Source of the DNA: Bryobacterales bacterium
GTDB lineage: Bacteria > Acidobacteriota > Terriglobia > Bryobacterales > Bryobacteraceae
Assembly: GCA_003164035.1 (NCBI GenBank)
Contig: PLRS01000035.1
Coordinates: 62,001-126,000 of the forward strand
Direction: 5' to 3'
DNA: 64,000 nucleotides
Shown here: piece by piece, positions 1 through 64,000 of the stretch
Layout of the letters: each line of letters starts with the position of its first letter
Numbering within the stretch: position 1 is the stretch's first letter
The notes under the pieces: generated by a model
Told to the model about the DNA's origin: nothing
Seen by the model: the letters and a program-made list of their open reading frames with translations, nothing else
Databases searched by the model: none
Made by a program: the position numbers and the translations under genes

Positions 1-2252
1 CGCTGGCGGTTAGCTTGCGGCTTTCCGTTCGCTGCCTGTGCGGCTCTTTCGCCCGAGACGGTCACGATCAGGTTGCGTTTCAAACCTGGTTTGGCCTTTG
101 ACGCGTCGCAGCGGAAAACGATTTCGGTCCCGTCCGGCGCCCCGCTCGCTCCCGCCAGGGTAACTCCGTCCGGCGGGTCGCTCAGTTCGTAGTTCACATT
201 ATTGATCGGGCTCCTCGGCGGCAAGCGAACCTCGACTTCTAGCTTGGCAGCGCCGCCCGACGGCAGCTTCAGTTGTTCCGGGCTGACGACCCTGGCCGGT
301 ACCCGCAGCGGTCCGCCTCTTCTCACCGCAACTTTCCATTCCTGCGCCGCCACCAGATGCCGATAGAAGAAAGCCTGCATCCGGTCGTCGGCAGGCACCC
401 CCTGGCGGGTCACCCTCCGGCCATCGATAGACGCCACGCCCTCCAGGCGCAGCGCCATCGGTTCAGGCTGCTGGCGCGCTTCGGGCGGTACGGTGAGTGT
501 GAGCCTCACTTCATCCTGGCCCGCCGGAATCGTGGCCCCGGATAAGACGAAGCCCGCCGGCGCTCCTTTCAGTTCCAGCCGGATCTCTCCGGCGAATCCA
601 TCTTTGCGGAGCGCATGGACGGTGACCGGAACCGTCATGCCGCCGGCTGCGTTGATGGCCGATGGCGTCACCCGCAGATCGAAATCCTGCCGGGGCGGGC
701 CGATGCGCAGCCGGTACGTGTACTCGGGGCCCCCTTTGCCTTGCATATCGCCGAGGTAGAGATAGTAGGCGCCATTGGCGGGCAGCGTGGTCAGAATGCG
801 GGAATCGGCGTGATGTGTCTCCAGTCCTTCGCCCTTGTCCTCGAAATCGTCGTTGAAGGCGAGTTGCCGTCCGGAGGCATCGGTCAGCTTGAGCACCGAA
901 TCGACCGGCGATTCCATGCGCCGCGCATAGACTTCGGCCACAATCCCCTGCCCGGCCCGGCCCTCGAAGCGATACACGCCCCACCGGCCCGGCTTGCCCA
1001 CGCGGCCGTTGACAATGACCGGCAGCTTGACGCGCTGCGCGGTCGCGGGCGAATCGTTGCCTTCCTTTTGGTTGGTTTCGGGGAGGCTGTCCACTTGAAA
1101 CGGCAGCGTATTGGACGACCGTAGGGAGATCGGATAGATACCCGCCTCTTTCCCCTTCGCGTCCACAATGAGCTTATATTCCGGCAAATTCCAGCCGGCG
1201 AGCTCGACTTTGGTTTTCGCCCGTGCGCGGCCGCCCATGGGAAAGATGCCGGTGATAAACGGCAGCTCGCCGATGGCGATGCGGTACACGAAGTCCTCGC
1301 GGCCACGGTAAAGGGCATCGCGAATTTCCAGGGAGTATTCGCCGTCCTTGGGCACCGTGTAGTGGATGACGGGATCGGGATGAAAACGGTAATCGTCGTC
1401 GTAGGCCGCTTCCCGGCCGTCGCCGTCGTAAAGGGTCGCCACGGCCTGGAACCAGCCCGGAACCGCGTCGGCGAGGTATGGCACCAACTCGCGCGCCGCC
1501 ACGGCAATCACCAACTCCTGCCCGCGGCGGGCGGTGAAGCGGTACCGGTCGCTGTCGCCCGGCGTGAAGGGTGTAACGGCTTTATTCTGCTGCTGCGGCG
1601 TGCCCAGACGCGGCTTGATGCGCCCATTAATGGTTGCCGGCAGCGTAATCGGCATGTCCGTGGCGGGCTGGCGGATCTCGGTCCGGTTGACCGGCTGCCC
1701 GGCTGGCGGGGGAACGACCTCAATGGTCTCTTTCTCGGTAAATTCCGGCAGTTGGCCGACGCAGAAGATCAGCGGATTGGACAACCCCTGTGGCGTGAGC
1801 ACACGTAGTTCCCGCTGGCCGGCGGCAGCGCCCGCGGCGATGGAGACGCGAAACTTGACGGTTTCAGCCAGGCCGGGGCTGATCGCGCGGTGAGCATTGA
1901 ACAGGAGCAGCTTCACGCGAATATCGGTCATCTCTTTCCGCGCGGCCTCGCTGACGGCCTGCTTCTGCAACTCCTGCATCCGGCTCCGCAACTGCTGGGC
2001 CTCCGCCCCTCCCATCGGCTTGCCGTGCTCGCCCACCGTCGCCTCGATTCCGCCTCCGGTGACCGATACGGCACTCATGTTGTTCAGAAATTGCCCGCCG
2101 ACGGTCACTTCAAACGCCGTGCCCTGTTGCCCTCCGGCCGGCAGAACGTAGGCGAGACTGGGCACGTTTTGCGCGTGCAGAGAGGCGGCGAGCAGCGCCA
2201 GGCAACCGAGGCGAAATGCGCTAAACTCGCGCAGGAGCTTTCCCCTGTCCAC
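1..2252 (-). CDS. Secreted PPC-domain protein (partial, 3' end outside window)
   Basis: Reading the minus strand from a GTG at 2252 gives about 750 residues with no stop before the left edge. The N-terminus is signal-peptide-like (a short basic start, then LGCLALLAASLHAQ). Beta-rich modules follow; those encoded around 1300-1560 and 700-1000 resemble bacterial pre-peptidase C-terminal (PPC) domains, with phrases such as DSDRYRFTARRGQEL and GVYRFEGRAGQGIVAEVYA. PPC modules are secreted, often calcium-dependent, non-catalytic domains, and no catalytic motif is visible here. A GGAG lies 5-6 bases before the GTG. It follows the DUF1501 gene by 86 bases and probably ends that operon. A longer N-terminus is not excluded. 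Product and partner are unknown. Confidence 0.75.
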   Translation of the reverse strand, partial: MDRGKLLREFSAFRLGCLALLAASLHAQNVPSLAYVLPAGGQQGTAFEVTVGGQFLNNMSAVSVTGGGIEATVGEHGKPMGGAEAQQLRSRMQELQKQAVSEAARKEMTDIRVKLLLFNAHRAISPGLAETVKFRVSIAAGAAAGQRELRVLTPQGLSNPLIFCVGQLPEFTEKETIEVVPPPAGQPVNRTEIRQPATDMPITLPATINGRIKPRLGTPQQQNKAVTPFTPGDSDRYRFTARRGQELVIAVAARELVPYLADAVPGWFQAVATLYDGDGREAAYDDDYRFHPDPVIHYTVPKDGEYSLEIRDALYRGREDFVYRIAIGELPFITGIFPMGGRARAKTKVELAGWNLPEYKLIVDAKGKEAGIYPISLRSSNTLPFQVDSLPETNQKEGNDSPATAQRVKLPVIVNGRVGKPGRWGVYRFEGRAGQGIVAEVYARRMESPVDSVLKLTDASGRQLAFNDDFEDKGEGLETHHADSRILTTLPANGAYYLYLGDMQGKGGPEYTYRLRIGPPRQDFDLRVTPSAINAAGGMTVPVTVHALRKDGFAGEIRLELKGAPAGFVLSGATIPAGQDEVRLTLTVPPEARQQPEPMALRLEGVASIDGRRVTRQGVPADDRMQAFFYRHLVAAQEWKVAVRRGGPLRVPARVVSPEQLKLPSGGAAKLEVEVRLPPRSPINNVNYELSDPPDGVTLAGASGAPDGTEIVFRCDASKAKPGLKRNLIVTVSGERAAQAANGKPQANRQ

Positions 2253-2280
2253 GGGGCTCCAACCAGGTGCGTCACGCCGC

Positions 2281-2311
2281 GTTTCCGAGCCGCGACCGTA
2301 AGGGAGCGGTT
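2281..2311. repeat. Interspersed palindromic repeat, 'gagccgcgaccg' family
   Basis: The copy carries TCCGAGCCGCGACCGTAAG followed by GGAGCGGTT. The same words, on either strand, recur near 8438-8484, 24519-24540, 29441-29459 and 61693-61721. Here it sits in the short gap between the DUF1501 gene and the PPC-domain gene. Function is unknown. Confidence 0.7.
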
Positions 2312-2338
2312 GGCGGCCGCATTGTGAAGCCCGGCCCC

Positions 2339-3658
2339 TCATACCAGTTCCTTCAGCCGCCCCGCCATGGGAACGCCCTCGGCGGCGGTTGGGATTACGC
2401 GTAGATCCAGGCCTTGCGGATTGGGCAGCCTGGCGTTGAGGTCGATGCCCAGCAGTTCGTAAATGGTGCCGATAAGATCCGCCGGGTAGACCGGGCGGTC
2501 TTTCACCTCTTCGCCCTTGGCGTCGGTTGCCCCCACCACCCGTCCGCCTTGAAAACCGCCGCCGGCGACCAGCGCGCAGAAACAGGCGCCCCAGTGGTTG
2601 CGGCCTCCGTTCCAGGGCGCTTCCCACATCACCTTCGGCGTGCGGCCGAATTCCCCGCCCCACCACACGATGGTGCTATCGAGCAGACCGCGATCCGATA
2701 GATCCGCCAGCAGCGCCGCCAGTCCCTTGTCCATCTGCGGCAATTTTTGCCGCATCACCTGAAAATTCTGCACGTGCGTGTCCCACCCGCCATAGTTGAT
2801 GGTGACGTAAGGGACGCCGCGCTCCACCAGCCGCCGCGCCGCCAGGCAGGACTGGCCGAAGGTATTGCGCCCGTAGCGGTCGCGCATCTCGTCTTTTTCC
2901 TCCGCCAGGTCGAATACTTTGCCGGCGTCGCCCAGGATCAGCTCGTAGGCTTGCCGCTCGGCTTGGTCCAGCGCCTTGATCGAGGGGTCGTTCTCCATGG
3001 CATGCTCCAGGGTGTTCAACTGGTGGAGCAGTTGGCGCCGGTCCTTTTGGCGCTGGTCGGAAACGCCCGGGGCCACGATGCCCTCCACAGCGAAGCGCGC
3101 CTGCGCCGGGTCGCCGCCAGTGGCGAATGGCCGGTAACGTTCCGGCAGGAAGCCGTTTTCGGAGAACCGGCCCTGCGGTTGGGTGAGCACGATATAAGGC
3201 GGAATCAGGTTGCCAGCCGCGCCATCCTTGCCCTTGAACAGGGACACCACCGCCCCGGTGCAAGGGTATACCAGCCGTTCGCCCGGCTTTCTGCCCGTCT
3301 GCACCGCGTAGGAAGCGGTTTCGTGGGCGTAGATGCCGTGGGTCATGCTGCGGATGACCGAGTATTGCCGGGATTGAGCGGCCACGAGCGGCATCAGCTC
3401 GTTGATTTCGAGACCGGCGGTCTTGGTCGCGATCGGCTTATCGAACGGACCGCGGTAATCGTAGCCGGCCGAGGGTTTGGGATCGAAAGTATCGGTGTGC
3501 GACGGGCCGCCCCACATCCAGATCTGGATTACGGCTTTGGCTTTGCCTTCGGGTTTCGCCCTAAGGGGAATACCGGCTCCAGCCGCGAGCAGGCTGCCCG
3601 TACCCAGCAGACGCAATGCGTCGCGCCGGGAAAACTGCAAGATCGGAATCTTATCCAT
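2339..3658 (-). CDS. DUF1501 domain-containing secreted protein
   Basis: The 439-residue product starts MDKIPILQFSRRDALRLLG, a twin-arginine-like leader followed by a small hydrophobic stretch, so Tat export is likely. Family hallmarks are WMWGGPSHTDTFDPKP near the N-terminus, HGIYAHETASYAVQTGR, TINYGGWDTHVQN, and WWGGEFGRTPK near the C-terminus. DUF1501 proteins belong to the alkaline-phosphatase/sulfatase-like superfamily and are very common in Planctomycetes and Solibacter beside DUF1549/DUF1553 genes; their substrates are unknown. The ATG at 3658 was preferred to an upstream in-frame start because GGAAGA precedes it and the Tat motif begins there. It starts 15 bases after the DUF1549/1553 stop, so the pair is probably co-transcribed. 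Confidence 0.9.
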   Translation of the reverse strand: MDKIPILQFSRRDALRLLGTGSLLAAGAGIPLRAKPEGKAKAVIQIWMWGGPSHTDTFDPKPSAGYDYRGPFDKPIATKTAGLEINELMPLVAAQSRQYSVIRSMTHGIYAHETASYAVQTGRKPGERLVYPCTGAVVSLFKGKDGAAGNLIPPYIVLTQPQGRFSENGFLPERYRPFATGGDPAQARFAVEGIVAPGVSDQRQKDRRQLLHQLNTLEHAMENDPSIKALDQAERQAYELILGDAGKVFDLAEEKDEMRDRYGRNTFGQSCLAARRLVERGVPYVTINYGGWDTHVQNFQVMRQKLPQMDKGLAALLADLSDRGLLDSTIVWWGGEFGRTPKVMWEAPWNGGRNHWGACFCALVAGGGFQGGRVVGATDAKGEEVKDRPVYPADLIGTIYELLGIDLNARLPNPQGLDLRVIPTAAEGVPMAGRLKELV

Positions 3659-3672
3659 ATCGTCTTCCGCCT

Positions 3673-5244
3673 TTAGTGCCGATAGAGAAACTCGGCGCTG
3701 TTGATCAGTGCCCAGGCCAGATCGGTGGCCGCCTGCCACCGGTTCGCTTTCGACGCCTGAAAATAAGCCGCCACGGTTTGCCATTCCTGGCTGGTGGGGT
3801 AGCGCGATAGAATCGCCAGATAAAGCCGTTCGACCGGTTCGCGCGGCGTGCGGCCAGCCTGGACCAGGGTTCGCAGCTTGACGCTTTGTTGGATTTTGAC
3901 CTGAATGTGGCTGGAGTTCAGCAGGTGCAGGCGCTGCTCGGCGGTGATGGTGTTGTTGCGTTCGGAAGCCAGGCCGGTATCGCGCGGCGGCCGTCCGAAC
4001 ATGTCCAGGAAGGCACTTCCGATGCTGCCATCCGGTATTGTCGTAGCCCGCTGGTTTTCCGGAAGATACGTGAATGGCTCAGGGATTGGGCTGGAATAGT
4101 CCTCCGCGGTCCCTGTAATCTGGCAAATGGCGTCGATCAGTGTCTCGGCGTCCAGGCGCCGCACCGGGTAAGATGCGAAATTGGCCGCCGCCTGCGCCCG
4201 GCTGTCGCGCGGAATGGAGGACATCTGGTAGACCTGCGAGTTCAGAATCAGCCGGTAGATGTGGCGAAGATCGTAGTGCGAGGCCACCAGCTCCCGTTCC
4301 AGGTAGCCCAGCAATTCGGGATTCGCGGGCGGATTGTCCGGGCGGATATCGTCGGGTTCCTGAACGATGCCGCGGCCCAGCAGCCAATACCAGATCCGAT
4401 TGACGGCGTTCGACGCGAACCAGGCGTTGCCCGGGGCAAGCAGCCAGGCGGTGAAGACCTCGCGCGGGTCCTCGCCGGGCGTCAGCCGCGCCGCGCGGCC
4501 ATCCGGAAATACGGCTCCGGCCCGGGTGGGCTGAGTGAAATCGAAATAGACGATCTCTTCCTTCCATTCCGAGGTCGACTTATATCCGACCCGGGAAAAG
4601 AAGGCAGCCATCCCTTCCAGCCGCGGTTTGGGCCATTGGGAGGCGCGCGCGCCCATCCACGTCAGCGCCACGGCTTGCGCGATGGCCTGCGGATCGCGAC
4701 TCGGAATGGCGCGGTAAAAATTGACCTCCGGCACGCGGAAGTTACTGCCGCTCGAATCCAGCAGTTGGCGCGCCCATCGGTCGTAGGGAAGGTTGGCGGC
4801 GATGGCGGTGTGGATCGAGCGGTAATACGCCTGCACGGCGTTGGGCCATAAATTAATCGGGAACTCCGATTTGACCCGTAGCAGGTCGCTCCATTTGAGA
4901 GCCCAATAGTCGGGGAATTCGTCGCGGGCGAGGAGGCGGTCGATCAGGGCGCCGCGTTTGCCGGAACCGGCATCGCCAAGAAACTGAGCGGCTTCATCGG
5001 GGGTGGGCAGCGTGCCGATGACGTCCAGATAGGCCCGCCGCAAGAAAACCTCGTCCGAGCAAGGTCCGGAGGGCTGGATCCCCAGTTGCTTCCAACGGGC
5101 AAAGGTCAGCTCGTCGATCCGCCCGTGCGAGGCGATCGGGCCGGCGCTCTCAAACGGGGCGGCGCGGTCTTCGGGGATCGTGCCGGCAAACGCCGCCGCC
5201 AGGAACGAAACCAGGAGCGGGAGAATGCCGGGTTCCCATATCAT
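3673..5244 (-). CDS. DUF1549/DUF1553 domain-containing secreted protein
   Basis: 523 residues. The start MIWEPGILPLLVSFLAAAFAG is a signal peptide. DUF1549 covers roughly residues 40-250 (DEVFLRRAYLDVIGTLPT, DYWALKWSDLLRVKSEFP). DUF1553 covers roughly 270-520 (FASNAVNRIWYWLLGRGI, HIYRLILNSQVYQMSS, LYLAILSRYPT). Planctomycete relatives often also carry a cytochrome c-like or Ig-like domain; neither is visible here and no CxxCH is present. The start at 5244 was chosen because the signal peptide begins there; the open frame extends upstream without one. An imperfect palindrome spans this start codon. It is the first gene of a probable operon with the DUF1501 and PPC genes. Confidence 0.88.
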   Translation of the reverse strand: MIWEPGILPLLVSFLAAAFAGTIPEDRAAPFESAGPIASHGRIDELTFARWKQLGIQPSGPCSDEVFLRRAYLDVIGTLPTPDEAAQFLGDAGSGKRGALIDRLLARDEFPDYWALKWSDLLRVKSEFPINLWPNAVQAYYRSIHTAIAANLPYDRWARQLLDSSGSNFRVPEVNFYRAIPSRDPQAIAQAVALTWMGARASQWPKPRLEGMAAFFSRVGYKSTSEWKEEIVYFDFTQPTRAGAVFPDGRAARLTPGEDPREVFTAWLLAPGNAWFASNAVNRIWYWLLGRGIVQEPDDIRPDNPPANPELLGYLERELVASHYDLRHIYRLILNSQVYQMSSIPRDSRAQAAANFASYPVRRLDAETLIDAICQITGTAEDYSSPIPEPFTYLPENQRATTIPDGSIGSAFLDMFGRPPRDTGLASERNNTITAEQRLHLLNSSHIQVKIQQSVKLRTLVQAGRTPREPVERLYLAILSRYPTSQEWQTVAAYFQASKANRWQAATDLAWALINSAEFLYRH

Positions 5245-5257
5245 GAATATGGAACCC
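5230..5257. promoter_or_regulatory. Imperfect palindrome over the DUF1549/1553 start codon
   Basis: GGGTTCCCATAT (5230-5241) pairs with ATATGGAACCC (5247-5257) with one bulged C, and the five-base loop contains the start codon. In mRNA it could hide the initiation region; as DNA it could be an operator. No protein can be assigned. Confidence 0.4.
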
Positions 5258-5311
5258 GATTCTCTTACAGAAGTCGCAATGAGGCGGGTGGGCCGACGCG
5301 CCCTCCTGCGC

Positions 5312-6184
5312 TTATTGCGGTAGGACGCGCGATTCGGTCCATGTCCGGCTTTGCAGCAGGGAGTCGCCGGCCAGCAAGCTGGGATCCTGGAACGTTTGCA
5401 TGGAATCCACCGATTCAAGCACCCGTTCGAGCAGGCTGTCGGTTTCGGAAACCGTGGTCTTCAAGGCGTCGAGCGAACGGCTCTGCGATCCGACCCGCTG
5501 GTCGAGCGAGGCCAGGACTTTGCCCAGAGCGTCTTCCTTCTGTGCGACCGAGGTCTTCAAGGTATCGAATTGCTTGGTCTGGTCGGCGAAGCGCTCTTCG
5601 AGCGAGCTCACCATCTCGAGCAGCGTCTGCTTTACTTCGCCCGCCTGCGCGACCGACGCGGTCAGGACATCGAACCGGCTGGCGAAGCGCTCTTCGAGCG
5701 AGTTCACCATCTGCAGCAGCGTTTGCTTTTCTTCGGCCGCGGCGGCGGAGGCGGCCGAAGCTTCCGGAGCCGCTTGCAACGAGTCAAGCGATTCCAGGAC
5801 GCGTTCGAGCAGGCCGTCGGTCTGGGTCACGGTGCTCTTGAGGACTTCGATCGAGCCGGCCTGGCTGTTCATCCGGTCGTCGAGGGAAGTCATGGTTTTC
5901 GAAAGCAGTTGTTCCATGGCGGACACAATGTCCGCGGTCGAGGGCACTTCCTTGAACTTGGCGTCATGCTCGGCCAGGCGCGCTTCCACTTGATCGAAAC
6001 GTCCCGCCGTATCGGAGTACTGTCCGGCCAGGCGCGTTTCCAGGTCGGCCAGAGACTTCTTTAATTCCGCAGCCAGTTTCGGGTCCACATCTCCGCGAAG
6101 CCGGCGCGCTCCAGTGACCGCACCCGCGGCGATTCCGGCAACGAAAATCGCGATGCGTGGAAGATAGTCGAGAGTTCGTCCCAT
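5312..6184 (-). CDS. Membrane-anchored coiled-coil protein of unknown function
   Basis: 290 residues. One hydrophobic segment near the N-terminus (LPRIAIFVAGIAAGAV) is followed by an almost wholly helical, heptad-rich region. That region contains related repeats (SLEERFASRFDVLTASVAQ, SLEERFADQTKQFDTLKTS, DSLLERVLESVDS, DGLLERVLESLDS), consistent with internal duplication of a rod. It resembles generic coiled-coil/apolipoprotein-like proteins, but no family is recognised. It is transcribed divergently from the histidine kinase across a 147-base gap. A TTGCAA and a TATAAG-like pair lie just upstream but very close to the start. A structural or scaffold role is inference only. Confidence 0.75.
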   Translation of the reverse strand: MGRTLDYLPRIAIFVAGIAAGAVTGARRLRGDVDPKLAAELKKSLADLETRLAGQYSDTAGRFDQVEARLAEHDAKFKEVPSTADIVSAMEQLLSKTMTSLDDRMNSQAGSIEVLKSTVTQTDGLLERVLESLDSLQAAPEASAASAAAAEEKQTLLQMVNSLEERFASRFDVLTASVAQAGEVKQTLLEMVSSLEERFADQTKQFDTLKTSVAQKEDALGKVLASLDQRVGSQSRSLDALKTTVSETDSLLERVLESVDSMQTFQDPSLLAGDSLLQSRTWTESRVLPQ

Positions 6185-6244
6185 GCGTGATTCTCTTATA
6201 ATACTTTTCCGTAATCTCTTGCAAGTACTACAGTTTGTGAGTAG

Positions 6245-6257
6245 CGTACCAGGTACG
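6245..6257. promoter_or_regulatory. Perfect 6-bp-arm palindrome in a divergent intergenic region
   Basis: CGTACC-A-GGTACG lies between the minus-strand coiled-coil gene and the plus-strand kinase gene. A short perfect dyad in a divergent promoter gap is a typical operator arrangement. The regulator is unknown. Confidence 0.3.
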
Positions 6258-6331
6258 TAACGGAATTGCCCGAGGTTAGTGATCCTGCCATCCTATTTAA
6301 GCAAGATCCTTTTATCGCAGGAGAATTCCGG

Positions 6332-7357
6332 TTGAACACTAGAGCGGAGTCCGAAGCCGCCACGGAAGAAACGCCGATCTCAGCAGTCTTCACGGAATGC
6401 GACCGCGTCGGGTGCATTCTATGGCAAAGCGCGCGCGCCAATCGCGTGCTGGGAGCACGGGCCGGCTTGGCCGATGCGCTCACGGCGGGCGCGGCCCGGT
6501 GGAGCGTGACCTGCGTGCTCGATACGCCTCGGCGCATCTGGCTGGGGTTGCAGCCGCTCCCCAAGCCGGAAAGCGCCGCCCACCGGAGCGCCTTCGCCTT
6601 GCACCATCTGGAGGGTCGGCTTCTGGGACACTACTTTCATTTGCAGAGGGCGGAGCGAAATATTGCCGACCGGGTGAAACAGGGGCCGAGACGCGCCGGT
6701 GCGGGACAATTGATTCAGCACATGGAGCGGGAACGGCAACGCCTGGGGCGCGAGTTGCACACCGGAGTCGGGCAGTTGCTGGCCGCCATTAGTCTGCAGG
6801 TGGATACGGTCGCGACCGCGATCCCCGACCCGCCGCCAGCCGCCAGCCAGGCTCTGGACCGGATCTCGCTGCTGGCCGGCGACGCGCTCGAACAGGTGCG
6901 GGCTGTTTCGCGCCGCCTGCATCCGCCCATGTGGCAGCGCCTTACCCTGGAAGAAGCGCTGCGGCAAATGTGGGCCTTGAGCGGCGTGCCGGAGAAGTTG
7001 GCCGCCACGGCGACCATCGCTTCGCTGTCCCGCGGCCCGGAGCCGGAAATCAAGGCCCTGCTTTACCGCGCCGCGCAGGAGGCAATCTCCAACCTGGTGC
7101 GCCATTCGCGAGCCACCGCCGCGCGGCTCAGCCTGACCGAGTCCGAAGGCTGGCTACACCTCACCGTATGGGACAACGGCGGCGGGTTCGACGTGGCGTC
7201 GATCTGGGATGCGCCGGCCGATGCTCGCGCCGGCCTGGGGCTGCGCTCGCTGCGCGAAGAAGCCGCCGCCGTCGGAGCCGCCATGCACATCGAAAGCGGT
7301 CCATCGGGTACCAGCGTAATGGTGGCAGCTCCCTTCGAATTTAAGGAACCCGAATGA
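6332..7357 (+). CDS. Cytosolic sensor histidine kinase, NarL/LuxR-type partner (HisKA_3)
   Basis: 341 residues if started at the TTG at 6332, which is preceded by CAGGAG at a good distance; an alternative in-frame TTG at 6266 lacks that site. No transmembrane helix or signal peptide is seen. The N-terminal ~120 residues look like a small sensory region of unknown ligand. The dimerisation/phosphoacceptor helix contains ERERQRLGRELHTGVGQLL, with the phosphorylated His near residue 143. The HATPase_c domain follows, with N-box QEAISNLVRHS, G1 WDNGGGF and G2 AGLGLRSLREEA. This arrangement (H-box LH[TD]) is typical of kinases that phosphorylate LuxR-family regulators, and such a regulator starts 27 bases downstream. 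The signal and target genes are not evident; the cytochrome operon is the nearest large plus-strand unit. Confidence 0.88.
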   Translation: MNTRAESEAATEETPISAVFTECDRVGCILWQSARANRVLGARAGLADALTAGAARWSVTCVLDTPRRIWLGLQPLPKPESAAHRSAFALHHLEGRLLGHYFHLQRAERNIADRVKQGPRRAGAGQLIQHMERERQRLGRELHTGVGQLLAAISLQVDTVATAIPDPPPAASQALDRISLLAGDALEQVRAVSRRLHPPMWQRLTLEEALRQMWALSGVPEKLAATATIASLSRGPEPEIKALLYRAAQEAISNLVRHSRATAARLSLTESEGWLHLTVWDNGGGFDVASIWDAPADARAGLGLRSLREEAAAVGAAMHIESGPSGTSVMVAAPFEFKEPE

Positions 7358-7384
7358 GCCTCGAAATGGGAACGAAAGGCAATA

Positions 7385-8050
7385 ATGCAGCAGATTTATA
7401 ACAATATAACCGTGGTATTGGCCGACGACCACGAGATCGTGCGCGAAGGTTTCGCCTTGATCTGCGAGGAAAGCGGATTGCGAATCCTGGGCCAGTGCGC
7501 CGACGGGGTGGCGGCCGTGGACATGGTGATGACTCTCAAGCCCACGCTGGCGATTCTCGACCTGGAAATGCCGAAACTCAGCGGAATTGACGTCATCCGC
7601 CAACTGAAAGCCCGCGGATCGGGCTCGAAACTCCTGATTCTCTCCATCAGCCGCGAAGACCAGCGGGTAATGGAAGCCCTGCGCGCCGGAGCCGATGCCT
7701 ATATCCTCAAGGATGGTCCAAAGCGCCATCTGATTGATGCCATTGGTTTTGTGCGAGACGGAGGAGTTTACATTTCACCCCTGTTGCGGGGCGTGGGCAT
7801 TTTTACGCGCGCTGCGAACGCCGCTCAGGAAGATCCCCTGGCGGTGCTCAGCCCGCGCGAACTGGAGGTTTTCACCCACCTGGTCAATGGCTTGCGGGCA
7901 AAGGATATCGCGGACCTTCTGCAAATCAGTCCGAAAACCGTGGATACCTACCGAGCCAGCCTGATGCGTAAACTACAGGTCCGCGACTTAGTGAGCCTGG
8001 TGAAATTCGCTATCGAGCGTAACCTTACGTCTACTTCTCCAACGCGATGA
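7385..8050 (+). CDS. NarL/FixJ-type response regulator with LuxR HTH
   Basis: 221 residues. The receiver domain covers about 8-125: acidic pair D14-D15, phospho-acceptor D59 in LAILDLEMPKLSG, S87 in the switch position, and K109 in YILKDG. The C-terminal LuxR helix-turn-helix covers about 150-215 (LSPRELEVFTHLVNG, KDIADLLQISPKTVDTYRA). AAAGG precedes the ATG. It forms a two-gene operon with the kinase. Its 3' end overlaps by 20 bases a small converging ORF on the other strand. Regulation of the cytochrome operon about 800 bases downstream is possible but unproven. Confidence 0.93.
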   Translation: MQQIYNNITVVLADDHEIVREGFALICEESGLRILGQCADGVAAVDMVMTLKPTLAILDLEMPKLSGIDVIRQLKARGSGSKLLILSISREDQRVMEALRAGADAYILKDGPKRHLIDAIGFVRDGGVYISPLLRGVGIFTRAANAAQEDPLAVLSPRELEVFTHLVNGLRAKDIADLLQISPKTVDTYRASLMRKLQVRDLVSLVKFAIERNLTSTSPTR

Positions 8051-8237
8051 GGGGTGTACCGCTGGCAACTCGGATTTCTCGCATCCGCTGGTAGTCTTCC
8101 AGAGAGCGAATAAGACCGTCAACTGCGGCCCGGCGTTGATAGAGCCGATCCAGTGCCCGCCGACGAATCACATTCATCGACAGGAGGCGTCTTCTGTCCG
8201 CCGAAAATGCTGAAGGAATCACGATTGGATTCGTCAT
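8031..8237 (-). CDS. Small hypothetical protein
   Basis: 68 residues, basic and helical (SADRRRLLSMNVIRRRALDR, SLEDYQRMREIRVASGTPL). It converges on the response-regulator gene and overlaps its 3' end by 20 bases. There is no strong ribosome-binding site. The composition looks protein-like rather than like a shadow frame, but no family is recognised. It may be a spurious ORF. Confidence 0.4.
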   Translation of the reverse strand: MTNPIVIPSAFSADRRRLLSMNVIRRRALDRLYQRRAAVDGLIRSLEDYQRMREIRVASGTPLIALEK

Positions 8238-8272
8238 TTACCGATCTATCCCAGTACCGATATGAGGGTATT

Positions 8273-8310
8273 TCAGGAAATCAACGGTAAGTATAACGGC
8301 AATTTCCTGA
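8273..8310. promoter_or_regulatory. 9-bp perfect inverted repeat upstream of the cytochrome operon
   Basis: TCAGGAAAT (8273-8281) and ATTTCCTGA (8302-8310) are separated by 20 bases that themselves hold two AACGG words. It could be an operator or a 5'-UTR hairpin of either flanking transcript. No regulator is assigned. Confidence 0.35.
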
Positions 8311-8437
8311 TATATGCAAGTGTTTTTGCAAGAAAAATCTGACTCTTTTACAGTTTTTTCTGGTACTGCCATTGGTAAGTGCTAGAACCCCTGAAACTAA
8401 GTACTCGATTTCGGAATTGCAGCCACGTAGTAAGAGC

Positions 8438-8484
8438 AACCGCTCCCTGGCGGTCGCGGCTCGATTTCGCGCGTTTCCGAGCCG
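8438..8484. repeat. Interspersed palindromic repeat, 'gagccgcgaccg' family
   Basis: AACCGCTCCCTGGCGGTCGC is followed by a hairpin with arms GCGGCTCG and CGAGCCGC. It is the same family as the copies near 2281, 24519, 29441 and 61693. It is the only member found here in a large promoter-bearing gap. Confidence 0.6.
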
Positions 8485-8843
8485 CGCGCGTCGGAAGACT
8501 TGAAATATTCGATTTTCGGGGTTACAGCCAGAAACCCTTTCCTAAACGCAAGATTCCACTATTGGGTGGTGAGCTCAGCGCCATTTCACCCAGCACTTGA
8601 CCCACCGCTTCCTTGTTTTTGACCCAGGCTGAGCGGACGTACCAGATCGGTCAAGAAAACGATGAAATTTGCGACAGGCTGATAATAAAAGGCTTTGGGA
8701 CCTGCAATCGATTATATAAGGTTATGGTCCTACACATGCAGACGGTGGTTGGCTCGGTAGCATGCATCGTCCTGGCTGGGTTGTCTCCTAGCGCTCGCGG
8801 TGCATAAGAATCTCGGTTCTTACTCTAAGCGGAGAACAAGCGC

Positions 8844-11057
8844 ATGCGGACTCCTTCAGTTTCGTCGGCAATACGGTACGCCCTGGTGGCGGCAGCGGTC
8901 GTCGGGTCGGCCGTTGTTTTGGTCGCGGCCAGGAAAAGCACTTTCACGCCACACGAAAAGGCATTTTACGCGGATCCCTCGGTCGTCGAATATGTGAACC
9001 CCGGCTTGACCATTACCGTGGTGTCGGCGAAAATCGCCTCCAACGGTACGATCAGCGTCGATTATAAGTTGACGGATCCCACCGGCGCGGCACTGGATTC
9101 GGCGGGCGTGGTCACGCCGGGTCCGGTTTCGTTGAGTTTCCTGGCGGCTTATATTCCCGCGGGCCAGTCGCAGTATAGCTCGTACATCACGAGGGTATCC
9201 ACGGCGGCCACCGGCGGCGCTACCGCAACGCAGGCCACGACCGATTCCGGCGGAACCTATCAAACCGTCTCGACCGGCGAGTATATCTATACCTTCAAGA
9301 CCGTGGCGCCGACCGGATTCAACGCCAACGCGACCACCCGCATCGGCATATATGGCTCGCGCAACCTGACCCAATGGGACCTGGGTACGAGCTACGCCGA
9401 TACCTATTACGACTTTATTCCGTCCGGGACCGGCACGCCGACTCCTCGCGACATCGTGCGCAACGCCGATTGCAACTCCTGCCATGGGAGCGCCGTCACC
9501 ACCACCAGCACCAACGGCTTGGCGGCGCACGGCGGCTCGCGCCGCAGCGTGGGCGTCTGCATCATCTGCCACCAGCCGCAGACCTCCGATCCGAATACCG
9601 GCAACAGCCTGGATATGAAAGTGTTCATCCACCAGATTCATATGGGCAGTTCGCTCCCCAGCGTCCAGGCCGGCACACCCTACCAGATCATCGGCTATCA
9701 AAATTCGGTGAACGACTGGTCGACGGTGGAGTACCCGGCCAATATCGAGCGCTGCCAGACGTGTCACAATCCCAAGAACGGGGCCGCGCAGACCGGCGCC
9801 TGGCTCAATAGCCCCGGGGCGGCGGCGTGCGGCTCCTGCCATGACAATGTGAATTTCGCCACCGGTACCAACCATGCCGGCGGACCGCAGCCGGACGATA
9901 GCGAATGCGCCAACTGCCATATTCCGCAGGGCGAGTTGCCATTCGATTCCTCCATCATGGGCGCCCACACCATCGCGGACCAGGCGCCGGGCATTCCGGG
10001 GTTGAACTTTACCCTGGTGAGCGTAACCGGCGGCAGCGCCGGGAAGAACCCGACGGTCACGTTCACGGTTAAGGACAATAGCGGCAACCCGATTCCGATG
10101 AGCAGCTTCACCACGGGTTCGAATTCGCTTTCGCTGACCATGGCCGGCCCGAGCAGCGATTACGGCTACACCAGCTTCGGGTCGGACACCACCAGCACGC
10201 CGGGCTACGTCACCGAATCGGCCACATCGGCTACCTGCAGCGGCTCCGGGACCTGCGTATACACGTTCACCCACGCGGTTCCGGCCAAGGCAACCGGCAC
10301 CTATGCGATCGGCATTGAAGGGCGGCTCTCCATCACGCTGCTGCCGGGCACGACCTCGGCGACAACCACTAATTATGGTGGTGTTAACCAGGTCATTTAT
10401 TTCTCGGTGGACGGTTCGGCGGTGACGCCGCGCCGCACGGTGGTGGCGATGGCAAACTGCAACGCCTGCCATTCCTACCTGGAAGTGCATGGCGACCTTC
10501 GCAACAACGTCACCTACTGCCCCATCTGCCATAACCCAAGCAACACCGATGCGAGCACGCGATCCAGCGCCACCGTAAAGGCGCAACAGTCGCTGCCGCC
10601 GCAGGGCATCAATTTCGCGATGATGATTCATAAGATCCACACCGGCGCGAACCTGGAGGCGAATTTCAACCAGGACTACATCATCGTCGGTCACGGCGGG
10701 AGCGAGAACGACTTCGGAGCCGCCTACGCTTCGGTTCCGTCTTCGATTCCGAACACGGGCGTGCGCTATCCGGCGATGGGGCCGTCCGGCTCGGTCGCGG
10801 ACACGGCGGAATGTTACATGTGCCACGCTAACGGTTCGGAGGCCGTGCTGCCCATCGGCAAGAACCCGGTGACCGACCCGCAAGGTCTGCTGAATCCCTC
10901 GCCGACCACCACTTCGGCTTGTACGGCATGCCATCTGAATACCGGGGCATTCGCGCACGCCGTTACCCAGACCGATCCCAAGTTGGGTGAAAGCTGCGAT
11001 GTGTGCCACGGAACGGGCGCGCCCTTTAGCGCGACCCAGGTGCACGCCGGCCAGTAA
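8844..11057 (+). CDS. OmcA/MtrC-type decaheme c-type cytochrome (paralog 1)
   Basis: 737 residues. An N-terminal hydrophobic signal (ALVAAAVVGSAVVLVAA) has no lipobox Cys, unlike Shewanella MtrC/OmcA. Ten CxxCH heme motifs lie between about residues 210 and 718: CNSCH, CIICH, CQTCH, CGSCH, CANCH, CNACH, CPICH, CYMCH, CTACH, CDVCH. They form two pentaheme groups separated by a beta-rich stretch (about 375-520), matching the alternating beta-barrel/pentaheme plan of this family. The family passes electrons from the outer-membrane conduit to extracellular acceptors such as metal oxides. GGAGAA precedes the ATG. It is the first gene of a five-gene cytochrome operon and has a near-copy immediately downstream. 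Surface location is inferred from family and context. Confidence 0.92.
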   Translation: MRTPSVSSAIRYALVAAAVVGSAVVLVAARKSTFTPHEKAFYADPSVVEYVNPGLTITVVSAKIASNGTISVDYKLTDPTGAALDSAGVVTPGPVSLSFLAAYIPAGQSQYSSYITRVSTAATGGATATQATTDSGGTYQTVSTGEYIYTFKTVAPTGFNANATTRIGIYGSRNLTQWDLGTSYADTYYDFIPSGTGTPTPRDIVRNADCNSCHGSAVTTTSTNGLAAHGGSRRSVGVCIICHQPQTSDPNTGNSLDMKVFIHQIHMGSSLPSVQAGTPYQIIGYQNSVNDWSTVEYPANIERCQTCHNPKNGAAQTGAWLNSPGAAACGSCHDNVNFATGTNHAGGPQPDDSECANCHIPQGELPFDSSIMGAHTIADQAPGIPGLNFTLVSVTGGSAGKNPTVTFTVKDNSGNPIPMSSFTTGSNSLSLTMAGPSSDYGYTSFGSDTTSTPGYVTESATSATCSGSGTCVYTFTHAVPAKATGTYAIGIEGRLSITLLPGTTSATTTNYGGVNQVIYFSVDGSAVTPRRTVVAMANCNACHSYLEVHGDLRNNVTYCPICHNPSNTDASTRSSATVKAQQSLPPQGINFAMMIHKIHTGANLEANFNQDYIIVGHGGSENDFGAAYASVPSSIPNTGVRYPAMGPSGSVADTAECYMCHANGSEAVLPIGKNPVTDPQGLLNPSPTTTSACTACHLNTGAFAHAVTQTDPKLGESCDVCHGTGAPFSATQVHAGQ

Positions 11058-11063
11058 CCTGAT

Positions 11064-11103
11064 CGCCCGGAGCGGCCGTGCCCCCTCGTGGCCGCTCCGG
11101 GCG
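11064..11103 (+). other. Strong stem-loop between the two decaheme cytochrome genes
   Basis: CGCCCGGAGCGGCC (11064-11077) pairs perfectly with GGCCGCTCCGGGCG (11090-11103) around a 12-base loop. There is no T-tract, so it is not a classical terminator. Plausible roles are transcript processing or 3'-end protection that sets the ratio of the two cytochromes. Confidence 0.6.
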
Positions 11104-11134
11104 AGCAACGGGTTTTCATACGGAGATCTGAGTC

Positions 11135-13351
11135 ATGCGGAATTCTTCAAAAGCACGGACCATCGCCGGATTACTCCTGGTGGTCCTCCTTGTCGCGGGC
11201 GCCGCTCTGGTAGCGGCCGCCGACCGCAAACCGGCTTTGACGGTTCACGAGAAAGCCTTTTACGCGAGCGCAAACCTGGTGGACTACGTCCAGCCCGGGC
11301 TGGTCGTCAGCGTGGTTTCGGCCAAGATTGCGAGCGACGGCACCATCAGCGTCGATTATAAGGTCGCCGACCCCAACGGAGCGTCGCTCGATTCCTCCGG
11401 TGTGGCGACCCCGGGGACGATTTCGCTGAGCTTCCTGGCGGCTTACATTCCCACCGGCCAGGCGCAGTTCGCATCCTATATTACCCATAGCGTCGCCGCG
11501 GCCACCGGCTCCGCCACGGCCACCCAGGCAACGTCGGATTCCGGCGGCACCACCACCACCGTCGCCCAGGGCGAGTACGTTTACACGTTCAACACCAAGG
11601 CGCCCAGCGGCTTCAACGCCAACGCCACCACCAGAATCGGCATTTACGGCTCGCGCAACCTGACCCAGTGGGACCTCGGCACCGATTATGCCGACACCAC
11701 CTACGACTTCATTCCGTCCGGAACCGGCACGCCGACTCCGCGCGACGTCGTGCGCAACGCCGATTGCAACGCCTGCCACGGCAGCGCCATCACCGCGACC
11801 AGCACCAACGGCCTGGCCGCGCACGGCGGCACGCGCCGCAGCGTGGGCATCTGCATTATTTGCCACCAACCGCAAACCGTCGATCCGAACACCGGCAACA
11901 CCCTGGATATGAGAGTTTTCATCCACAAGATTCACATGGGCAGCTCGCTGCCCAGCGTCCAGACCGGAAAGCCCTACCAGATCGTCGGCCATTTGAATTC
12001 GGTGAACGATTGGTCCACGGTGGAGTATCCCGCCAATATCGAGCGTTGCGAAACGTGCCATAACCCGAAGAATGGGGCGGCGCAGACCAACGCCTGGATG
12101 ACAGCCCCCGGCGCCGCCGCCTGCGGGTCCTGCCATGACAACGTCAATTTCGCCACCGGCACCAACCATCCGGGCGGGGCGCAGGCCACCGACGCGCAAT
12201 GCGCCACCTGCCACATCCCGCAAGGCACGCAGTCGTTCGATGCGTCGATCATCGGCGCTCACACCATAGCCGACCAGGCACCGGAGCTGGGCGGCCTGGT
12301 CTTCGGCCTGGTCAGCGTGACCAACGGCACGCCCGGCAAGACGCCCACGGTTACCTTCACGGTTCACGACAAGACCGGCGCCGGCATTCCCATGAGCAAT
12401 TTCACCACTGGCAGCAACTCTCTCTCGCTGACCATGGTGGGCCCCACCAGCGATTACGGCTACACCAGCTTCGGCTCGGACACGGCCAGCACGCCGGGCT
12501 ACGTGACCGAATCGGCCACGGGCGCGTCCTGCACCCCCAGCGGCACCTGCCAATATACCTTCACCCACGCCATTCCGGCGAAGGCTACCGGCACGTATAC
12601 CATCGGCATCGAGGGCCGCCTTTCCGCCACGCTGTTCCCCAACACGCCGCAATCCACCACCACCAATTACGGTGGCGTCAACCAGGTGATCAACTTCTCG
12701 GTGGACGGTTCGCCGGTCGCGCCGCGCCGCACCGTGGTTGCCATGGCGAACTGCAACGCCTGCCACTCCTATCTGGAAGTGCACGGCGACCTTCGCAACA
12801 ACGTCACCTATTGCCCCATCTGCCATAACCCGAGCAACACCGACGCCAGCACGCGCTCCAGCGCCACGGTAACGGCGCAACAGTCGCTCCCGCCACAGGG
12901 GATCAACTTCGCCATGATGATTCATAAGATCCACACCGGCGCGAACCTGGAGGCGGTGTACGGCAAGGACTACATCATCGTGGGCCACGGCGGCAGCGAG
13001 AACGACTTTGGCGCCGCCTACGCTTCGGTTCCCTCTTCGATTCCCAACACCGGCGTCCGCTATCCCGCCATGGGCCCCAGCGGCTCGGTTCAGGATACGG
13101 CCGAGTGCTATATGTGCCACGCCGGCGGCTCGGAAGCGGTGTTGCCCATCGGCAAGAACGCCGTGACCGACCCGCAGGGCCCGATCAATCCGGACCCGGC
13201 CACCACTTCGGCATGCACCGCTTGCCACCTGGATGCCGGTTCGGTGGCCCACGCTCAGGCCAACACCAGTACGCAGTTCGGTGAAGCCTGCAGCGTCTGT
13301 CATGCAGCCGGCGCCACTTATGACGCCATCCAGGTTCATGCCGGACAATAA
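11135..13351 (+). CDS. OmcA/MtrC-type decaheme c-type cytochrome (paralog 2)
   Basis: 738 residues with ten CxxCH motifs (about residues 211-719) at the same spacing as the upstream gene. The two proteins align end to end by eye without large gaps and share long identical blocks, for example from RRTVVAMANCNACHSYL through HKIHTGANLEA. The signal peptide (AGLLLVVLLVAGAALVAAA) again lacks a lipobox. GGAG lies upstream of the ATG. This is a tandem duplication. Differences cluster in the N-terminal leader, the central beta region and the last ~60 residues, which could mean different acceptors or interaction partners. Role: terminal, probably surface-exposed electron-transfer cytochrome (family knowledge). 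Confidence 0.92.
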   Translation: MRNSSKARTIAGLLLVVLLVAGAALVAAADRKPALTVHEKAFYASANLVDYVQPGLVVSVVSAKIASDGTISVDYKVADPNGASLDSSGVATPGTISLSFLAAYIPTGQAQFASYITHSVAAATGSATATQATSDSGGTTTTVAQGEYVYTFNTKAPSGFNANATTRIGIYGSRNLTQWDLGTDYADTTYDFIPSGTGTPTPRDVVRNADCNACHGSAITATSTNGLAAHGGTRRSVGICIICHQPQTVDPNTGNTLDMRVFIHKIHMGSSLPSVQTGKPYQIVGHLNSVNDWSTVEYPANIERCETCHNPKNGAAQTNAWMTAPGAAACGSCHDNVNFATGTNHPGGAQATDAQCATCHIPQGTQSFDASIIGAHTIADQAPELGGLVFGLVSVTNGTPGKTPTVTFTVHDKTGAGIPMSNFTTGSNSLSLTMVGPTSDYGYTSFGSDTASTPGYVTESATGASCTPSGTCQYTFTHAIPAKATGTYTIGIEGRLSATLFPNTPQSTTTNYGGVNQVINFSVDGSPVAPRRTVVAMANCNACHSYLEVHGDLRNNVTYCPICHNPSNTDASTRSSATVTAQQSLPPQGINFAMMIHKIHTGANLEAVYGKDYIIVGHGGSENDFGAAYASVPSSIPNTGVRYPAMGPSGSVQDTAECYMCHAGGSEAVLPIGKNAVTDPQGPINPDPATTSACTACHLDAGSVAHAQANTSTQFGEACSVCHAAGATYDAIQVHAGQ

Positions 13352-13369
13352 ATCGTACAGGTAACCGTC

Positions 13370-14383
13370 ATGCATCGACCGCAAGTGCGCACCGCGAGCC
13401 GCTCCGCCCTGTCCGCCCACCGCCCGATCCGCGCGCTGGCGCTGGCAGTGGCGGCGGCCGGGTGGCTGACAATTGTTTCGGGGAGCGCGCGGGCCCAGGC
13501 GGATGACAAGCCTGCCGCCAAGCCCGCCGCTCCCTCGGCACCCGCCAAGCTCGAATACATGGGCTCGGAGACCTGCGCCATGTGTCACGAAGACCTGGCC
13601 AAGGCCTTTCAGAAGAATCCCCACCGGCTGGTGGATACCGACAAGAAATACAAGCACCCGGCGCAGGCTTGCGAGGCGTGTCACGGTCCCTCCAGCAAAC
13701 ACGAAGATTCCATGAACGCGGCCGACATCCGCAATCCGGCCAAACTACCAGCGGCGGAGGCGGACCGCATCTGCCTGTCGTGCCATTTGAACGCGCCCAC
13801 CCATGTTGGCCGCATCAGCGGCAGCCATGCCAAGAATGAAGTGAGTTGCGTCTCCTGCCACTCCATCCATAAGGGTCCGGAGGCCATGGTGGCGCGTAAA
13901 CCGGCCGACATCAACCATCTCTGCGCCACTTGCCACCGGGACGTGTGGGCCAGTTTCCAGCGGCCGTACAAGCACCGGCTGCCGGAATCCGCCATGAGCT
14001 GCGTGGACTGCCACAACCCGCACGGCAGCCTCCTGCCCCACAGCCTGCAGCTTGTGGAAGCCAACGAACCGGCCTGCGTGAAGTGCCACGGGGATAAGCG
14101 CGGCCCGTTCCCCTTCGCGCACGCGCCCATGCAACTGGAAGGGTGTACCGCCTGCCACGAACCTCACGGGTCGGCCAATCCGCGCATGCTGACGCGGGCG
14201 CGGGTGTACTTCGTCTGCCTGGAGTGCCACGCCAATCTGTCGCAGCCTACCCCGGTTGCCAACGGCACCATGGGCGCCGTGCCGCCCGCGTTTCACGACC
14301 TGCGCAACCCGCGTTTCCAGAACTGCACGGTCTGTCATCAGAAGATACATGGCTCCTATGTGAGCCAGGATTTCCTGAAATGA
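13370..14383 (+). CDS. DmsE/MtrA-family periplasmic decaheme c-type cytochrome
   Basis: 337 residues. Signal peptide RALALAVAAAGWLTIVSGSA with cleavage near ARAQ. Ten CxxCH motifs: CAMCH, CEACH, CLSCH, CVSCH, CATCH, CVDCH, CVKCH, CTACH, CLECH, CTVCH. Many are followed by the short spacing and NPHGS/EPHGS-type turns typical of MtrA/DmsE. MtrA-type proteins form a heme wire inserted in an MtrB-type barrel, carrying electrons across the outer membrane. The gene ends in a TGA that overlaps the ATG of the porin gene, implying translational coupling and stoichiometric assembly. It starts 18 bases after the second OmcA/MtrC gene. Confidence 0.94.
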   Translation: MHRPQVRTASRSALSAHRPIRALALAVAAAGWLTIVSGSARAQADDKPAAKPAAPSAPAKLEYMGSETCAMCHEDLAKAFQKNPHRLVDTDKKYKHPAQACEACHGPSSKHEDSMNAADIRNPAKLPAAEADRICLSCHLNAPTHVGRISGSHAKNEVSCVSCHSIHKGPEAMVARKPADINHLCATCHRDVWASFQRPYKHRLPESAMSCVDCHNPHGSLLPHSLQLVEANEPACVKCHGDKRGPFPFAHAPMQLEGCTACHEPHGSANPRMLTRARVYFVCLECHANLSQPTPVANGTMGAVPPAFHDLRNPRFQNCTVCHQKIHGSYVSQDFLK

Positions 14384-16398
14384 AACATTCTTGGTTATTT
14401 CTGCTGCTGGCCTCGGGATACGCCCCGGTCTTCGGGCAAACGGTGCCAGCCGCGCCCGCCGCCGAGGCCCAGACAGGTCCCGCAGCCGCGCCGGCCGCAC
14501 CCGCACCCGCCCAGGCCGCACCCGCCGCTTCTCCGGCTCCCGCCACCGAACAATGGATCACCGGCAGCTTCGAGGTGGGCTACCGCTGGACGCCGGATCT
14601 TTCGGGCAACATGAACGAGTATCGCAGCGTCGTCAATCTGGGCGCCGGTCCCCGCCTGCTCGATATCGACCTGACGATTATCGATCCCAATAAGCGGTTT
14701 TTCGACCGGGTGGACGCGCGCGCCAGCGGCTGGGGCGATCCGAATAACTCCATCCACGTGGACGCCACGAAGCTGGGAATCTACGACTTCCGTTTCGACT
14801 ATCGCAACATGGCTTATTTCAATGCCGTGCCCAGTTTCGCCAACCCCGGCGCTCCGGCCGGCTTCAACGAGCAGGCCTTCGACGCGCACCGCCGCATGAT
14901 GAGCGCCGACCTGGACCTCCTGCCCGGCAAGCACTTCGTTCCCTACCTTTCCTTCGACCACAATTCCGGTTACGGCGACGGCATCGACACCTACGTCGAT
15001 TCCTCCAGTAACGAGTACGCCGTGCCTACCCGGCTGCGCGACGCCACCAATAATTACCGCGGCGGCGTGCGCGTGGAGTATTCGCGCTTTCACGTTTCTC
15101 TCGAGCAGGGCGGCACCACCTACAAAGACGACGATTTCGCCTCCGAAACAGGGGTGGAATATGGCGATAATTCGCAGCCGCTCTTCGGCCAGGTGCTGGA
15201 CCTATCGAGCCTGAAGCAAACCTACGGTATTCGCGGCAGCAGCCTCTACAGCCGGGCGCTCGCGACTGCCAGCGTAACGCCGTGGTTGAACGTCTACGCG
15301 CAGTTTCTCTATAGCGAGCCCAAGACCACGGTCAACTACGTGGATATCGCCGACGGCAACTTCGCGCTGCTGAGCTCGCTGCTGTTCTACAGCGGCCAGT
15401 TGAACCTGGGAACCGGCACCTCCAACCAACCTCACACCACCGCCAGCGGCGGCGTCGAAATGCGGCCGCTCAAACGGGTGCGGGTGATGGGTTCCTGGAT
15501 GACCGACCGGTATCACGACGCCGACTCGCCGCTCGAAAGCCAGCAGATCTACCTCACACCCACCACGCTCGGGCCGGGCCTGGTCACCAGCTTCAATTAC
15601 ACTCAATATGTGAACTACAACCAGGGCGAAGTCAACGTCATCTACGATGCCGGCAAGCGGCTCACCCTTCGTACCGGCTACCGCCGCGTGTGGGGCGAGG
15701 CCACGGAATTTGCCGGGCCGCTCAGCCAGACGGGCCTGTTGGTGGCGGGGCAGCTCCAGCGCAACATTGCCTTGGCCGGCGCCACTTATCGGGCCTCTCA
15801 AAAGCTGTCGGTGAACCTGGATTACGAAGGCGCTTCGAGCGACAACATTTACTTCCGCACCAGCCTGAACGACTATCAGAAGGGTAGGGCGCGGGCGCGG
15901 TATCAACTGGCCAGTTCGCTGACGTTGCAGGCCCGCTACCAGATACTCGAAAATCAGAATCCGGATCCCAGCATTCGCTACGACTTTGAAAGCCGCAACA
16001 GCTCGCTGGGCATTTTCTGGACTCCCAAAGCCGCCAAGCGCTTCAGCGTATCGGGCGAATACGACCGGTCCACGCTGCGCTCCAACATCACCTATCTCAC
16101 CTTGCCGGCGCTGGGGTCGGCGGTGTCGGATTATCGCGATAACGCGCATACGGTCACCGGTACGGTGGACGTGGCTCTGCCGGGCAACGCCAAACTGAGC
16201 GTGGGCGGAGCGATGTTTCTGTCATCGGGCAGCCAGCCCGCCAATTACTATCAGCCGTTGGGGCGGTTTTCGGTGCCCATCGGCAAGCACGTGTCCTGGA
16301 ACACTCAATGGCAGTGGTATGGCTTCAACGATTCCTTTTACGGGTATGAAGGTTTCCGCACGCACATCGTAACTACCGGGATACGGGTGACTCGTTAG
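14380..16398 (+). CDS. MtrB/PioB-family outer-membrane beta-barrel (decaheme-associated porin)
   Basis: 672 residues from the ATG at 14380, which overlaps the stop of the decaheme gene (ATGA). The signal peptide (HSWLFLLLASGYAPVFGQ) is followed by an unusual ~50-residue Ala/Pro-rich linker. The rest is amphipathic beta strands with many aromatic girdles (GSFEVGYRWTPDLSGN, DIDLTIIDPNKRFFDRVDA, RYQLASSLTLQARYQI) and a final strand ending TGIRVTR. MtrB-type barrels sheath the decaheme cytochrome in the outer membrane. The N-terminal CxxC seen in Shewanella MtrB is not present. The frame is open upstream, but the coupled ATG with its signal peptide is clearly the start. Confidence 0.9.
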   Translation: MKHSWLFLLLASGYAPVFGQTVPAAPAAEAQTGPAAAPAAPAPAQAAPAASPAPATEQWITGSFEVGYRWTPDLSGNMNEYRSVVNLGAGPRLLDIDLTIIDPNKRFFDRVDARASGWGDPNNSIHVDATKLGIYDFRFDYRNMAYFNAVPSFANPGAPAGFNEQAFDAHRRMMSADLDLLPGKHFVPYLSFDHNSGYGDGIDTYVDSSSNEYAVPTRLRDATNNYRGGVRVEYSRFHVSLEQGGTTYKDDDFASETGVEYGDNSQPLFGQVLDLSSLKQTYGIRGSSLYSRALATASVTPWLNVYAQFLYSEPKTTVNYVDIADGNFALLSSLLFYSGQLNLGTGTSNQPHTTASGGVEMRPLKRVRVMGSWMTDRYHDADSPLESQQIYLTPTTLGPGLVTSFNYTQYVNYNQGEVNVIYDAGKRLTLRTGYRRVWGEATEFAGPLSQTGLLVAGQLQRNIALAGATYRASQKLSVNLDYEGASSDNIYFRTSLNDYQKGRARARYQLASSLTLQARYQILENQNPDPSIRYDFESRNSSLGIFWTPKAAKRFSVSGEYDRSTLRSNITYLTLPALGSAVSDYRDNAHTVTGTVDVALPGNAKLSVGGAMFLSSGSQPANYYQPLGRFSVPIGKHVSWNTQWQWYGFNDSFYGYEGFRTHIVTTGIRVTR

Positions 16399-16408
16399 GA
16401 GGCTGGCC

Positions 16409-17515
16409 ATGGCGAATCTTTACAGAGTGGGTTTGGCCCTGCTGATGGTGTCGGGCGTGTTTGCGGCCGAACCCATTCAGGGCAACGCCGACAGGGGCGC
16501 GAAGCTTTTCCAAAACGAGCAGTGCGTCCGGTGCCATAGCGTCAACGGCAAGGGTGGTACCGCGGCACCCGATCTGGCGCGCCGCATGGACCGCGATTAC
16601 ACGCCCGCCGTGATGGCCAGCCTGATGTGGAACCATGCGCCGGAAATGTGGACCGGCATGAAGGCCCAGGGCATCGTCCGGCCGTCGCTCAGCGCCGAAT
16701 CGGCCGCCGATCTTTTCGCTTATTTCGTAGCGGGGCGCTATTTTGAAAAACCCGGGGACGCCGGGCGCGGCAAGCTGGCTTTCCACGACAAGCACTGCGA
16801 CTCCTGCCACGGCATCGATGCCGCCATGGCCGGCGGTGCTCCGCCGGTTTCGCGGTGGGAATCCCTGGCCGACCCGATCGTGCTGGCGCAACAGATGTGG
16901 AACCACGGCGGAAAGATGCGGGCGGCGTATCTGGCAGCGTCCCTCAAATGGACCGAGCTCGCGCCCCAGGAGCTCACCGACATTTTGGTATACCTGCAAA
17001 ATCTACCGCAGACTCGCCATCAGGCGGAAAGCTTCGAGTTCGATATTTCCGACAGCGGCGCCGGCCTGTTCGCCTCCAAGGGTTGCACCGAATGCCACCA
17101 GGGCAAAATGGCGCTGGAGAACCGGCTCCGCAATCAGACCCTCACCGAGATCGCGGTGGATATGTGGAACCACCAGCCGTCCATGAAACAGCCGTCGCCG
17201 GTTTTCACTCGCCCGGAGATGCGCGAAATCATCGGCTACCTTTGGGCCCGGCAGTATTTTCGCGGCGAAGGCAATGCCGGGAGGGGCAAGAAGGTATTCG
17301 CGGATAAACATTGCGCCGCCTGCCATGAGCAGCCCTCCAGCGGCGCTCCGGCCCTGGGCGGGGCTAAAGGCCAGTATTCCGATATCAGCATGATGGGCGC
17401 GCTCTGGCAGCACGGCCCGCGCATGCTCGAGCTGATGGGCGAGCGCAAACTCCCCTGGCCGCGCTTCGATGCCCAGCAGATGTCGGACCTGATCGCCTAT
17501 TTGAACTCGCGCTGA
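16409..17515 (+). CDS. Tetraheme c-type cytochrome built from four cytochrome c-like repeats
   Basis: 368 residues. Signal peptide ANLYRVGLALLMVSGVFAAE. Four CxxCH motifs (CVRCH, CDSCH, CTECH, CAACH) lie at roughly residues 41, 131, 228 and 308. Each is followed ~60-75 residues later by a matching motif: LMWNHAPEMW, QMWNHGGKMR, DMWNHQPSMK, LWQHGPRML. The Met or His there may be the distal heme ligand. The protein is thus two class-I cytochrome c pairs. AGGAGG precedes the ATG, 11 bases after the porin. It is the last gene of the operon and probably links periplasmic or inner-membrane electron donors to the conduit (inference). Confidence 0.88.
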   Translation: MANLYRVGLALLMVSGVFAAEPIQGNADRGAKLFQNEQCVRCHSVNGKGGTAAPDLARRMDRDYTPAVMASLMWNHAPEMWTGMKAQGIVRPSLSAESAADLFAYFVAGRYFEKPGDAGRGKLAFHDKHCDSCHGIDAAMAGGAPPVSRWESLADPIVLAQQMWNHGGKMRAAYLAASLKWTELAPQELTDILVYLQNLPQTRHQAESFEFDISDSGAGLFASKGCTECHQGKMALENRLRNQTLTEIAVDMWNHQPSMKQPSPVFTRPEMREIIGYLWARQYFRGEGNAGRGKKVFADKHCAACHEQPSSGAPALGGAKGQYSDISMMGALWQHGPRMLELMGERKLPWPRFDAQQMSDLIAYLNSR

Positions 17516-17552
17516 ACGCCGCTGACGGGCCGGCACACCGTGGGGTATCGGG

Positions 17553-17600
17553 CAACCGCTCACAGGTCGCAGGCGGAACCGCCTGCGCCACCAAAGCAGG
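17553..17600. repeat. Composite palindromic repeat, truncated copy
   Basis: The palindrome CGCAGGCGG-AA-CCGCCTGCG (17568-17587) is followed by CCACCAAAGCAGG, then unrelated sequence. It matches the first half of the full elements at 29348-29420 (inverted) and 34789-34862. It is preceded by AACCGCTCAC, as in the full copies. It lies between convergent genes, so it may also act as a bidirectional mRNA 3' hairpin. Confidence 0.7.
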
Positions 17601-17605
17601 CGTAT

Positions 17606-19231
17606 CTAATTCACGGCGATAATCACGCCCGGCTGGCTGGTCGCGCTTCCGATGGTGACCAAGACGGGGACGGACGAACCGGGGGTTACTCCTGTGGGGA
17701 CGATGGCATTGACTTGCACCAGGCCGGCGATGGCGCCGGGCGCTCCGCCGCTGTACACGACTTGAGCGGGAACCCCGCCGATGGTCACGGTGGTACTGGA
17801 CGACAACCAGGGCAATGGGTCGGATGGGGTAATGGAGGCGTCCGGGCTGGGGGGATTCGTCACGCCACCGCCGGTAAGGTAGATCTGCACGACGGAACCG
17901 GGGGCGGCGGGACGGGCCACGCTGTTGATGCTGTAGTCCTGGTTCAGGATCGCGCCGGGGCCGGAGGGGGAATAGTCCAGGGTGTAGATACCGGGATTGG
18001 CGGCTTGCACGTTCAGGACGGTGGCGGCGGAGATTCCTCCCTGGTAGGTCACGATCATTTTGGTGGTGCCGGCCACTTCGAACGGCACCACGGCGTTCAC
18101 TTGCGTGTTCGAGGCGTAGGTGAGCGCGGCGGCTTTTCCATCGAACAACACCTGTGCGCCTCCCAGGTTGGTGGCGACGGCGGTATTGTTCGACACCAGT
18201 TGCAAGCCGACGCCAGTGGACGGTCCAAGATTATTTCCGAAAATGGAAACGATTTCACCCGGCGACACCACGCCCGAGGTCCCCAGCGCCGACGCGAAAC
18301 TGGCCGAGTGGTCGACGGCGGCAATCAGCGGGGTAGGCGGGGCGGCAGCCTGCTGGGTAACCGAAAAAGCCAGCGTCCCGATATAAAGAGCGCCGGTTCG
18401 CGCCGCGCCCGTGTTCGCGCTCACGGTGTAACCGAGAGGCCCCGGGCCATTGCCATAACTGGTCGATGAGATGCCGATCCAATTCACGTTGGTGTAGACG
18501 GTACCCCAGGAACAGCCGGCGCCGGTGGTGACGGTCAGATAGCCGGGGCCTCCGGCGGCGGAAAAGGACGCGCCGGCCGGCGTGAACGTCAGGTTGCCCG
18601 GCGACCCATCCTGATTGACGGTGAACTGCGGCACCGGGTAAGGATACGCCGAACCGAGCGCCACCGGTGTGCTGGAGCCGGCTTCCACGGTGAGAGTTCC
18701 GGAACGGCCGGCAACGCAGGGGTTCGCCGCGACCGAATAGCCCACGGCTCCATTTGAAACGCCGCTCGCGCCGGAAGTCACGGTAATCCAACTGGCATTG
18801 CTCCACGAGTTCCAGACGCAGTCGCTCTGGACCGCGAAGGTGGAAGAGCCGGCGCCCACACCGATTTCGTAAGCCGTCGAAGTCAGCGTCAGCAAGCACG
18901 GAGATGCCTGCTGGGTGACGGCGACCGTCGCCACCGTGCCCGCCGCCGAATCGGCGATCGTAATCTTCGCCGTACGCGGGGAGGGGAGCGTGTTAACGGT
19001 CACGGCATAGGCGAAGGTGTAGCTTCCGCCGGATTGCCCGTTTGCCTGGCCGTAGAAGGTAAGCCAGGAAGAATCCGACGTGTAGGTCCAGATGCAGTAG
19101 CTGCCGGAGGCCACGGAAATCTGTCCAATGCCGGCGGTGTAGGAAATGGTAGCGGTCTGGGGCGGATTGACGGTATAGGCGCATTGCGCGCACAACGGCA
19201 TCGCCGCCAGGAAAGCGAGGAACAGCTTCAT
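17606..19231 (-). CDS. Secreted BACON-repeat protein with TIGR03437 C-terminal domain
   Basis: 541 residues. Signal peptide MKLFLAFLAAMPLCAQ. About residues 20-290 hold three BACON-like beta-sandwich repeats, each ending in a VTQQA/VNQDG-type strand and containing a W(L/I) core (SDSSWLTFYG, SNASWITVTSG, TNVNWIGISS). The C-terminal ~230 residues are a TIGR03437 domain (SPGEIVSIFGNNLGPS, NTQVNAVVPFEVAG, GLVQVNAIVPTGVTPGSSV), a module expanded in Solibacter. BACON domains are thought to bind carbohydrate or mucin. No enzyme domain is present. It is a single gene converging with the cytochrome operon. Confidence 0.85.
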   Translation of the reverse strand: MKLFLAFLAAMPLCAQCAYTVNPPQTATISYTAGIGQISVASGSYCIWTYTSDSSWLTFYGQANGQSGGSYTFAYAVTVNTLPSPRTAKITIADSAAGTVATVAVTQQASPCLLTLTSTAYEIGVGAGSSTFAVQSDCVWNSWSNASWITVTSGASGVSNGAVGYSVAANPCVAGRSGTLTVEAGSSTPVALGSAYPYPVPQFTVNQDGSPGNLTFTPAGASFSAAGGPGYLTVTTGAGCSWGTVYTNVNWIGISSTSYGNGPGPLGYTVSANTGAARTGALYIGTLAFSVTQQAAAPPTPLIAAVDHSASFASALGTSGVVSPGEIVSIFGNNLGPSTGVGLQLVSNNTAVATNLGGAQVLFDGKAAALTYASNTQVNAVVPFEVAGTTKMIVTYQGGISAATVLNVQAANPGIYTLDYSPSGPGAILNQDYSINSVARPAAPGSVVQIYLTGGGVTNPPSPDASITPSDPLPWLSSSTTVTIGGVPAQVVYSGGAPGAIAGLVQVNAIVPTGVTPGSSVPVLVTIGSATSQPGVIIAVN

Positions 19232-19320
19232 CAGTTGTTATGTTAGCCCGCATTTCAGGCGGGTGGGCCGGCGAAAGGCAGGGTTGGCCGCCTCGCGGAG
19301 CGGCCGAGTACCGGGCTTTG

Positions 19321-19836
19321 TCAGGCGGCGGCGGTTTGGGGTTTATTGAGGCAACATTGTTTGAATTTCTTGCCGCTGCCGCAGGGGCAGCGGTCGTTGC
19401 GGCCGGTTTTGGGGTCGGGGCGGCGATAGGGCTGTTGGGGAGTTTGTGCATTTTTGTGCATGATTTCGGGATTTTGGGCGGATTTTGGGAGGATGGGAGT
19501 GGCGCGGCGCTCCTTCGCGGGAGAAGGCAGGGCATGGCTGAGGATGAAGATGGCGGCGCGGAGACGCGCGGAGGTGGAGGATTTCGGGTCCTGGAGGATC
19601 TGTTCGAGGGCCTGGAAGGCCAGCTCAGCACGGCCGACGGCGCCTTCGTGCAGCATGTCGGCGCGGTCGTTTTGGGCGTCGCGAAGGGCCGCCTCAAAGG
19701 CCGGCGAGGTGTGGCGCCAATAGGCGATGGCGTTGCGGTGAACGCCGGCCTGGTCGGCGGCGGCATTGAGGTTGGCGCCGTTCAAGAGAGCGTCGATAAC
19801 CTGGAGCTGAGGAGCGGAGAGGGCGGAATCGGGCAT
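19321..19836 (-). CDS. Helix-turn-helix protein with C-terminal SEC-C metal-binding motif
   Basis: 171 residues from the ATG at 19836, which has AAAGG upstream; the frame is open further up but without a credible start. The N-terminal half is HTH-like ([39 protein letters not shown]), similar to phage terminase-small-subunit/phBC6A51-type HTHs. The C-terminus is a SEC-C zinc motif, [18 protein letters not shown], as in SecA and many Solibacter-type proteins. It is probably DNA- or RNA-binding; the role is unknown. It is unlinked to obvious phage genes. Confidence 0.75.
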
Positions 19837-20182
19837 GGGAGCTACCTTTCGGCCACTACGATAGCTTGCGAGCGCGGAAGAAGCGGCTGTCGGGAAGGGG
19901 CGGATTTGGCGGAAGTGGCTTGGAATGTGGGGGAAGGGAATATTTAGAAAATCCGTGACTGGCGTTTGGGCGGGGATGGGTTTCCGGAGAGCTCTTTGCA
20001 AGGTCTAGTAGCTAGAGGCGCGGGGGCTGTGATGAGCTCGCGCGGCGTCGCGTGGCAGGCTGCGGTCCACTCTTCTCGCGCGGCACTTTACCGATAAACC
20101 CACATGTCATTCCCAATGATCAAAGGAGCCTGTGCTTGGTGCCCACCATTCGGTTGCCTGCGGCCCGCCGCGGGGGACGCAA
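19837..20182. other. 346-base gap without recognised feature
   Basis: No gene, repeat family or terminator was recognised between the HTH/SEC-C gene start and the end of the broken GH59 gene. It must contain the HTH/SEC-C promoter on the minus strand, but no clear -35/-10 pair was found. Confidence 0.4.
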
Positions 20183-22186
20183 TCACATCGGTCGCGCAGG
20201 CCGGCTTAGCGCCAGGGGAGACGTGATCGTCAATTTGTCGAATTGGGCGTTGATCCAGCCGTTGACGCCGAACCCTATCTGCCCAGATATGTAGGCTGAG
20301 TCGTTGGCGGTTCCCAGCACGAGCCGATCAAGCTCAGCGCGGATTGTCGTCCCCACAAAGGTGAGCGCCAGCTCATGCCAAGTGTTGGTGCCGAGCGGCG
20401 CCACCGATCCGTAGACCAGGCCTGTGGTTGTGCCGTCGATATCCTCCCGCACGATAGCCCAGTTCCCCTGATCGGTGACTTGCAGGTGGTAGGACTGCCG
20501 GCACGAGGGATCGGCGGGCGATTGATCGCCGACGCGGCCCAGGAGTTGGACAGCGCCCGATTGTTCCAGCAGGACGTCGGCGCTCACCCGGTAGTCAGTC
20601 CAATTCACGTCTCCCATCAGAGTGTATGGATTGCTGGCCTTGCGCAGCGTGGGGGTTACCCACCAGAAATACGGCTGCACCGCCGCCATCTGCCGCAGAC
20701 ACTGGCCCGCTCAGCCGCCGCCGCACGGCGCAATCTCGAACGCTCCGTTTACATCGGCGAACAGGCGGGCTTCCTGGCCGATGTTGTACTCCTCGAAACT
20801 GTCCGAATAGGGTAACTGCAGGGAGCACTCCACGCCGGACTGGCAAACGGCCGCGGGCGCACTCCCTTTACTCTGTCCCGTGGTGGTGGTGATGCTATAG
20901 AGGAAGCCGGGCTGCAAGGTCACCGAGTACAAACCGTTCACCGGCGCCACATCCTGAGCTTCGGCGAACCAGTCATCCGGATCTGTCGAGTTCAGATTGG
21001 TGGACCAGACATGCACCGGACCAGTCGCAAGGCCGCCCGTCACGACGAAGCTAAAGATCTGACTGCTGGTGGCGTAAGCGGTTTCGATGACGATGCTATA
21101 GTCGCTCCCGTTGGGCGACGACAGCGCGACATAGGAGCCGATGTCTCCGGTGGTGCGCCCGGCGGCGCTGTCGATGTATCGCCAGCCGGGTTCGACGAAC
21201 TGAGTGGTATGCGCCATCGCCCATACACCCGGGCCGACGAAGTAGTTTCCCGACCGGGGTTCTTCGGCCAGGATCAGCCCGTAGCTCGAATACGGAAAAT
21301 TCGTGCAGGTAGCGCCGATCAGCGGCCAGACGATCGAAGCCGTGATGCCTCCGTCTATGTACTGCAAATTGGTCGCCCTGGCGATATTGGCGGCGGACTC
21401 TCCGTTGCTTTCCGAAGCCCACATGGGCTTGCCGAGACCGGAGACCATCTGAAAGTCGGTGCACTGCACGATGGCGCCGAAATCACAAGGGTAGTGCGCA
21501 GCGGGGACGTCGATGTCTGTGTAGAAACTCGGAGCCGATATGGCGGCCTGCGCGGACGGCGTCAGGTGGGCGTAGTACTCGTCGGGGCCGATAATCTTCG
21601 TGGATAACCCGTTCGCCGCGAGCGCCTGCTTCAGACTGTGGAACCACCCGAGATCCCACCCGGTGTAGCACTCGTTCCACCCGCCGACATAATCGATATT
21701 GAGATTGTGGTCCGTCTTAGCGCCCGTGAGCCACTTCACGATGTAGTCCACGTTGTCCTGGGACCAGAAATTCGCGCCCCCTCCCATCCAGCCGGGAGCG
21801 GTCCACTCGATCGCCACCAGCTTGATGTCGGGGTTTCGCGCCTTGGCTTGTTCCATCAACCACCATTCGTAGCCGCGGTAGTAATTCTCATCACTCGCCG
21901 AGTGCATGTGGCTAGGCTCGGCGCCGCTGGTCGAGTTTGCGTCGCCGCCGATCTCGACTTTGAGGATCTGCAGCGACGCGCCGTAGTTGGGCTTGAAGAG
22001 ATAGTCCAGGATCTGGCTGCGGTTCGGTTCTGGGTAATCGATCAAGAGGCGGGAGTTACCGCCTCCACCGCTGATTGCGCCGAGACCATCAAAAGTGCGT
22101 CCCAAGCCGCCCCCTTCGAGGCTGACGGGGGCAGCGGCTCCGGCTCGGGGTGCGACGATGAGCGGGAGGTTCTCTGTCTCACCCAA
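20183..22186 (-). pseudogene. GH59 galactocerebrosidase-like gene, interrupted by in-frame TGA
   Basis: A 668-codon frame closely resembles animal GALC and bacterial GH59 beta-galactosidases. Matching stretches include TFDGLGAISGGGGNSRLLID, YPEPNRSQILDYLFKP, ILKVEIGGDANS, GYEWWLMEQAKARNP, and WAMAHTTQFVEPGWRYID. The acid/base Glu is in GGWNEC (about residue 172) and the nucleophile Glu in MWASESNG (about 259). After residue ~491 (EIAPCGGG) a TGA at 20711-20713 interrupts the frame. The same frame continues after it into the C-terminal lectin-like domain (TLMGDVNWTDYRVSADV, WHELALTFVGTTIRAELDR). The start is a TTG with no ribosome-binding site and no signal peptide, so the 5' end may also be lost. 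The family hydrolyses beta-galactosyl linkages such as in galactosylceramide. It is likely a decaying gene, or a sequencing error at one base (CGA to TGA). Confidence 0.85.
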
Positions 22187-22232
22187 ATGCCGACCTTGGG
22201 AATCCGCGGCTTGGCCCGCATCGCGCGAAGGT

Positions 22233-22637
22233 TCAGATGGGGATAATTGGGCAGGCCGGGTCCAAACGCCCGATGTCGTGCGGATCGCCTGTGACGACGT
22301 GGTCTCCGCGCTCTCTGGCGATAATTACGACCGAGGCGTCGATTACGTCCGCGACGCCGGCCGCGCCGCACAATTCTCCGCAGGCGCGGGCGAGTTGCTC
22401 ATCGAGAGCGACAATCTCGACTTCGTCGATGCGCAAAAACCGCGCCAGTGCGACCTGAACACGGCTATCCCGCCATGCTTGTCCCACCACACCCGCAGGC
22501 ACTCGAAATTTGAGGCGGTGGGCCAAAGCCCGAGCGAGCAAAGCGATCAGCCGCTTGTCGCCACGATCCAAGGCGATCAAAGCGCCGGCGTCAAGTGTTA
22601 TCCCCGCCCGCGCCGCGGCAGCATGCGTTCCGCCCAT
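22233..22637 (-). CDS. PIN-domain ribonuclease, VapC-like toxin
   Basis: 134 residues. PIN signatures are ITLDAGALIALDRGD near the N-terminus (first catalytic Asp), DVIDASVVIIARERGD, and HVVTGDPHDIGRL near the C-terminus (remaining acidic residues). VapC toxins cleave tRNA or rRNA and are neutralised by a small antitoxin encoded just upstream. The start overlaps the end of the antitoxin frame by 40 bases, the usual coupled arrangement. The antitoxin frame is broken here, so the toxin may be inactive, differently regulated, or the break may be a sequence error. The exact start is uncertain. Confidence 0.8.
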   Translation of the reverse strand: MGGTHAAAARAGITLDAGALIALDRGDKRLIALLARALAHRLKFRVPAGVVGQAWRDSRVQVALARFLRIDEVEIVALDEQLARACGELCGAAGVADVIDASVVIIARERGDHVVTGDPHDIGRLDPACPIIPI

Positions 22638-22832
22638 TTGATGTCCTCCGGCGCTGGCTCGCCATATTGTCCGATCAGATCGCTAAGAAGCGCTCGGAGG
22701 GAGTCACGCTTTTCGTGTTCCGCCAGAACGCTGGCGATATAGCCAGAAATCCGCTCTTCCCGCGCGCACTTCCCGGTGGACTCTGGCGAGTTGCTGTTTC
22801 GGCAAGCTAATGGCGATTTTCGCCCTGGTCAT
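22598..22832 (-). pseudogene. VapB-like antitoxin, frameshifted
   Basis: From the ATG at 22832 the product reads MTRAKIAISLPKQQLARVHR and continues to an alternating basic stretch, then hits an early stop. A second frame, continuing to the TAA at 22598, gives SGYIASVLAEHEKRDSLRAL and EPAPEDIKWAERML, which is the expected antitoxin C-terminus. The span from ATG to TAA is 235 bases, one more than a multiple of three, so one base is extra (or two are missing) around 22740-22765. Intact relatives are ribbon-helix-helix-type antitoxins that bind their promoter and the toxin. Confidence 0.7.
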
Positions 22833-23279
22833 ACCGATATCATACCATCGGTCAGCCCGGGGCGTGCGCGCGGTTCTCGGGATGGATCGTCCGGCGGCCC
22901 GGAGATCGGGCTGTTTCGCCAGCCCCAGGAAAACGGGGATATCGGAAAGCAGTTCGGCCCCGCGCCAGATGTTCTCGCGATCTGTGAGGCCCCCCCGATT
23001 GGTTCCTGTTGATGCCCCGCGAGCTCGACGCGAGTCGAGGCTCCGAGCTCCTGAGCCGCGTGGAATTTGGGTTGAGCCAAGTTTCGAACCGGCCAGCGAA
23101 CGGCCGGGCTGGCGCCCGGCTGGACCGATTGACAATCGGTCCGCAGGTTAACAACCTGCCCCACAAAAACCGGGTCACCTTATTTTCCTTCAGGTCGCGA
23201 AATGACGGGGCGACATCAGGAGCCCCACGGAGTTGCACCGGCGACAAGGTCGCCGGCGCTACGCGAGAAGTCTGCCAAG
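22833..23279. other. 447-base gap downstream of ftsZ, mostly repeat
   Basis: No supported gene. It holds the composite palindromic element at 23041-23169 and a hairpin CCGGCGAC-AAG-GTCGCCGG at 23238-23256. The hairpin is 23 bases past the ftsZ stop and could mark the transcript end, but no T-tract follows on the minus strand, so it is not called a terminator. Confidence 0.5.
23041..23169 (+). repeat. Composite palindromic element (type I/J)
   Basis: It starts CTCCGAGCTC, then CGTGGAATTTGGG. Three palindromes follow: CCGGGC-TGG-CGCCCGG, GGACCGATT-GAC-AATCGGTCC, and GCAGGTT-AAC-AACCTGC. It ends CCCCACAAAAA. The element at 43033-43266 has the same start, the same first palindrome and the same ending on the same strand, but a different, longer middle. 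Confidence 0.75.
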
Positions 23280-24500
23280 CTAATTCAGCAGGCGGCCCTG
23301 GCGCAAGTAGGCCGGGGTATCCAGGTCGTCCAGGTCGATGCCCGGTTCCTCGTCGGCGAGCAGCGACGGTTCCGGCATGACGGGCTCGGGTTCGAAGAAC
23401 GGCTCGGGCATCCGTACCGGCATGGGCAGCGGCTCCGGCTCGGGTGCGGCGATGAGCGGCGGCGCGGCGGCTTCCAATCGTTTGGGACTCTCCACGACCA
23501 CGGCGCCGGCCGGCTGAAACCCGGTGGCAATCACGGTCACCTTCACCTGGTCGGCCATCTTTTCATCCAGGATGGCGCCGAAGGTGATCTCGACGGCTTC
23601 GCAATGGGTGGCTTCGCGGACCAGGTTGCAGGCGTCGTCCACGTCCTGAAAGCTCATCTGGCGGGAGCCGGTAATGTTGATCAAAATGCCGCGCGAGCCG
23701 GCGATCTGGACGCCTTCGAGCAGGGGGCAACTGATGGCGGCGCGGGCCGCCTCCACCGCCGCGTTTTCGCCGCGGCCCGTGGCGGTGCCCATCATGGCGT
23801 AGCCCATGCCTGCCATAACCGAGCGGATGTCGGAGAAATCGCGGTTGATGACACCGGGCGTATTGATGATGTCGCTGATGCCCTGGACGGCCTGGCGGAG
23901 CAGATCGTCGGCCACCTTGAAGGCCTCAAAAAAGCTGACGCCTTTGGGGATGAGAGCGCGCAACCGCTCGTTGGGAATGGCGATCACCGAGTCCAGGGCG
24001 GAGGCGAGCTGGGCCAAGCCACCCTCGGCCAGGCGCATGCGCGCGGCGCCCTCGAACGCAAAAGGCTTGGTCACCACGGCCACGGTGAGGGCGCCCAGTT
24101 CCTTGGCCAGGTTGGCGACCACCGGCGCTGCCCCTGTTCCGGTGCCGTAGCCCAGGCCGGCGGTGACGAACACCATGTCGGCGCCCTGCAGCAGCTCCAC
24201 GATCTGATCGGTGTTCTCGAGCGCGGCCTGGCGGCCGATATCGGGTTTCGACCCGGCGCCCAGGCCGCGCGTGATTCTGGCTCCCAGTTGCACCTTGTTG
24301 GGCACGGGACAAGAGGCCAGCGCCTGGCGATCGGTGTCCATGACGTGGAAATCCACGCCGCCCAAGCCCGCCGCCACCATTCGCGCCACCGCGTTCGAAC
24401 CTGCGCCGCCCACGCCAATCACTTTGATTTGCGTTCCGCAGCGCGCTTCTTCTTCGATTTCGTATTTCAAGCCGTCCAGGTCCGTGTCCATCAACGCCAT
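23280..24500 (-). CDS. ftsZ: Cell division protein FtsZ (tubulin homolog, altered signature)
   Basis: 406 residues. The GTPase domain (~20-330) includes IKVIGVGGAGSNAVARM and the T7 loop INRDFSDI. The tubulin signature reads AGLGYGTGTGAAP: Tyr replaces the first Gly of the usual GGGTGTG, with codon TAC clear in the sequence. A Pro/Glu-rich linker (~335-385) leads to the conserved C-terminal peptide LDTPAYLRQ, which binds FtsA and other partners. FtsZ forms the cytokinetic ring. GAGGTG lies 7 bases before the ATG. It is the last gene of the dcw cluster, separated from ftsA by a 49-base gap that holds a palindromic repeat. Whether the Tyr affects GTP binding is unknown. Confidence 0.97.
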   Translation of the reverse strand: MALMDTDLDGLKYEIEEEARCGTQIKVIGVGGAGSNAVARMVAAGLGGVDFHVMDTDRQALASCPVPNKVQLGARITRGLGAGSKPDIGRQAALENTDQIVELLQGADMVFVTAGLGYGTGTGAAPVVANLAKELGALTVAVVTKPFAFEGAARMRLAEGGLAQLASALDSVIAIPNERLRALIPKGVSFFEAFKVADDLLRQAVQGISDIINTPGVINRDFSDIRSVMAGMGYAMMGTATGRGENAAVEAARAAISCPLLEGVQIAGSRGILINITGSRQMSFQDVDDACNLVREATHCEAVEITFGAILDEKMADQVKVTVIATGFQPAGAVVVESPKRLEAAAPPLIAAPEPEPLPMPVRMPEPFFEPEPVMPEPSLLADEEPGIDLDDLDTPAYLRQGRLLN

Positions 24501-24518
24501 AAATCACCTCTTCAAAGA

Positions 24519-24540
24519 AACCGCTCCCTCACGGTCGCGG
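24519..24540. repeat. Interspersed repeat, 'gagccgcgaccg' family, short copy
   Basis: AACCGCTCCCTCACGGTCGC lies in the ftsA-ftsZ gap, immediately upstream of the ftsZ ribosome-binding site. It matches the longer copies at 2281 and 61693 but lacks the GGCTCGG half. Its position could affect ftsZ translation relative to ftsA. Confidence 0.55.
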
Positions 24541-24549
24541 TAAATGCGG

Positions 24550-25755
24550 CTACCGTAACATGCGTCCCAACCAGCCGGCCGCTTCGCGTTGCGCCCGGGT
24601 ATGGTCTTTCAGTTTGGCCGAATACATGGCCAGCCCCAAAGCAGTGCACCATTCGCGATCTTTCATCTCGGCGGGACCGCCTTCCACTCCCAAAGTCAGG
24701 CCGAATCGCGACTGGCAGTCCAATTCCCGGTCGGCGACCTCCAGAATCTCGGGCAGTTTGGCGCCGCCGCCGGTCAGGAACACCCCACCCAACAAGGACT
24801 CCTGCATGCCGATCCGAACCAGCTCCTTGCGCACCTGCTGGAACAAGTCGATGGCGCGCGACTCCAGAATCAGGTTCACGTTGCGTTTGCGCGTTTCAGC
24901 GGGCTCGCGGCCCTCGGGCACGGGGAGTTCCACCCAGACGTTCTCCGGACATTCGGCGTAGCGCGCCCGCCCGTAGTCGCGCTTCACGAATTCGGCTTCG
25001 AGCGGGCTCAAGCGGAGCGCCTTGGCCAGGTCGGCGGTGAAGGTATCGCCACCGATGGGAATGCTGGATGCCTGGCACATGGCCTCGCCGTTGTACACCA
25101 CCAACTCGGTGGATTCGGAGCCGATATCCACCACGGCGATGCCCTGCCGCCGGTCCTCCGGCACCACCACGGCATAGCTGGCCGCCATGCCTTCGAAAAT
25201 GCTCTCTTCCACGTTCAGGTGAGCCTGATTGACCGCGCCCACCAGCGCATTATGTTCCTGGATGGAAGTCGTAACCAGGTGAACATTGGCCTCCAGGCAG
25301 GAAGCCAGCGTCTTGCGCGGGTCGGTGTGGCCGGGATGATCGTCCACCACGAAATCCTGGAGCAAGAGCTGCAGGATCATGCAATCTTCGGGCAACTGGC
25401 GGCGGCGGGCGCGGGACACGGCGCGGTCGATGTCGGCCGCTTCCACTTCTCTGACATAGCCCCAGTTGTGAATGCCGTGAACGTTGGTGCCGCGCACGGT
25501 AGGGCCGCCCATTCCGACGACCGCGATCTCGATCGACAGCCCGGCAGTGGCTTCGGCTTCCCGCAGCGCGGCCAGCACGTTATCGGTCACCGCCGCCTGG
25601 TCGGCGATGCGCCCTTTGGCCCAACCCGCGGAGTCGACTTCACCGGCACCCACCAGGCGTACGCGGCCCCGGTCCACCAGGACCACGGCCATCCTGGTCT
25701 TGCCGCTTCCCAGGTCGATGCCCGCGCCGACGATTTGTTGCTTTTTTGCCCCCAT
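24550..25755 (-). CDS. ftsA: Cell division protein FtsA
   Basis: 401 residues with an actin/Hsp70-like ATPase fold. Phosphate 1 motif is GAGIDLGSGKTRMAVV, phosphate 2 GIAVVDIGSESTELVVY, adenosine motif FLTGGGAKLPEI. The 1C subdomain lies after ~85 (NVHGIHNWGYVREVEAADID). The C-terminus GWLGRMLR is an amphipathic membrane-targeting helix. FtsA tethers FtsZ filaments to the membrane and recruits later divisome proteins. It begins 9 bases after ftsQ and precedes ftsZ, the standard order. Confidence 0.97.
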   Translation of the reverse strand: MGAKKQQIVGAGIDLGSGKTRMAVVLVDRGRVRLVGAGEVDSAGWAKGRIADQAAVTDNVLAALREAEATAGLSIEIAVVGMGGPTVRGTNVHGIHNWGYVREVEAADIDRAVSRARRRQLPEDCMILQLLLQDFVVDDHPGHTDPRKTLASCLEANVHLVTTSIQEHNALVGAVNQAHLNVEESIFEGMAASYAVVVPEDRRQGIAVVDIGSESTELVVYNGEAMCQASSIPIGGDTFTADLAKALRLSPLEAEFVKRDYGRARYAECPENVWVELPVPEGREPAETRKRNVNLILESRAIDLFQQVRKELVRIGMQESLLGGVFLTGGGAKLPEILEVADRELDCQSRFGLTLGVEGGPAEMKDREWCTALGLAMYSAKLKDHTRAQREAAGWLGRMLR

Positions 25756-25764
25756 GCCTGCTAC

Positions 25765-26535
25765 TTATTCCTTTGCCGTAATGCGGTCGTCCAGGCGAAG
25801 GTCGAACGCGGTGGCGTCCGGAGCCGCCTGCGCCATCTCCGCGTAATGTTTGGCGAAATTGCGATAGCGGCGGATATAGTTGCCGTCGCCCATGCGCAGC
25901 GATACCGTCCGGTCGCCCATCTGCGTCACCACCAGCAGATCCTCCGGATCGCTGGCATCCACCTCGGAAACCGATTTTGCTTCCCGCCCCATGTCGCGCT
26001 CGAAAGCCAGAAAAGCGCGCACACGCTCGCGGCGTTCCGGCTCGGAGGAATCCTCCCGGATGCCGCTCAACACCGGAAAGGAGAACTCCGCCTGAGGCGG
26101 CGGATCCACCAAAACCCCGTTGGCGTCGATGAGCAGCAGCAGGCCCGAGCCCGGCATCACGAATGCCACCGGCGTGCGCTCGCGGATGCGCACGATGAGC
26201 CGGCCGGGCCATAGTCGCGAAACCGAAGCGTCCTCGATCCAGTCGATGGCGAGCAGCCGGCGGCGGCGCTCGGCCAACGGAATGGAAAAGACGCTACGGT
26301 TGAAATCCATCGCGAATACGCGCGCCACCTGGGAGCGGGGAGCGTAGCGCAGCCCTTCGATCGCAATCGCGTTCGGATCGTCGCGGGATAGCGTGAAGCG
26401 GGGACTGCCGACCAGGTACGCCCGCACCTTCAAGCCGGCCCAGGCCGTGGAAGCGCAGACCGCAAGAAGCACCGCCAGCCCGGCCGCGCGCCGCCAACGA
26501 ACCGTTTTGTCGCGTTTCTTAGCTTCGCGTGCCAT
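25765..26535 (-). CDS. ftsQ: Cell division protein FtsQ/DivIB
   Basis: 256 residues. A short basic cytoplasmic tail, one transmembrane helix ([19 protein letters not shown]), then a POTRA domain (~55-125: [39 protein letters not shown]) and a beta domain with the FtsQ pattern [21 protein letters not shown]. FtsQ links cytoplasmic and periplasmic divisome parts through FtsB/FtsL. Its start overlaps the murC stop by 17 bases. No murB or ddl lies between murC and ftsQ, unlike E. coli. Confidence 0.93.
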
Positions 26536-27925
26536 CCGGATCGGCCCCCTCGGCGGCGCGCAGCGCCGCCAGCACTTTCTCCCCCGCCTGCCACACGTTG
26601 CCCGCGCCCAGCGTCAGCACCAGGTCGCCTTCCCGCGCCACGGCAACGAGCGCCTCCACACCCCGATCGATGGTGCCCACGTACTCCACGGCGCGGTGAC
26701 CCGAGCGGCGAATGCGCTCGACCAGCATCTCGGCCGTTACGCCTTCGATGGGCGTTTCCGAGGCGGCGTAAATATCCATCACGAAGACGCTGTCGGCCTG
26801 GTGGAACGCGCGCCCGAATTCGTCGGCAAGAAGCATGGTGCGGGTGTAGCGGTGGGGCTGAAACAGCACGTGAATCCGCCGGAAGCCGCACTGGCGGGCT
26901 CCCTCCAGGGTCGCCTGGATTTCGGTGGGGTGGTGGCCGTAATCGTCCACCACGGTAATTCCCCGTTGCCTGCCGCGCACCTGGAAGCGCCGCTCCACGC
27001 CGCTGAAAGTCTCCAGGGCTTGGGCGATCGCGGCGGGCGCCACGTCCAGCTCCATCGCCACGGCGGCCGCGGCGGTCGCATTCAGAACGTTGTGGCGCCC
27101 CGGTATGCGCAGGTGAAACTCGCCCAGGTCGGCGGCGCGATAGCGCAGCCGGAAGCGGCTCGAAAAACTGCCGCAAACGATAGCGGTGGCTTCCACCTCC
27201 GCCTGCGCTGTGGTGCCGTAGGTGACGGTGCGGCGCTGAATCGCCGGCAGGATGCTCTGCACGTTGGCGTCGTCCAGGCAGACGATGGCGGCGCCGTAGA
27301 ACGGAACCTTGTTGACGAACTCGATAAATGCGGCACGAATGGCGTCGAGGTCGGGATAGTGATCCAGGTGCTCGCGGTCGATATTGGTGACCACGGCCAG
27401 AATGGGCGCGAGCTTGACGAACGAGCCGTCGCTTTCGTCGGATTCCGCCACCAGAAAATCGCTGTGCCCCACGCGGGCGTTGGAGCCTCCCATGGTTCCG
27501 ACGCGGCCGCCCACCACCACGGTGGGGTCGAGGCCGGCGTGGCTCAGGATAGTGGCGGTGAGCGAAGTAGTGGTGGTCTTGCCGTGGCTGCCGGCGATGG
27601 CGATTCCGTACTTCAGCCGCATCAGCTCGGCCAGCAGCTCGCCGCGCGGAATCACCGGCAGCCCCAGCCGCCGCGCCTCGCGCACCTCGGGATTCCGCTC
27701 GTCCACGGCCGAACTCACCACCACGATGCGCGCGCCGCCCAGGTTGGCGGCGTCGTGCCCCTCGAAAATGGTGGCGCCCAACGAGGCCAGGCGTTCGGTG
27801 ATGGGCGACAGCCTAAGGTCCGATCCGCTGATCTTGTAGCCGTTATTGAGCAGCACTTCGGCAATGCCGCTCATCCCGATTCCGGCGATGCCTACGAAAT
27901 GGAGATGCTGCGGTCGTAAGAACAT
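26519..27925 (-). CDS. murC: UDP-N-acetylmuramate--L-alanine ligase
   Basis: 468 residues. Mur-ligase family: N-terminal UDP-binding Rossmann region ([20 protein letters not shown]), central ATPase P-loop [13 protein letters not shown], and C-terminal domain ([20 protein letters not shown]). MurC adds L-Ala to UDP-MurNAc, the first peptide step of peptidoglycan synthesis. AAGG precedes the ATG. It is followed directly by ftsQ with overlap and separated from murG by a 254-base gap containing a four-hairpin element. Confidence 0.97.
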
Positions 27926-27981
27926 TTCAATACCTTATTGTTTCGGTTGTGAAGGGCGATGTCAAATGCCTTTCGGCTATA

Positions 27982-28101
27982 GTGGGGCGGGCAATTCTGC
28001 CCGCAGCCGCCTTTTTAGGCGGCTCTTTCGAGGTATAGCGAGTCTTCCCGCCAGGCGAGAGCCGGCTAAAAGCCGGCTGCAGCCAGAATTGGCTGCCCCA
28101 C
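27982..28101. repeat. Four-hairpin composite palindromic element (type D/E)
   Basis: Outer flank GTGGGGC, hairpins GGGCA/TGCCC, AGCCGCCT/AGGCGGCT, then a 34-base spacer, then AGCCGGCT/AGCCGGCT and AGCCA/TGGCT, closing flank GCCCCAC. The element is roughly symmetrical. A reverse-complement copy with the same spacer words lies at 59189-59309. It fills the murG-murC gap. Confidence 0.85.
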
Positions 28102-28145
28102 AATCTGTGTAGAAACGCGGCCGGGGTGAAAAAGTGTTCGGCATT

Positions 28146-28169
28146 AGACTGAGAGTCCGCTCCACGAGA
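28146..28169. repeat. Short repeat with GACT-GAG-AGTC hairpin
   Basis: AGACTGAGAGTCCGC then TCCACGAGA, occurring identically at 32089-32112. The TGAGAG core and the CCACGAG end resemble a reduced version of the F/G/H double-hairpin family. Confidence 0.55.
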
Positions 28170-28179
28170 AAGCAACGCG

Positions 28180-29259
28180 TCACACCTTGCCACGGCGCCC
28201 TCCGGCTACTTCTTCCAGGATCTCGGCGGCTCTTTCGGCCGCGCCTCGCCGCGCCAGCTTACGCGCGGCAGCGCCCATGCGTTCCAGCAAGCCGTCGTCG
28301 GCGGCGATTTCCGATACCATGCGAAACAGGCGCTCTCCGTTCATTTCGCCATCGGCGGCCATGCGCGCCGCGCCGGCCCGTTCGATGGCTTCCGCATTGC
28401 GCGTCTGATGATCGTCGGCGGCGAAAGGAAACGGCACCAGGATGGCGGGCTTTCCGGCCGCGGCCAGTTCCGACACCGTACCCGCGCCGGAGCGGCACAC
28501 CACCAGGTCCGCGGTGGCGAACGCGCGCGGCATGTCGGCGATAAAAGGCGTCACCTCCCCGTCCAGGCCCGAATTCGGAAAAGACTCGCGCAGTTCCTGG
28601 TATCCGCGTGCCCCGGTCTGGTGCACGATTCTGAGCTTCATCCCCGAGCGGCGAAACAAGGGCCAGCTTTCGCGCGCGGCGCGATTGAGAGTGCGCGCCC
28701 CCTGGCTGCCGCCGGTCACCAGAATCTCCAGGGTTTCGCCGCGCGGTTTGGGGGCAATGGCAAAGAATTCCTCGCGCACGGGAAGGCCGGTAAGCTCGCT
28801 GCGCCCGGCGGGAAAGCTGGCGGCCGTCTCCGCAAAGGAGATCAGCGCCCGCGACACGCGCCGCGCGATGGCACGATTGGTGAAGCCCGGCACCGCGTTG
28901 GGCTCCATCACCACCACCGGCACGCGCGCCGCCAGCGCGGCCAGAACCGGCGGCCCGGCGACGTAACCGCCCATGCTGAATACCGCGCCGGCGCCATGCA
29001 CCCACTGGCGGCATTCGAAGGTGGCCAGCGGCAGCCGGGCCAGCGTGGTCAACTTTCGTCCCACGCCCACCTGGTTCAACGCGCCGATTTCGATCTTCTT
29101 CAACTCGAATCCTTCCGCCGGCACCAGCCGAGCCTCCAACCCGCGCCCGGTCCCGACAAACATCGCTTCGTGCCCGCGCCGGCGCAGCTCGCGCGCCACC
29201 GCCAGGGCCGGAATCACGTGGCCGCCGGTGCCGCCGCCGGCCATCACAAATCTAGCCAC
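28180..29259 (-). CDS. murG: UDP-N-acetylglucosamine--lipid II transferase
   Basis: 359 residues from the GTG at 29259. GT28 family: N-terminal G-loop FVMAGGGTGGHVIPALAVA, lipid-substrate region AVFSMGGYVAGPPVLAALAA, C-terminal donor site VTGGSQGARTLNRAA and CRSGAGTVSELAAAGKPAIL with the signature Glu. MurG converts lipid I to lipid II at the inner membrane face. The open frame runs upstream through a palindromic repeat, so far-upstream starts are unlikely. GGAGGAG at 29275-29281 sits rather far from the GTG at 29259 and too close to another GTG at 29271, so the start is uncertain by a few codons. Confidence 0.95.
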   Translation of the reverse strand: MARFVMAGGGTGGHVIPALAVARELRRRGHEAMFVGTGRGLEARLVPAEGFELKKIEIGALNQVGVGRKLTTLARLPLATFECRQWVHGAGAVFSMGGYVAGPPVLAALAARVPVVVMEPNAVPGFTNRAIARRVSRALISFAETAASFPAGRSELTGLPVREEFFAIAPKPRGETLEILVTGGSQGARTLNRAARESWPLFRRSGMKLRIVHQTGARGYQELRESFPNSGLDGEVTPFIADMPRAFATADLVVCRSGAGTVSELAAAGKPAILVPFPFAADDHQTRNAEAIERAGAARMAADGEMNGERLFRMVSEIAADDGLLERMGAAARKLARRGAAERAAEILEEVAGGRRGKV

Positions 29260-29347
29260 AATGCTGCCCACTAGCTCCTCCAGGGCTGCCATCGGGCAGA
29301 CGGCGGTCGGGGCAACCACCGCCTGGGAGGGCGTGAAAGAATCGGAT

Positions 29348-29420
29348 GGCAGGCGGAACCGCCTGCCCCACCATTGAAAACAACGCACCTGCTTTGGTGG
29401 CGCAGGCGGTTCCGCCTGCG
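29348..29420 (-). repeat. Composite two-palindrome element (type A/B/C), full copy
   Basis: GGCAGGCGG-AA-CCGCCTGCC, then CCACCA, a ~20-base core, CTGCTTTGGTGG, and CGCAGGCGG-TT-CCGCCTGCG. The core ends CCACCA/TGGTGG are themselves inverted. The reverse complement recurs almost unchanged at 34789-34862, and half of it at 17568-17600. It lies in the ftsW-murG gap. Confidence 0.85.
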
Positions 29421-29483
29421 ACTTGTTTTTCACAGCTCCTAGCGGTCGCGGCTCGGAAAGGCTTGGCTCCTCCCGGGGAGAAA

Positions 29484-29527
29484 AGCCGAGATGACTCTCG
29501 GCTCTGCAGGCTTGACAGCCTGCGCCA
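29484..29527 (+). repeat. Double-hairpin element (type F/G/H)
   Basis: AGCCGAGA-TGAC-TCTCGGCT is followed after two bases by GCAGGCT-TGAC-AGCCTGC and the flank GCCACGAA. Both hairpins have the same TGAC loop. The elements at 32154-32200 and 34886-34932 have the same layout with different stems and NGAG loops. Confidence 0.75.
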
Positions 29528-29537
29528 CGAACTTAGG

Positions 29538-30686
29538 TTACCCCACATGTTCCGCCACATTCATGAGCATGCCCAGCATCGCAAGGGAGCTTACCAGGGA
29601 GCTGCCGCCATAGCTGATCAGCGGCAGCGGAATCCCCTTGGTCGGTCCCAGGCCCACGGCCACACTCATATTGATGAATGCCTGCACTACCAGCACCACG
29701 GTCACGCCGAGCGCCAGGTACCGGCCGAACTCGTCGCGAGTCAGCACGGCCACGCGCAGGCCGCGCCACCCGATGGCCAGAAAGCACACGAGCAACCCGA
29801 CCGTGCCAATCAGGCCGGCCTCTTCGCCGATCACCGCGTAGATAAAGTCCGTGTGCGCTTCGGGCAAATACAACAGCTTCTGGCGGCCGTTCATGAGCCC
29901 TACTCCCAAGTAGCCTCCCGCACCGACGGCAATCTTCGACTGGTCCTGCTGGTAGTTGGGATCGTGAGTGCGCAACGTCTCTTCCATGCGTTCCCGGATG
30001 CGGCCATGCGGATCGATTCGGGAGATCAGCTTCAGCTCGGGGTCGTAGTGCTTCACCACGCGGATGAGCCGGTACGGTTCGGCCGCGACCGACGCCCCAA
30101 ACCCGACGAGCGCGATCAGCGCCGCAATCAGACAGTACCGGAATTCGAGGCCCGCCACGAAAAACACCGCCGCGGCGGTAAAGCCCAGCACCACCGCCGT
30201 GCCCAGATCGGGCCTTACCACAGCGCCAATCACCAGCCCCACCGCGCACGCGGCTGGAATCAGCGTGTAGCGCGGATTGTTGATGGCCCGCCCGCGCCAG
30301 GTGACGAAGAACGCCAGGAACACGACCAGCGCCGGTTTGGCCAGCTCCGAAGGCTGCAGACCGGCCGGGCCCAGCCGCAGCCAGCGATGGTGCGCCGGAT
30401 CGAGAAAATACACCGCGAACAGCAGCACCATGGCCACGCCAATGGCTCCGAACGCCACCCCCGGGTTTCGCAGCAGGTGGTAGTCGGTCTTCTTCAGCAG
30501 CATCATCGCCACCACGCCCAGCACCGCGAACTCCAATTGCCGGATGACAAAGTGCCAGCTCGACTGGATGCGCGGATCGAGCCGCGCCATGATCGAAGAA
30601 GAGCTGTAGATCATCACCATCCCGAACGACACCATGGCCAGCACGGTGAAGAACAGGATCCAATCGGTTTTCAGACGTTGCGACAT
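29538..30686 (-). CDS. ftsW: SEDS peptidoglycan glycosyltransferase FtsW
   Basis: 382 residues, about ten transmembrane helices. SEDS hallmarks are WLRLGPAGLQPSELAKPAL (first extracellular loop), DLGTAVVLGFTAAAVFFVAG, YLPEAHTDFIYAVIGEEAG, and LPLISYGGSSL near the C-terminus. FtsW polymerises lipid II with its cognate class B PBP (FtsI) during septation. It starts right after murD (CCC between TAA and ATG) and is co-directional with the rest of the dcw cluster. Confidence 0.96.
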   Translation of the reverse strand: MSQRLKTDWILFFTVLAMVSFGMVMIYSSSSIMARLDPRIQSSWHFVIRQLEFAVLGVVAMMLLKKTDYHLLRNPGVAFGAIGVAMVLLFAVYFLDPAHHRWLRLGPAGLQPSELAKPALVVFLAFFVTWRGRAINNPRYTLIPAACAVGLVIGAVVRPDLGTAVVLGFTAAAVFFVAGLEFRYCLIAALIALVGFGASVAAEPYRLIRVVKHYDPELKLISRIDPHGRIRERMEETLRTHDPNYQQDQSKIAVGAGGYLGVGLMNGRQKLLYLPEAHTDFIYAVIGEEAGLIGTVGLLVCFLAIGWRGLRVAVLTRDEFGRYLALGVTVVLVVQAFINMSVAVGLGPTKGIPLPLISYGGSSLVSSLAMLGMLMNVAEHVG

Positions 30687-30689
30687 GGG

Positions 30690-32021
30690 TTAATCCCCCG
30701 CCTCCAGACGGCCCACGATTTCCTTGAAGGTCTCGCCGCGATGTTCGAAGCTTCTAAACTGGTCGAAGCTGGCGCAGGCCGGCGCCAGCAGCACGGTATC
30801 GCCCGGTTGGGAGCGCGCATACGCCGTCCGCACGGCGTGCTCCAGCGTGCCGGCCTGGACCAGTGGGACGGCACCGGCCAGCGCGGCGGCGATCTTCCCG
30901 GCGGCCGCGCCGATCAGCAATGCCGCGTGCGCCTTGGCCGCCAGCGGGGCGCGCAGCGGTGCGTAGTCCAGCCCCTTGTCCTTCCCGCCGAGAATCACCC
31001 ACAGGCCGCCGGCGAACGCATCCAGCGCCTTTAACGCCGCGTCCACGCTGGTTGCTTTGGAATCGTTATAGAAGTCGACACCTTCGATCTGGCGGACGAA
31101 CTCCAGGCGATGCTCCACGGCTTGAAAGGTTCTTACCGCGGCGGCAATTTGCGCATGGCTGACCCCCGCCCGCGCCGCCGCCACGGCCGCCGCCAGCACG
31201 TTCTCCACGTTGTGGGCGCCGCGCAGCGGAATCTCGCTCACGCCCATCAGCGGCCGGCCATCGAGCACCAATTCGTCGCCCTGGCGGTAGGCGCCCGGTT
31301 CCACGGACCGCGCGCCGCTGAACCAGCGCACCTCGGCCGCGGTGTGTTTGGCGAAACCGGCGCAGACCGCGTCTTCGGCGTTCAGCACGGCACAATCGGA
31401 CGCGGTCATGGTCTCGAACAGGCGGCGCTTGGCGGCGGCGTAATTTTCGAAAGTATGATGCCGGTCCAGGTGATTCTGAGTGACGTTCAGCGCGAGGCCG
31501 ATGTCGGCGCGAAATTCGGCGATGGTTTCCAGTTGAAAGCTGGAAAGCTCCAGCACGTTCCAGCCATCGGCGCGCGAACCTTCGATCATGGCCGTCACCG
31601 GCGTGCCGATGTTGCCTCCCACCTGCACGGCCATGCCCGCCCCGCGCAGAATGTGGCCGATCAGGCTGGTAGTGGTGGTTTTGCCGTTCGATCCGGTGAT
31701 GCCAATGGTGCGGCCGTGGAGAAACGGCGCCGCCAATTCCACTTCGCCGATCACGCGCGCACCGCGAAGGCGCGCCCTTTCGAGCGCGGGCAAATCGGCC
31801 GGCACATCCGGAGAAAGCACAATCAGCCCAGGTTCTTCGAAGACGGCATCGGTCTGCCGCGCGAACCGGATTCCGAGCCGCTTCACCAGTTCTTCGGCCG
31901 GCCCCAGCGCGGCCAGCGGTTTCAGGTCGGTGGCGCGAACATCGGCTCCCTGCCGCACCAGCAGCTCCGCCGACGCCATCCCGCTCAGCTTCATTCCCAC
32001 TACCAGGGCTTTAGTTGGCAT
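30690..32021 (-). CDS. murD: UDP-N-acetylmuramoylalanine--D-glutamate ligase
   Basis: 443 residues. The N-terminal Rossmann part begins ALVVGMKLSGMASAELLV; the ATPase P-loop is [19 protein letters not shown]; the substrate region is FYNDSKATSVDAALKAL; the C-terminus is LLAPACASFDQFRSFEHRG. MurD adds D-Glu to UDP-MurNAc-L-Ala. No good ribosome-binding site precedes the ATG. A 210-base gap with two repeats separates it from mraY. Confidence 0.97.
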   Translation of the reverse strand: MPTKALVVGMKLSGMASAELLVRQGADVRATDLKPLAALGPAEELVKRLGIRFARQTDAVFEEPGLIVLSPDVPADLPALERARLRGARVIGEVELAAPFLHGRTIGITGSNGKTTTTSLIGHILRGAGMAVQVGGNIGTPVTAMIEGSRADGWNVLELSSFQLETIAEFRADIGLALNVTQNHLDRHHTFENYAAAKRRLFETMTASDCAVLNAEDAVCAGFAKHTAAEVRWFSGARSVEPGAYRQGDELVLDGRPLMGVSEIPLRGAHNVENVLAAAVAAARAGVSHAQIAAAVRTFQAVEHRLEFVRQIEGVDFYNDSKATSVDAALKALDAFAGGLWVILGGKDKGLDYAPLRAPLAAKAHAALLIGAAAGKIAAALAGAVPLVQAGTLEHAVRTAYARSQPGDTVLLAPACASFDQFRSFEHRGETFKEIVGRLEAGD

Positions 32022-32087
32022 ATGTCAGAGGGCTCCCGAAGGGGGCGTAGCCGCAACCGAAAAGCGCCGGGTTGAGTCCCGCCGTGG

Positions 32088-32200
32088 CAGACTGAGAGTC
32101 CGCTCCACGAGAGGGCCGCTCGGGCCGGTGGGAATCCGACAGGTGGAGCATGGGCGTCGAGATGAGTCTCGACGCGGCACGCACGAGTGCGTGCGCCACG
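32088..32200 (+). repeat. Short repeat plus double-hairpin element (type F/G/H)
   Basis: CAGACTGAGAGTCCGC at 32088 matches 28146. At 32154-32200 a double hairpin reads GCGTCGAGA-TGAG-TCTCGACGC then GCACGCA-CGAG-TGCGTGC and CGCCACG. It is nearly identical to 34886-34932, on the same strand. It lies in the mraY-murD gap. Confidence 0.75.
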
Positions 32201-32231
32201 GAGGTCGGATTGGGTGGTTCGATGTTCATGT

Positions 32232-33368
32232 CTATCGCAGCTTCAACGTGGTTAGGGCGAACAATGCCAGCACCAGGCCGGCAATCCAAAACCGCGCAAT
32301 CACTTTTTCTTCCGCCCATCCCAGTTGCTCGAAATGGTGGTGCAGGGGGGCCATCTTGAAAATTCGCTTGCCATGGCGCAGTTTGAAGCTGCCCACCTGC
32401 AAAATCACCGACACGGCTTCCAGCACGAAAACGCCGCCGATGAACAGCAGCAGGACCTCCTGCTTGATCAGGACCGCAACCGCCGCCATGGCGCCGCCCA
32501 ATCCCAGCGCGCCGACGTCGCCCATGAAAATCTCCGCGGGGTGCGCGTTGTACCAGAGGAATCCGAGGCTGGCGCCGGTCATGGCCCCGCAGAACACGGT
32601 CAACTCGCTGGTGCGCGGATTGCGCGCCAGTTGCAGGTACTCGGCAAGCTGGGCGTGGCCCCCGGCGTAGGTCAGGATGGTCAGGGCGCCGGCGGCGATC
32701 ACCATCAGGCCGATCGCCAAGCCGTCGAGCCCGTCGGTGAGGTTGACAGCGTTGGAGGAGAAGACCAACACCAGCGCCACGAAAAGGCAAAACGGCGCGA
32801 CTCCAAGAACGTAGGTCCAGGGGTTGGCCAGCAGCGGCGTGATCAGCAGCGACGGCTTGAACTGCTTGAAGAACGGGATGTTCATCTGCACCGAATAATC
32901 GCCGTGGCCGCGCATGACCAGCAGCAGAATCGCAAAACCGAATCCCATGGCGAACTGGTAGAGCAGCTTGCGCCTGCCGCTCAGGCCCAGGTTGCGGCGG
33001 TTGGTGACCTTGGCGTAATCGTCGATGAAGCCGATCCAGCCGAACCCCAGCAGCGCCCCGATCGCCGCCCAGACGTAGACGTAGCGCAGGTCCGCCCACA
33101 GCAGGGTCGGCACCACGATCGAAATAATGATCAACACGCCGCCCATGGTGGGCGTGCCGGCTTTCTTCTGGTGCGACTGCGGCCCTTCCTCGCGAATATA
33201 CTGGCCGATCTGAAACTCGCGCAGCTTGCGAATGAGCCACGGCCCCAGCGCGATGCACAAGAACAACGCCGTCAGGCTGGCGAAGGCGGTGCGAAAGGTG
33301 GTGTAGCGGAACACCCGGAACGGGGTGGCGTAGCGGAACAGCTTTTCGTAGAGCAGGTAATAGAGCAT
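32232..33368 (-). CDS. mraY: Phospho-N-acetylmuramoyl-pentapeptide-transferase
   Basis: 378 residues, about ten transmembrane helices. Signature regions are GTPTMGGVLIIISIVVPTLL, WIGFIDDYAKVTNRRNLGL (DDxxK), NAVNLTDGLDGLAIG (catalytic Asp), and the C-terminal APLHHHFEQLGWAEEKV. MraY makes lipid I from UDP-MurNAc-pentapeptide and undecaprenyl phosphate, and is the target of several nucleoside antibiotics. It begins just after the murF TGA. Confidence 0.97.
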   Translation of the reverse strand: MLYYLLYEKLFRYATPFRVFRYTTFRTAFASLTALFLCIALGPWLIRKLREFQIGQYIREEGPQSHQKKAGTPTMGGVLIIISIVVPTLLWADLRYVYVWAAIGALLGFGWIGFIDDYAKVTNRRNLGLSGRRKLLYQFAMGFGFAILLLVMRGHGDYSVQMNIPFFKQFKPSLLITPLLANPWTYVLGVAPFCLFVALVLVFSSNAVNLTDGLDGLAIGLMVIAAGALTILTYAGGHAQLAEYLQLARNPRTSELTVFCGAMTGASLGFLWYNAHPAEIFMGDVGALGLGGAMAAVAVLIKQEVLLLFIGGVFVLEAVSVILQVGSFKLRHGKRIFKMAPLHHHFEQLGWAEEKVIARFWIAGLVLALFALTTLKLR

Positions 33369-33371
33369 GGG

Positions 33372-34721
33372 TCAGGCCGTGAACCTTTCGAGAGCCCGTT
33401 CCACGCGCACGCCGCGCGAACCCTTGAACAGGACAGCGTCGCCGGTGTGGGCCAAGCCGCGGGCGTATTGGCCAGCGGCGGCGGGGTCGTCCAGGAACGT
33501 CGCGCCGGCGGCCGGCATGCCGCCATCAACCGCCGCTTCCACCATCAGCCGGGCGTCGCCGCCCACGCCGATCAGGTAGTCCACGCCATGTTCGGCCGCG
33601 TATCGCCCCACCCCGCGGTGCAGCTCGCCGGAACAAGTCCCGAGCTCCAGCATCTCTCCCAAGACGGCGATGCGCCGCACTGCCGGGGTTCGCGCCAGCA
33701 CGTCGATCATGGCCTTGGCCGCTTCCGGGTTGCTGTTGTAAGTGTCATCCCAAATCACGATTCCGTCATGCTCGATTCTTCTGCCGCGGCGCTCGCCCGC
33801 CTCGAAGCCGCGCACCGCGTCGGGCAGGCGCTCGGGCGCAATTCCGAATTCGCGCGCCACCGCGATGGCCGCCAGCAGATTCATCACCGCGTGCCGGCCG
33901 GCCATGCCCGTCTCGAATTCCACGCCCAGGGCCGAGAACCTGGCTCCGCCGCCGCTCTCCCGGTAAGCCTCGGCCCGCACGCCGGCGTCCGGGGCAAATC
34001 CGAAAGTCACGGTGCGGCCGGCGTGCACGCGGGCGAACTGGCGCACCCTGACGTCGTCGGCGTTCAACACCGCGACTCCATCCGGCGGCAGCGATTCGAC
34101 GAGTTCCCGCTTGGCCGCCGCTACGCCGTCGATTCCATCGGCGAAGAATTCCACGTGCGCGTATCCCACGTTGGTCACGACCGCGACCGAAGGCGACGCC
34201 ATATGCGCCAGCTCGCGAATTTCACCTGCGTGATTCATTCCCATCTCGAGCACGGCCGTCCGCGCCCCGTCCGGCAACCGCAGGATCGAGAGGGGCACGC
34301 CCACGTGGTTGTTGAAATTGCCGATGGTGCGGCCCACCGGCCGGTCCACCTCGAGCAGGTGCGCAATGGCGTCTTTGGTGGTGGTCTTGCCCGCCGAACC
34401 GGTGACCGCGACCACTTCCCCGCCCCACTCCCGCCGGGCCCACACGGCGGCCGCCTGCAACGCGGCCAGGGTGTCGCCGACAACCATTTCCCGCCCGGCG
34501 GCATCCGGGCACACCGCGCGATCCACCACCGCGGCCACGGCGCCTTTTTCCAGTGCCGCAGCTACAAAATCGTGGCCGTCGTGGCGCTCGCCGCGCAGGG
34601 CGAAATAGACCCCTCCCGGCGCCTGTGTCCGGCTGTCCACACTCCATGCCGCCGCGGCACCTTCGAAAGGGCCGCCGGTGGCTCCAATGGCGCGCGCGAG
34701 TTGTTGCAGGTTGAGAGTCAT
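33372..34721 (-). CDS. murF: UDP-N-acetylmuramoyl-tripeptide--D-alanyl-D-alanine ligase
   Basis: 449 residues. N-terminal substrate domain (AAAWSVDSRTQAPGGVYFAL), P-loop VTGSAGKTTTKDAIAHLL, central NFNNHVGVPLSILRLP and EMGMNHAGEIRELAHM, C-terminal WDDTYNSNPEAAKAMIDVL. MurF adds D-Ala-D-Ala. No ddl is present in the cluster, so the dipeptide ligase must be encoded elsewhere. It is separated from murE by a 221-base gap holding two repeat elements. Confidence 0.97.
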   Translation of the reverse strand: MTLNLQQLARAIGATGGPFEGAAAAWSVDSRTQAPGGVYFALRGERHDGHDFVAAALEKGAVAAVVDRAVCPDAAGREMVVGDTLAALQAAAVWARREWGGEVVAVTGSAGKTTTKDAIAHLLEVDRPVGRTIGNFNNHVGVPLSILRLPDGARTAVLEMGMNHAGEIRELAHMASPSVAVVTNVGYAHVEFFADGIDGVAAAKRELVESLPPDGVAVLNADDVRVRQFARVHAGRTVTFGFAPDAGVRAEAYRESGGGARFSALGVEFETGMAGRHAVMNLLAAIAVAREFGIAPERLPDAVRGFEAGERRGRRIEHDGIVIWDDTYNSNPEAAKAMIDVLARTPAVRRIAVLGEMLELGTCSGELHRGVGRYAAEHGVDYLIGVGGDARLMVEAAVDGGMPAAGATFLDDPAAAGQYARGLAHTGDAVLFKGSRGVRVERALERFTA

Positions 34722-34788
34722 GGCTTAGAGCTGGTTTCGTAGTAGCTGTATCAACCGCTCACTAGGGAGCGGCGAAAAGATCACAAAT

Positions 34789-34862
34789 CGCAGGCGGAAC
34801 CGCCTGCGCCACCAAAGCAGGTTGCATTGTTTTCGATGGTGGGGCAGGCGGTGCCGCCTGCC
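34789..34862 (+). repeat. Composite two-palindrome element (type A/B/C), full copy
   Basis: CGCAGGCGG-AA-CCGCCTGCG, CCACCAAAGCAGG, core, ATGGTGG, GGCAGGCGG-TG-CCGCCTGCC. It is the inverted counterpart of 29348-29420. It is preceded at 34752 by ACCGCTC...GAGCGG, as in the copy at 17553. It is in the murE-murF gap. Confidence 0.85.
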
Positions 34863-34885
34863 CAGCGCGCCCTCCTGGAGCGCAG

Positions 34886-34932
34886 GCGTCGAGACGAGTC
34901 TCGACGCGGCACGCACGAGTGCGTCCGCCACG
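34886..34932 (+). repeat. Double-hairpin element (type F/G/H)
   Basis: GCGTCGAGA-CGAG-TCTCGACGC then GCACGCA-CGAG-TGCGTCC and GCCACGAG. Both loops are CGAG. It is the near-twin of 32154-32200. Confidence 0.75.
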
Positions 34933-34942
34933 AGAAGTGAGG

Positions 34943-36427
34943 TCATCGCCGCGGCTGATATCCATAACCCTTTAGCACTTCCCTCGCCACCACGCGGTCG
35001 TCGAAGGCGATAGTTTTATCTTTCAAAACCTGATAGGTCTCGTGTCCTTTTCCGGCCAGAATCACCATATCCCCTTCGCGAGCTTCCTTGAGGGCGCGGG
35101 CGATGGCGGCGGCGCGATCCGGTTCCACGACGTGCGCCACGTCGGTGCGCCGAATGCCGACCAGGGCGTCGTTCATGATCGCCAGCGGGTCTTCCGAGCG
35201 CGGATTGTCGCTGGTCAGAACCACCAGGTCGCTGCCCTCGGCCGCCGCCTGACCCATCAGCGGACGCTTGGCGCGGTCGCGGTCGCCACCGCAGCCGAAC
35301 AGGGTAATAATGCGTTTCGGGCCGAGGCCGCGCGCCACCGCAATCACGTTCCGCATGGCGTCGTCGGTGTGGGCGTAATCCACCACCACGGTGAAGGGCT
35401 GGCCTTCGTCGATGCGCTCAAATCGCCCCGGCACCACCCGCAAGCTCGCGATCCCCCGCGCGATCGTTTCCCCATCCAAACCGTACGACAACCCCGCGCC
35501 GCACGCCGCCAGGATATTGTAGACGTTGATTTTCCCAATCAGCGGCGATTCCACCGCGATGCGCTTTTTTCCCATTTGCACGTCGAAGCGCAGGCCGCCG
35601 ATGCTGGACGAAATATGGCGCGCCCGCAGGCTGGATTCCGGGCCCAGGCCGTACCGCCAAACCTGCATTTCTTTCGAGAGCGGGAGGGTACGCGCGCGCG
35701 GATCGTCCTGGTTGATTACGGCGCAGGCCGGCGGCGGACCGCCCGATCCCGTGAAGAGCTTTTGCTTAGCGGCGAAATACTCCTCCATGGTGCCGTGAAA
35801 ATCCAGGTGATCGCGCGTCAGGTTGGTGAACACGGCGGTGTGAAATCGAAACCCGTACACTCGCCCCAGCGCCAGAGCGTGCGACGAGACTTCCATCACC
35901 GCGTGCGTGCCGCCGGCGCGTTCCAACTCGGACAACAGCCTGAGGGTATCGAGCGATTCCGGGGTGGTATTCACCGCAGGCAGAAGCCGCCCCGCCAGGT
36001 GGTAGCCGATGGTGCCAATCAACGCCGTGGTGGCGCCGGAGGCGCGCAGCACGGCGTCGGTGAGAAGCGCCGTGGTGGTTTTTCCGTTGGTGCCGGTAAT
36101 GCCCGTCAGGCGGATGCGCTCGTCCGGGTGTCCATAGAAATTGCCGGCCGCCAAGGCCAACGCCTGCCGCCCGTGGTGGACTTCAATCCATTTCCCGGCC
36201 AGCCCTTCCGGGGCCCCATCTTCGGATACGACCGCCACCGCGCCGCGGCCGAGGGCATCGGACGCGAACCGCCGCCCATCGGTCCGGCTGCCCGAAAATG
36301 CGAAAAACACAAAGCCCTCGCCCACCCGCCGCGAGTCGTAATCCAACCCGTTTACCGTCCTCGGGGCAAGCTCCGCCGGGATCGACTGTCTCAACCCCAC
36401 TCCCGCCAGTAGTTCGGCTAGTGTCAT
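34943..36427 (-). CDS. murE: UDP-N-acetylmuramoyl-L-alanyl-D-glutamate--meso-diaminopimelate ligase
   Basis: 494 residues. P-loop GITGTNGKTTTALLTDAVL, UDP-binding region GLDYDSRRVGEGFVFFAFSG, and C-terminal VLTSDNPRSEDPLAIMNDAL. The DNPR motif is the family determinant for meso-diaminopimelate rather than L-lysine, so the cell wall is probably DAP-type. The ATG overlaps the ftsI stop (ATGA), implying coupled translation. Confidence 0.97.
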   Translation of the reverse strand: MTLAELLAGVGLRQSIPAELAPRTVNGLDYDSRRVGEGFVFFAFSGSRTDGRRFASDALGRGAVAVVSEDGAPEGLAGKWIEVHHGRQALALAAGNFYGHPDERIRLTGITGTNGKTTTALLTDAVLRASGATTALIGTIGYHLAGRLLPAVNTTPESLDTLRLLSELERAGGTHAVMEVSSHALALGRVYGFRFHTAVFTNLTRDHLDFHGTMEEYFAAKQKLFTGSGGPPPACAVINQDDPRARTLPLSKEMQVWRYGLGPESSLRARHISSSIGGLRFDVQMGKKRIAVESPLIGKINVYNILAACGAGLSYGLDGETIARGIASLRVVPGRFERIDEGQPFTVVVDYAHTDDAMRNVIAVARGLGPKRIITLFGCGGDRDRAKRPLMGQAAAEGSDLVVLTSDNPRSEDPLAIMNDALVGIRRTDVAHVVEPDRAAAIARALKEAREGDMVILAGKGHETYQVLKDKTIAFDDRVVAREVLKGYGYQPRR

Positions 36428-38406
36428 CGCGCAAATCGGACGCGGATGCGTTCCCCTTGATGCAAGGTCGCGCCGGCCGGGGGGAATTGCACGCGGGCAA
36501 TCCCACTGCCGTCCGGCAGTACGGTGAGGCCCATGGAGGCAGCCTGGGCCAGCACGGAGCGCATGTTCTTGCCGCGAAAGTCCGGGACTTTGGGTCCTAT
36601 CTCCACCAGCGGGGCGGCGCCTTCCTGGTCGCTTTCCTCCTCCAGAATATTCGGTTCGGGCGAGCCCAGTTCGGCGATCGCCAGATCGCCCGGAGCCGGC
36701 TTGGTTGCCGCCACCTGTTCCACCGGCGCCTGCTCCGGCAGGTCCTTGGGCACGTCCAGCACGCGCAAGGCTTCCTGCGCCACGGCGTGGAACACCGGCG
36801 CCGCGGCGCGTCCGCCGAATCCCAGGTTGCCGTAAGTTCCGTTGAGCGTCGCCACCACTACGATAGCCGGGTTGGTGAGCGGCGCGAACCCCATGAAGGA
36901 GCCGTTATATTTGTGGGTGTAGCGGTGGCTGGCAGTGTCGAAAATCTGGGCGCTGCCGGTCTTGCCTCCAACCGAGTAACCCTCCAGGCGCGCCTCGGGA
37001 TATCCGGTCCCGCCGGGCATCACCACGCCTTCCATCATCTGGCGCATGGTGATGGCCGTCTCCGGCCGGATGATCCGCACCGGCGGATCGCCATTGGCCA
37101 GTTGGTCGCCGATTTTCAATACCAGCCGCGGATGCACCAGCAGCCCGCCATTGGCCACCACGGCGGCCGCCTGCGCCAGTTGCACCGTGGTCACGCTCAC
37201 CTCTTGCCCCATCGACACGGATGCGAGCGAAACCTTGCTCCATCTCGACAGCGGCCGCAATCGTCCCCGCGATTCCCCCGGCAGCGGTATCCCGGTCTTC
37301 TGCCCGAAACCGAATCGCCGCATGTATTCGTACATGTTTTGCTGGCCGACCGTCATGCCGATCCGGATGGCGCCCACGTTGCTCGACTTGGCCAGCACCT
37401 GGGCCATGGGCATGGCGCCGTAGCCGCCGTGAGCCTCGTGAATCGTGCGTCCGAACAAAGTAATGCTGCCGTTCCCGCAATCGATAATCGACTCCGGCCG
37501 CAACCTGGTGGTTTCGAGCGCCGCCGACAGGGTAATCACCTTGAATACCGATCCCGGCTCGAACGGAACGCTGCTGGCGTGGTTTTCGCGCTGGGGGGCA
37601 TTAGCGGCCTCCGGCGGCGCGTTGGGGTCGTACACGGGGTAGCTGGCCAGCGCCAGGATCTCGCCCGTGTGCGGGTTCATCACCACCACGCTGCCGCTGG
37701 CCGCGCCGTGCGCCGCAACCGCCGCCGCCAGCTCCCGCTCCGCCACGAACTGGAGCCGTTCGTCGATGGTCAAGGTGACCGGCACGCCGGGCTTGGGAGG
37801 CACCGCGGTCTCGGTCTCGATGCCGCGGTGTTGCACGTCCGTCAGCACGTGTTCCTTGCCGGGAGTGCCGCGAAGATATGGATCCAGGGTCCGCTCCACT
37901 CCGGCGTCGCCCACGCCCGCGAAATCCACGGTCCCCAGCACGTGCGCCGCGAGCGTGCCTTTGGGATAATGCCGCTGCGATTGCCGGTCCAGCTCGATTC
38001 CGTCCACCGGCAGGCGGCTCAGACTGTCGCCCTGCTCCCAGTTCAGATTGCGGGCCACGACCAGGTATCCCCGGCCATTTTTGCGCGCCGCCACGATCCG
38101 CTGGTAAAGCTCGTTCTTATCTTGATGAAGTTTGGCCGATAGGATGCCGGCCGCAATCACCGGGTCGACCTTGAGAGGATTAATGTGGACGGTGTCGACC
38201 GGAACGCTCATCGCCAGTGGCGCGCCGGTGCGGTCCAAGATGCTGCCGCGGGGAGCCGGTATGTCCACCACCATTTCCTGCCGGGCCCGCGCCATCGCCG
38301 CATACTGTCGGTGATGCACGACCTGCAGTTTGACCAGAGTGAAGAGGATCGCCGCTGCCCACAGCAGGACACCGCCCACCAGCACTGTCAGACGCCGCTC
38401 TGCCAT
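36424..38406 (-). CDS. ftsI: Penicillin-binding protein 2/FtsI, septal transpeptidase with PASTA domain
   Basis: 660 residues. One N-terminal transmembrane helix (LTVLVGGVLLWAAAILFTLV) and a pedestal domain with RGSILDRTGAPLA. The transpeptidase domain has SVFK (active Ser about 286), SSN (341-343) and KTG (482-484). The last ~65 residues are one PASTA domain (VPDFRGKNMRSVLAQAASMG), more typical of Gram-positive PBP2x than of proteobacterial FtsI. The enzyme cross-links septal peptidoglycan with FtsW. A small dyad, ACGTGA/TCACGT, lies at 38415-38431 just upstream of the start. Confidence 0.96.
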   Translation of the reverse strand: MAERRLTVLVGGVLLWAAAILFTLVKLQVVHHRQYAAMARARQEMVVDIPAPRGSILDRTGAPLAMSVPVDTVHINPLKVDPVIAAGILSAKLHQDKNELYQRIVAARKNGRGYLVVARNLNWEQGDSLSRLPVDGIELDRQSQRHYPKGTLAAHVLGTVDFAGVGDAGVERTLDPYLRGTPGKEHVLTDVQHRGIETETAVPPKPGVPVTLTIDERLQFVAERELAAAVAAHGAASGSVVVMNPHTGEILALASYPVYDPNAPPEAANAPQRENHASSVPFEPGSVFKVITLSAALETTRLRPESIIDCGNGSITLFGRTIHEAHGGYGAMPMAQVLAKSSNVGAIRIGMTVGQQNMYEYMRRFGFGQKTGIPLPGESRGRLRPLSRWSKVSLASVSMGQEVSVTTVQLAQAAAVVANGGLLVHPRLVLKIGDQLANGDPPVRIIRPETAITMRQMMEGVVMPGGTGYPEARLEGYSVGGKTGSAQIFDTASHRYTHKYNGSFMGFAPLTNPAIVVVATLNGTYGNLGFGGRAAAPVFHAVAQEALRVLDVPKDLPEQAPVEQVAATKPAPGDLAIAELGSPEPNILEEESDQEGAAPLVEIGPKVPDFRGKNMRSVLAQAASMGLTVLPDGSGIARVQFPPAGATLHQGERIRVRFAR

Positions 38407-38441
38407 ATTGCACTACGTGACGCAATCACGTCTCCGGAAAG

Positions 38442-38909
38442 TTATTTCACCATCGCTACCGACGCGTCCGGCCGATCGCCGTCCAGACGCATGATTTGCC
38501 CGGACGTCGGGGTCACCAGGTTCTGCCGGTCCGCCAGCCTCGCCAGGCGCTCCGGGCTCAAACGCTCCGCCACCGCCAGTTCCAGCGTCCGCCGTTCGTC
38601 CAGCAGGCGCCGCTCCTCGGCTCGCAGGCTCTGTAATTTGTATCCCGAGAGCGTATCGGCCACACTGGGCGCCAGCACTCCGAACAACAGCGCCACCAGG
38701 ATTCCCGCCGCGCCGATCGCCGACCAGCAGGCGCCGCGCGATTGCGGGTCCGCTTCCCTCACCAGGCGCGTATTATCGATGGCCTTGCGATAGAAAAACA
38801 CGCTCTCGTGCGGCAGGGCGCGAAGCTCATATGGGTGCCGCACGGGCCGCGGAGGGGCTCCGACGGTCCCGAATCCGGTCCCGTATGCGTAGGTTGGTTG
38901 CGTCGCCAT
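38442..38909 (-). CDS. ftsL: FtsL-like divisome protein
   Basis: 155 residues from the ATG at 38909, which has AAGGAGAG at an ideal distance; another ATG 15 bases upstream lacks this. A ~70-residue cytoplasmic part is followed by one transmembrane helix (AIGAAGILVALLFGVLAPSV) and a periplasmic coiled coil (LQSLRAEERRLLDERRTLEL), then a short tail containing RLADRQNLVTPTSGQI. The topology and position between rsmH and ftsI fit FtsL/DivIC; sequence similarity in this family is weak. The cytoplasmic part is longer than in E. coli FtsL. Confidence 0.8.
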   Translation of the reverse strand: MATQPTYAYGTGFGTVGAPPRPVRHPYELRALPHESVFFYRKAIDNTRLVREADPQSRGACWSAIGAAGILVALLFGVLAPSVADTLSGYKLQSLRAEERRLLDERRTLELAVAERLSPERLARLADRQNLVTPTSGQIMRLDGDRPDASVAMVK

Positions 38910-38924
38910 GGTTCTCTCCTTCAT

Positions 38925-39788
38925 TCAAATCCATTCAATTGCACGCATTTTGGCGCTGCGTGAGGGTGGGTTTGCCGCGGTCTCCGACTCGCTCGGCTGC
39001 AACGGCCGCCGCGTCAGGATGCGGGCCCGCCCGTCGCGCGCCAGCTCCCTGAACTTTTCCTTCACCTTACGGTCTTCGCTCGACATGAAACTGATGACCA
39101 CCATGCGCCCTTCGGGCTTGAGCAATCCCGGCGCGCTTTCGAGCAGACTGTCCAACTCCCCCGGTTCGTCGTTCACCACCATGCGCAACGCCATGAAGGT
39201 CTTGGTGGCCGGATGCAGACGGCCCGTTCTGGGCACGGCCCGCTCCACGACATCGGCCAGATGCCGTGTGCTCCGAATGGGCCGCGCCCGCACGAGTGCT
39301 CTGGCAATCCTTCGCGCGCTCCTTTCTTCTCCGAGCTGATAAATCCAGTCGGCGATCGCCTTTTCGGCGCTTTGGTTGACTAACTCGGCCGCCGTCATGC
39401 CTTCGGTTGCCGTCATGCGCATGTCGAGCGGGCCATCCACCATGAACGAAAACCCTCTCTCCGCGGTGGTGAGCTGATACCGGCTCACACCCAGGTCGGC
39501 TATCAGGCCGTCTACTTTGCCGTAGCCCGCTTCCTCTATCGTTTCCGCCAGAGCGGAGAATTTTGCCTGCTGAAACCGGATCCGGTCGGCGCAATCCGCC
39601 GTGTTTTGCCGCGCCATTTCGAGCGACTCCGCGTCCCGGTCGTTCGCTATTACCAGGCCCGTCGACAGGCGCCGCGCAATCATGCCGGTGTGTCCGCCCA
39701 TACCGGCCGTCGCGTCGACGAAAATCCCGCCGGGGCGAATCGCCAGAAGCGATAACGCCTCCTCGCTCATAACCGGGAAATGTTCCAT
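38925..39788 (-). CDS. rsmH: 16S rRNA (cytosine(1402)-N(4))-methyltransferase
   Basis: 287 residues. MraW/RsmH family: FPVMSEEALSLLAI at the N-terminus, SAM-binding VDATAGMGGHTGMIARRL, DGLIADLGVSRYQL, and C-terminal GRMVVISFMSSEDRKVKEKF. It methylates C1402 in the ribosomal P site. It starts 6 bases after mraZ and is followed by ftsL, the conserved dcw order. Confidence 0.96.
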   Translation of the reverse strand: MEHFPVMSEEALSLLAIRPGGIFVDATAGMGGHTGMIARRLSTGLVIANDRDAESLEMARQNTADCADRIRFQQAKFSALAETIEEAGYGKVDGLIADLGVSRYQLTTAERGFSFMVDGPLDMRMTATEGMTAAELVNQSAEKAIADWIYQLGEERSARRIARALVRARPIRSTRHLADVVERAVPRTGRLHPATKTFMALRMVVNDEPGELDSLLESAPGLLKPEGRMVVISFMSSEDRKVKEKFRELARDGRARILTRRPLQPSESETAANPPSRSAKMRAIEWI

Positions 39789-39794
39789 AAGGCA

Positions 39795-40277
39795 TCAGAT
39801 CAGCCCCGCCATCTCCAGTTTGTTGATGTCTTCGCGAGTCACCTGCCGCGCTTCGTTCTTCAATTCCTCGTACGTCGCCTGGTTCAGGACTTCTATGTGC
39901 CCCCGGTTGGCCCGCACCCGAACCGTCTGCGCTTCCAGGTTCAGCTCCCGGCGCAGCTCCGGCGGCAACTGTACACGGCCTTGCCGGTCGAAAACGGATT
40001 CGCCGCCCAAATCCGACGCATTGAACACCAGCTTGCGAACCGCATCGGGATCCTCGCGGTATTTCTCCAGGGTCTCCTCAACCTCCCGCCATTTCTGCAT
40101 CGGGTAGATTCTGGCCGATTTCCGGTCGAAGCTGGTACAGAACAACTTATTCTCGGCCAAGGCGCTCAAAAACCTCTGAAAGTCCACCGGCATTTTCAGG
40201 CGCCCGTCTTTATCACAGAAGGCCGGATACATGCCTCTCGGCGGTTCCACCATCTGAATGGACTGCGAAATCAGCAT
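39795..40277 (-). CDS. mraZ: MraZ, dcw cluster transcriptional regulator
   Basis: 160 residues if started at the ATG at 40277. Two AbrB/SpoVT-like halves are visible: RGMYPAFCDKDGRLKMPVDF and GESVFDRQGRVQLPPELRR. In other bacteria MraZ binds repeats upstream of its own gene and represses the cluster. The start is unsure: a TTG at 40298 and internal ATGs at 40253 and 40232 are in frame, and none has a strong ribosome-binding site. It is the first gene of the dcw operon. Confidence 0.92.
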   Translation of the reverse strand: MLISQSIQMVEPPRGMYPAFCDKDGRLKMPVDFQRFLSALAENKLFCTSFDRKSARIYPMQKWREVEETLEKYREDPDAVRKLVFNASDLGGESVFDRQGRVQLPPELRRELNLEAQTVRVRANRGHIEVLNQATYEELKNEARQVTREDINKLEMAGLI

Positions 40278-40325
40278 TTGCGCCCGATTACTATCCAACT
40301 TTTGGCCTTATTTTGGCCACAACTA

Positions 40326-40354
40326 ATAGTGGCACGGAGACTGGTTTGTTGCAA
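40326..40354 (-). promoter_or_regulatory. Candidate promoter of the dcw operon
   Basis: On the minus strand TTGCAA (40349-40354) and CACTAT (40326-40331) are 17 bases apart, about 50 bases upstream of mraZ. The -35 is good, the -10 weak. It was chosen by position and spacing only. Confidence 0.35.
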
Positions 40355-40467
40355 TAGTTTTTTGTGTGGGAGTGAAGGGGAAGTGAATGAAAAGCTGGGG
40401 GTTATACCTGGGTACAAGCTGATCTACACAAACTCGCGCGACCACTACGTATTGATGTATTGGCGAA

Positions 40468-40508
40468 CAAAAAGAGAATAAAAGAAGGGGCCGGCGATTG
40501 CCGGCCCC
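40468..40508 (-). terminator. Rho-independent terminator of the Ig-like/TIGR03437 gene
   Basis: On the minus strand a 9-bp stem GGGGCCGGC/GCCGGCCCC with loop AATC is followed by a T-rich tract (TTCTTTTATTCTCTTTTTG). It lies about 120 bases past the stop at 40631 and before the dcw promoter, so it separates the two units. Confidence 0.75.
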
Positions 40509-40630
40509 CGAAGAAGGAATGGCCTTACCGAGCGGGAGCTATCAAGAATTCGGGGCCGAACCACAAAAAAGCACCGAGTAACGCAGATAAACCCTTTGGT
40601 TTCTTAATCTGCGTTCTCCGCAGTCAACTC

Positions 40631-42883
40631 CTATTGAACCAGGAGGTTGGTTCCCAGGCTGTAGCACGTGCTGCTTGTAGCGGTGCAGGAACTGGTGCCC
40701 GCCGGTGCAACGCCGATCGAAAACGGAACCGTAACGGGCGAGCCGGTGGTCGATGCCAGACTGGATGGAATCTGGAAGGTCACTTCGAAAACGCCAATCA
40801 GGTCGGTGGAGAGCTGCGCGGAAACCAGCGGAGCACCGGCGTTGTTGACACCCACGATGATCGACCCGGTGGGAGTCACAGTATTCCCCGGAACGGGAAG
40901 CGCGTCGGTCCCGACCGACGGACTGGTAGCCCCGAGGCCGGTGACGAAAGCGGTTACCGTTTCGCCCGCCCGCGCCGGGTTCGAGGTAGTCATAAAGGAC
41001 CCGTCGGGGCGCTCGATGACGGCAATGCTGGTGCCGGTCGAAAGGGTGCTTTGAAACACGCCAGGGCTGGCCGGCAACACCGTAAGCGTAGAGGTTCCGG
41101 TCACCGAGCCGACGGTTACCGTCACCGGGATGCTCGATCCGGCCGCCACGCTGCAGGGCAGTTGGAAGTTCAACTGTTGGGTGCCGTTGCTGTTATTCGA
41201 AACGGAGTAAATCGGCGCCTGTGCCCCATTAATGGTAAGGCTGTCGCCGCCTAAAGAGTAGGGCAACGCGCCAATATCGGAGGCCGCGACCGTGCCCTGA
41301 ATAGCAGGCGCGATACCGCCGGCGATGAGCGACGAGATTCCGCATGGCGAAATCGAGCCGCGCTGGAAATCCGCGCCATTATAGAAGTTGGCGGCAGTGA
41401 AGACCGGCGCCGCGGAGATGACCGCCAGGGTGAACGTCACGCTGTAAGTGGAAGCGGTCGCGGTCACGGTTATGTTGCCAAGGGTGGCCCCCGCGGTTAC
41501 CGTAATCTGCGCCTGGCCGCTGCTGTTGGTGGTGGCACTGGTACTCGACAGCGTGGAAGCGACGCCGGTTGCGGTGAAGGTTACCGCCGTATTGACCGCC
41601 GGGGCGCCAGTGCTGCTATTGACCTGCACCACCAAGGGGTTTGCAAAAGCGGCGCTGGCTAAGGCATACTGGCCGTTGCCCGACACAATCGTGATTCCAG
41701 TCACCGTGATGGGCGCCGTCGAATTCTCGGTGAATTTCGCGACCACGGTGGAGTTGGAAGCGGCAGCGGCCGTAATCGTGAACGTTCCGAGATAGGAACT
41801 CGCGATCGTAAATGTATTGCTGGTCTGGCCGTTGGAGGCAGTAGTAGTGGATGCGGCTGGGAAATTGCCGGCCGCGGCCGGCGATACCGTCCAGTTGACG
41901 GCCTGCCCGGCCAGCGCGCCGCCGCTCGGACCGCTGACCGTCACCACCAGCGGCACCCCCAGCGCTTTACCCGGGTTGGCCACCTGGTTGTTGCCGCTCG
42001 ACACCGCCACCGAACCCACGACAGCCGGGGACACATTCATCTTGACAAAGTTCGATATGACCCCGACCGGCAGCTCGCCGGAGAATTCGCTGGTCCAGGT
42101 GCTGTAGCTGTTGTTCTGCGCGATGCCGCCGAGGAGCACGGAGAATGTTCCGTTCACCCCCGGCACGCCGCCGAAGACAGCAGCACAAGTAGCATAACCG
42201 TCAGATTCCGTCATAACGGAATAGAGGTCCGCGCCGGCTGCCGTGGGGCAATAAAGAGAAGGAACGGTCAACGACGGTCCGGAGGTGTTATCGGAGTTGA
42301 CCAGCCGCAGGGAGACGTTGGGGATGCCGCCGCCAGAGGTCGACTCGACACCCGCCGTGATGCCCGCCGAGAAAGTTGCGGCCGAGCTCGCCGTCCCGGT
42401 GACCGTGTTGCCAAACAGGTTCGCGAGGGCGGTGAAATCGTAGGTAACCGGCGGCACCGCGTTGTCGTTGACATAGTTCGGCAGCGCCTGGGTAAGTGTG
42501 AAGGTGGCGGAAAAGGCGCCGGCTGTGGCGACAATGGTGTTCTGAGAATAAGTGAAACTCAGACTTCCGTACTGCGGCGTCGCGTACACCGCGCTGTACG
42601 CCAGACCATTGACGTCAGTGATGCTGGTGTTGGTGCCTAAGGTTGCCAGGCCGGAAGCAACCGTCCAATTCACCGCCGTACCAACGATTGGGTTACTGTT
42701 GGCATCCGTAACCCGCACCGTCACGTTGTCGAAAAATTGAAAGGCGCTGTTGACGCAGCCCTCACAGATGAGCTGTCCGTTTCCGCTGACGACGGAAACA
42801 CTCGCCACCGTTTGCGCGGAAGCCAACGGTGCGACCACGGCGCCCATGATCATGGCAAGGACAAAATACCGGATTTGGTTCAA
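40631..42883 (-). CDS. Secreted Big-1/Ig-like repeat protein with TIGR03437 C-terminus
   Basis: 750 residues. Signal peptide YFVLAMIMGAVVAPLASAQ. About three bacterial Ig-like (Big-1 type) repeats follow, each with a VSGNGQ start and a AVNWTV or AVTFTA strand (around residues 28-130, 285-390, 395-490). The C-terminal ~240 residues are TIGR03437 (QLNFQLPCSVAAGSSIPV, VTAFVTGLGATSPSVGTD, FEVTFQIPSSLA). The start is a TTG, but it is backed by a perfect AAGGAGGT at 42886-42893. It is probably a cell-surface or secreted adhesive protein (inference). A clear terminator lies downstream. Confidence 0.88.
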   Translation of the reverse strand: MNQIRYFVLAMIMGAVVAPLASAQTVASVSVVSGNGQLICEGCVNSAFQFFDNVTVRVTDANSNPIVGTAVNWTVASGLATLGTNTSITDVNGLAYSAVYATPQYGSLSFTYSQNTIVATAGAFSATFTLTQALPNYVNDNAVPPVTYDFTALANLFGNTVTGTASSAATFSAGITAGVESTSGGGIPNVSLRLVNSDNTSGPSLTVPSLYCPTAAGADLYSVMTESDGYATCAAVFGGVPGVNGTFSVLLGGIAQNNSYSTWTSEFSGELPVGVISNFVKMNVSPAVVGSVAVSSGNNQVANPGKALGVPLVVTVSGPSGGALAGQAVNWTVSPAAAGNFPAASTTTASNGQTSNTFTIASSYLGTFTITAAAASNSTVVAKFTENSTAPITVTGITIVSGNGQYALASAAFANPLVVQVNSSTGAPAVNTAVTFTATGVASTLSSTSATTNSSGQAQITVTAGATLGNITVTATASTYSVTFTLAVISAAPVFTAANFYNGADFQRGSISPCGISSLIAGGIAPAIQGTVAASDIGALPYSLGGDSLTINGAQAPIYSVSNNSNGTQQLNFQLPCSVAAGSSIPVTVTVGSVTGTSTLTVLPASPGVFQSTLSTGTSIAVIERPDGSFMTTSNPARAGETVTAFVTGLGATSPSVGTDALPVPGNTVTPTGSIIVGVNNAGAPLVSAQLSTDLIGVFEVTFQIPSSLASTTGSPVTVPFSIGVAPAGTSSCTATSSTCYSLGTNLLVQ

Positions 42884-43032
42884 GAGTTACCTCCTTGTTC
42901 ACGAAGGAACACGATGACTTGTAGGGATGGACGCGGGGAAATCCTAGTGTATCACGGCCGGAGCCAATGTCATCCACCGAAACAATTCTTTTGCAGAGTT
43001 GACAGAAGCGCGGCGGAAAAACCGGGATGAAT

Positions 43033-43266
43033 CTCCGAACTCCCGCAGACGTGGAATTTGGGCCGAGCCGGGGTTCGAGGCTCGTCGGCACGCGGCCGGG
43101 CTGGCGCCCGGCTGGATCGGGCCCAAAGGGCGCCCCCCAATCGGTCCGCACTCTCGAAAGTGCCACGTATATTATTGAAAACTCGTGGAGGGCGGACGGC
43201 ACTTTCATCCCCTCCCTCTGTGCGCCCCGCGCTCATGGAAACAGGTTGCCAACCTGCCCCACAAAA
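43033..43266 (+). repeat. Composite palindromic element (type I/J), expanded copy
   Basis: It starts CTCCGAACTC, then CGTGGAATTTGGG and CCGGGC-TGG-CGCCCGG as at 23041. Extra palindromes follow (GGGC/GCCC near 43118-43132, CACTC..AAAGTG near 43149-43163). It ends CAGGTT-GCC-AACCTG, CCCCACAAAA. The last A-run is shared with the terminator of the gene at 43332, on the other strand. Confidence 0.7.
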
Positions 43267-43289
43267 AAAGGGGGAGCCGAAGCTCCCCC
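43263..43289 (-). terminator. Rho-independent terminator with UUCG tetraloop
   Basis: On the minus strand GGGGGAGC-TTCG-GCTCCCCC is followed directly by seven T. This is a textbook terminator about 42 bases after the stop of the gene at 43332. Its T-tract coincides with the A-rich end of a palindromic element. Confidence 0.9.
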
Positions 43290-43331
43290 CTTTCTTAATT
43301 ACTACAACCTCTCCGCTTGCAAACCCGAAGG

Positions 43332-45194
43332 TCAGAAACCGAGAGTTTCCGCAGTCGATGCCGGACGGAACGACCCGGAAGGCGGATTCAAAATCAGCGC
43401 CAGGTAGCCCATAGCCAGGTTCCTTGCGCCAAGATCGCTGACGAAGGCAAAGCCGTGAGCGTATTCAAAGTTACAAACTGCAATCACGTAACCGTTGAAA
43501 CCTGGAGCCAGTAGCGATGTTAGACCCGCCCAGACGGTACCACTGGCGACCGAAGGCGTCACCGTGGCCGCGGGGGCCGCAGTCCCGTACCAGTTCAGAG
43601 TGCAGGTACCGGCCTGAGGGGTGCTCCCGAACGGATCGGTGCTGGTGTTGGCGATCGCCAGACCAGTGTCGAACCCTGCAATCTCCGTCACGTAGGGGAA
43701 CAGCAACGAAGTCGTGCAGAGGGAAGTAGAGAGAATGTTAGTCGCCGTCGAAGTGTCGACAAAGCGCGGAATCGGCTGCGACGAGGAAGCAGTGGTGTCC
43801 GTTGCTCCGATATCGGCAGCATCCGGGGCGTACCGCAGATTCACGGTAGCCGTGCCGATTGCAGGCAGGTTGTTGCCGGGGTTGGCGACGTAGAGGAGTG
43901 CCACCGGGATATCGACGTTCTCAATAGTCGAGGTCGACGTAGTGGTAATTTCCCATGTCGCGATAGCGGTACCACCGCTGACGGCCAACTGAACGGCCGG
44001 GAACGTCTCCGTTGCTGGGTACACCGACGAGGTGGTCGAAGTTACACCGACCAGAGTGCCTGCACCGTAGAGATAGGTTGCGCTTGGAATCAGGGTCACT
44101 GTGGTGGTCGAGGAGCCGTTGGTGGTAGCGCCGGTTCCGACGCTGGGGGAGACGCCACCGACGTAGACGCTGACGCCGCTGGGGATGTTGCTGAATACTG
44201 CCGAGATGCGGGTTCCGAAATCAGCTAAGCCGGGAGTCACGGTCGAGCCGGTTAGAGTCACAGGCAAGCCGCTGGTATACGGAGTGAAGCCGGACTCGGA
44301 GGTGTACAGGAAACCGGGGATATTCTGCTCGACGGCGTACGACTGATAAATACCAGAGCCGCTGGTAAGCGGATATGGGTTCACGCGCGTCTTGAAGGCC
44401 GAGGCGAATTGTTCGGAGAAACGCAGGTTAGCCCACGCAACTGGCTGAGTGGCACTGCCGCCATACAGGTTGTTACATTGGAGGCCTGTAATCGAACCCA
44501 GGCTGCTGTCGTTGGCGCTTCGCACCGAGGTGCTCAAGCTCTTTGCCACATAACCGGTGGTCAACGCGGAGTTGTTGACGCTAACCGAAGCCGAACCGCT
44601 GACTGCGACGTCGGCAATGATATTACCGGGCAACGTACCGCCAGTGATGGCGCTGGCATTCACGCGAACATTGGTAATGCGGTAGAAGCGGCTCGAAACA
44701 GTGGAGGGCGCCAAAACCGGAACGCCGTTGAACGTGACCGAGGACCCGCTCACGACGCCGAAGAACGCATTGACGTACGGTGACGGGACAGTAATCGGGT
44801 TGCCGCCGTAGCTCGCTGTTGCGGCGGTCGCCGGGCAGCCCGAGAGCGGCGCGTTGCATGCTACGATCGGCTGCGCCGCGCCGTAGCTTGCCAAACCGGA
44901 ACCAGGCTCGTCGATCAGCAGCAGGGCTTCAGAAGCCGAGCCGACTAACAGCCGGCTCGTAACCGTCGTATTCGTGTACACCACGAAGTTCGCCTGCGGG
45001 ATGACCGAGCCGGGCGCCGTCGATACGCCACCCGTGCAGGTGAGCAGGATGTCGCCCATCAATTCCGTAATGCCTTCGGACCGGAGCTGAGTGGGAACCG
45101 TGGTTGCATTGCAAGTCAATGCCTGCGCACCCGCTATCCCGGCACACAGGGACAATACGGCGAGCACAAGAACTATTCTGCGAAAATCTGCCAT
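43332..45194 (-). CDS. Secreted protein of unknown function
   Basis: 620 residues from the ATG at 45194 (GGAGAAGGAA upstream); a longer frame to 45266 lacks a signal peptide and is rejected. Signal peptide RIVLVLAVLSLCAGIAGAQ. The mature part is Ser/Thr-rich and beta-rich. The last ~130 residues hold a recognisable block also seen, from memory, in other acidobacterial secreted proteins (LLFPYVTEIAGFDTGLAIAN, APGFNGYVIAVCNFEYAHGF). No catalytic motif is seen. Cys pairs in the mature part suggest disulfides. It is followed by a strong terminator. Surface or secreted role is inferred. Confidence 0.8.
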   Translation of the reverse strand: MADFRRIVLVLAVLSLCAGIAGAQALTCNATTVPTQLRSEGITELMGDILLTCTGGVSTAPGSVIPQANFVVYTNTTVTSRLLVGSASEALLLIDEPGSGLASYGAAQPIVACNAPLSGCPATAATASYGGNPITVPSPYVNAFFGVVSGSSVTFNGVPVLAPSTVSSRFYRITNVRVNASAITGGTLPGNIIADVAVSGSASVSVNNSALTTGYVAKSLSTSVRSANDSSLGSITGLQCNNLYGGSATQPVAWANLRFSEQFASAFKTRVNPYPLTSGSGIYQSYAVEQNIPGFLYTSESGFTPYTSGLPVTLTGSTVTPGLADFGTRISAVFSNIPSGVSVYVGGVSPSVGTGATTNGSSTTTVTLIPSATYLYGAGTLVGVTSTTSSVYPATETFPAVQLAVSGGTAIATWEITTTSTSTIENVDIPVALLYVANPGNNLPAIGTATVNLRYAPDAADIGATDTTASSSQPIPRFVDTSTATNILSTSLCTTSLLFPYVTEIAGFDTGLAIANTSTDPFGSTPQAGTCTLNWYGTAAPAATVTPSVASGTVWAGLTSLLAPGFNGYVIAVCNFEYAHGFAFVSDLGARNLAMGYLALILNPPSGSFRPASTAETLGF

Positions 45195-45651
45195 TTCCTT
45201 CTCCTTGTAATTTTGCAAATGTTGAATCGGTAGAAGTTTACTTCCAACCTGAGCCTCTTCATGCAACTTCCAAACCGTTCAGACTACCGGAAACGCCTCC
45301 GTGTCGGGCGGAGGTTGATCGCAGCCACCAAGCTTGGCTGCTGTTCCCGTTTATGCTACTTGCACTACTGAAACCCGTATTGGCTACCCGTGGCCTTGAA
45401 TTTGTTATCTTCCGGATAGCTCAGATGAAGTACACAAATGCACACTACCCACTGACGCGGTAAACTCCATAGTGAACTGTCCACCGGCCCGCTGTCAAGA
45501 GAAATCCTTGCCAGCCGATGCGAAAACCGATCTTAACCGCCATTCAACACCATGTACGGATGAGGAGCCGTCCCGAATTACATCATGATTGGGCCCGCGA
45601 GTCAAGAGTTTCACACCGAATCGTCTCAATTCTTTTAGCGGGATTCCCCGC
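45195..45651. other. 457-base gap without recognised gene
   Basis: Short frames here look random. A 6-bp hairpin AGCGGG/CCCGCT lies at 45637-45652 at the end of the 1489-residue gene, without a T-tract. The region must hold the minus-strand promoter of the gene at 43332. No repeat family was recognised. Confidence 0.4.
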
Positions 45652-48600
45652 TCATTGAATGGCAACGGTAACCGCATTGCTTGCAACGTTCCCCTGTTGA
45701 AGGACCAGCGAAATGGCGGTTCCCGGCGGGGTATTGGCGGGGATTGGGATATTCACCTGGTATAAGCCGATAAATCCTGGCGTGAGACCGGCATAAGCCG
45801 GGGCGATAGCTACGCCGTTCAGCAGGGCGGTGACCGGGGTGATCGCCGGAGCCAGCGTCCCGTGAGTGGACGTGGCCCCCAATCCGGTAGCGTAGGCAAT
45901 CAGGGTCAGTCCCCGCGTGAGCGGGTTGGCGGCGGAATTGACGCTGCCGTCCTGGTTTTCAATCGCACCCTCGGAACCACTTAGCAAGAAGATGGCCGGA
46001 GCGACGGCGGAAATCTGCACGGAAGCCTGCGCCGACCCGTACGTCGAAGAAACCACCATAATATGTGTGCCTGTCCCGATATTAGCGGGCACCTGCGCGT
46101 TCACCTGAAAGGGAGTGGCCGCCAGAACGGTAGCGGCGATGCCATCGAAACTCACCGTGGTCGGGGCGGCGGCGCCGAACAAACCGTTTCCGAAAATTGC
46201 CACCAGTCCCCCGGGCGCAATTCCGGCGGTAAAACTGGCGGCATTCACCACTCCGGAAGCGGCGATGGCAGCCGTCTCCGGCGCCAGCACCAGGTTCAGG
46301 GTGGGCCGGGTTGCGCTGTAACTGGCCAGGGCGTTGCCCGTAACATTATATGTGCCGCCCTCCTGCGCCAAATCGGTCACGAATGCCTGAAATGCAGCGG
46401 ATGTGCCGATATCGATCTGGTATTGGGCCAATAATCCATCGCAGGCGAGCAAGCGGGTCGCCAGCGGGCCTCCCGCCGGAGGATTGCCGCTGGAATCCAC
46501 GGCGTCCCAGAGCGTCACGGGCTGCCCGCAGGCTCCCGATGGCGAAACCACATCTAAGGTAAACGCCTGCATCACGGCCGGCGGTTGGGAAACGGCGCCC
46601 GCCAGGAAGCGTCGTGTGCTGGGTTGGGTTGTAGTGAATCTCACCACCCCCAGAATCGTACCCTTCCAAGTCCCGCCCGGCCCTGAAAAACCGTTCAAAT
46701 AGGAATTCAGGTCCGATTTGCCGAAAGCCGGGTTGGGATCCTGAATGGCGATGGAGCCATCCGCGGCCACGCCTGTCGCCACCACGAAGTTTCCACCCAC
46801 GCTCGCGCCGTTGAGAGACAGCCCCAACGAAACCAGCGCCGGCGCGCCGGCAGCCAGACAATCGGCAATGGCCGCGAGGCTGGGCGTCTCCACGGTAACG
46901 TCCATGCCGGCGAACTGGGCGGCGCGCCACAGGTTCACCACCTGCTGGCCGGCGGCCGAACCGGAAAGAAAACCGTCGCAGTAGGAATTACCGGCGGCGT
47001 CGACGCTACAGTAGGATGTCAGGAACTCATTGAGGGCCAGGGGCGTGGCCGAACCGCCCGATACCGAAATCTGCCCCAGGTTTTGATAGTAGGAGAAGAT
47101 GGATGCCACCGCCGTCAGCAGGGCGCCTTGCTGCGCGATGGTGGCCGCGCCGTTACCGAGCGCCGCCGTCCCGGCTTCGATCAGCGACGGGAAGTTCGAC
47201 AGCGTGCCGGCGGTTGCGGTCGCCCCGAATGTCACCGGTGTTCCGGTCGCGGCCGGTGCGTTGGCGGTTACCAGGGCGATTCCCGCCGCGGCGGGCAATC
47301 GCAGATAGGTGGACGCCTGGCCGTTCGAGTCCGTCACCGCGCTGGCCGCCGTCAGGGACGCGCCGGGCGATGCCTGGAACGTCACGGTAACGTTGACCAG
47401 CGGCGAACCGGACGAATCGGTCAGGGTCGCCACCAGCGGCAGCGGCAGCAGGGCGCCGGGAAGGCCGCTCTGAGCGTCGCCGCCGCTCTTGGTGAAAAAC
47501 GCACCGCTGGCCGCCAGAGCCTTCACGGTCAACGTGGCGCCGGCGCTGGACGAACCTTGTTTCGCCGTTATGGCGATGGGTCCGCTGGCCGCCGACGGCG
47601 GGACGAATTGACTCCAACTGTAAGCCCCGTTCGAGCTGGTGAACGGGAAACTCGCCGCGCCAGCGACCGAAACCGTGACCGCACTGGACGGAGCAAAGCC
47701 GTAAATGGCGACGAGCGCGCTCGATCCGGCCGTGACGGTGGCGGGATAGATGGCCACGGTGGGCGCGCTGGCCGCCGCTTTGGCGGTAGCCGCGCTAGCG
47801 CCGGAGGCGTAGCTAATGGTCCCGCCTTCAAAGCTCTGCTGCGTCAGCCCGCCGCTCACAGCCTGGTCGCCCAGCGGCATGCCGAAGTTCCCGGTGATGC
47901 CGCCGCTCGAAGTATAGGCCGCCAGAATCAGACCCGTAACAAACCAGGATTGGCCGGAAGTCGGGCCGCCGCTGGAAGCGTAAATCGACCCGTTGGCAAA
48001 GCTCTGCCCGGTCCCCGAGCTTCCCGTGAAAGTAGTGAAAGCGTACGCGGCTCCGGAGGGAGGGCCGGCGCTTCCGGTTTCGTAGCCCAGCGCCGCCCAC
48101 TTCACGAGCACGTTTCCACTCACCAATTGCACCGGGCTGCCCGCCAGAGCGCCGCCCGCGAACATCTGCCTGCCGCCGGAGGTCGCATCCGAATCCGGGT
48201 AGCCCACCGAGCCGGCCGGGCCGCCCAAAGCCAGGTATGCCGCCAGCGGGGCGCCGCTCACCACGTATGCCGTACTGGCGCCGTCCGCTATCGCCAGCAG
48301 GCACATCGCGCCGCCGTCGGTGACCGTCTGAACGTAACCGCTGCCGGCGCGGGAAGCGGCATCCGGGACCGGCATGGCCGCGGCGAGGCGGTTGCGGGTC
48401 AAAGCCGCCTGGAAGGCTGCCGCCACGTTGGTGGGCGCGCCCTCTCCGACCGAGCAACAAACCGCATTCACAATTATTTTAATGGCCGTGCTGGTTACGC
48501 CGCCCGCGGTCGCGGTGATGGTGGCCGCGCCGCCGCTCAACGCGGTTACCACGGCCGTCGAGCCGCTGGGCGTGACGGAGGCGACCTGGCCATTGCTGGT

Positions 48601-50121
48601 GCCCCAGGTCACCGCCCGGCCCGTGGCCACGGCTCCCGACGTGTCGTAAGGCGTCGCCGTCAGGCTCAGCGTCTGGCCCACGTTCAGGGTCGCGGTATTG
48701 CCGGCCGGCGCTCCGGCGATCTGGACCGAGACAATCGGCAGCAGCACCGTGCCGCCGTTGGCCGTGGTCAGGGTTCCCCCTTCGAAAGTCTGCGAATAGC
48801 CGCTGGAAGCGAGCGCTACCGGGTTGGCCGTGGGTAGCCCCAGCGTGCCCGAAGGCCCACCGTTATTCAGGTACAAGGCGTAAAGCGATTGGGTGACCGA
48901 AAAATACGCACCTTTATTCGTGCCCGAGGTGATTTCGTAAATGGCGCCGGAGACAAACGTCTGCACCGTGGCCGTGGTGGAAGTGGAGGCGGTGATTGCG
49001 GTGGCGGCGTCGAGGGGCGGCCCCAAGTCGGTGTTTCCGCCCAGCGCGTTCCAAGTGGTATAGAAGGTCTCCGAAATGTCGAAGTCCGTGCCGGCCGCAA
49101 TGGCGGGGTCGTAAGCAAACAGGGCGTAGCCCTTATCGAATACCTGCCAGGTGCAGAGGTTGCCCGAGGTTTCCGCCGGGCAACCCTGGGTGTCGCCCAG
49201 CGGATACCCCACCGTGCTTACTCCCAGTGAGGTGAAATACGAATCCATGTCGGCCCAGATCTGCACCACGGAGACGGACGCGGTAGCGGTGGTGGAACTG
49301 GCCGTAGCCAGGGCCAGCTTGGCGGAGGAACTGGCCGCGCTCTGAAAAGTCTGGATGTATCCCGAGGTGCCCAGCGCGGTCACGCCCGTCAGTGGCGGCA
49401 GGGTAACCTGCGACGCGAAGTTGCCCCTCTGGTAGGCGTTGACAAACTGCTCTTGCAAGTACCCCGTGGGCGCGCCCACCCCTACCGACAGGATCGTATT
49501 CAGGGTTATGGCGGCCGTCCCCGTAACCGACGGCAATATGGTGCTGGTGGCGGTGACGGTGACTGTCGTCGTTGAGCCGATGATGGCGGGGGCGGTGTAT
49601 AACCCGCTGGTCGAGATGCTGCCCAACTGCGGGTTGATGGACCAGGTCACGGTAGTGACCGCCAGGTTCGAAACCGTGGCCGTAAACTGCTGTGTCTGGC
49701 TGTTGGTCAAAGACGCGGTACTGGGACTGATGGCGATGGATGGCGTGCTGGGATTGAGCTGAATCGTCACCGTAGCCGATTGGGTGGGATCGGCCACGCT
49801 GGTGGCCGTGATGGTGACAGTCTGGGCAACGGTGATGCTGGCGGGCGCGGTGTAGAGATTGGTGGTGATGCCGCCGGAGCCGGCGGTGCCGCTGGTGGAA
49901 GCAAGCGATCCGACCGGCGGGTTAAGCGACCACGTCACGCTGGTATTGCTCGATCCAGTGACCAGCGCCGTCAGCGCCGCCGAGCCGCCGCCCTCGAGCG
50001 TGTTGGACGTGCTGCTGAGCGAAATGAGGACGCCGGCCCGCGCCGGCAACGCGGCAAAAGCCAGCGTGGCGACGAAGATGGCTATTAAGAAGGTTAAGTC
50101 GAAAAACCGGTGGTGCCGCAC
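45652..50121 (-). CDS. Giant secreted protein: Ig-like, LGFP repeats, C39-like and TIGR03437 domains
   Basis: 1489 residues from a GTG. Signal peptide FLIAIFVATLAFAALPARA. The order is Ig-like domains (~30-220; STASLTNSQTQQFTATVSN), LGFP-type repeats (~290-480: VGYPLGDTQG, LGPPLDAATA, LGLPTANPVA), a Big-2-like domain (~490-560), and more LGFP repeats (~575-790: VGYPDSD, FGMPLGDQAVSGG). An Ig-like domain (~870-960) and a degenerate peptidase C39-like domain (~1000-1150; NFVVATGVAADGSIAIQDPN, where active enzymes have His before FVVV) follow. TIGR03437 is last (~1265-1489). LGFP repeats are thought to anchor proteins to cell-wall glycans. It is probably a surface protein; catalytic activity is doubtful. 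Confidence 0.85.
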   Translation of the reverse strand: MRHHRFFDLTFLIAIFVATLAFAALPARAGVLISLSSTSNTLEGGGSAALTALVTGSSNTSVTWSLNPPVGSLASTSGTAGSGGITTNLYTAPASITVAQTVTITATSVADPTQSATVTIQLNPSTPSIAISPSTASLTNSQTQQFTATVSNLAVTTVTWSINPQLGSISTSGLYTAPAIIGSTTTVTVTATSTILPSVTGTAAITLNTILSVGVGAPTGYLQEQFVNAYQRGNFASQVTLPPLTGVTALGTSGYIQTFQSAASSSAKLALATASSTTATASVSVVQIWADMDSYFTSLGVSTVGYPLGDTQGCPAETSGNLCTWQVFDKGYALFAYDPAIAAGTDFDISETFYTTWNALGGNTDLGPPLDAATAITASTSTTATVQTFVSGAIYEITSGTNKGAYFSVTQSLYALYLNNGGPSGTLGLPTANPVALASSGYSQTFEGGTLTTANGGTVLLPIVSVQIAGAPAGNTATLNVGQTLSLTATPYDTSGAVATGRAVTWGTSNGQVASVTPSGSTAVVTALSGGAATITATAGGVTSTAIKIIVNAVCCSVGEGAPTNVAAAFQAALTRNRLAAAMPVPDAASRAGSGYVQTVTDGGAMCLLAIADGASTAYVVSGAPLAAYLALGGPAGSVGYPDSDATSGGRQMFAGGALAGSPVQLVSGNVLVKWAALGYETGSAGPPSGAAYAFTTFTGSSGTGQSFANGSIYASSGGPTSGQSWFVTGLILAAYTSSGGITGNFGMPLGDQAVSGGLTQQSFEGGTISYASGASAATAKAAASAPTVAIYPATVTAGSSALVAIYGFAPSSAVTVSVAGAASFPFTSSNGAYSWSQFVPPSAASGPIAITAKQGSSSAGATLTVKALAASGAFFTKSGGDAQSGLPGALLPLPLVATLTDSSGSPLVNVTVTFQASPGASLTAASAVTDSNGQASTYLRLPAAAGIALVTANAPAATGTPVTFGATATAGTLSNFPSLIEAGTAALGNGAATIAQQGALLTAVASIFSYYQNLGQISVSGGSATPLALNEFLTSYCSVDAAGNSYCDGFLSGSAAGQQVVNLWRAAQFAGMDVTVETPSLAAIADCLAAGAPALVSLGLSLNGASVGGNFVVATGVAADGSIAIQDPNPAFGKSDLNSYLNGFSGPGGTWKGTILGVVRFTTTQPSTRRFLAGAVSQPPAVMQAFTLDVVSPSGACGQPVTLWDAVDSSGNPPAGGPLATRLLACDGLLAQYQIDIGTSAAFQAFVTDLAQEGGTYNVTGNALASYSATRPTLNLVLAPETAAIAASGVVNAASFTAGIAPGGLVAIFGNGLFGAAAPTTVSFDGIAATVLAATPFQVNAQVPANIGTGTHIMVVSSTYGSAQASVQISAVAPAIFLLSGSEGAIENQDGSVNSAANPLTRGLTLIAYATGLGATSTHGTLAPAITPVTALLNGVAIAPAYAGLTPGFIGLYQVNIPIPANTPPGTAISLVLQQGNVASNAVTVAIQ

Positions 50122-50152
50122 GAATACCCGATATGGTAGCGCGCTTAAAATG

Positions 50153-51532
50153 TCAAAATTGAAAATACACGAAGGGTACCGGCCGGTCCGTGAAGCCGAT
50201 CAACTCCAGGCACAGCAGGCACAGCGCGAGGGCGCCAGAATACACCCAGGCGGGCGTTTCCGGCAGACGCTCGAACCACTCGAAGCGTTCCTCGGCCACG
50301 GCCAGGGCAAGGCTGGACACAGCGATCCAAAGCTGCCAGTGCGGCCACATTATGTGGCCGGCCGGCCCATGACACAATCGCCCCAGAATTTCCAGGCTCG
50401 CGGGCAGCGTGCGGGCGCGAAAAAAGACCCACCCGATCGAGGCCAGCGCGAAAGTAAGCAGTACGCGCAGCGGGTTCCGGCCCGGTTTGGGATCGATGCC
50501 CAACGCGCGTTCGGCGGCCAGCAGCCCGCCATGATATCCGCCCCAGATGACGAAATTCCAACTGGCGCCGTGCCACAGCCCGCCGAGCAGCATGGTCACG
50601 AGCAGGTTGCGATAGGTTTGGAAACGCCCGCCGCGGTTGCCGCCGAGCGGTATATAAAGGTAGTCGCGCAGCCAGGTGGAGAGCGAGATGTGCCAGCGCC
50701 GCCAGAAATCGGTGATGCTGGAAGCCAGGTACGGCCGGCGGAAATTTTCCGGGAAGCGGAAGCCCAACAGGTGGGCCAGGCCGATGGCCATGTCGGTGTA
50801 GCCGGAAAAGTCGAAAAAGATCTGAATCGAGAAAGCCACCACCCCGCTCCAGGCGGCCAGGCACCCGGGATAGGCCGCGGGGTTTGCGAAATACGCGTCC
50901 GCCAGGCGGGCAAACTGGTCGGCGACCACGAGTTTCTTCACCAGTCCGAATACCACCAGCCAGACGCCGAGCAATTGCTCCCTGGCATCCGGCGCGCGCC
51001 AGTGATAGAAGTCGCGAAAAAAGTCGTGCGCGCGCACGATCGGGCCGGCCACCAATTGCGGGAAAAACGCGATGTACAGGGCGTAGTCGACGACGTTAGT
51101 GATCGGTTCCTGCTGGCCGCGATACACGTCGACGACGTAAGACATGCTCTGGAAAGTGTGGAAGCTGATGCCCATGGGCAGGATGATGGCGAGGGCCCAA
51201 TCGCCGGCCGGCCTTCCCAGCGCGAGCGCCAGGTTCGACGCCAGGAAATTGTAGTACTTGAAGAAGCCCAGAAAGCCCAGGTTGGCGGCAAGGCTGGTAA
51301 TCAGCGCGGTCTTGCGCCGGGCGCCGGTGGCGGCACGCCGGATCCACCTCGCAGCCGTGTAGTCTATGGCCGTCAGCGCCAGAATCAGCAGAATGAATTT
51401 GGCGTTCCAGCACATATAAAAGAAGTAGCTGGCCGCCAGCAGAATGTATTTGCGGAAGGGCCGCGGCGAGGCATAGAACAAGGCCACGACCACCACGAAG
51501 AAGAGAAAAAACTGGGGCGTGTGAAACAGCAT
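50153..51532 (-). CDS. MBOAT-family O-acyltransferase, AlgI-like
   Basis: 459 residues from the ATG at 51532, which overlaps the TAA of the preceding gene (TAATG); a longer frame is rejected. Many transmembrane helices. Family motifs are LFHTPQFFLFFVVVVALFY, PQLVAGPIVRAHDFF, FRRPYLASSITDFWRRWHIS, YIPLGGNRGG, and GGLWHGASWNFVIWGGYHGG with the catalytic His. AlgI-type enzymes move acetyl groups across the membrane for polysaccharide O-acetylation. Its partner is the SGNH-like protein encoded just upstream. The acceptor polymer is not evident; no polysaccharide synthase is nearby. Confidence 0.93.
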   Translation of the reverse strand: MLFHTPQFFLFFVVVVALFYASPRPFRKYILLAASYFFYMCWNAKFILLILALTAIDYTAARWIRRAATGARRKTALITSLAANLGFLGFFKYYNFLASNLALALGRPAGDWALAIILPMGISFHTFQSMSYVVDVYRGQQEPITNVVDYALYIAFFPQLVAGPIVRAHDFFRDFYHWRAPDAREQLLGVWLVVFGLVKKLVVADQFARLADAYFANPAAYPGCLAAWSGVVAFSIQIFFDFSGYTDMAIGLAHLLGFRFPENFRRPYLASSITDFWRRWHISLSTWLRDYLYIPLGGNRGGRFQTYRNLLVTMLLGGLWHGASWNFVIWGGYHGGLLAAERALGIDPKPGRNPLRVLLTFALASIGWVFFRARTLPASLEILGRLCHGPAGHIMWPHWQLWIAVSSLALAVAEERFEWFERLPETPAWVYSGALALCLLCLELIGFTDRPVPFVYFQF

Positions 51533-52620
51533 TACCGGGCGGGCTCCTGGGGCGCGCTTAACCACTTCCCGGCGAGTTGCGCGAGTCGACGCGAGAACTC
51601 GATGCCGCCAGCTTCATTCAGGTGCATGGCGTCGCCGAACAGTTCCGGCCGCTCCAGCGAATCGAAGGTGTGTTCGTCGGCAAGCGTCACGCCCGGCCGC
51701 CGGGCCAACTGGCGCACCGAGCTATCGGCATCCTCCGGAAGGCCGGGCCGCACCACCGGGCCGCGCGGCAGGCGATAGAAGAAGATGCGGGTGCGGGTGC
51801 CGCGGTAGCGATCGATAATGGCGCCGATCCAGCGCAGCCGATAGACGGCGTAGGAGGGAGTGACGGGCGCAACCGGGCGCAGCAGCACGTCCTCGGCTCC
51901 GCGCCGCCGCTCGGCATCCATCCAATCGGGGAACGCCGTTATCCGGTTGGCGGCCCAATCCACCTCAATGCCTTCCAGGTTGTGACGCTCCCAGATGGAA
52001 GTGTAAATCCAGCTCGCGCCCAGCCGGTGCACCAGCCGCACGTTTTCCTCGCGGGCGTGGCGATGCGCCAGATAGGCTTGAAAGTCCTGTTGAAACGCCA
52101 TGCCTTTGAGCAGCACGGTTCTGGCCGCCAGCGCGCGCAGCGGCCATTCGGTGTAGGACATGGAGAAGCTCCAGAGGTCGCTCAGGCGAAGCAGCGGCGC
52201 CAGGTAGCGAAGGTCCAGCTCGCGGTCCGCCACGGGCTCGAATTCGCGGTCGTTGTAGGTATCGAACGGCACCAGGATGGCGGCATAGCGATCGCGGCGA
52301 GGGTCGACCTCGCGCAACATGTAATACCAACAGCGCGGCGTGGTGCCGGGGACGGCGATGGTGGCCAGCGTGTAGCCGGTTTCCGGCGTGAGTTGGTCGG
52401 CCACGCGGGTCTTCAGCCCCACCCGCGAATCGCCCACCGCCAGCACCTGGTTCGGCCCAGTCAGCGGACGGTGAATCTCGTTCCACACAAACTGCTCGAG
52501 GTATCCGGCGGTGGAATTCGGTTCGAGGATGGAGGTGTAGCCGGTGCGAAAGGCCAGCGAATCGAGCGCCAGAAACAAGACCAGAGCCAGGCCGAGCCGG
52601 AGGAATAGCCGAGTCACCAA
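51532..52620 (-). CDS. SGNH-hydrolase-like membrane-anchored protein, AlgX/AlgJ-like partner
   Basis: 362 residues. An N-terminal membrane anchor (LRLGLALVLFLALDSLAF) is followed by a GDS motif (LAVGDSRVGLK) and a C-terminal DAMHLNEAG that supplies the Asp and His of an SGNH triad. Such proteins complete acetyl transfer after an MBOAT pump. The first codon is TTG and a GTG follows directly, so either may be used; there is no strong ribosome-binding site. The stop overlaps the AlgI-like start, so the pair is translationally coupled. Confidence 0.8.
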   Translation of the reverse strand: MVTRLFLRLGLALVLFLALDSLAFRTGYTSILEPNSTAGYLEQFVWNEIHRPLTGPNQVLAVGDSRVGLKTRVADQLTPETGYTLATIAVPGTTPRCWYYMLREVDPRRDRYAAILVPFDTYNDREFEPVADRELDLRYLAPLLRLSDLWSFSMSYTEWPLRALAARTVLLKGMAFQQDFQAYLAHRHAREENVRLVHRLGASWIYTSIWERHNLEGIEVDWAANRITAFPDWMDAERRRGAEDVLLRPVAPVTPSYAVYRLRWIGAIIDRYRGTRTRIFFYRLPRGPVVRPGLPEDADSSVRQLARRPGVTLADEHTFDSLERPELFGDAMHLNEAGGIEFSRRLAQLAGKWLSAPQEPAR

Positions 52621-52631
52621 GCCGTAATTAT

Positions 52632-52662
52632 AGCTGTCAGCGGTCAGCTATCAGCGGCAGCT
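52632..52662. repeat. Degenerate tandem 'agctgtcagcgg' words
   Basis: Imperfect copies of AGCT(G/A)TCAGCGG in the 232-base gap between the efflux and SGNH genes. It is a simple low-copy repeat, otherwise the gap holds nothing supported. Confidence 0.4.
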
Positions 52663-52852
52663 AACGTAGACGTGTGGTTTCAGGTTTATGGCGAAGTTCT
52701 GCCGGTCATGGAGCAGGCTGATCTCAACGGTTACCCTTGCAACCCTTACAAGGTCAGAGTGTTGGACAGGCTTTTGTGGGATCTTGGCCAGCCTAGCTTT
52801 TGCGCGCAGTGAGTCGGCTCTTCCGATCCTCAAGAGCCATCCGCCGCTCGCC

Positions 52853-54379
52853 CTATCCCCATCCTCCACCCAGTGCCCGATACAGATCCACGAACGCCAG
52901 TAATTCCTGCAGGCGCAGTTGGGCCAGGGCGAGTTGTCCCTGGAACAGGTCGCGCTCGGCGCTGAGCACCTGCAGGTAACTGTCGGCGCCGCGCTGGTAG
53001 CGCAGGGTCGAAAGGCGCGTGGTCTCGGTCAGCGCCTGCACCAGGTGGTCCTCCTGGCCGCGCTGCTGGCGCGTGCGGTCGTAGCGGATCAGCGCGTCCG
53101 ACACTTCGCGGAATCCGTTGTAGATGGCCTTTTGATAGCCGATTAGCATCTCGCGCTTCTGCGCTTCCGAAAGCCGCACGGCCACGCGAACCTGGCCGGC
53201 GGTGAAGATGGGCAGGAGCGCGTCGGGAGTCAGGGTCCAGTATCTTGCCGGAGCGGTAAACAACTGGGTGAGCGCCCGGCTCTGCCCGCCCAGAAGGCCG
53301 GTGAGCGTAATCTGTGGAAAGTAGTACGCCTTCGCCACGCCGATCTGGGCATTGGCGGAAATCAGATTCTGCTCGGCCGCGCGGATGTCGGGCCGGCGAT
53401 CGATCAGCGAAGACGGCATCCCGGCCGGAAGTTCGGGCGGCAGGACGAAGCTCTCGAGCGGCTTGCCCCGCGCGATATCGCCGGGCAGGTTTCCGGCAAG
53501 CAGGTTCAAGGCGTTTTCCGCCTGTCCGATGTCGCTCTCCACGCTTGCCATCCGCACCCCGGCGAGATAGAGAAACTGTTCCGCCTGATGGACATCGAGG
53601 CCAGTGGCGGCGCCGTGGTCGTGGCGCAGGGTGATCAGCTTCAGGTTGCGATCGGCGATGTCGCGCGTATTGCGGGCGATCTGGAGTTCCCAATCGCGCT
53701 CGCGCAGGGTGAAATAGTTGCCGGCCACATCACCGATAAGCGACACGGTGACGCCGCGCCGGGCTTCTTCGGTGCCCAGGTATTGGGCGCGCGCGGATTC
53801 CTTCAACCGGCGAATGCGGCCCCACAGATCCAGCTCCCAGGAGAGCGCCAGGCCGGTCTGAGTGTAGCTGACGTTGGTCGGCGGCGTACCCGCGCCTTCC
53901 ACGGTGGTGCCGATGGAGGAGTACCTGACCGCGCCTGCCTGTTCGTCGGCGTAGACGAATGGATACTGGGCGGCGCCGGCGATGCGATAGCGGGCGCGGG
54001 CTTCCTCCACGCGCTCGGAAGCCATGGCAAGGTCGAAGTTGTGCGCCAGCGCGGCGGCGATGAGTTGCTTCAAAGCTTCGTCGGGGAACAGGTCCGGCCA
54101 CTTGGTGTCGGCCAGCGACGTCTGGCCAGGCGCCGACGCGCCGCGGTATTGGGGGGGCGCTGTCACCGAAGGCCGTTTGTAATTGGGACCCACGGTGCAG
54201 GCGGAGAGAAATACCGCCAGCGTGCAGAGGAGAGAGGTAGGGCGGACCCCCCGGTCCGCAGCCGGCCCCCTGGCCGGCTTGTCGCCAAATGGGAGGTACT
54301 TGACCTTTCGACAGGAACGCGGGTCCAGGGGGACCCGCGCGGACCAGGGGGTCCGCCCTACCAATTTCGCGGCTCTCAT
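52853..54379 (-). CDS. RND efflux outer-membrane lipoprotein, OprM/NodT family
   Basis: 508 residues. The lipobox LSAC lies in LLCTLAVFLSACTVGPNYKR, followed by the two-repeat outer-membrane-factor fold (ALSWELDLWGRIRRLKESAR, YFPQITLTGLLGGQSRAL, LRLQELLAFVDLYRALGGGW). It forms the trimeric exit duct for the RND pump. The ATG at 54379 overlaps the pump stop (ATGA), but the lipoprotein signal begins ~45 codons later. The codons in between translate a 127-base palindromic element (54236-54362) inserted in frame. Either the signal functions internally from a later start, or the insertion alters export. Confidence 0.9.
   Translation of the reverse strand: MRAAKLVGRTPWSARVPLDPRSCRKVKYLPFGDKPARGPAADRGVRPTSLLCTLAVFLSACTVGPNYKRPSVTAPPQYRGASAPGQTSLADTKWPDLFPDEALKQLIAAALAHNFDLAMASERVEEARARYRIAGAAQYPFVYADEQAGAVRYSSIGTTVEGAGTPPTNVSYTQTGLALSWELDLWGRIRRLKESARAQYLGTEEARRGVTVSLIGDVAGNYFTLRERDWELQIARNTRDIADRNLKLITLRHDHGAATGLDVHQAEQFLYLAGVRMASVESDIGQAENALNLLAGNLPGDIARGKPLESFVLPPELPAGMPSSLIDRRPDIRAAEQNLISANAQIGVAKAYYFPQITLTGLLGGQSRALTQLFTAPARYWTLTPDALLPIFTAGQVRVAVRLSEAQKREMLIGYQKAIYNGFREVSDALIRYDRTRQQRGQEDHLVQALTETTRLSTLRYQRGADSYLQVLSAERDLFQGQLALAQLRLQELLAFVDLYRALGGGWG
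54236..54362. repeat. Palindromic element inserted in the oprM-like coding region (type K)
   Basis: Outer arms GGTAGGGCGGACC and GGTCCGCCCTACC are perfect inverted repeats. Inside are hairpins CGGACC-CCCC-GGTCCG, CCGGCC-CCCT-GGCCGG, CGGGTCC-AGGG-GGACCCG and GCGGACC-AGGG-GGTCCGC around a 47-base core. Neighbouring hairpins share loops. The whole is translated in frame. Confidence 0.85.
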
Positions 54380-57300
54380 TGGGCCTCCACCACCGGCTCG
54401 GTGCCCGGCTTGGGTTTGCGCACGGCGATTCCCTGAATCACCGCGAACAGCACCGGCACGATAAAGATGGCCAGCAAGGTGGCCGCGTTCATGCCGCCGA
54501 AGACCGCCGTGCCCAGCGAGCGCCGCGAAGCCGCGCCAGCTCCGTGCGCCATCAGCAGCGGCGTCACGCCCAGGATGAAGGCGAACGATGTCATCAGAAT
54601 GGGCCGCAGCCGGAGACGCGCGGCTTCGAGCGCGGCCTCCCGGATGGAGTGCCCGGCCTCGTAGCGGGTGCGCGCGAATTCCACGATCAGAATGGCGTTC
54701 TTGGCCGCCAGCCCAATCAGCGTCACGATGCCGATCTGGGTGTAGATGTCATAGGAGTAGCCGCGAATCCAGACCGCGAAAAGCGCTCCGAACAACCCGA
54801 GCGGCAGCGCCAGCAGGACAGCGAACGGTATCGACCAGCTCTCGTACAGGGCGGCCAGAAACAGAAAAACCAGCACCGCGGCGAAACCGAAGATGAAGCT
54901 TTCGTGACCCTGCGCCTCTTTTTCCTGGTAGGTGGTCCCGGTCCATTCGTAGCTGAAGCCGGCGGGGAGGCTGGACGCGGCCACTTCCTCCATGGCCTGG
55001 ACCGCCTGGCCGCTGCTGTAGCCGGCTGCGGGGCTGCCAATCAACTGCACGGCGCGATTCCGGTTGTAGCGGTAGATCACGTCCGGCCCGGAGGTGGCTG
55101 TGACGGTGGAAAGCGTGCCCAGCGGAACCATGTCGCCGCCGCCGGTGCGCACGTAAAACCGGTCGATATCGCGAGGCTCGGTACGGAATTCCGGCTCGGC
55201 CTGAACCATCACCTGCCAGGTGCGGCCAAACACGTTGAAGTCGTTCACGTAGAGCCCGCCGAGGAACGTCTGCAAGGCGTCATAGGCGTCGGTGGCGGGA
55301 ATGCCCAGGGTCTGCACCTTATCCAGGTCGAGGTTCACTTTGTAGGACGGCACATTGGAGCGGAAGGTGTTCACCACGTTTCCAATCTCGGGCCGTGCGC
55401 GGGCGGCCTGGGCCGTGAGGTCGGCGGCCTGGGCCAAATCCTCCACGCCCACGCCAGTACGGTCCTCGAGCATGAACTGGAATCCTCCGGTGGTGCTCAG
55501 CCCCTGGATGGGGGGCTGACCGAAAGCATTGGTGACGGCTTCCGGTATCCGCGAGAGCTCGCGCTGCAGGTTGGCGATGATGCCGCGGAATTCCAGTTCC
55601 GGGGTGGTGCGATCGTCCCACGGTTTCAGCCGCGTAATCACGGTGGCGACATTCGAGCTGGAAGTGCGGGTGGAGATGTCGAGGCCGCCCAAAGTAAACG
55701 TGCCCGCTACTCCCGGAATCCTGCTGATGATGTCTTCCGCCTGGTGGGTTGCCACATCGGCGCGCTCGGCGGACGCGGCGTCGGGGAGGCGGACGGTAAC
55801 GTAGATGGTGCCCTGGTCTTCGTCGGGAAGAAAACTGGTGGGAAGCTGGCGGAACAGCCAGCCTCCCGCGAACCAAAAACAGAACAGCCCCAGCATCGCC
55901 AGGGCCGATTTGCGGATGAGCGCGCCCACGCCTTCCAGGTACCGGCCGCGGGTCCATTCGAATACGCGGTCGAACCCGCTGAAAAAGCGCCCCAACGGGC
56001 CGTGCGTCTGCATTTTCGGCCGCAGCAGGATGGCGCTCAGGGCCGGGCTCAACGACAGCGCGTTGAAGGCCGAGATCAGCACCGACACCGCGATGGTGAG
56101 GGCGAACTGCTTGTAGATCTGTCCGCTGATGCCGCCTAGAAAGGCCACCGGGATGAATGCCGCCGACAGAATGCAGGCGATGGCCACCACCGGAGCCGAC
56201 ACTTCCTCCATCGCCCGGATGGCGGCCATGCGCGGCGGCGCGCCTTCGTCGATGTGGCGCTGAGCGGCCTCCACCACCACGATGGCGTCGTCCACCACAA
56301 TGCCGATGGCCAGCACCAGGCCGAACAGGCTGGTCATGTTGATCGAAAATCCCAGCAGCGGGAACAACGCGAAGGTGCCCACGATCGCCACTGGCACCGT
56401 CAGCAGCGGAATCAGCGTGGCGCGCCAGTTCTGCAGAAACAGGAAGACTACGATAATCACCAGCCCGGTGGCTTCGAACAACGTTACGATCACTTCGTGA
56501 ATGGAAGAGCGGACAAACACGCTGGAGTCGTACGGGATGAGGTAATCCAGGCCGGCGGGGAAAGTTTTCTTGGCGTTTTCGCAGAACTGGCGCACGCGGT
56601 CGGCGGTGGCGACCGCGTTGGCGCCGGGCGAAAGGTAGATAATCAGGTTGCCCGAAGGGGCGCCGTTGACGCGGCTGAAGCCGCTGTAGCTGGCCGCTCC
56701 AAGCTCCACCCGGCCGATGTCGCGGATGCGCAGCAGACCGGTGTCCGGCCGCGAGCGCAGGACGATATCCCCGAATTCCGACGCCGTCACCAGCCGTCCC
56801 TGGGCGCTCACCGAATACTGGAACGCGGTGCCGGTGGGCGTTGGCGGCTGGCCGAAAGATCCGGCCGGATTCTGCCGGTTCTGCGCCCCAATGGCGTCGT
56901 TGATATCGGCGGCCGTGACGCCCAATTGCGCCATCCGGTCCGGGTTCACCCAGATGCGCATGGAGTACACCTGGGCCGCACCCAGTCTCGCCTCGCCCAC
57001 CCCTTCCACGCTGGCCAACTGGTTCAACAGGTTGATCTGCGCGTAGTTGGTGAGGAACAACGAGTCGTAGCGCTTGTCGGGAGAAACCAGGCTCACGCTG
57101 GTCAGGAACGCGGTCGAAACCTTCTTCACCACCACCCCCAGACGCTGCACGTCGGGGGGTAGCCGCGGCATGGCGATATTCACCCGGTTCTGGGTTTGCA
57201 CCGTGGCGATGTCCGGATTGGTACCGAGCTTGAAGGTCACGCTGATCGACAGGCTGCCGTCGTTGCCGCTGTTGGACATGAAGTAGATCATGCCGTCCAG

Positions 57301-57513
57301 GGCGATCAACTGTTCTTCGATGGGCTGCGCGACCGTCTTCTCGATATCCTGCGCGTTGCCGCCCAGGTAGCTGGTGCTGATCTGCACCACCGGCGGGACC
57401 ACGTCGGGGTAACTGGCCACGGGAAGATTGGGGATGGCGACGCTGCCCAGGATAACGATCACGATGGCGATCACCATCGCGAAAACCGGATGGTCGATGA
57501 AGAACCGCGCCAT
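54376..57513 (-). CDS. RND multidrug efflux permease, HAE1 family
   Basis: 1045 residues, AcrB-like. Twelve transmembrane helices in two halves with large periplasmic loops. Visible are FFIDHPVFAMVIAIVIVILG, the TM4 proton-relay Asp pair in AIGIVVDDAIVVVEAAQRH, and GVTPLLMAHGAGAASRRSLG near TM11. It exports hydrophobic compounds by proton antiport. It sits between the membrane fusion and outer-membrane genes, with 3-base or overlapping junctions, so the three are one operon. Substrates cannot be told from sequence. Confidence 0.96.
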   Translation of the reverse strand: MARFFIDHPVFAMVIAIVIVILGSVAIPNLPVASYPDVVPPVVQISTSYLGGNAQDIEKTVAQPIEEQLIALDGMIYFMSNSGNDGSLSISVTFKLGTNPDIATVQTQNRVNIAMPRLPPDVQRLGVVVKKVSTAFLTSVSLVSPDKRYDSLFLTNYAQINLLNQLASVEGVGEARLGAAQVYSMRIWVNPDRMAQLGVTAADINDAIGAQNRQNPAGSFGQPPTPTGTAFQYSVSAQGRLVTASEFGDIVLRSRPDTGLLRIRDIGRVELGAASYSGFSRVNGAPSGNLIIYLSPGANAVATADRVRQFCENAKKTFPAGLDYLIPYDSSVFVRSSIHEVIVTLFEATGLVIIVVFLFLQNWRATLIPLLTVPVAIVGTFALFPLLGFSINMTSLFGLVLAIGIVVDDAIVVVEAAQRHIDEGAPPRMAAIRAMEEVSAPVVAIACILSAAFIPVAFLGGISGQIYKQFALTIAVSVLISAFNALSLSPALSAILLRPKMQTHGPLGRFFSGFDRVFEWTRGRYLEGVGALIRKSALAMLGLFCFWFAGGWLFRQLPTSFLPDEDQGTIYVTVRLPDAASAERADVATHQAEDIISRIPGVAGTFTLGGLDISTRTSSSNVATVITRLKPWDDRTTPELEFRGIIANLQRELSRIPEAVTNAFGQPPIQGLSTTGGFQFMLEDRTGVGVEDLAQAADLTAQAARARPEIGNVVNTFRSNVPSYKVNLDLDKVQTLGIPATDAYDALQTFLGGLYVNDFNVFGRTWQVMVQAEPEFRTEPRDIDRFYVRTGGGDMVPLGTLSTVTATSGPDVIYRYNRNRAVQLIGSPAAGYSSGQAVQAMEEVAASSLPAGFSYEWTGTTYQEKEAQGHESFIFGFAAVLVFLFLAALYESWSIPFAVLLALPLGLFGALFAVWIRGYSYDIYTQIGIVTLIGLAAKNAILIVEFARTRYEAGHSIREAALEAARLRLRPILMTSFAFILGVTPLLMAHGAGAASRRSLGTAVFGGMNAATLLAIFIVPVLFAVIQGIAVRKPKPGTEPVVEAQ

Positions 57514-57516
57514 GGC

Positions 57517-58842
57517 TCAGTTCCCCGCCATCCGCGGCGCAGCCGGCGCGGCTTCGGTGGCGCGGTACGGTTCCGGCCGGACCCTGCTTCCGACTCTCAC
57601 CTTCTGCTGCCCTTCGACCACGACGCGGTCTCCGGGCTGCAAGCCCCGTTCCACGATCCAGGAGTTGCCCACCCGGTCGCCGGTGGTCACCGGCTTCACT
57701 TCCACCTTGTTATCCGGTCCGACGGTGAAGACCGTCGTCACGCTCTGCAACTGCTGGATGGCTTTCTGAGGAATCAGAATGGCGTTCTTGCGTTCGGCTA
57801 CCTGCACCCGCACACGGCCGAACTGTCCCGGAAGCATGGTGTGCCGGGGGTTGGGGAAACGGGCCTGCAACTCCAGGGTCGCGGTCTTCGGGTCCATCTG
57901 GTTAAGCGAATTCTCGATGTGGCCGACGGAGGCGAATTGGCTCGCGTCGGCCTGAATCAAGGTGAGCGGCAAGGCCGCGCTCGGCAGTCCGCCCCGATGC
58001 GTCCACGCCAGGTATTCCGATTCGGTAACCTTGAACCTCACCCAGATGGGATCGAGCGGCACGATGGTGGTGAGCGGCTGGGCCGAGGTGGGGGTCACCA
58101 GGCCGCCCACCGGAATCAGGGTATCGCCGATGCGGCCGGCGATGGGCGCGAGAATGGTGCCGTAGCGCAGGTTCAACTCCGCCGCGTTGAGAGCGGCCTG
58201 CTGCGCTTCCACCTTCGCCTGCATGGAGGCGATCTGCGTGCGCGTGGAAAGGCCGGCCTGCTCCACCGTGGCTTTCAAGGCGTTCACGTTCGCCTGGTTG
58301 GCTTTCAGCGCGGCGTCGGCGGCGTCCAGGTCCTGTTTGGAAGCGGCATCGGCCTGGACCAGCGGGCTCAGACGGTCCACGTCCTGTTGGGCTTTGACCA
58401 GGTTGGCCTGCGCCGAGGCCAGGTTGGCTTGCGCTTCGAGCAGAGCTACCTGCTTGCGGGCAAACTCCAGATCCGCCTCGTTCTGGTGCAGGTTCCCTTT
58501 GGCCTGCGCGACCGCGGCCTCGTAGGGGCGAAGATCGAGCACGTACAGCGTTTGACCGGCCGCAACTTCCGCGCCCGGGCGAAAATTCCACTTCTCGATG
58601 TATCCTTCCACGTGACCGCGCACTTCGACCATGTCGCGCGCATAGGTTTGCGCCGCGAATTCCGAGAAGATGGGAACATCGGCGGCCGCAGCCTCCATCA
58701 CCTCAACGGCTGGAGGAGGCGCTTGAGCCGGGCCGGGCTTTTGGCCCGATGCCGCGCATCCGGCCAGCAGAATCGCCCCAAGCAAACCGGAAGAACCGGC
58801 CGCCTGCAAAAGAATCTTCGGGTGTTTGTTTCTGGATGACAT
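57517..58842 (-). CDS. RND efflux membrane fusion lipoprotein, AcrA/MexA-like
   Basis: 441 residues. Lipobox LLAGCAASG. Beta-barrel and lipoyl halves flank a long alpha hairpin (VAQAKGNLHQNEADLEFARK, ANLVKAQQDVDRLSPLVQAD). Then TILAPIAGRIGDTLIPVGGL and a C-terminal membrane-proximal domain (GLQPGDRVVVEGQQKVRVGS). It connects the pump to the outer-membrane duct. It is the first gene of the operon, 3 bases from the pump. Confidence 0.94.
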   Translation of the reverse strand: MSSRNKHPKILLQAAGSSGLLGAILLAGCAASGQKPGPAQAPPPAVEVMEAAAADVPIFSEFAAQTYARDMVEVRGHVEGYIEKWNFRPGAEVAAGQTLYVLDLRPYEAAVAQAKGNLHQNEADLEFARKQVALLEAQANLASAQANLVKAQQDVDRLSPLVQADAASKQDLDAADAALKANQANVNALKATVEQAGLSTRTQIASMQAKVEAQQAALNAAELNLRYGTILAPIAGRIGDTLIPVGGLVTPTSAQPLTTIVPLDPIWVRFKVTESEYLAWTHRGGLPSAALPLTLIQADASQFASVGHIENSLNQMDPKTATLELQARFPNPRHTMLPGQFGRVRVQVAERKNAILIPQKAIQQLQSVTTVFTVGPDNKVEVKPVTTGDRVGNSWIVERGLQPGDRVVVEGQQKVRVGSRVRPEPYRATEAAPAAPRMAGN

Positions 58843-59346
58843 TACTTTTTCTTAAAAAAAGGCCACTAAACCGGATCTTCAGGGGCGAGACTGGCGCCCT
58901 CCTCAATCACGGCGCCATCGAAAAGTTTCCAGCCCGGGAGCCTGGCCACCAGGGCTGCCAAGCGGTCGCCGCCGCCTGCGTACCCCCTCGCCACGGTCAG
59001 GGCAAGGCACATGATATTACAACCTGATTATCTTAAGCTTGCGCGGATGAAGTCAAACCGCCGCAGCGCGCTCGTCCAGCCGGCGCGCCGCATACTTTTC
59101 CAGCCAACGCGCCTGCATAAGCTCTGCGGGGCGGGCAATTCTGCCCAATGCCGCATAGTTTTCACTTTGGCGAGGTTCTGCACAAATCGTGGGGCAGCCA
59201 ATTCTGGCTGCAGCCGGCTTTTAGCCGGTTCTCGCCCTGGATGGAAGACTCGCCACGCCTCGAAAGAGCCGCCTGAAAAGGCGGCTGCGGGCAAAATTGC
59301 CCGCCCCACTTATGCAGGTTCGTGCCGGCTGCCCCACGATGCAGCC
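58843..59346. other. 504-base gap dominated by a palindromic element
   Basis: No supported gene. It holds the four-hairpin element at 59189-59309, a fragment of the same element at 59128-59147 (GGGGCGGGCAATTCTGCCC), and the efflux promoter region near 58860-59030, where no clear promoter was identified. Confidence 0.5.
59189..59309. repeat. Four-hairpin composite palindromic element (type D/E), inverted copy
   Basis: Flank GTGGGGC, hairpins AGCCA/TGGCT, AGCCGGCT/AGCCGG, a spacer with GAAGACTCGC and CCTCGAAAG, AGCCGCCT/AGGCGGCT, GGGCA/TGCCC, flank GCCCCAC. It is the reverse complement of 27982-28101 with small changes. Confidence 0.85.
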
Positions 59347-59853
59347 CTATTTCTTTCCACCCGCCAGCAGCCGGTCGATTTCGAGAAACAGGCCTTTGCC
59401 TTCAAAAACGTCGCGGGTTGTCAGGCCGTAAAGGAAATCCCCCTGAATCATGCCGTTGGCGTCGATCAGGTAAACGTGGGGAAACTGCAAGCTCCCGCTG
59501 CGCACGTAGGAATACGCCATCTGGCCCTGGTCGAAGAGAATCGGATACTGCACGCCATGCCCGGCGGCGAACTTGCCGACGGTAATGTTGTTGTCGTCCG
59601 GTGCGTGAACTACCGCCAGGATCTGCACCTTATCGCCGTATTTCTTTTCCACTTGTTCCAATATGTCGGCGAAAGCGGCGCAATGCGGGCAGGTGGTCTG
59701 TATGAATTCGAGGAGCACGATCTTGCCGCGGTAATCGTACAGGTCGTAGACGTGCATCTTGGAATCGAACAGGGCGAATCCGGGGGCGCGCCGCGGACTT
59801 TGGGCGAGGCCGGTGGCCGCGCAAAGGAGAAGAAGGATAGACAGTTTTCGCAT
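59347..59853 (-). CDS. Thioredoxin-fold secreted protein (TlpA/redoxin-like, CPHC)
   Basis: 168 residues. Signal peptide KLSILLLLCAATGLAQ. Redoxin/TlpA fold: DYRGKIVLLEFIQTTCPHCAAFADILEQ, QILAVVHAPDDNN, VYLIDANGMIQGDFLYG. The active-site CPHC is more like DsbA than the WCxPC of typical TlpA, suggesting a disulfide oxidase or thiol peroxidase role in the periplasm. It is 7 bases downstream of mtnA, so likely co-transcribed. Confidence 0.85.
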   Translation of the reverse strand: MRKLSILLLLCAATGLAQSPRRAPGFALFDSKMHVYDLYDYRGKIVLLEFIQTTCPHCAAFADILEQVEKKYGDKVQILAVVHAPDDNNITVGKFAAGHGVQYPILFDQGQMAYSYVRSGSLQFPHVYLIDANGMIQGDFLYGLTTRDVFEGKGLFLEIDRLLAGGKK

Positions 59854-59860
59854 TTCGAGT

Positions 59861-60886
<1,026 letters not shown>

Positions 60887-60912
60887 GGCTTTGTCACTAC
60901 CATGCTTTGTCT

Positions 60913-61764
60913 CTACCAAGCTTTGGGCAAGTCCTCCGCACGCAGCATCACCAGTATGACAAACGCATTGTACGACGCGTGCATCAGGGTCGACGCTTTG
61001 GTCGAGCCGGTCTGGTGGCGCATCCACCCAAAGCCCACCCCCGCCAGGCTGACCAGGCTGGCATAGCCGATTGAGTTGCCATACTCATGAAAGTGCAGAA
61101 ACCCGAACGGAATGGCGGTCGCCACGATACCGGGGAACACTCCCAGGCTGCGCACCAGCAGGGGCTGCAGCAACCCGCGAAAGCTCAGTTCCTCGCACAG
61201 TGGGCCGGCCGTGGTGCCGAAGATCGCCATCAGCAGCACCGCTGTCCGGTTCTCCATCAAATCCGTCATCGGCGTGCTGCCGTTCGGCAAACGAATGTGA
61301 GACCCGATCCACGCCACGCCCAACGCGGCCGTGAAGCCGCACAGCATGATCACGAGCGGCGGCCACTCCATCCGGCGCCAACCGAGCGACTTCCAGAACG
61401 GCTGTTCGTACTCCAGCCGTAACAGCAGAGCCAGCAAGCCGAATAGAATCAGGTATCCGAGAAATTGAGCGGGCAGGGCCTCGGCCGCCTGGAAGCGAGC
61501 GCGCCAGTGAAACAGCGCCATCGTAAGCTTGACGATGACGTCGCCCAGCAGCAGGCTGGGTATCGTCAGCCCGGCGAATACCAGCACATCCATGTAGCAC
61601 CAGAACGGCTCGCGCCCGGTTGTCGGCGGCGAGTCCGGAGACGGTGGTTCCTGGGCCAGCGGCATCATTGGGCTTGTCCCGTGGGCCGCAAGTCCGAGCC
61701 GCGACCGTAAGGGAGCGGTTGCCGGCGATTGAATCGGCGATTTCCGGACGGCGTCATTCGCCAC
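60913..61764 (-). CDS. CPBP-family intramembrane metalloprotease
   Basis: 283 residues from a GTG at 61764, or 251 from the ATG at 61668. About six transmembrane helices. Motifs are [14 protein letters not shown] (EExxxR), [11 protein letters not shown], and [11 protein letters not shown], the conserved CPBP (Rce1-like) metal site. Bacterial members include bacteriocin self-immunity proteins and prenyl-type proteases; the substrate here is unknown. The first ~25 codons of the longer form include a palindromic repeat (61693-61721), so the shorter form may be original. It overlaps the upstream gene by 11 bases. Confidence 0.88.
61693..61721. repeat. Interspersed repeat, 'gagccgcgaccg' family, inside the CPBP frame
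   Basis: TCCGAGCCGCGACCGTAAG then GGAGCGGTTG is the same as at 2281. Translated in the CPBP frame it gives TAPLRSRL, with no family counterpart. Confidence 0.7.
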
Positions 61765-62709
61765 GCTCGATCAGAGCCGCCGCCAGCAGCGGAATCATCA
61801 GCTCATGGTGGCCGGTAATGGCATAGCCCTGCCCGCCCGAGGCCGCGTGCGGGCGCTCCACCACGTTTACCCGCGGGCGATAGTGCTGCAGAAAATCGAA
61901 ATTGACGGTGGTGAACCCGGCCAGCGGACGTCCGAGATTGCGGACCGCCGAAAGCGCCTTCAAAAACACTTCCGGCAGCACCACCGCCGAGCCCACGTTC
62001 AGGTAAACGCCGCCGCCATCGAGCTCGGCGAGGATCGAGCACAGCAGCCGAAAATCCAGATGCGTGGCGGCGCCGATGGCCGCCCCGTCGGCCGCCGGAT
62101 GGGTGTGCGGCGTATCCGTGCCGATGGCTACGTGTACCGTCACCGGAGTGGAATTCCGGTACGCTCCCAGCAGCAGGCTGGAGGCGGCGTATGCGGGCGC
62201 GGCGCACAGTTCCAGCCATCGCCCCAGCGCTTCGCCCATCCCCAGTCCCTCGCTCACACCGCCCTTGATGGCGCGGTTCATTTCGCGGCCCGTTTCCTCG
62301 GCCGAGCCGAAGCGTCCGTCCGGCAGCGCCGCCTCCACGTCCTCGCTGGTATGTCCCGCCAGGGCGATCTCGAAATCGTGGATGGCGGCCGACCCGTTCA
62401 CCGCAAATCCGGTCGCAAACCCGCGGCGCATCAGGTCCAGCAGCACCGGCGCCAGGCCGCACTTGATGACGTGCCCGCCCATGCCCCAAACGATGGCCCG
62501 CCCCGCCGCGCGCGCCTCGTACACGCGGTCCGCCACGGCGCGAAACGAGTTTGCGGCCAGAACCCGGGGCAGCGAATCCAGCCAGGCTCCCAGTCCCGAG
62601 CCCCGGGTGTGCGGCGTGGCGAAGTCGGCCGCTTTCACTTTGCCGCCGCGCTCGGCCAGACCGACGGTCTTGAGCCCCGAGAAATCGATCGGCCCCTGCC
62701 GGTATCGGC

Positions 62710-62713
<4 letters not shown>
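61754..62713 (-). CDS. Conserved protein of unknown function, Rossmann-like
   Basis: 319 residues, not recognised with certainty. The N-terminal part holds [20 protein letters not shown] and [20 protein letters not shown]. The centre has [20 protein letters not shown] and [20 protein letters not shown], and the C-terminus [20 protein letters not shown]. The repeated Gly-rich turns and His/Asp pairs suggest a nucleotide- or sugar-phosphate-binding enzyme; a distant link to deoxyhypusine-synthase-like folds was considered but not supported. The ATG overlaps the uvrA stop (ATGA). Coupling with uvrA suggests co-expression, not a repair role. Confidence 0.75.

Positions 62714-64000
<1,287 letters not shown>

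Follow-up and report, generated by a model that had tools for sequence, protein, structure and literature searches.

A probable MtrCAB electron conduit of the Bryobacterales Group 5 type with tandem mtrC genes

Introduction

Does a run of multihaem cytochrome genes in a Bryobacterales bacterium encode a route for electrons across the outer membrane, and is such a set out of place in this lineage? Both questions are raised by the window, the 64 kb stretch of DNA analysed here, for which an earlier note had proposed an outer-membrane electron conduit and had judged it less expected in a Solibacter-like soil bacterium. A related layout is on record. Baker et al. (2022) describe a Bryobacterales "Group 5" that consists of mtrCAB and a downstream tetraheme cytochrome, in which mtrC is not duplicated (5 hits) and the vicinity lacks a quinol dehydrogenase gene (PMC8805035).

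Results

Five consecutive genes occupy 8844-17515 on the + strand (Table 1). Their products are two decahemes of the OmcA/MtrC family, one of the DmsE/MtrA family, a beta-barrel and a cytochrome with four haems. The intergenic gaps, in gene order, are 77, 18, -4 and 10 bases, which is spacing as in an operon, and together the five genes carry 34 CxxCH sites (10 + 10 + 10 + 4). The earlier description of one operon with 34 heme sites thus holds. Among the other ORFs of the window, none longer than 200 aa contains a CxxCH site, and a chance origin of the haem cluster is therefore excluded. A kinase and response regulator precede the operon, and a pair of this kind likewise lies 5' of mtrC in five other loci (L046, L047, L048, L086 and L089); this arrangement suggests a regulatory link between the pair and the mtr operon. 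Directly downstream of the operon, on the opposite strand (17606-19231, -), lies a gene whose product combines BACON domains with the Solibacter C-terminal paralog domain TIGR03437.

Table 1. Genes of the mtr cluster and the possible regulators upstream of it
Feature	Position	Strand	Description
HisKA_3-type histidine kinase	6266..7357	+	Possible regulator (Pfam)
NarL/LuxR-type response regulator	7385..8050	+	Possible regulator (Pfam)
mtrC1	8844..11057	+	OmcA/MtrC-family decaheme, 737 aa, 5+5 haems, CX5C between pentaheme domains, without lipobox
mtrC2	11135..13351	+	738 aa, 10 haems, tandem paralogue of mtrC1
mtrA	13370..14383	+	DmsE/MtrA-family decaheme, 337 aa, 10 CxxCH, signal peptide by eye
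mtrB-like outer-membrane barrel	14380..16398	+	672 aa, start overlapping mtrA stop (ATGA)
Multi-domain class-I cytochrome c	16409..17515	+	368 aa, 4 haems, predicted periplasmic

The two decahemes that the earlier note had assigned to OmcA/MtrC pass the TIGR03507 profile at 528.6 bits (MtrC1) and 500.9 bits (MtrC2), against a cut-off of 209.3. PF22113 is found twice in MtrC1, which also matches the solved structure of MtrF (PDB 3pmq) at E 7e-20. The two genes are 79% identical and cluster in a tree with one mtrC from a close relative. A separate tandem pair is present in another genome (G030, L097), and locus L045 has an additional mtrC, a more distant second copy. We found no lipobox pattern in MtrC1 or MtrC2. 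Because Shewanella MtrC carries an N-terminal LXXC lipid anchor (PMC9973256) and both window proteins are without a lipobox, an anchor of the Shewanella type is missing here. Among 47 MtrC sequences scanned, some with uncertain start codons, the pattern matches in 5, at positions that are not conserved. Between the two pentaheme domains lies a CX5C cysteine pair. In Shewanella a CX8C pair at this place controls flavin reduction (PMC9973256), and the CX5C pair may, by analogy, be its equivalent.

MtrA was likewise assigned correctly. It scores 256.5 bits against TIGR03508 (cut-off 192.2) and aligns with MtrA of the solved complex (PDB 6r2q_A) at E 3.3e-40, with ten of ten CxxCH sites matched. 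Its score against NF041028, the Geobacter GSU2203/OmcK family, is 218.7 bits, under the curated cut-off of 325. The genome encodes a second MtrA (269 bits to TIGR03508), followed by a homologous barrel, on contig C140 (8141-11252, +); we found no mtrC near this pair, whose neighbours are ordinary genes.

The barrel required more care. Called mechanically, its ORF begins at GTG 14143. We reject this start, since the 79 residues that it adds at the N-terminus are mtrA read out of frame. Translation probably begins at ATG 14380, which forms an ATGA overlap with the mtrA stop. Of the 37 distinct loci that we fetched and that have a close homologue of the barrel, 32 show such an overlap under a counting rule that gives preference to an ATG close to the mtrA stop; a few of these loci may be one species from two collections. 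The earlier note had called this an MtrB/PioB-type barrel, and of the three profiles it named, TIGR03507 and TIGR03508 were passed above cut-off, whereas TIGR03509 gave no match to the barrel at E 0.1 (curated cut-off 240.05 bits). Nor did a PDB sequence search, with the barrel alone or with its 29-member alignment, return anything relevant. Weak matches to TIGR03509 (best 3.1e-5) come from 6 of the 29 aligned barrels, and 8 have a match to the GSU2204 family (NF041027), where the window barrel itself has none; GSU2204 is numbered adjacent to the decaheme GSU2203. Profile-profile comparison with TIGR03509-positive barrels gave E 5.4e-6 and a probability of 86%.

It is the fold that places the barrel near MtrB. 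An AlphaFold2 model of low confidence, built on an 8-sequence alignment (pLDDT 56.6, pTM 0.49), has 26 strands as counted from its listed structural elements, the strand number of MtrB (PMC7198977). Foldseek against the PDB ranked MtrB (6r2q_B) best at E 8.7e-15, with the runner-up at 7.9e-8. Structure comparison gave MtrB a Z of 20.2 over 525 residues and the runner-up 16.2, and unrelated TonB receptors reach about 15-16. We therefore assign the modelled barrel to the MtrB fold but not to the sequence family TIGR03509; the MtrB-like part of the earlier assignment stands and the expected profile match does not.

The last gene of the operon encodes four CxxCH sites, as the tetraheme cytochrome of the earlier note should. 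The protein consists of tandem class-I (PF00034-type) domains (PF00034, E 6.6e-26). A CymA/STC-type tetraheme identity was considered and rejected, as Pfam shows class-I domains. The gene adjoins the cluster in 19 of 32 relatives' loci fetched, and it agrees with the published Group 5 tetraheme in position and haem number (PMC8805035). This class-I cytochrome is most likely a periplasmic electron shuttle.

How common is the set in the family? The nearest named relatives are Bryobacterales MAGs, and a close barrel homologue (E below 1e-60) occurs in 49 of 61 same-family genomes, a sample that includes the genome studied here and holds mostly one genome per genus. We fetched 32 clusters around barrel homologues in relatives' genomes (L086-L117, two from outside the family). 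The barrel adjoins mtrA in all 32, and 30 have an mtrC gene or a part of one at a contig edge; the exceptions are L096, with only a 109-aa mtrC fragment, and L110, with no mtrC. The order mtrC-mtrA-barrel is conserved in relatives. The family appears to have another type of conduit as well: at L118 (G020:C28, 5509-10233, +) a TIGR03509-positive barrel accompanies a decaheme and a four-haem cytochrome.

The mtr cluster is unlinked to the quinol dehydrogenase genes of its own genome. A search of that genome for a short CymA (PF03264) found longer multidomain proteins only. Of two adjacent genes on contig C6 (L080, 12582-15739, +), one specifies a nine-haem protein that includes a cytochrome b561 domain and the other a five-haem NapC/NrfH-type membrane protein. 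From their domain make-up and by comparison with Geobacter, we take the first to be CbcL-like and the second ImcH-like. Another candidate quinol dehydrogenase is a b561-NapC fusion on contig C123 (L079, 5214-7514, -). In four relatives' loci (L096, L097, L114 and L115) homologues of the five-haem ImcH-like protein lie beside the mtr cluster.

Two genomes carry extended forms of this protein. In G102 (L139, contig C1 of 6.18 Mb, 5647-12886, -) the order is mtrC, an ImcH-plus-c7 protein (877 aa, 17 haems), mtrA and barrel. In G044 (L113, contig C12, 10811-14305, -) a single 1164-aa ORF with 27 CxxCH sites adjoins mtrC and the barrel, and joins a NapC/NrfH-type quinol dehydrogenase, c7 triheme repeats and, in frame, a C-terminal MtrA. 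A signal-peptide-like segment lies inside the fusion, and in the junction DNA from the last c7 haem to this segment we saw no in-frame ATG, GTG or TTG. Across 399 genomes of the class, only G102 and G044 give matches at E 1e-130 that extend far beyond the ImcH part. A literature search, covering titles and the beginnings of abstracts, yielded no paper that we recognised as describing an ImcH-MtrA fusion.

Discussion

The profile scores of the decahemes and the predicted fold of the barrel support the earlier reading of this locus as a conduit for electron transfer across the outer membrane. It is highly probable that the window genes encode an acidobacterial MtrCAB conduit of the Group 5 type, with MtrA in the barrel, outward transfer via MtrC and a four-haem periplasmic shuttle. 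Electrons would pass from a quinol dehydrogenase to the four-haem carrier, on to MtrA inside the barrel, then to MtrC1/MtrC2 and an external acceptor. With MtrA housed in a 26-strand MtrB-like barrel, they would cross the outer membrane along its ten haems. On the outer face, either MtrC1 or MtrC2 would dock and hand them to extracellular acceptors, for which Fe(III)/Mn(IV) oxides, humics and flavins are candidates.

MtrAB-type cores serve both directions of flow (PMC8805035), and class-I cytochrome domains could hand electrons to an oxidase. The conduit might thus run inward, like PioAB/MtoAB, with Fe(II) or another donor outside the cell as its electron source. We consider this unlikely. MtrC paralogues are present here and absent from Fe(II)-oxidising Pio/Mto clusters (PMC4245776), and we found no RuBisCO in the genome, which is 99% complete, a result that argues against Fe(II)-driven Calvin-cycle autotrophy. 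Neither point is decisive, but because RuBisCO was not found and MtrC is present, we favour outward over inward transfer.

DmsEF systems serve the extracellular respiration of a soluble substrate. Since MtrA falls in the DmsE-named family TIGR03508, the conduit could have such a role, with minerals or humics not involved. This is improbable: we saw no molybdopterin reductase gene in the cluster or the neighbouring genes scanned, and two OmcA/MtrC-family surface decahemes are present instead. That the barrel is an unrelated outer-membrane protein, with the decahemes working without an MtrB-type sheath, would suit its lack of a TIGR03509 or PDB sequence match and the low confidence of its model, but is very improbable given MtrB as the clear best fold match, the weak TIGR03509 and the GSU2204-family matches of aligned barrels, the constant pairing with mtrA in relatives and the homologous barrel beside the second MtrA gene.

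With Shewanella MtrCAB (6r2q) the window set shares a 10+10 haem MtrC/MtrA and, by model, a 26-strand barrel. It differs in a barrel unrecognised by TIGR03509, in an MtrC without lipobox and with CX5C, not CX8C, and in having a class-I multi-domain cytochrome; a further difference is that the genome search for a short CymA found none. Set against the Geobacter GSU2203 (OmcK)/GSU2204 families (NF041028, NF041027), MtrA is below the cut-off and the window barrel has no match, although 8 of 29 barrels do.

The closest likeness is to Group 5. Clustered mtrC, mtrA and mtrB, a tetraheme gene immediately 3' of mtrB (here after a 10-base gap), a Bryobacterales host and a cluster without a quinol dehydrogenase gene are all shared; the two tandem mtrC genes set the window apart, as duplication was reported absent in Group 5. 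Since Baker et al. (2022) describe the layout for Bryobacterales (PMC8805035) and the set is common in the family, the surprise expressed in the earlier note was unwarranted. The mtr set is neither unexpected nor new, but a fresh example of the published type. Beyond the published account are the tandem mtrC, an MtrC without conserved lipobox, the second MtrA-barrel pair and the candidate ImcH/CbcL-type partners.

These partners bear on how the conduit is supplied. We infer that it is fed by the ImcH/CbcL-type quinol dehydrogenases on contig C6. An ImcH-c7 gene within a relative's mtr cluster hints at electron feeding, a gap in the published Group 5 account. We propose tentatively, as a real possibility that we would not yet call probable, that acidobacterial Mtr is a hybrid chain in which a Shewanella-type MtrCAB exit is fed by Geobacter-type ImcH/CbcL-like dehydrogenases, with a feeder that is c7-extended in G102 and fused to MtrA in G044. 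If this is true, the 27-haem polypeptide of G044 could span the inner to the outer membrane. More broadly, since the mtr set is common in the family, these soil acidobacteria may share a general capacity for extracellular electron transfer, which would then be no curiosity.
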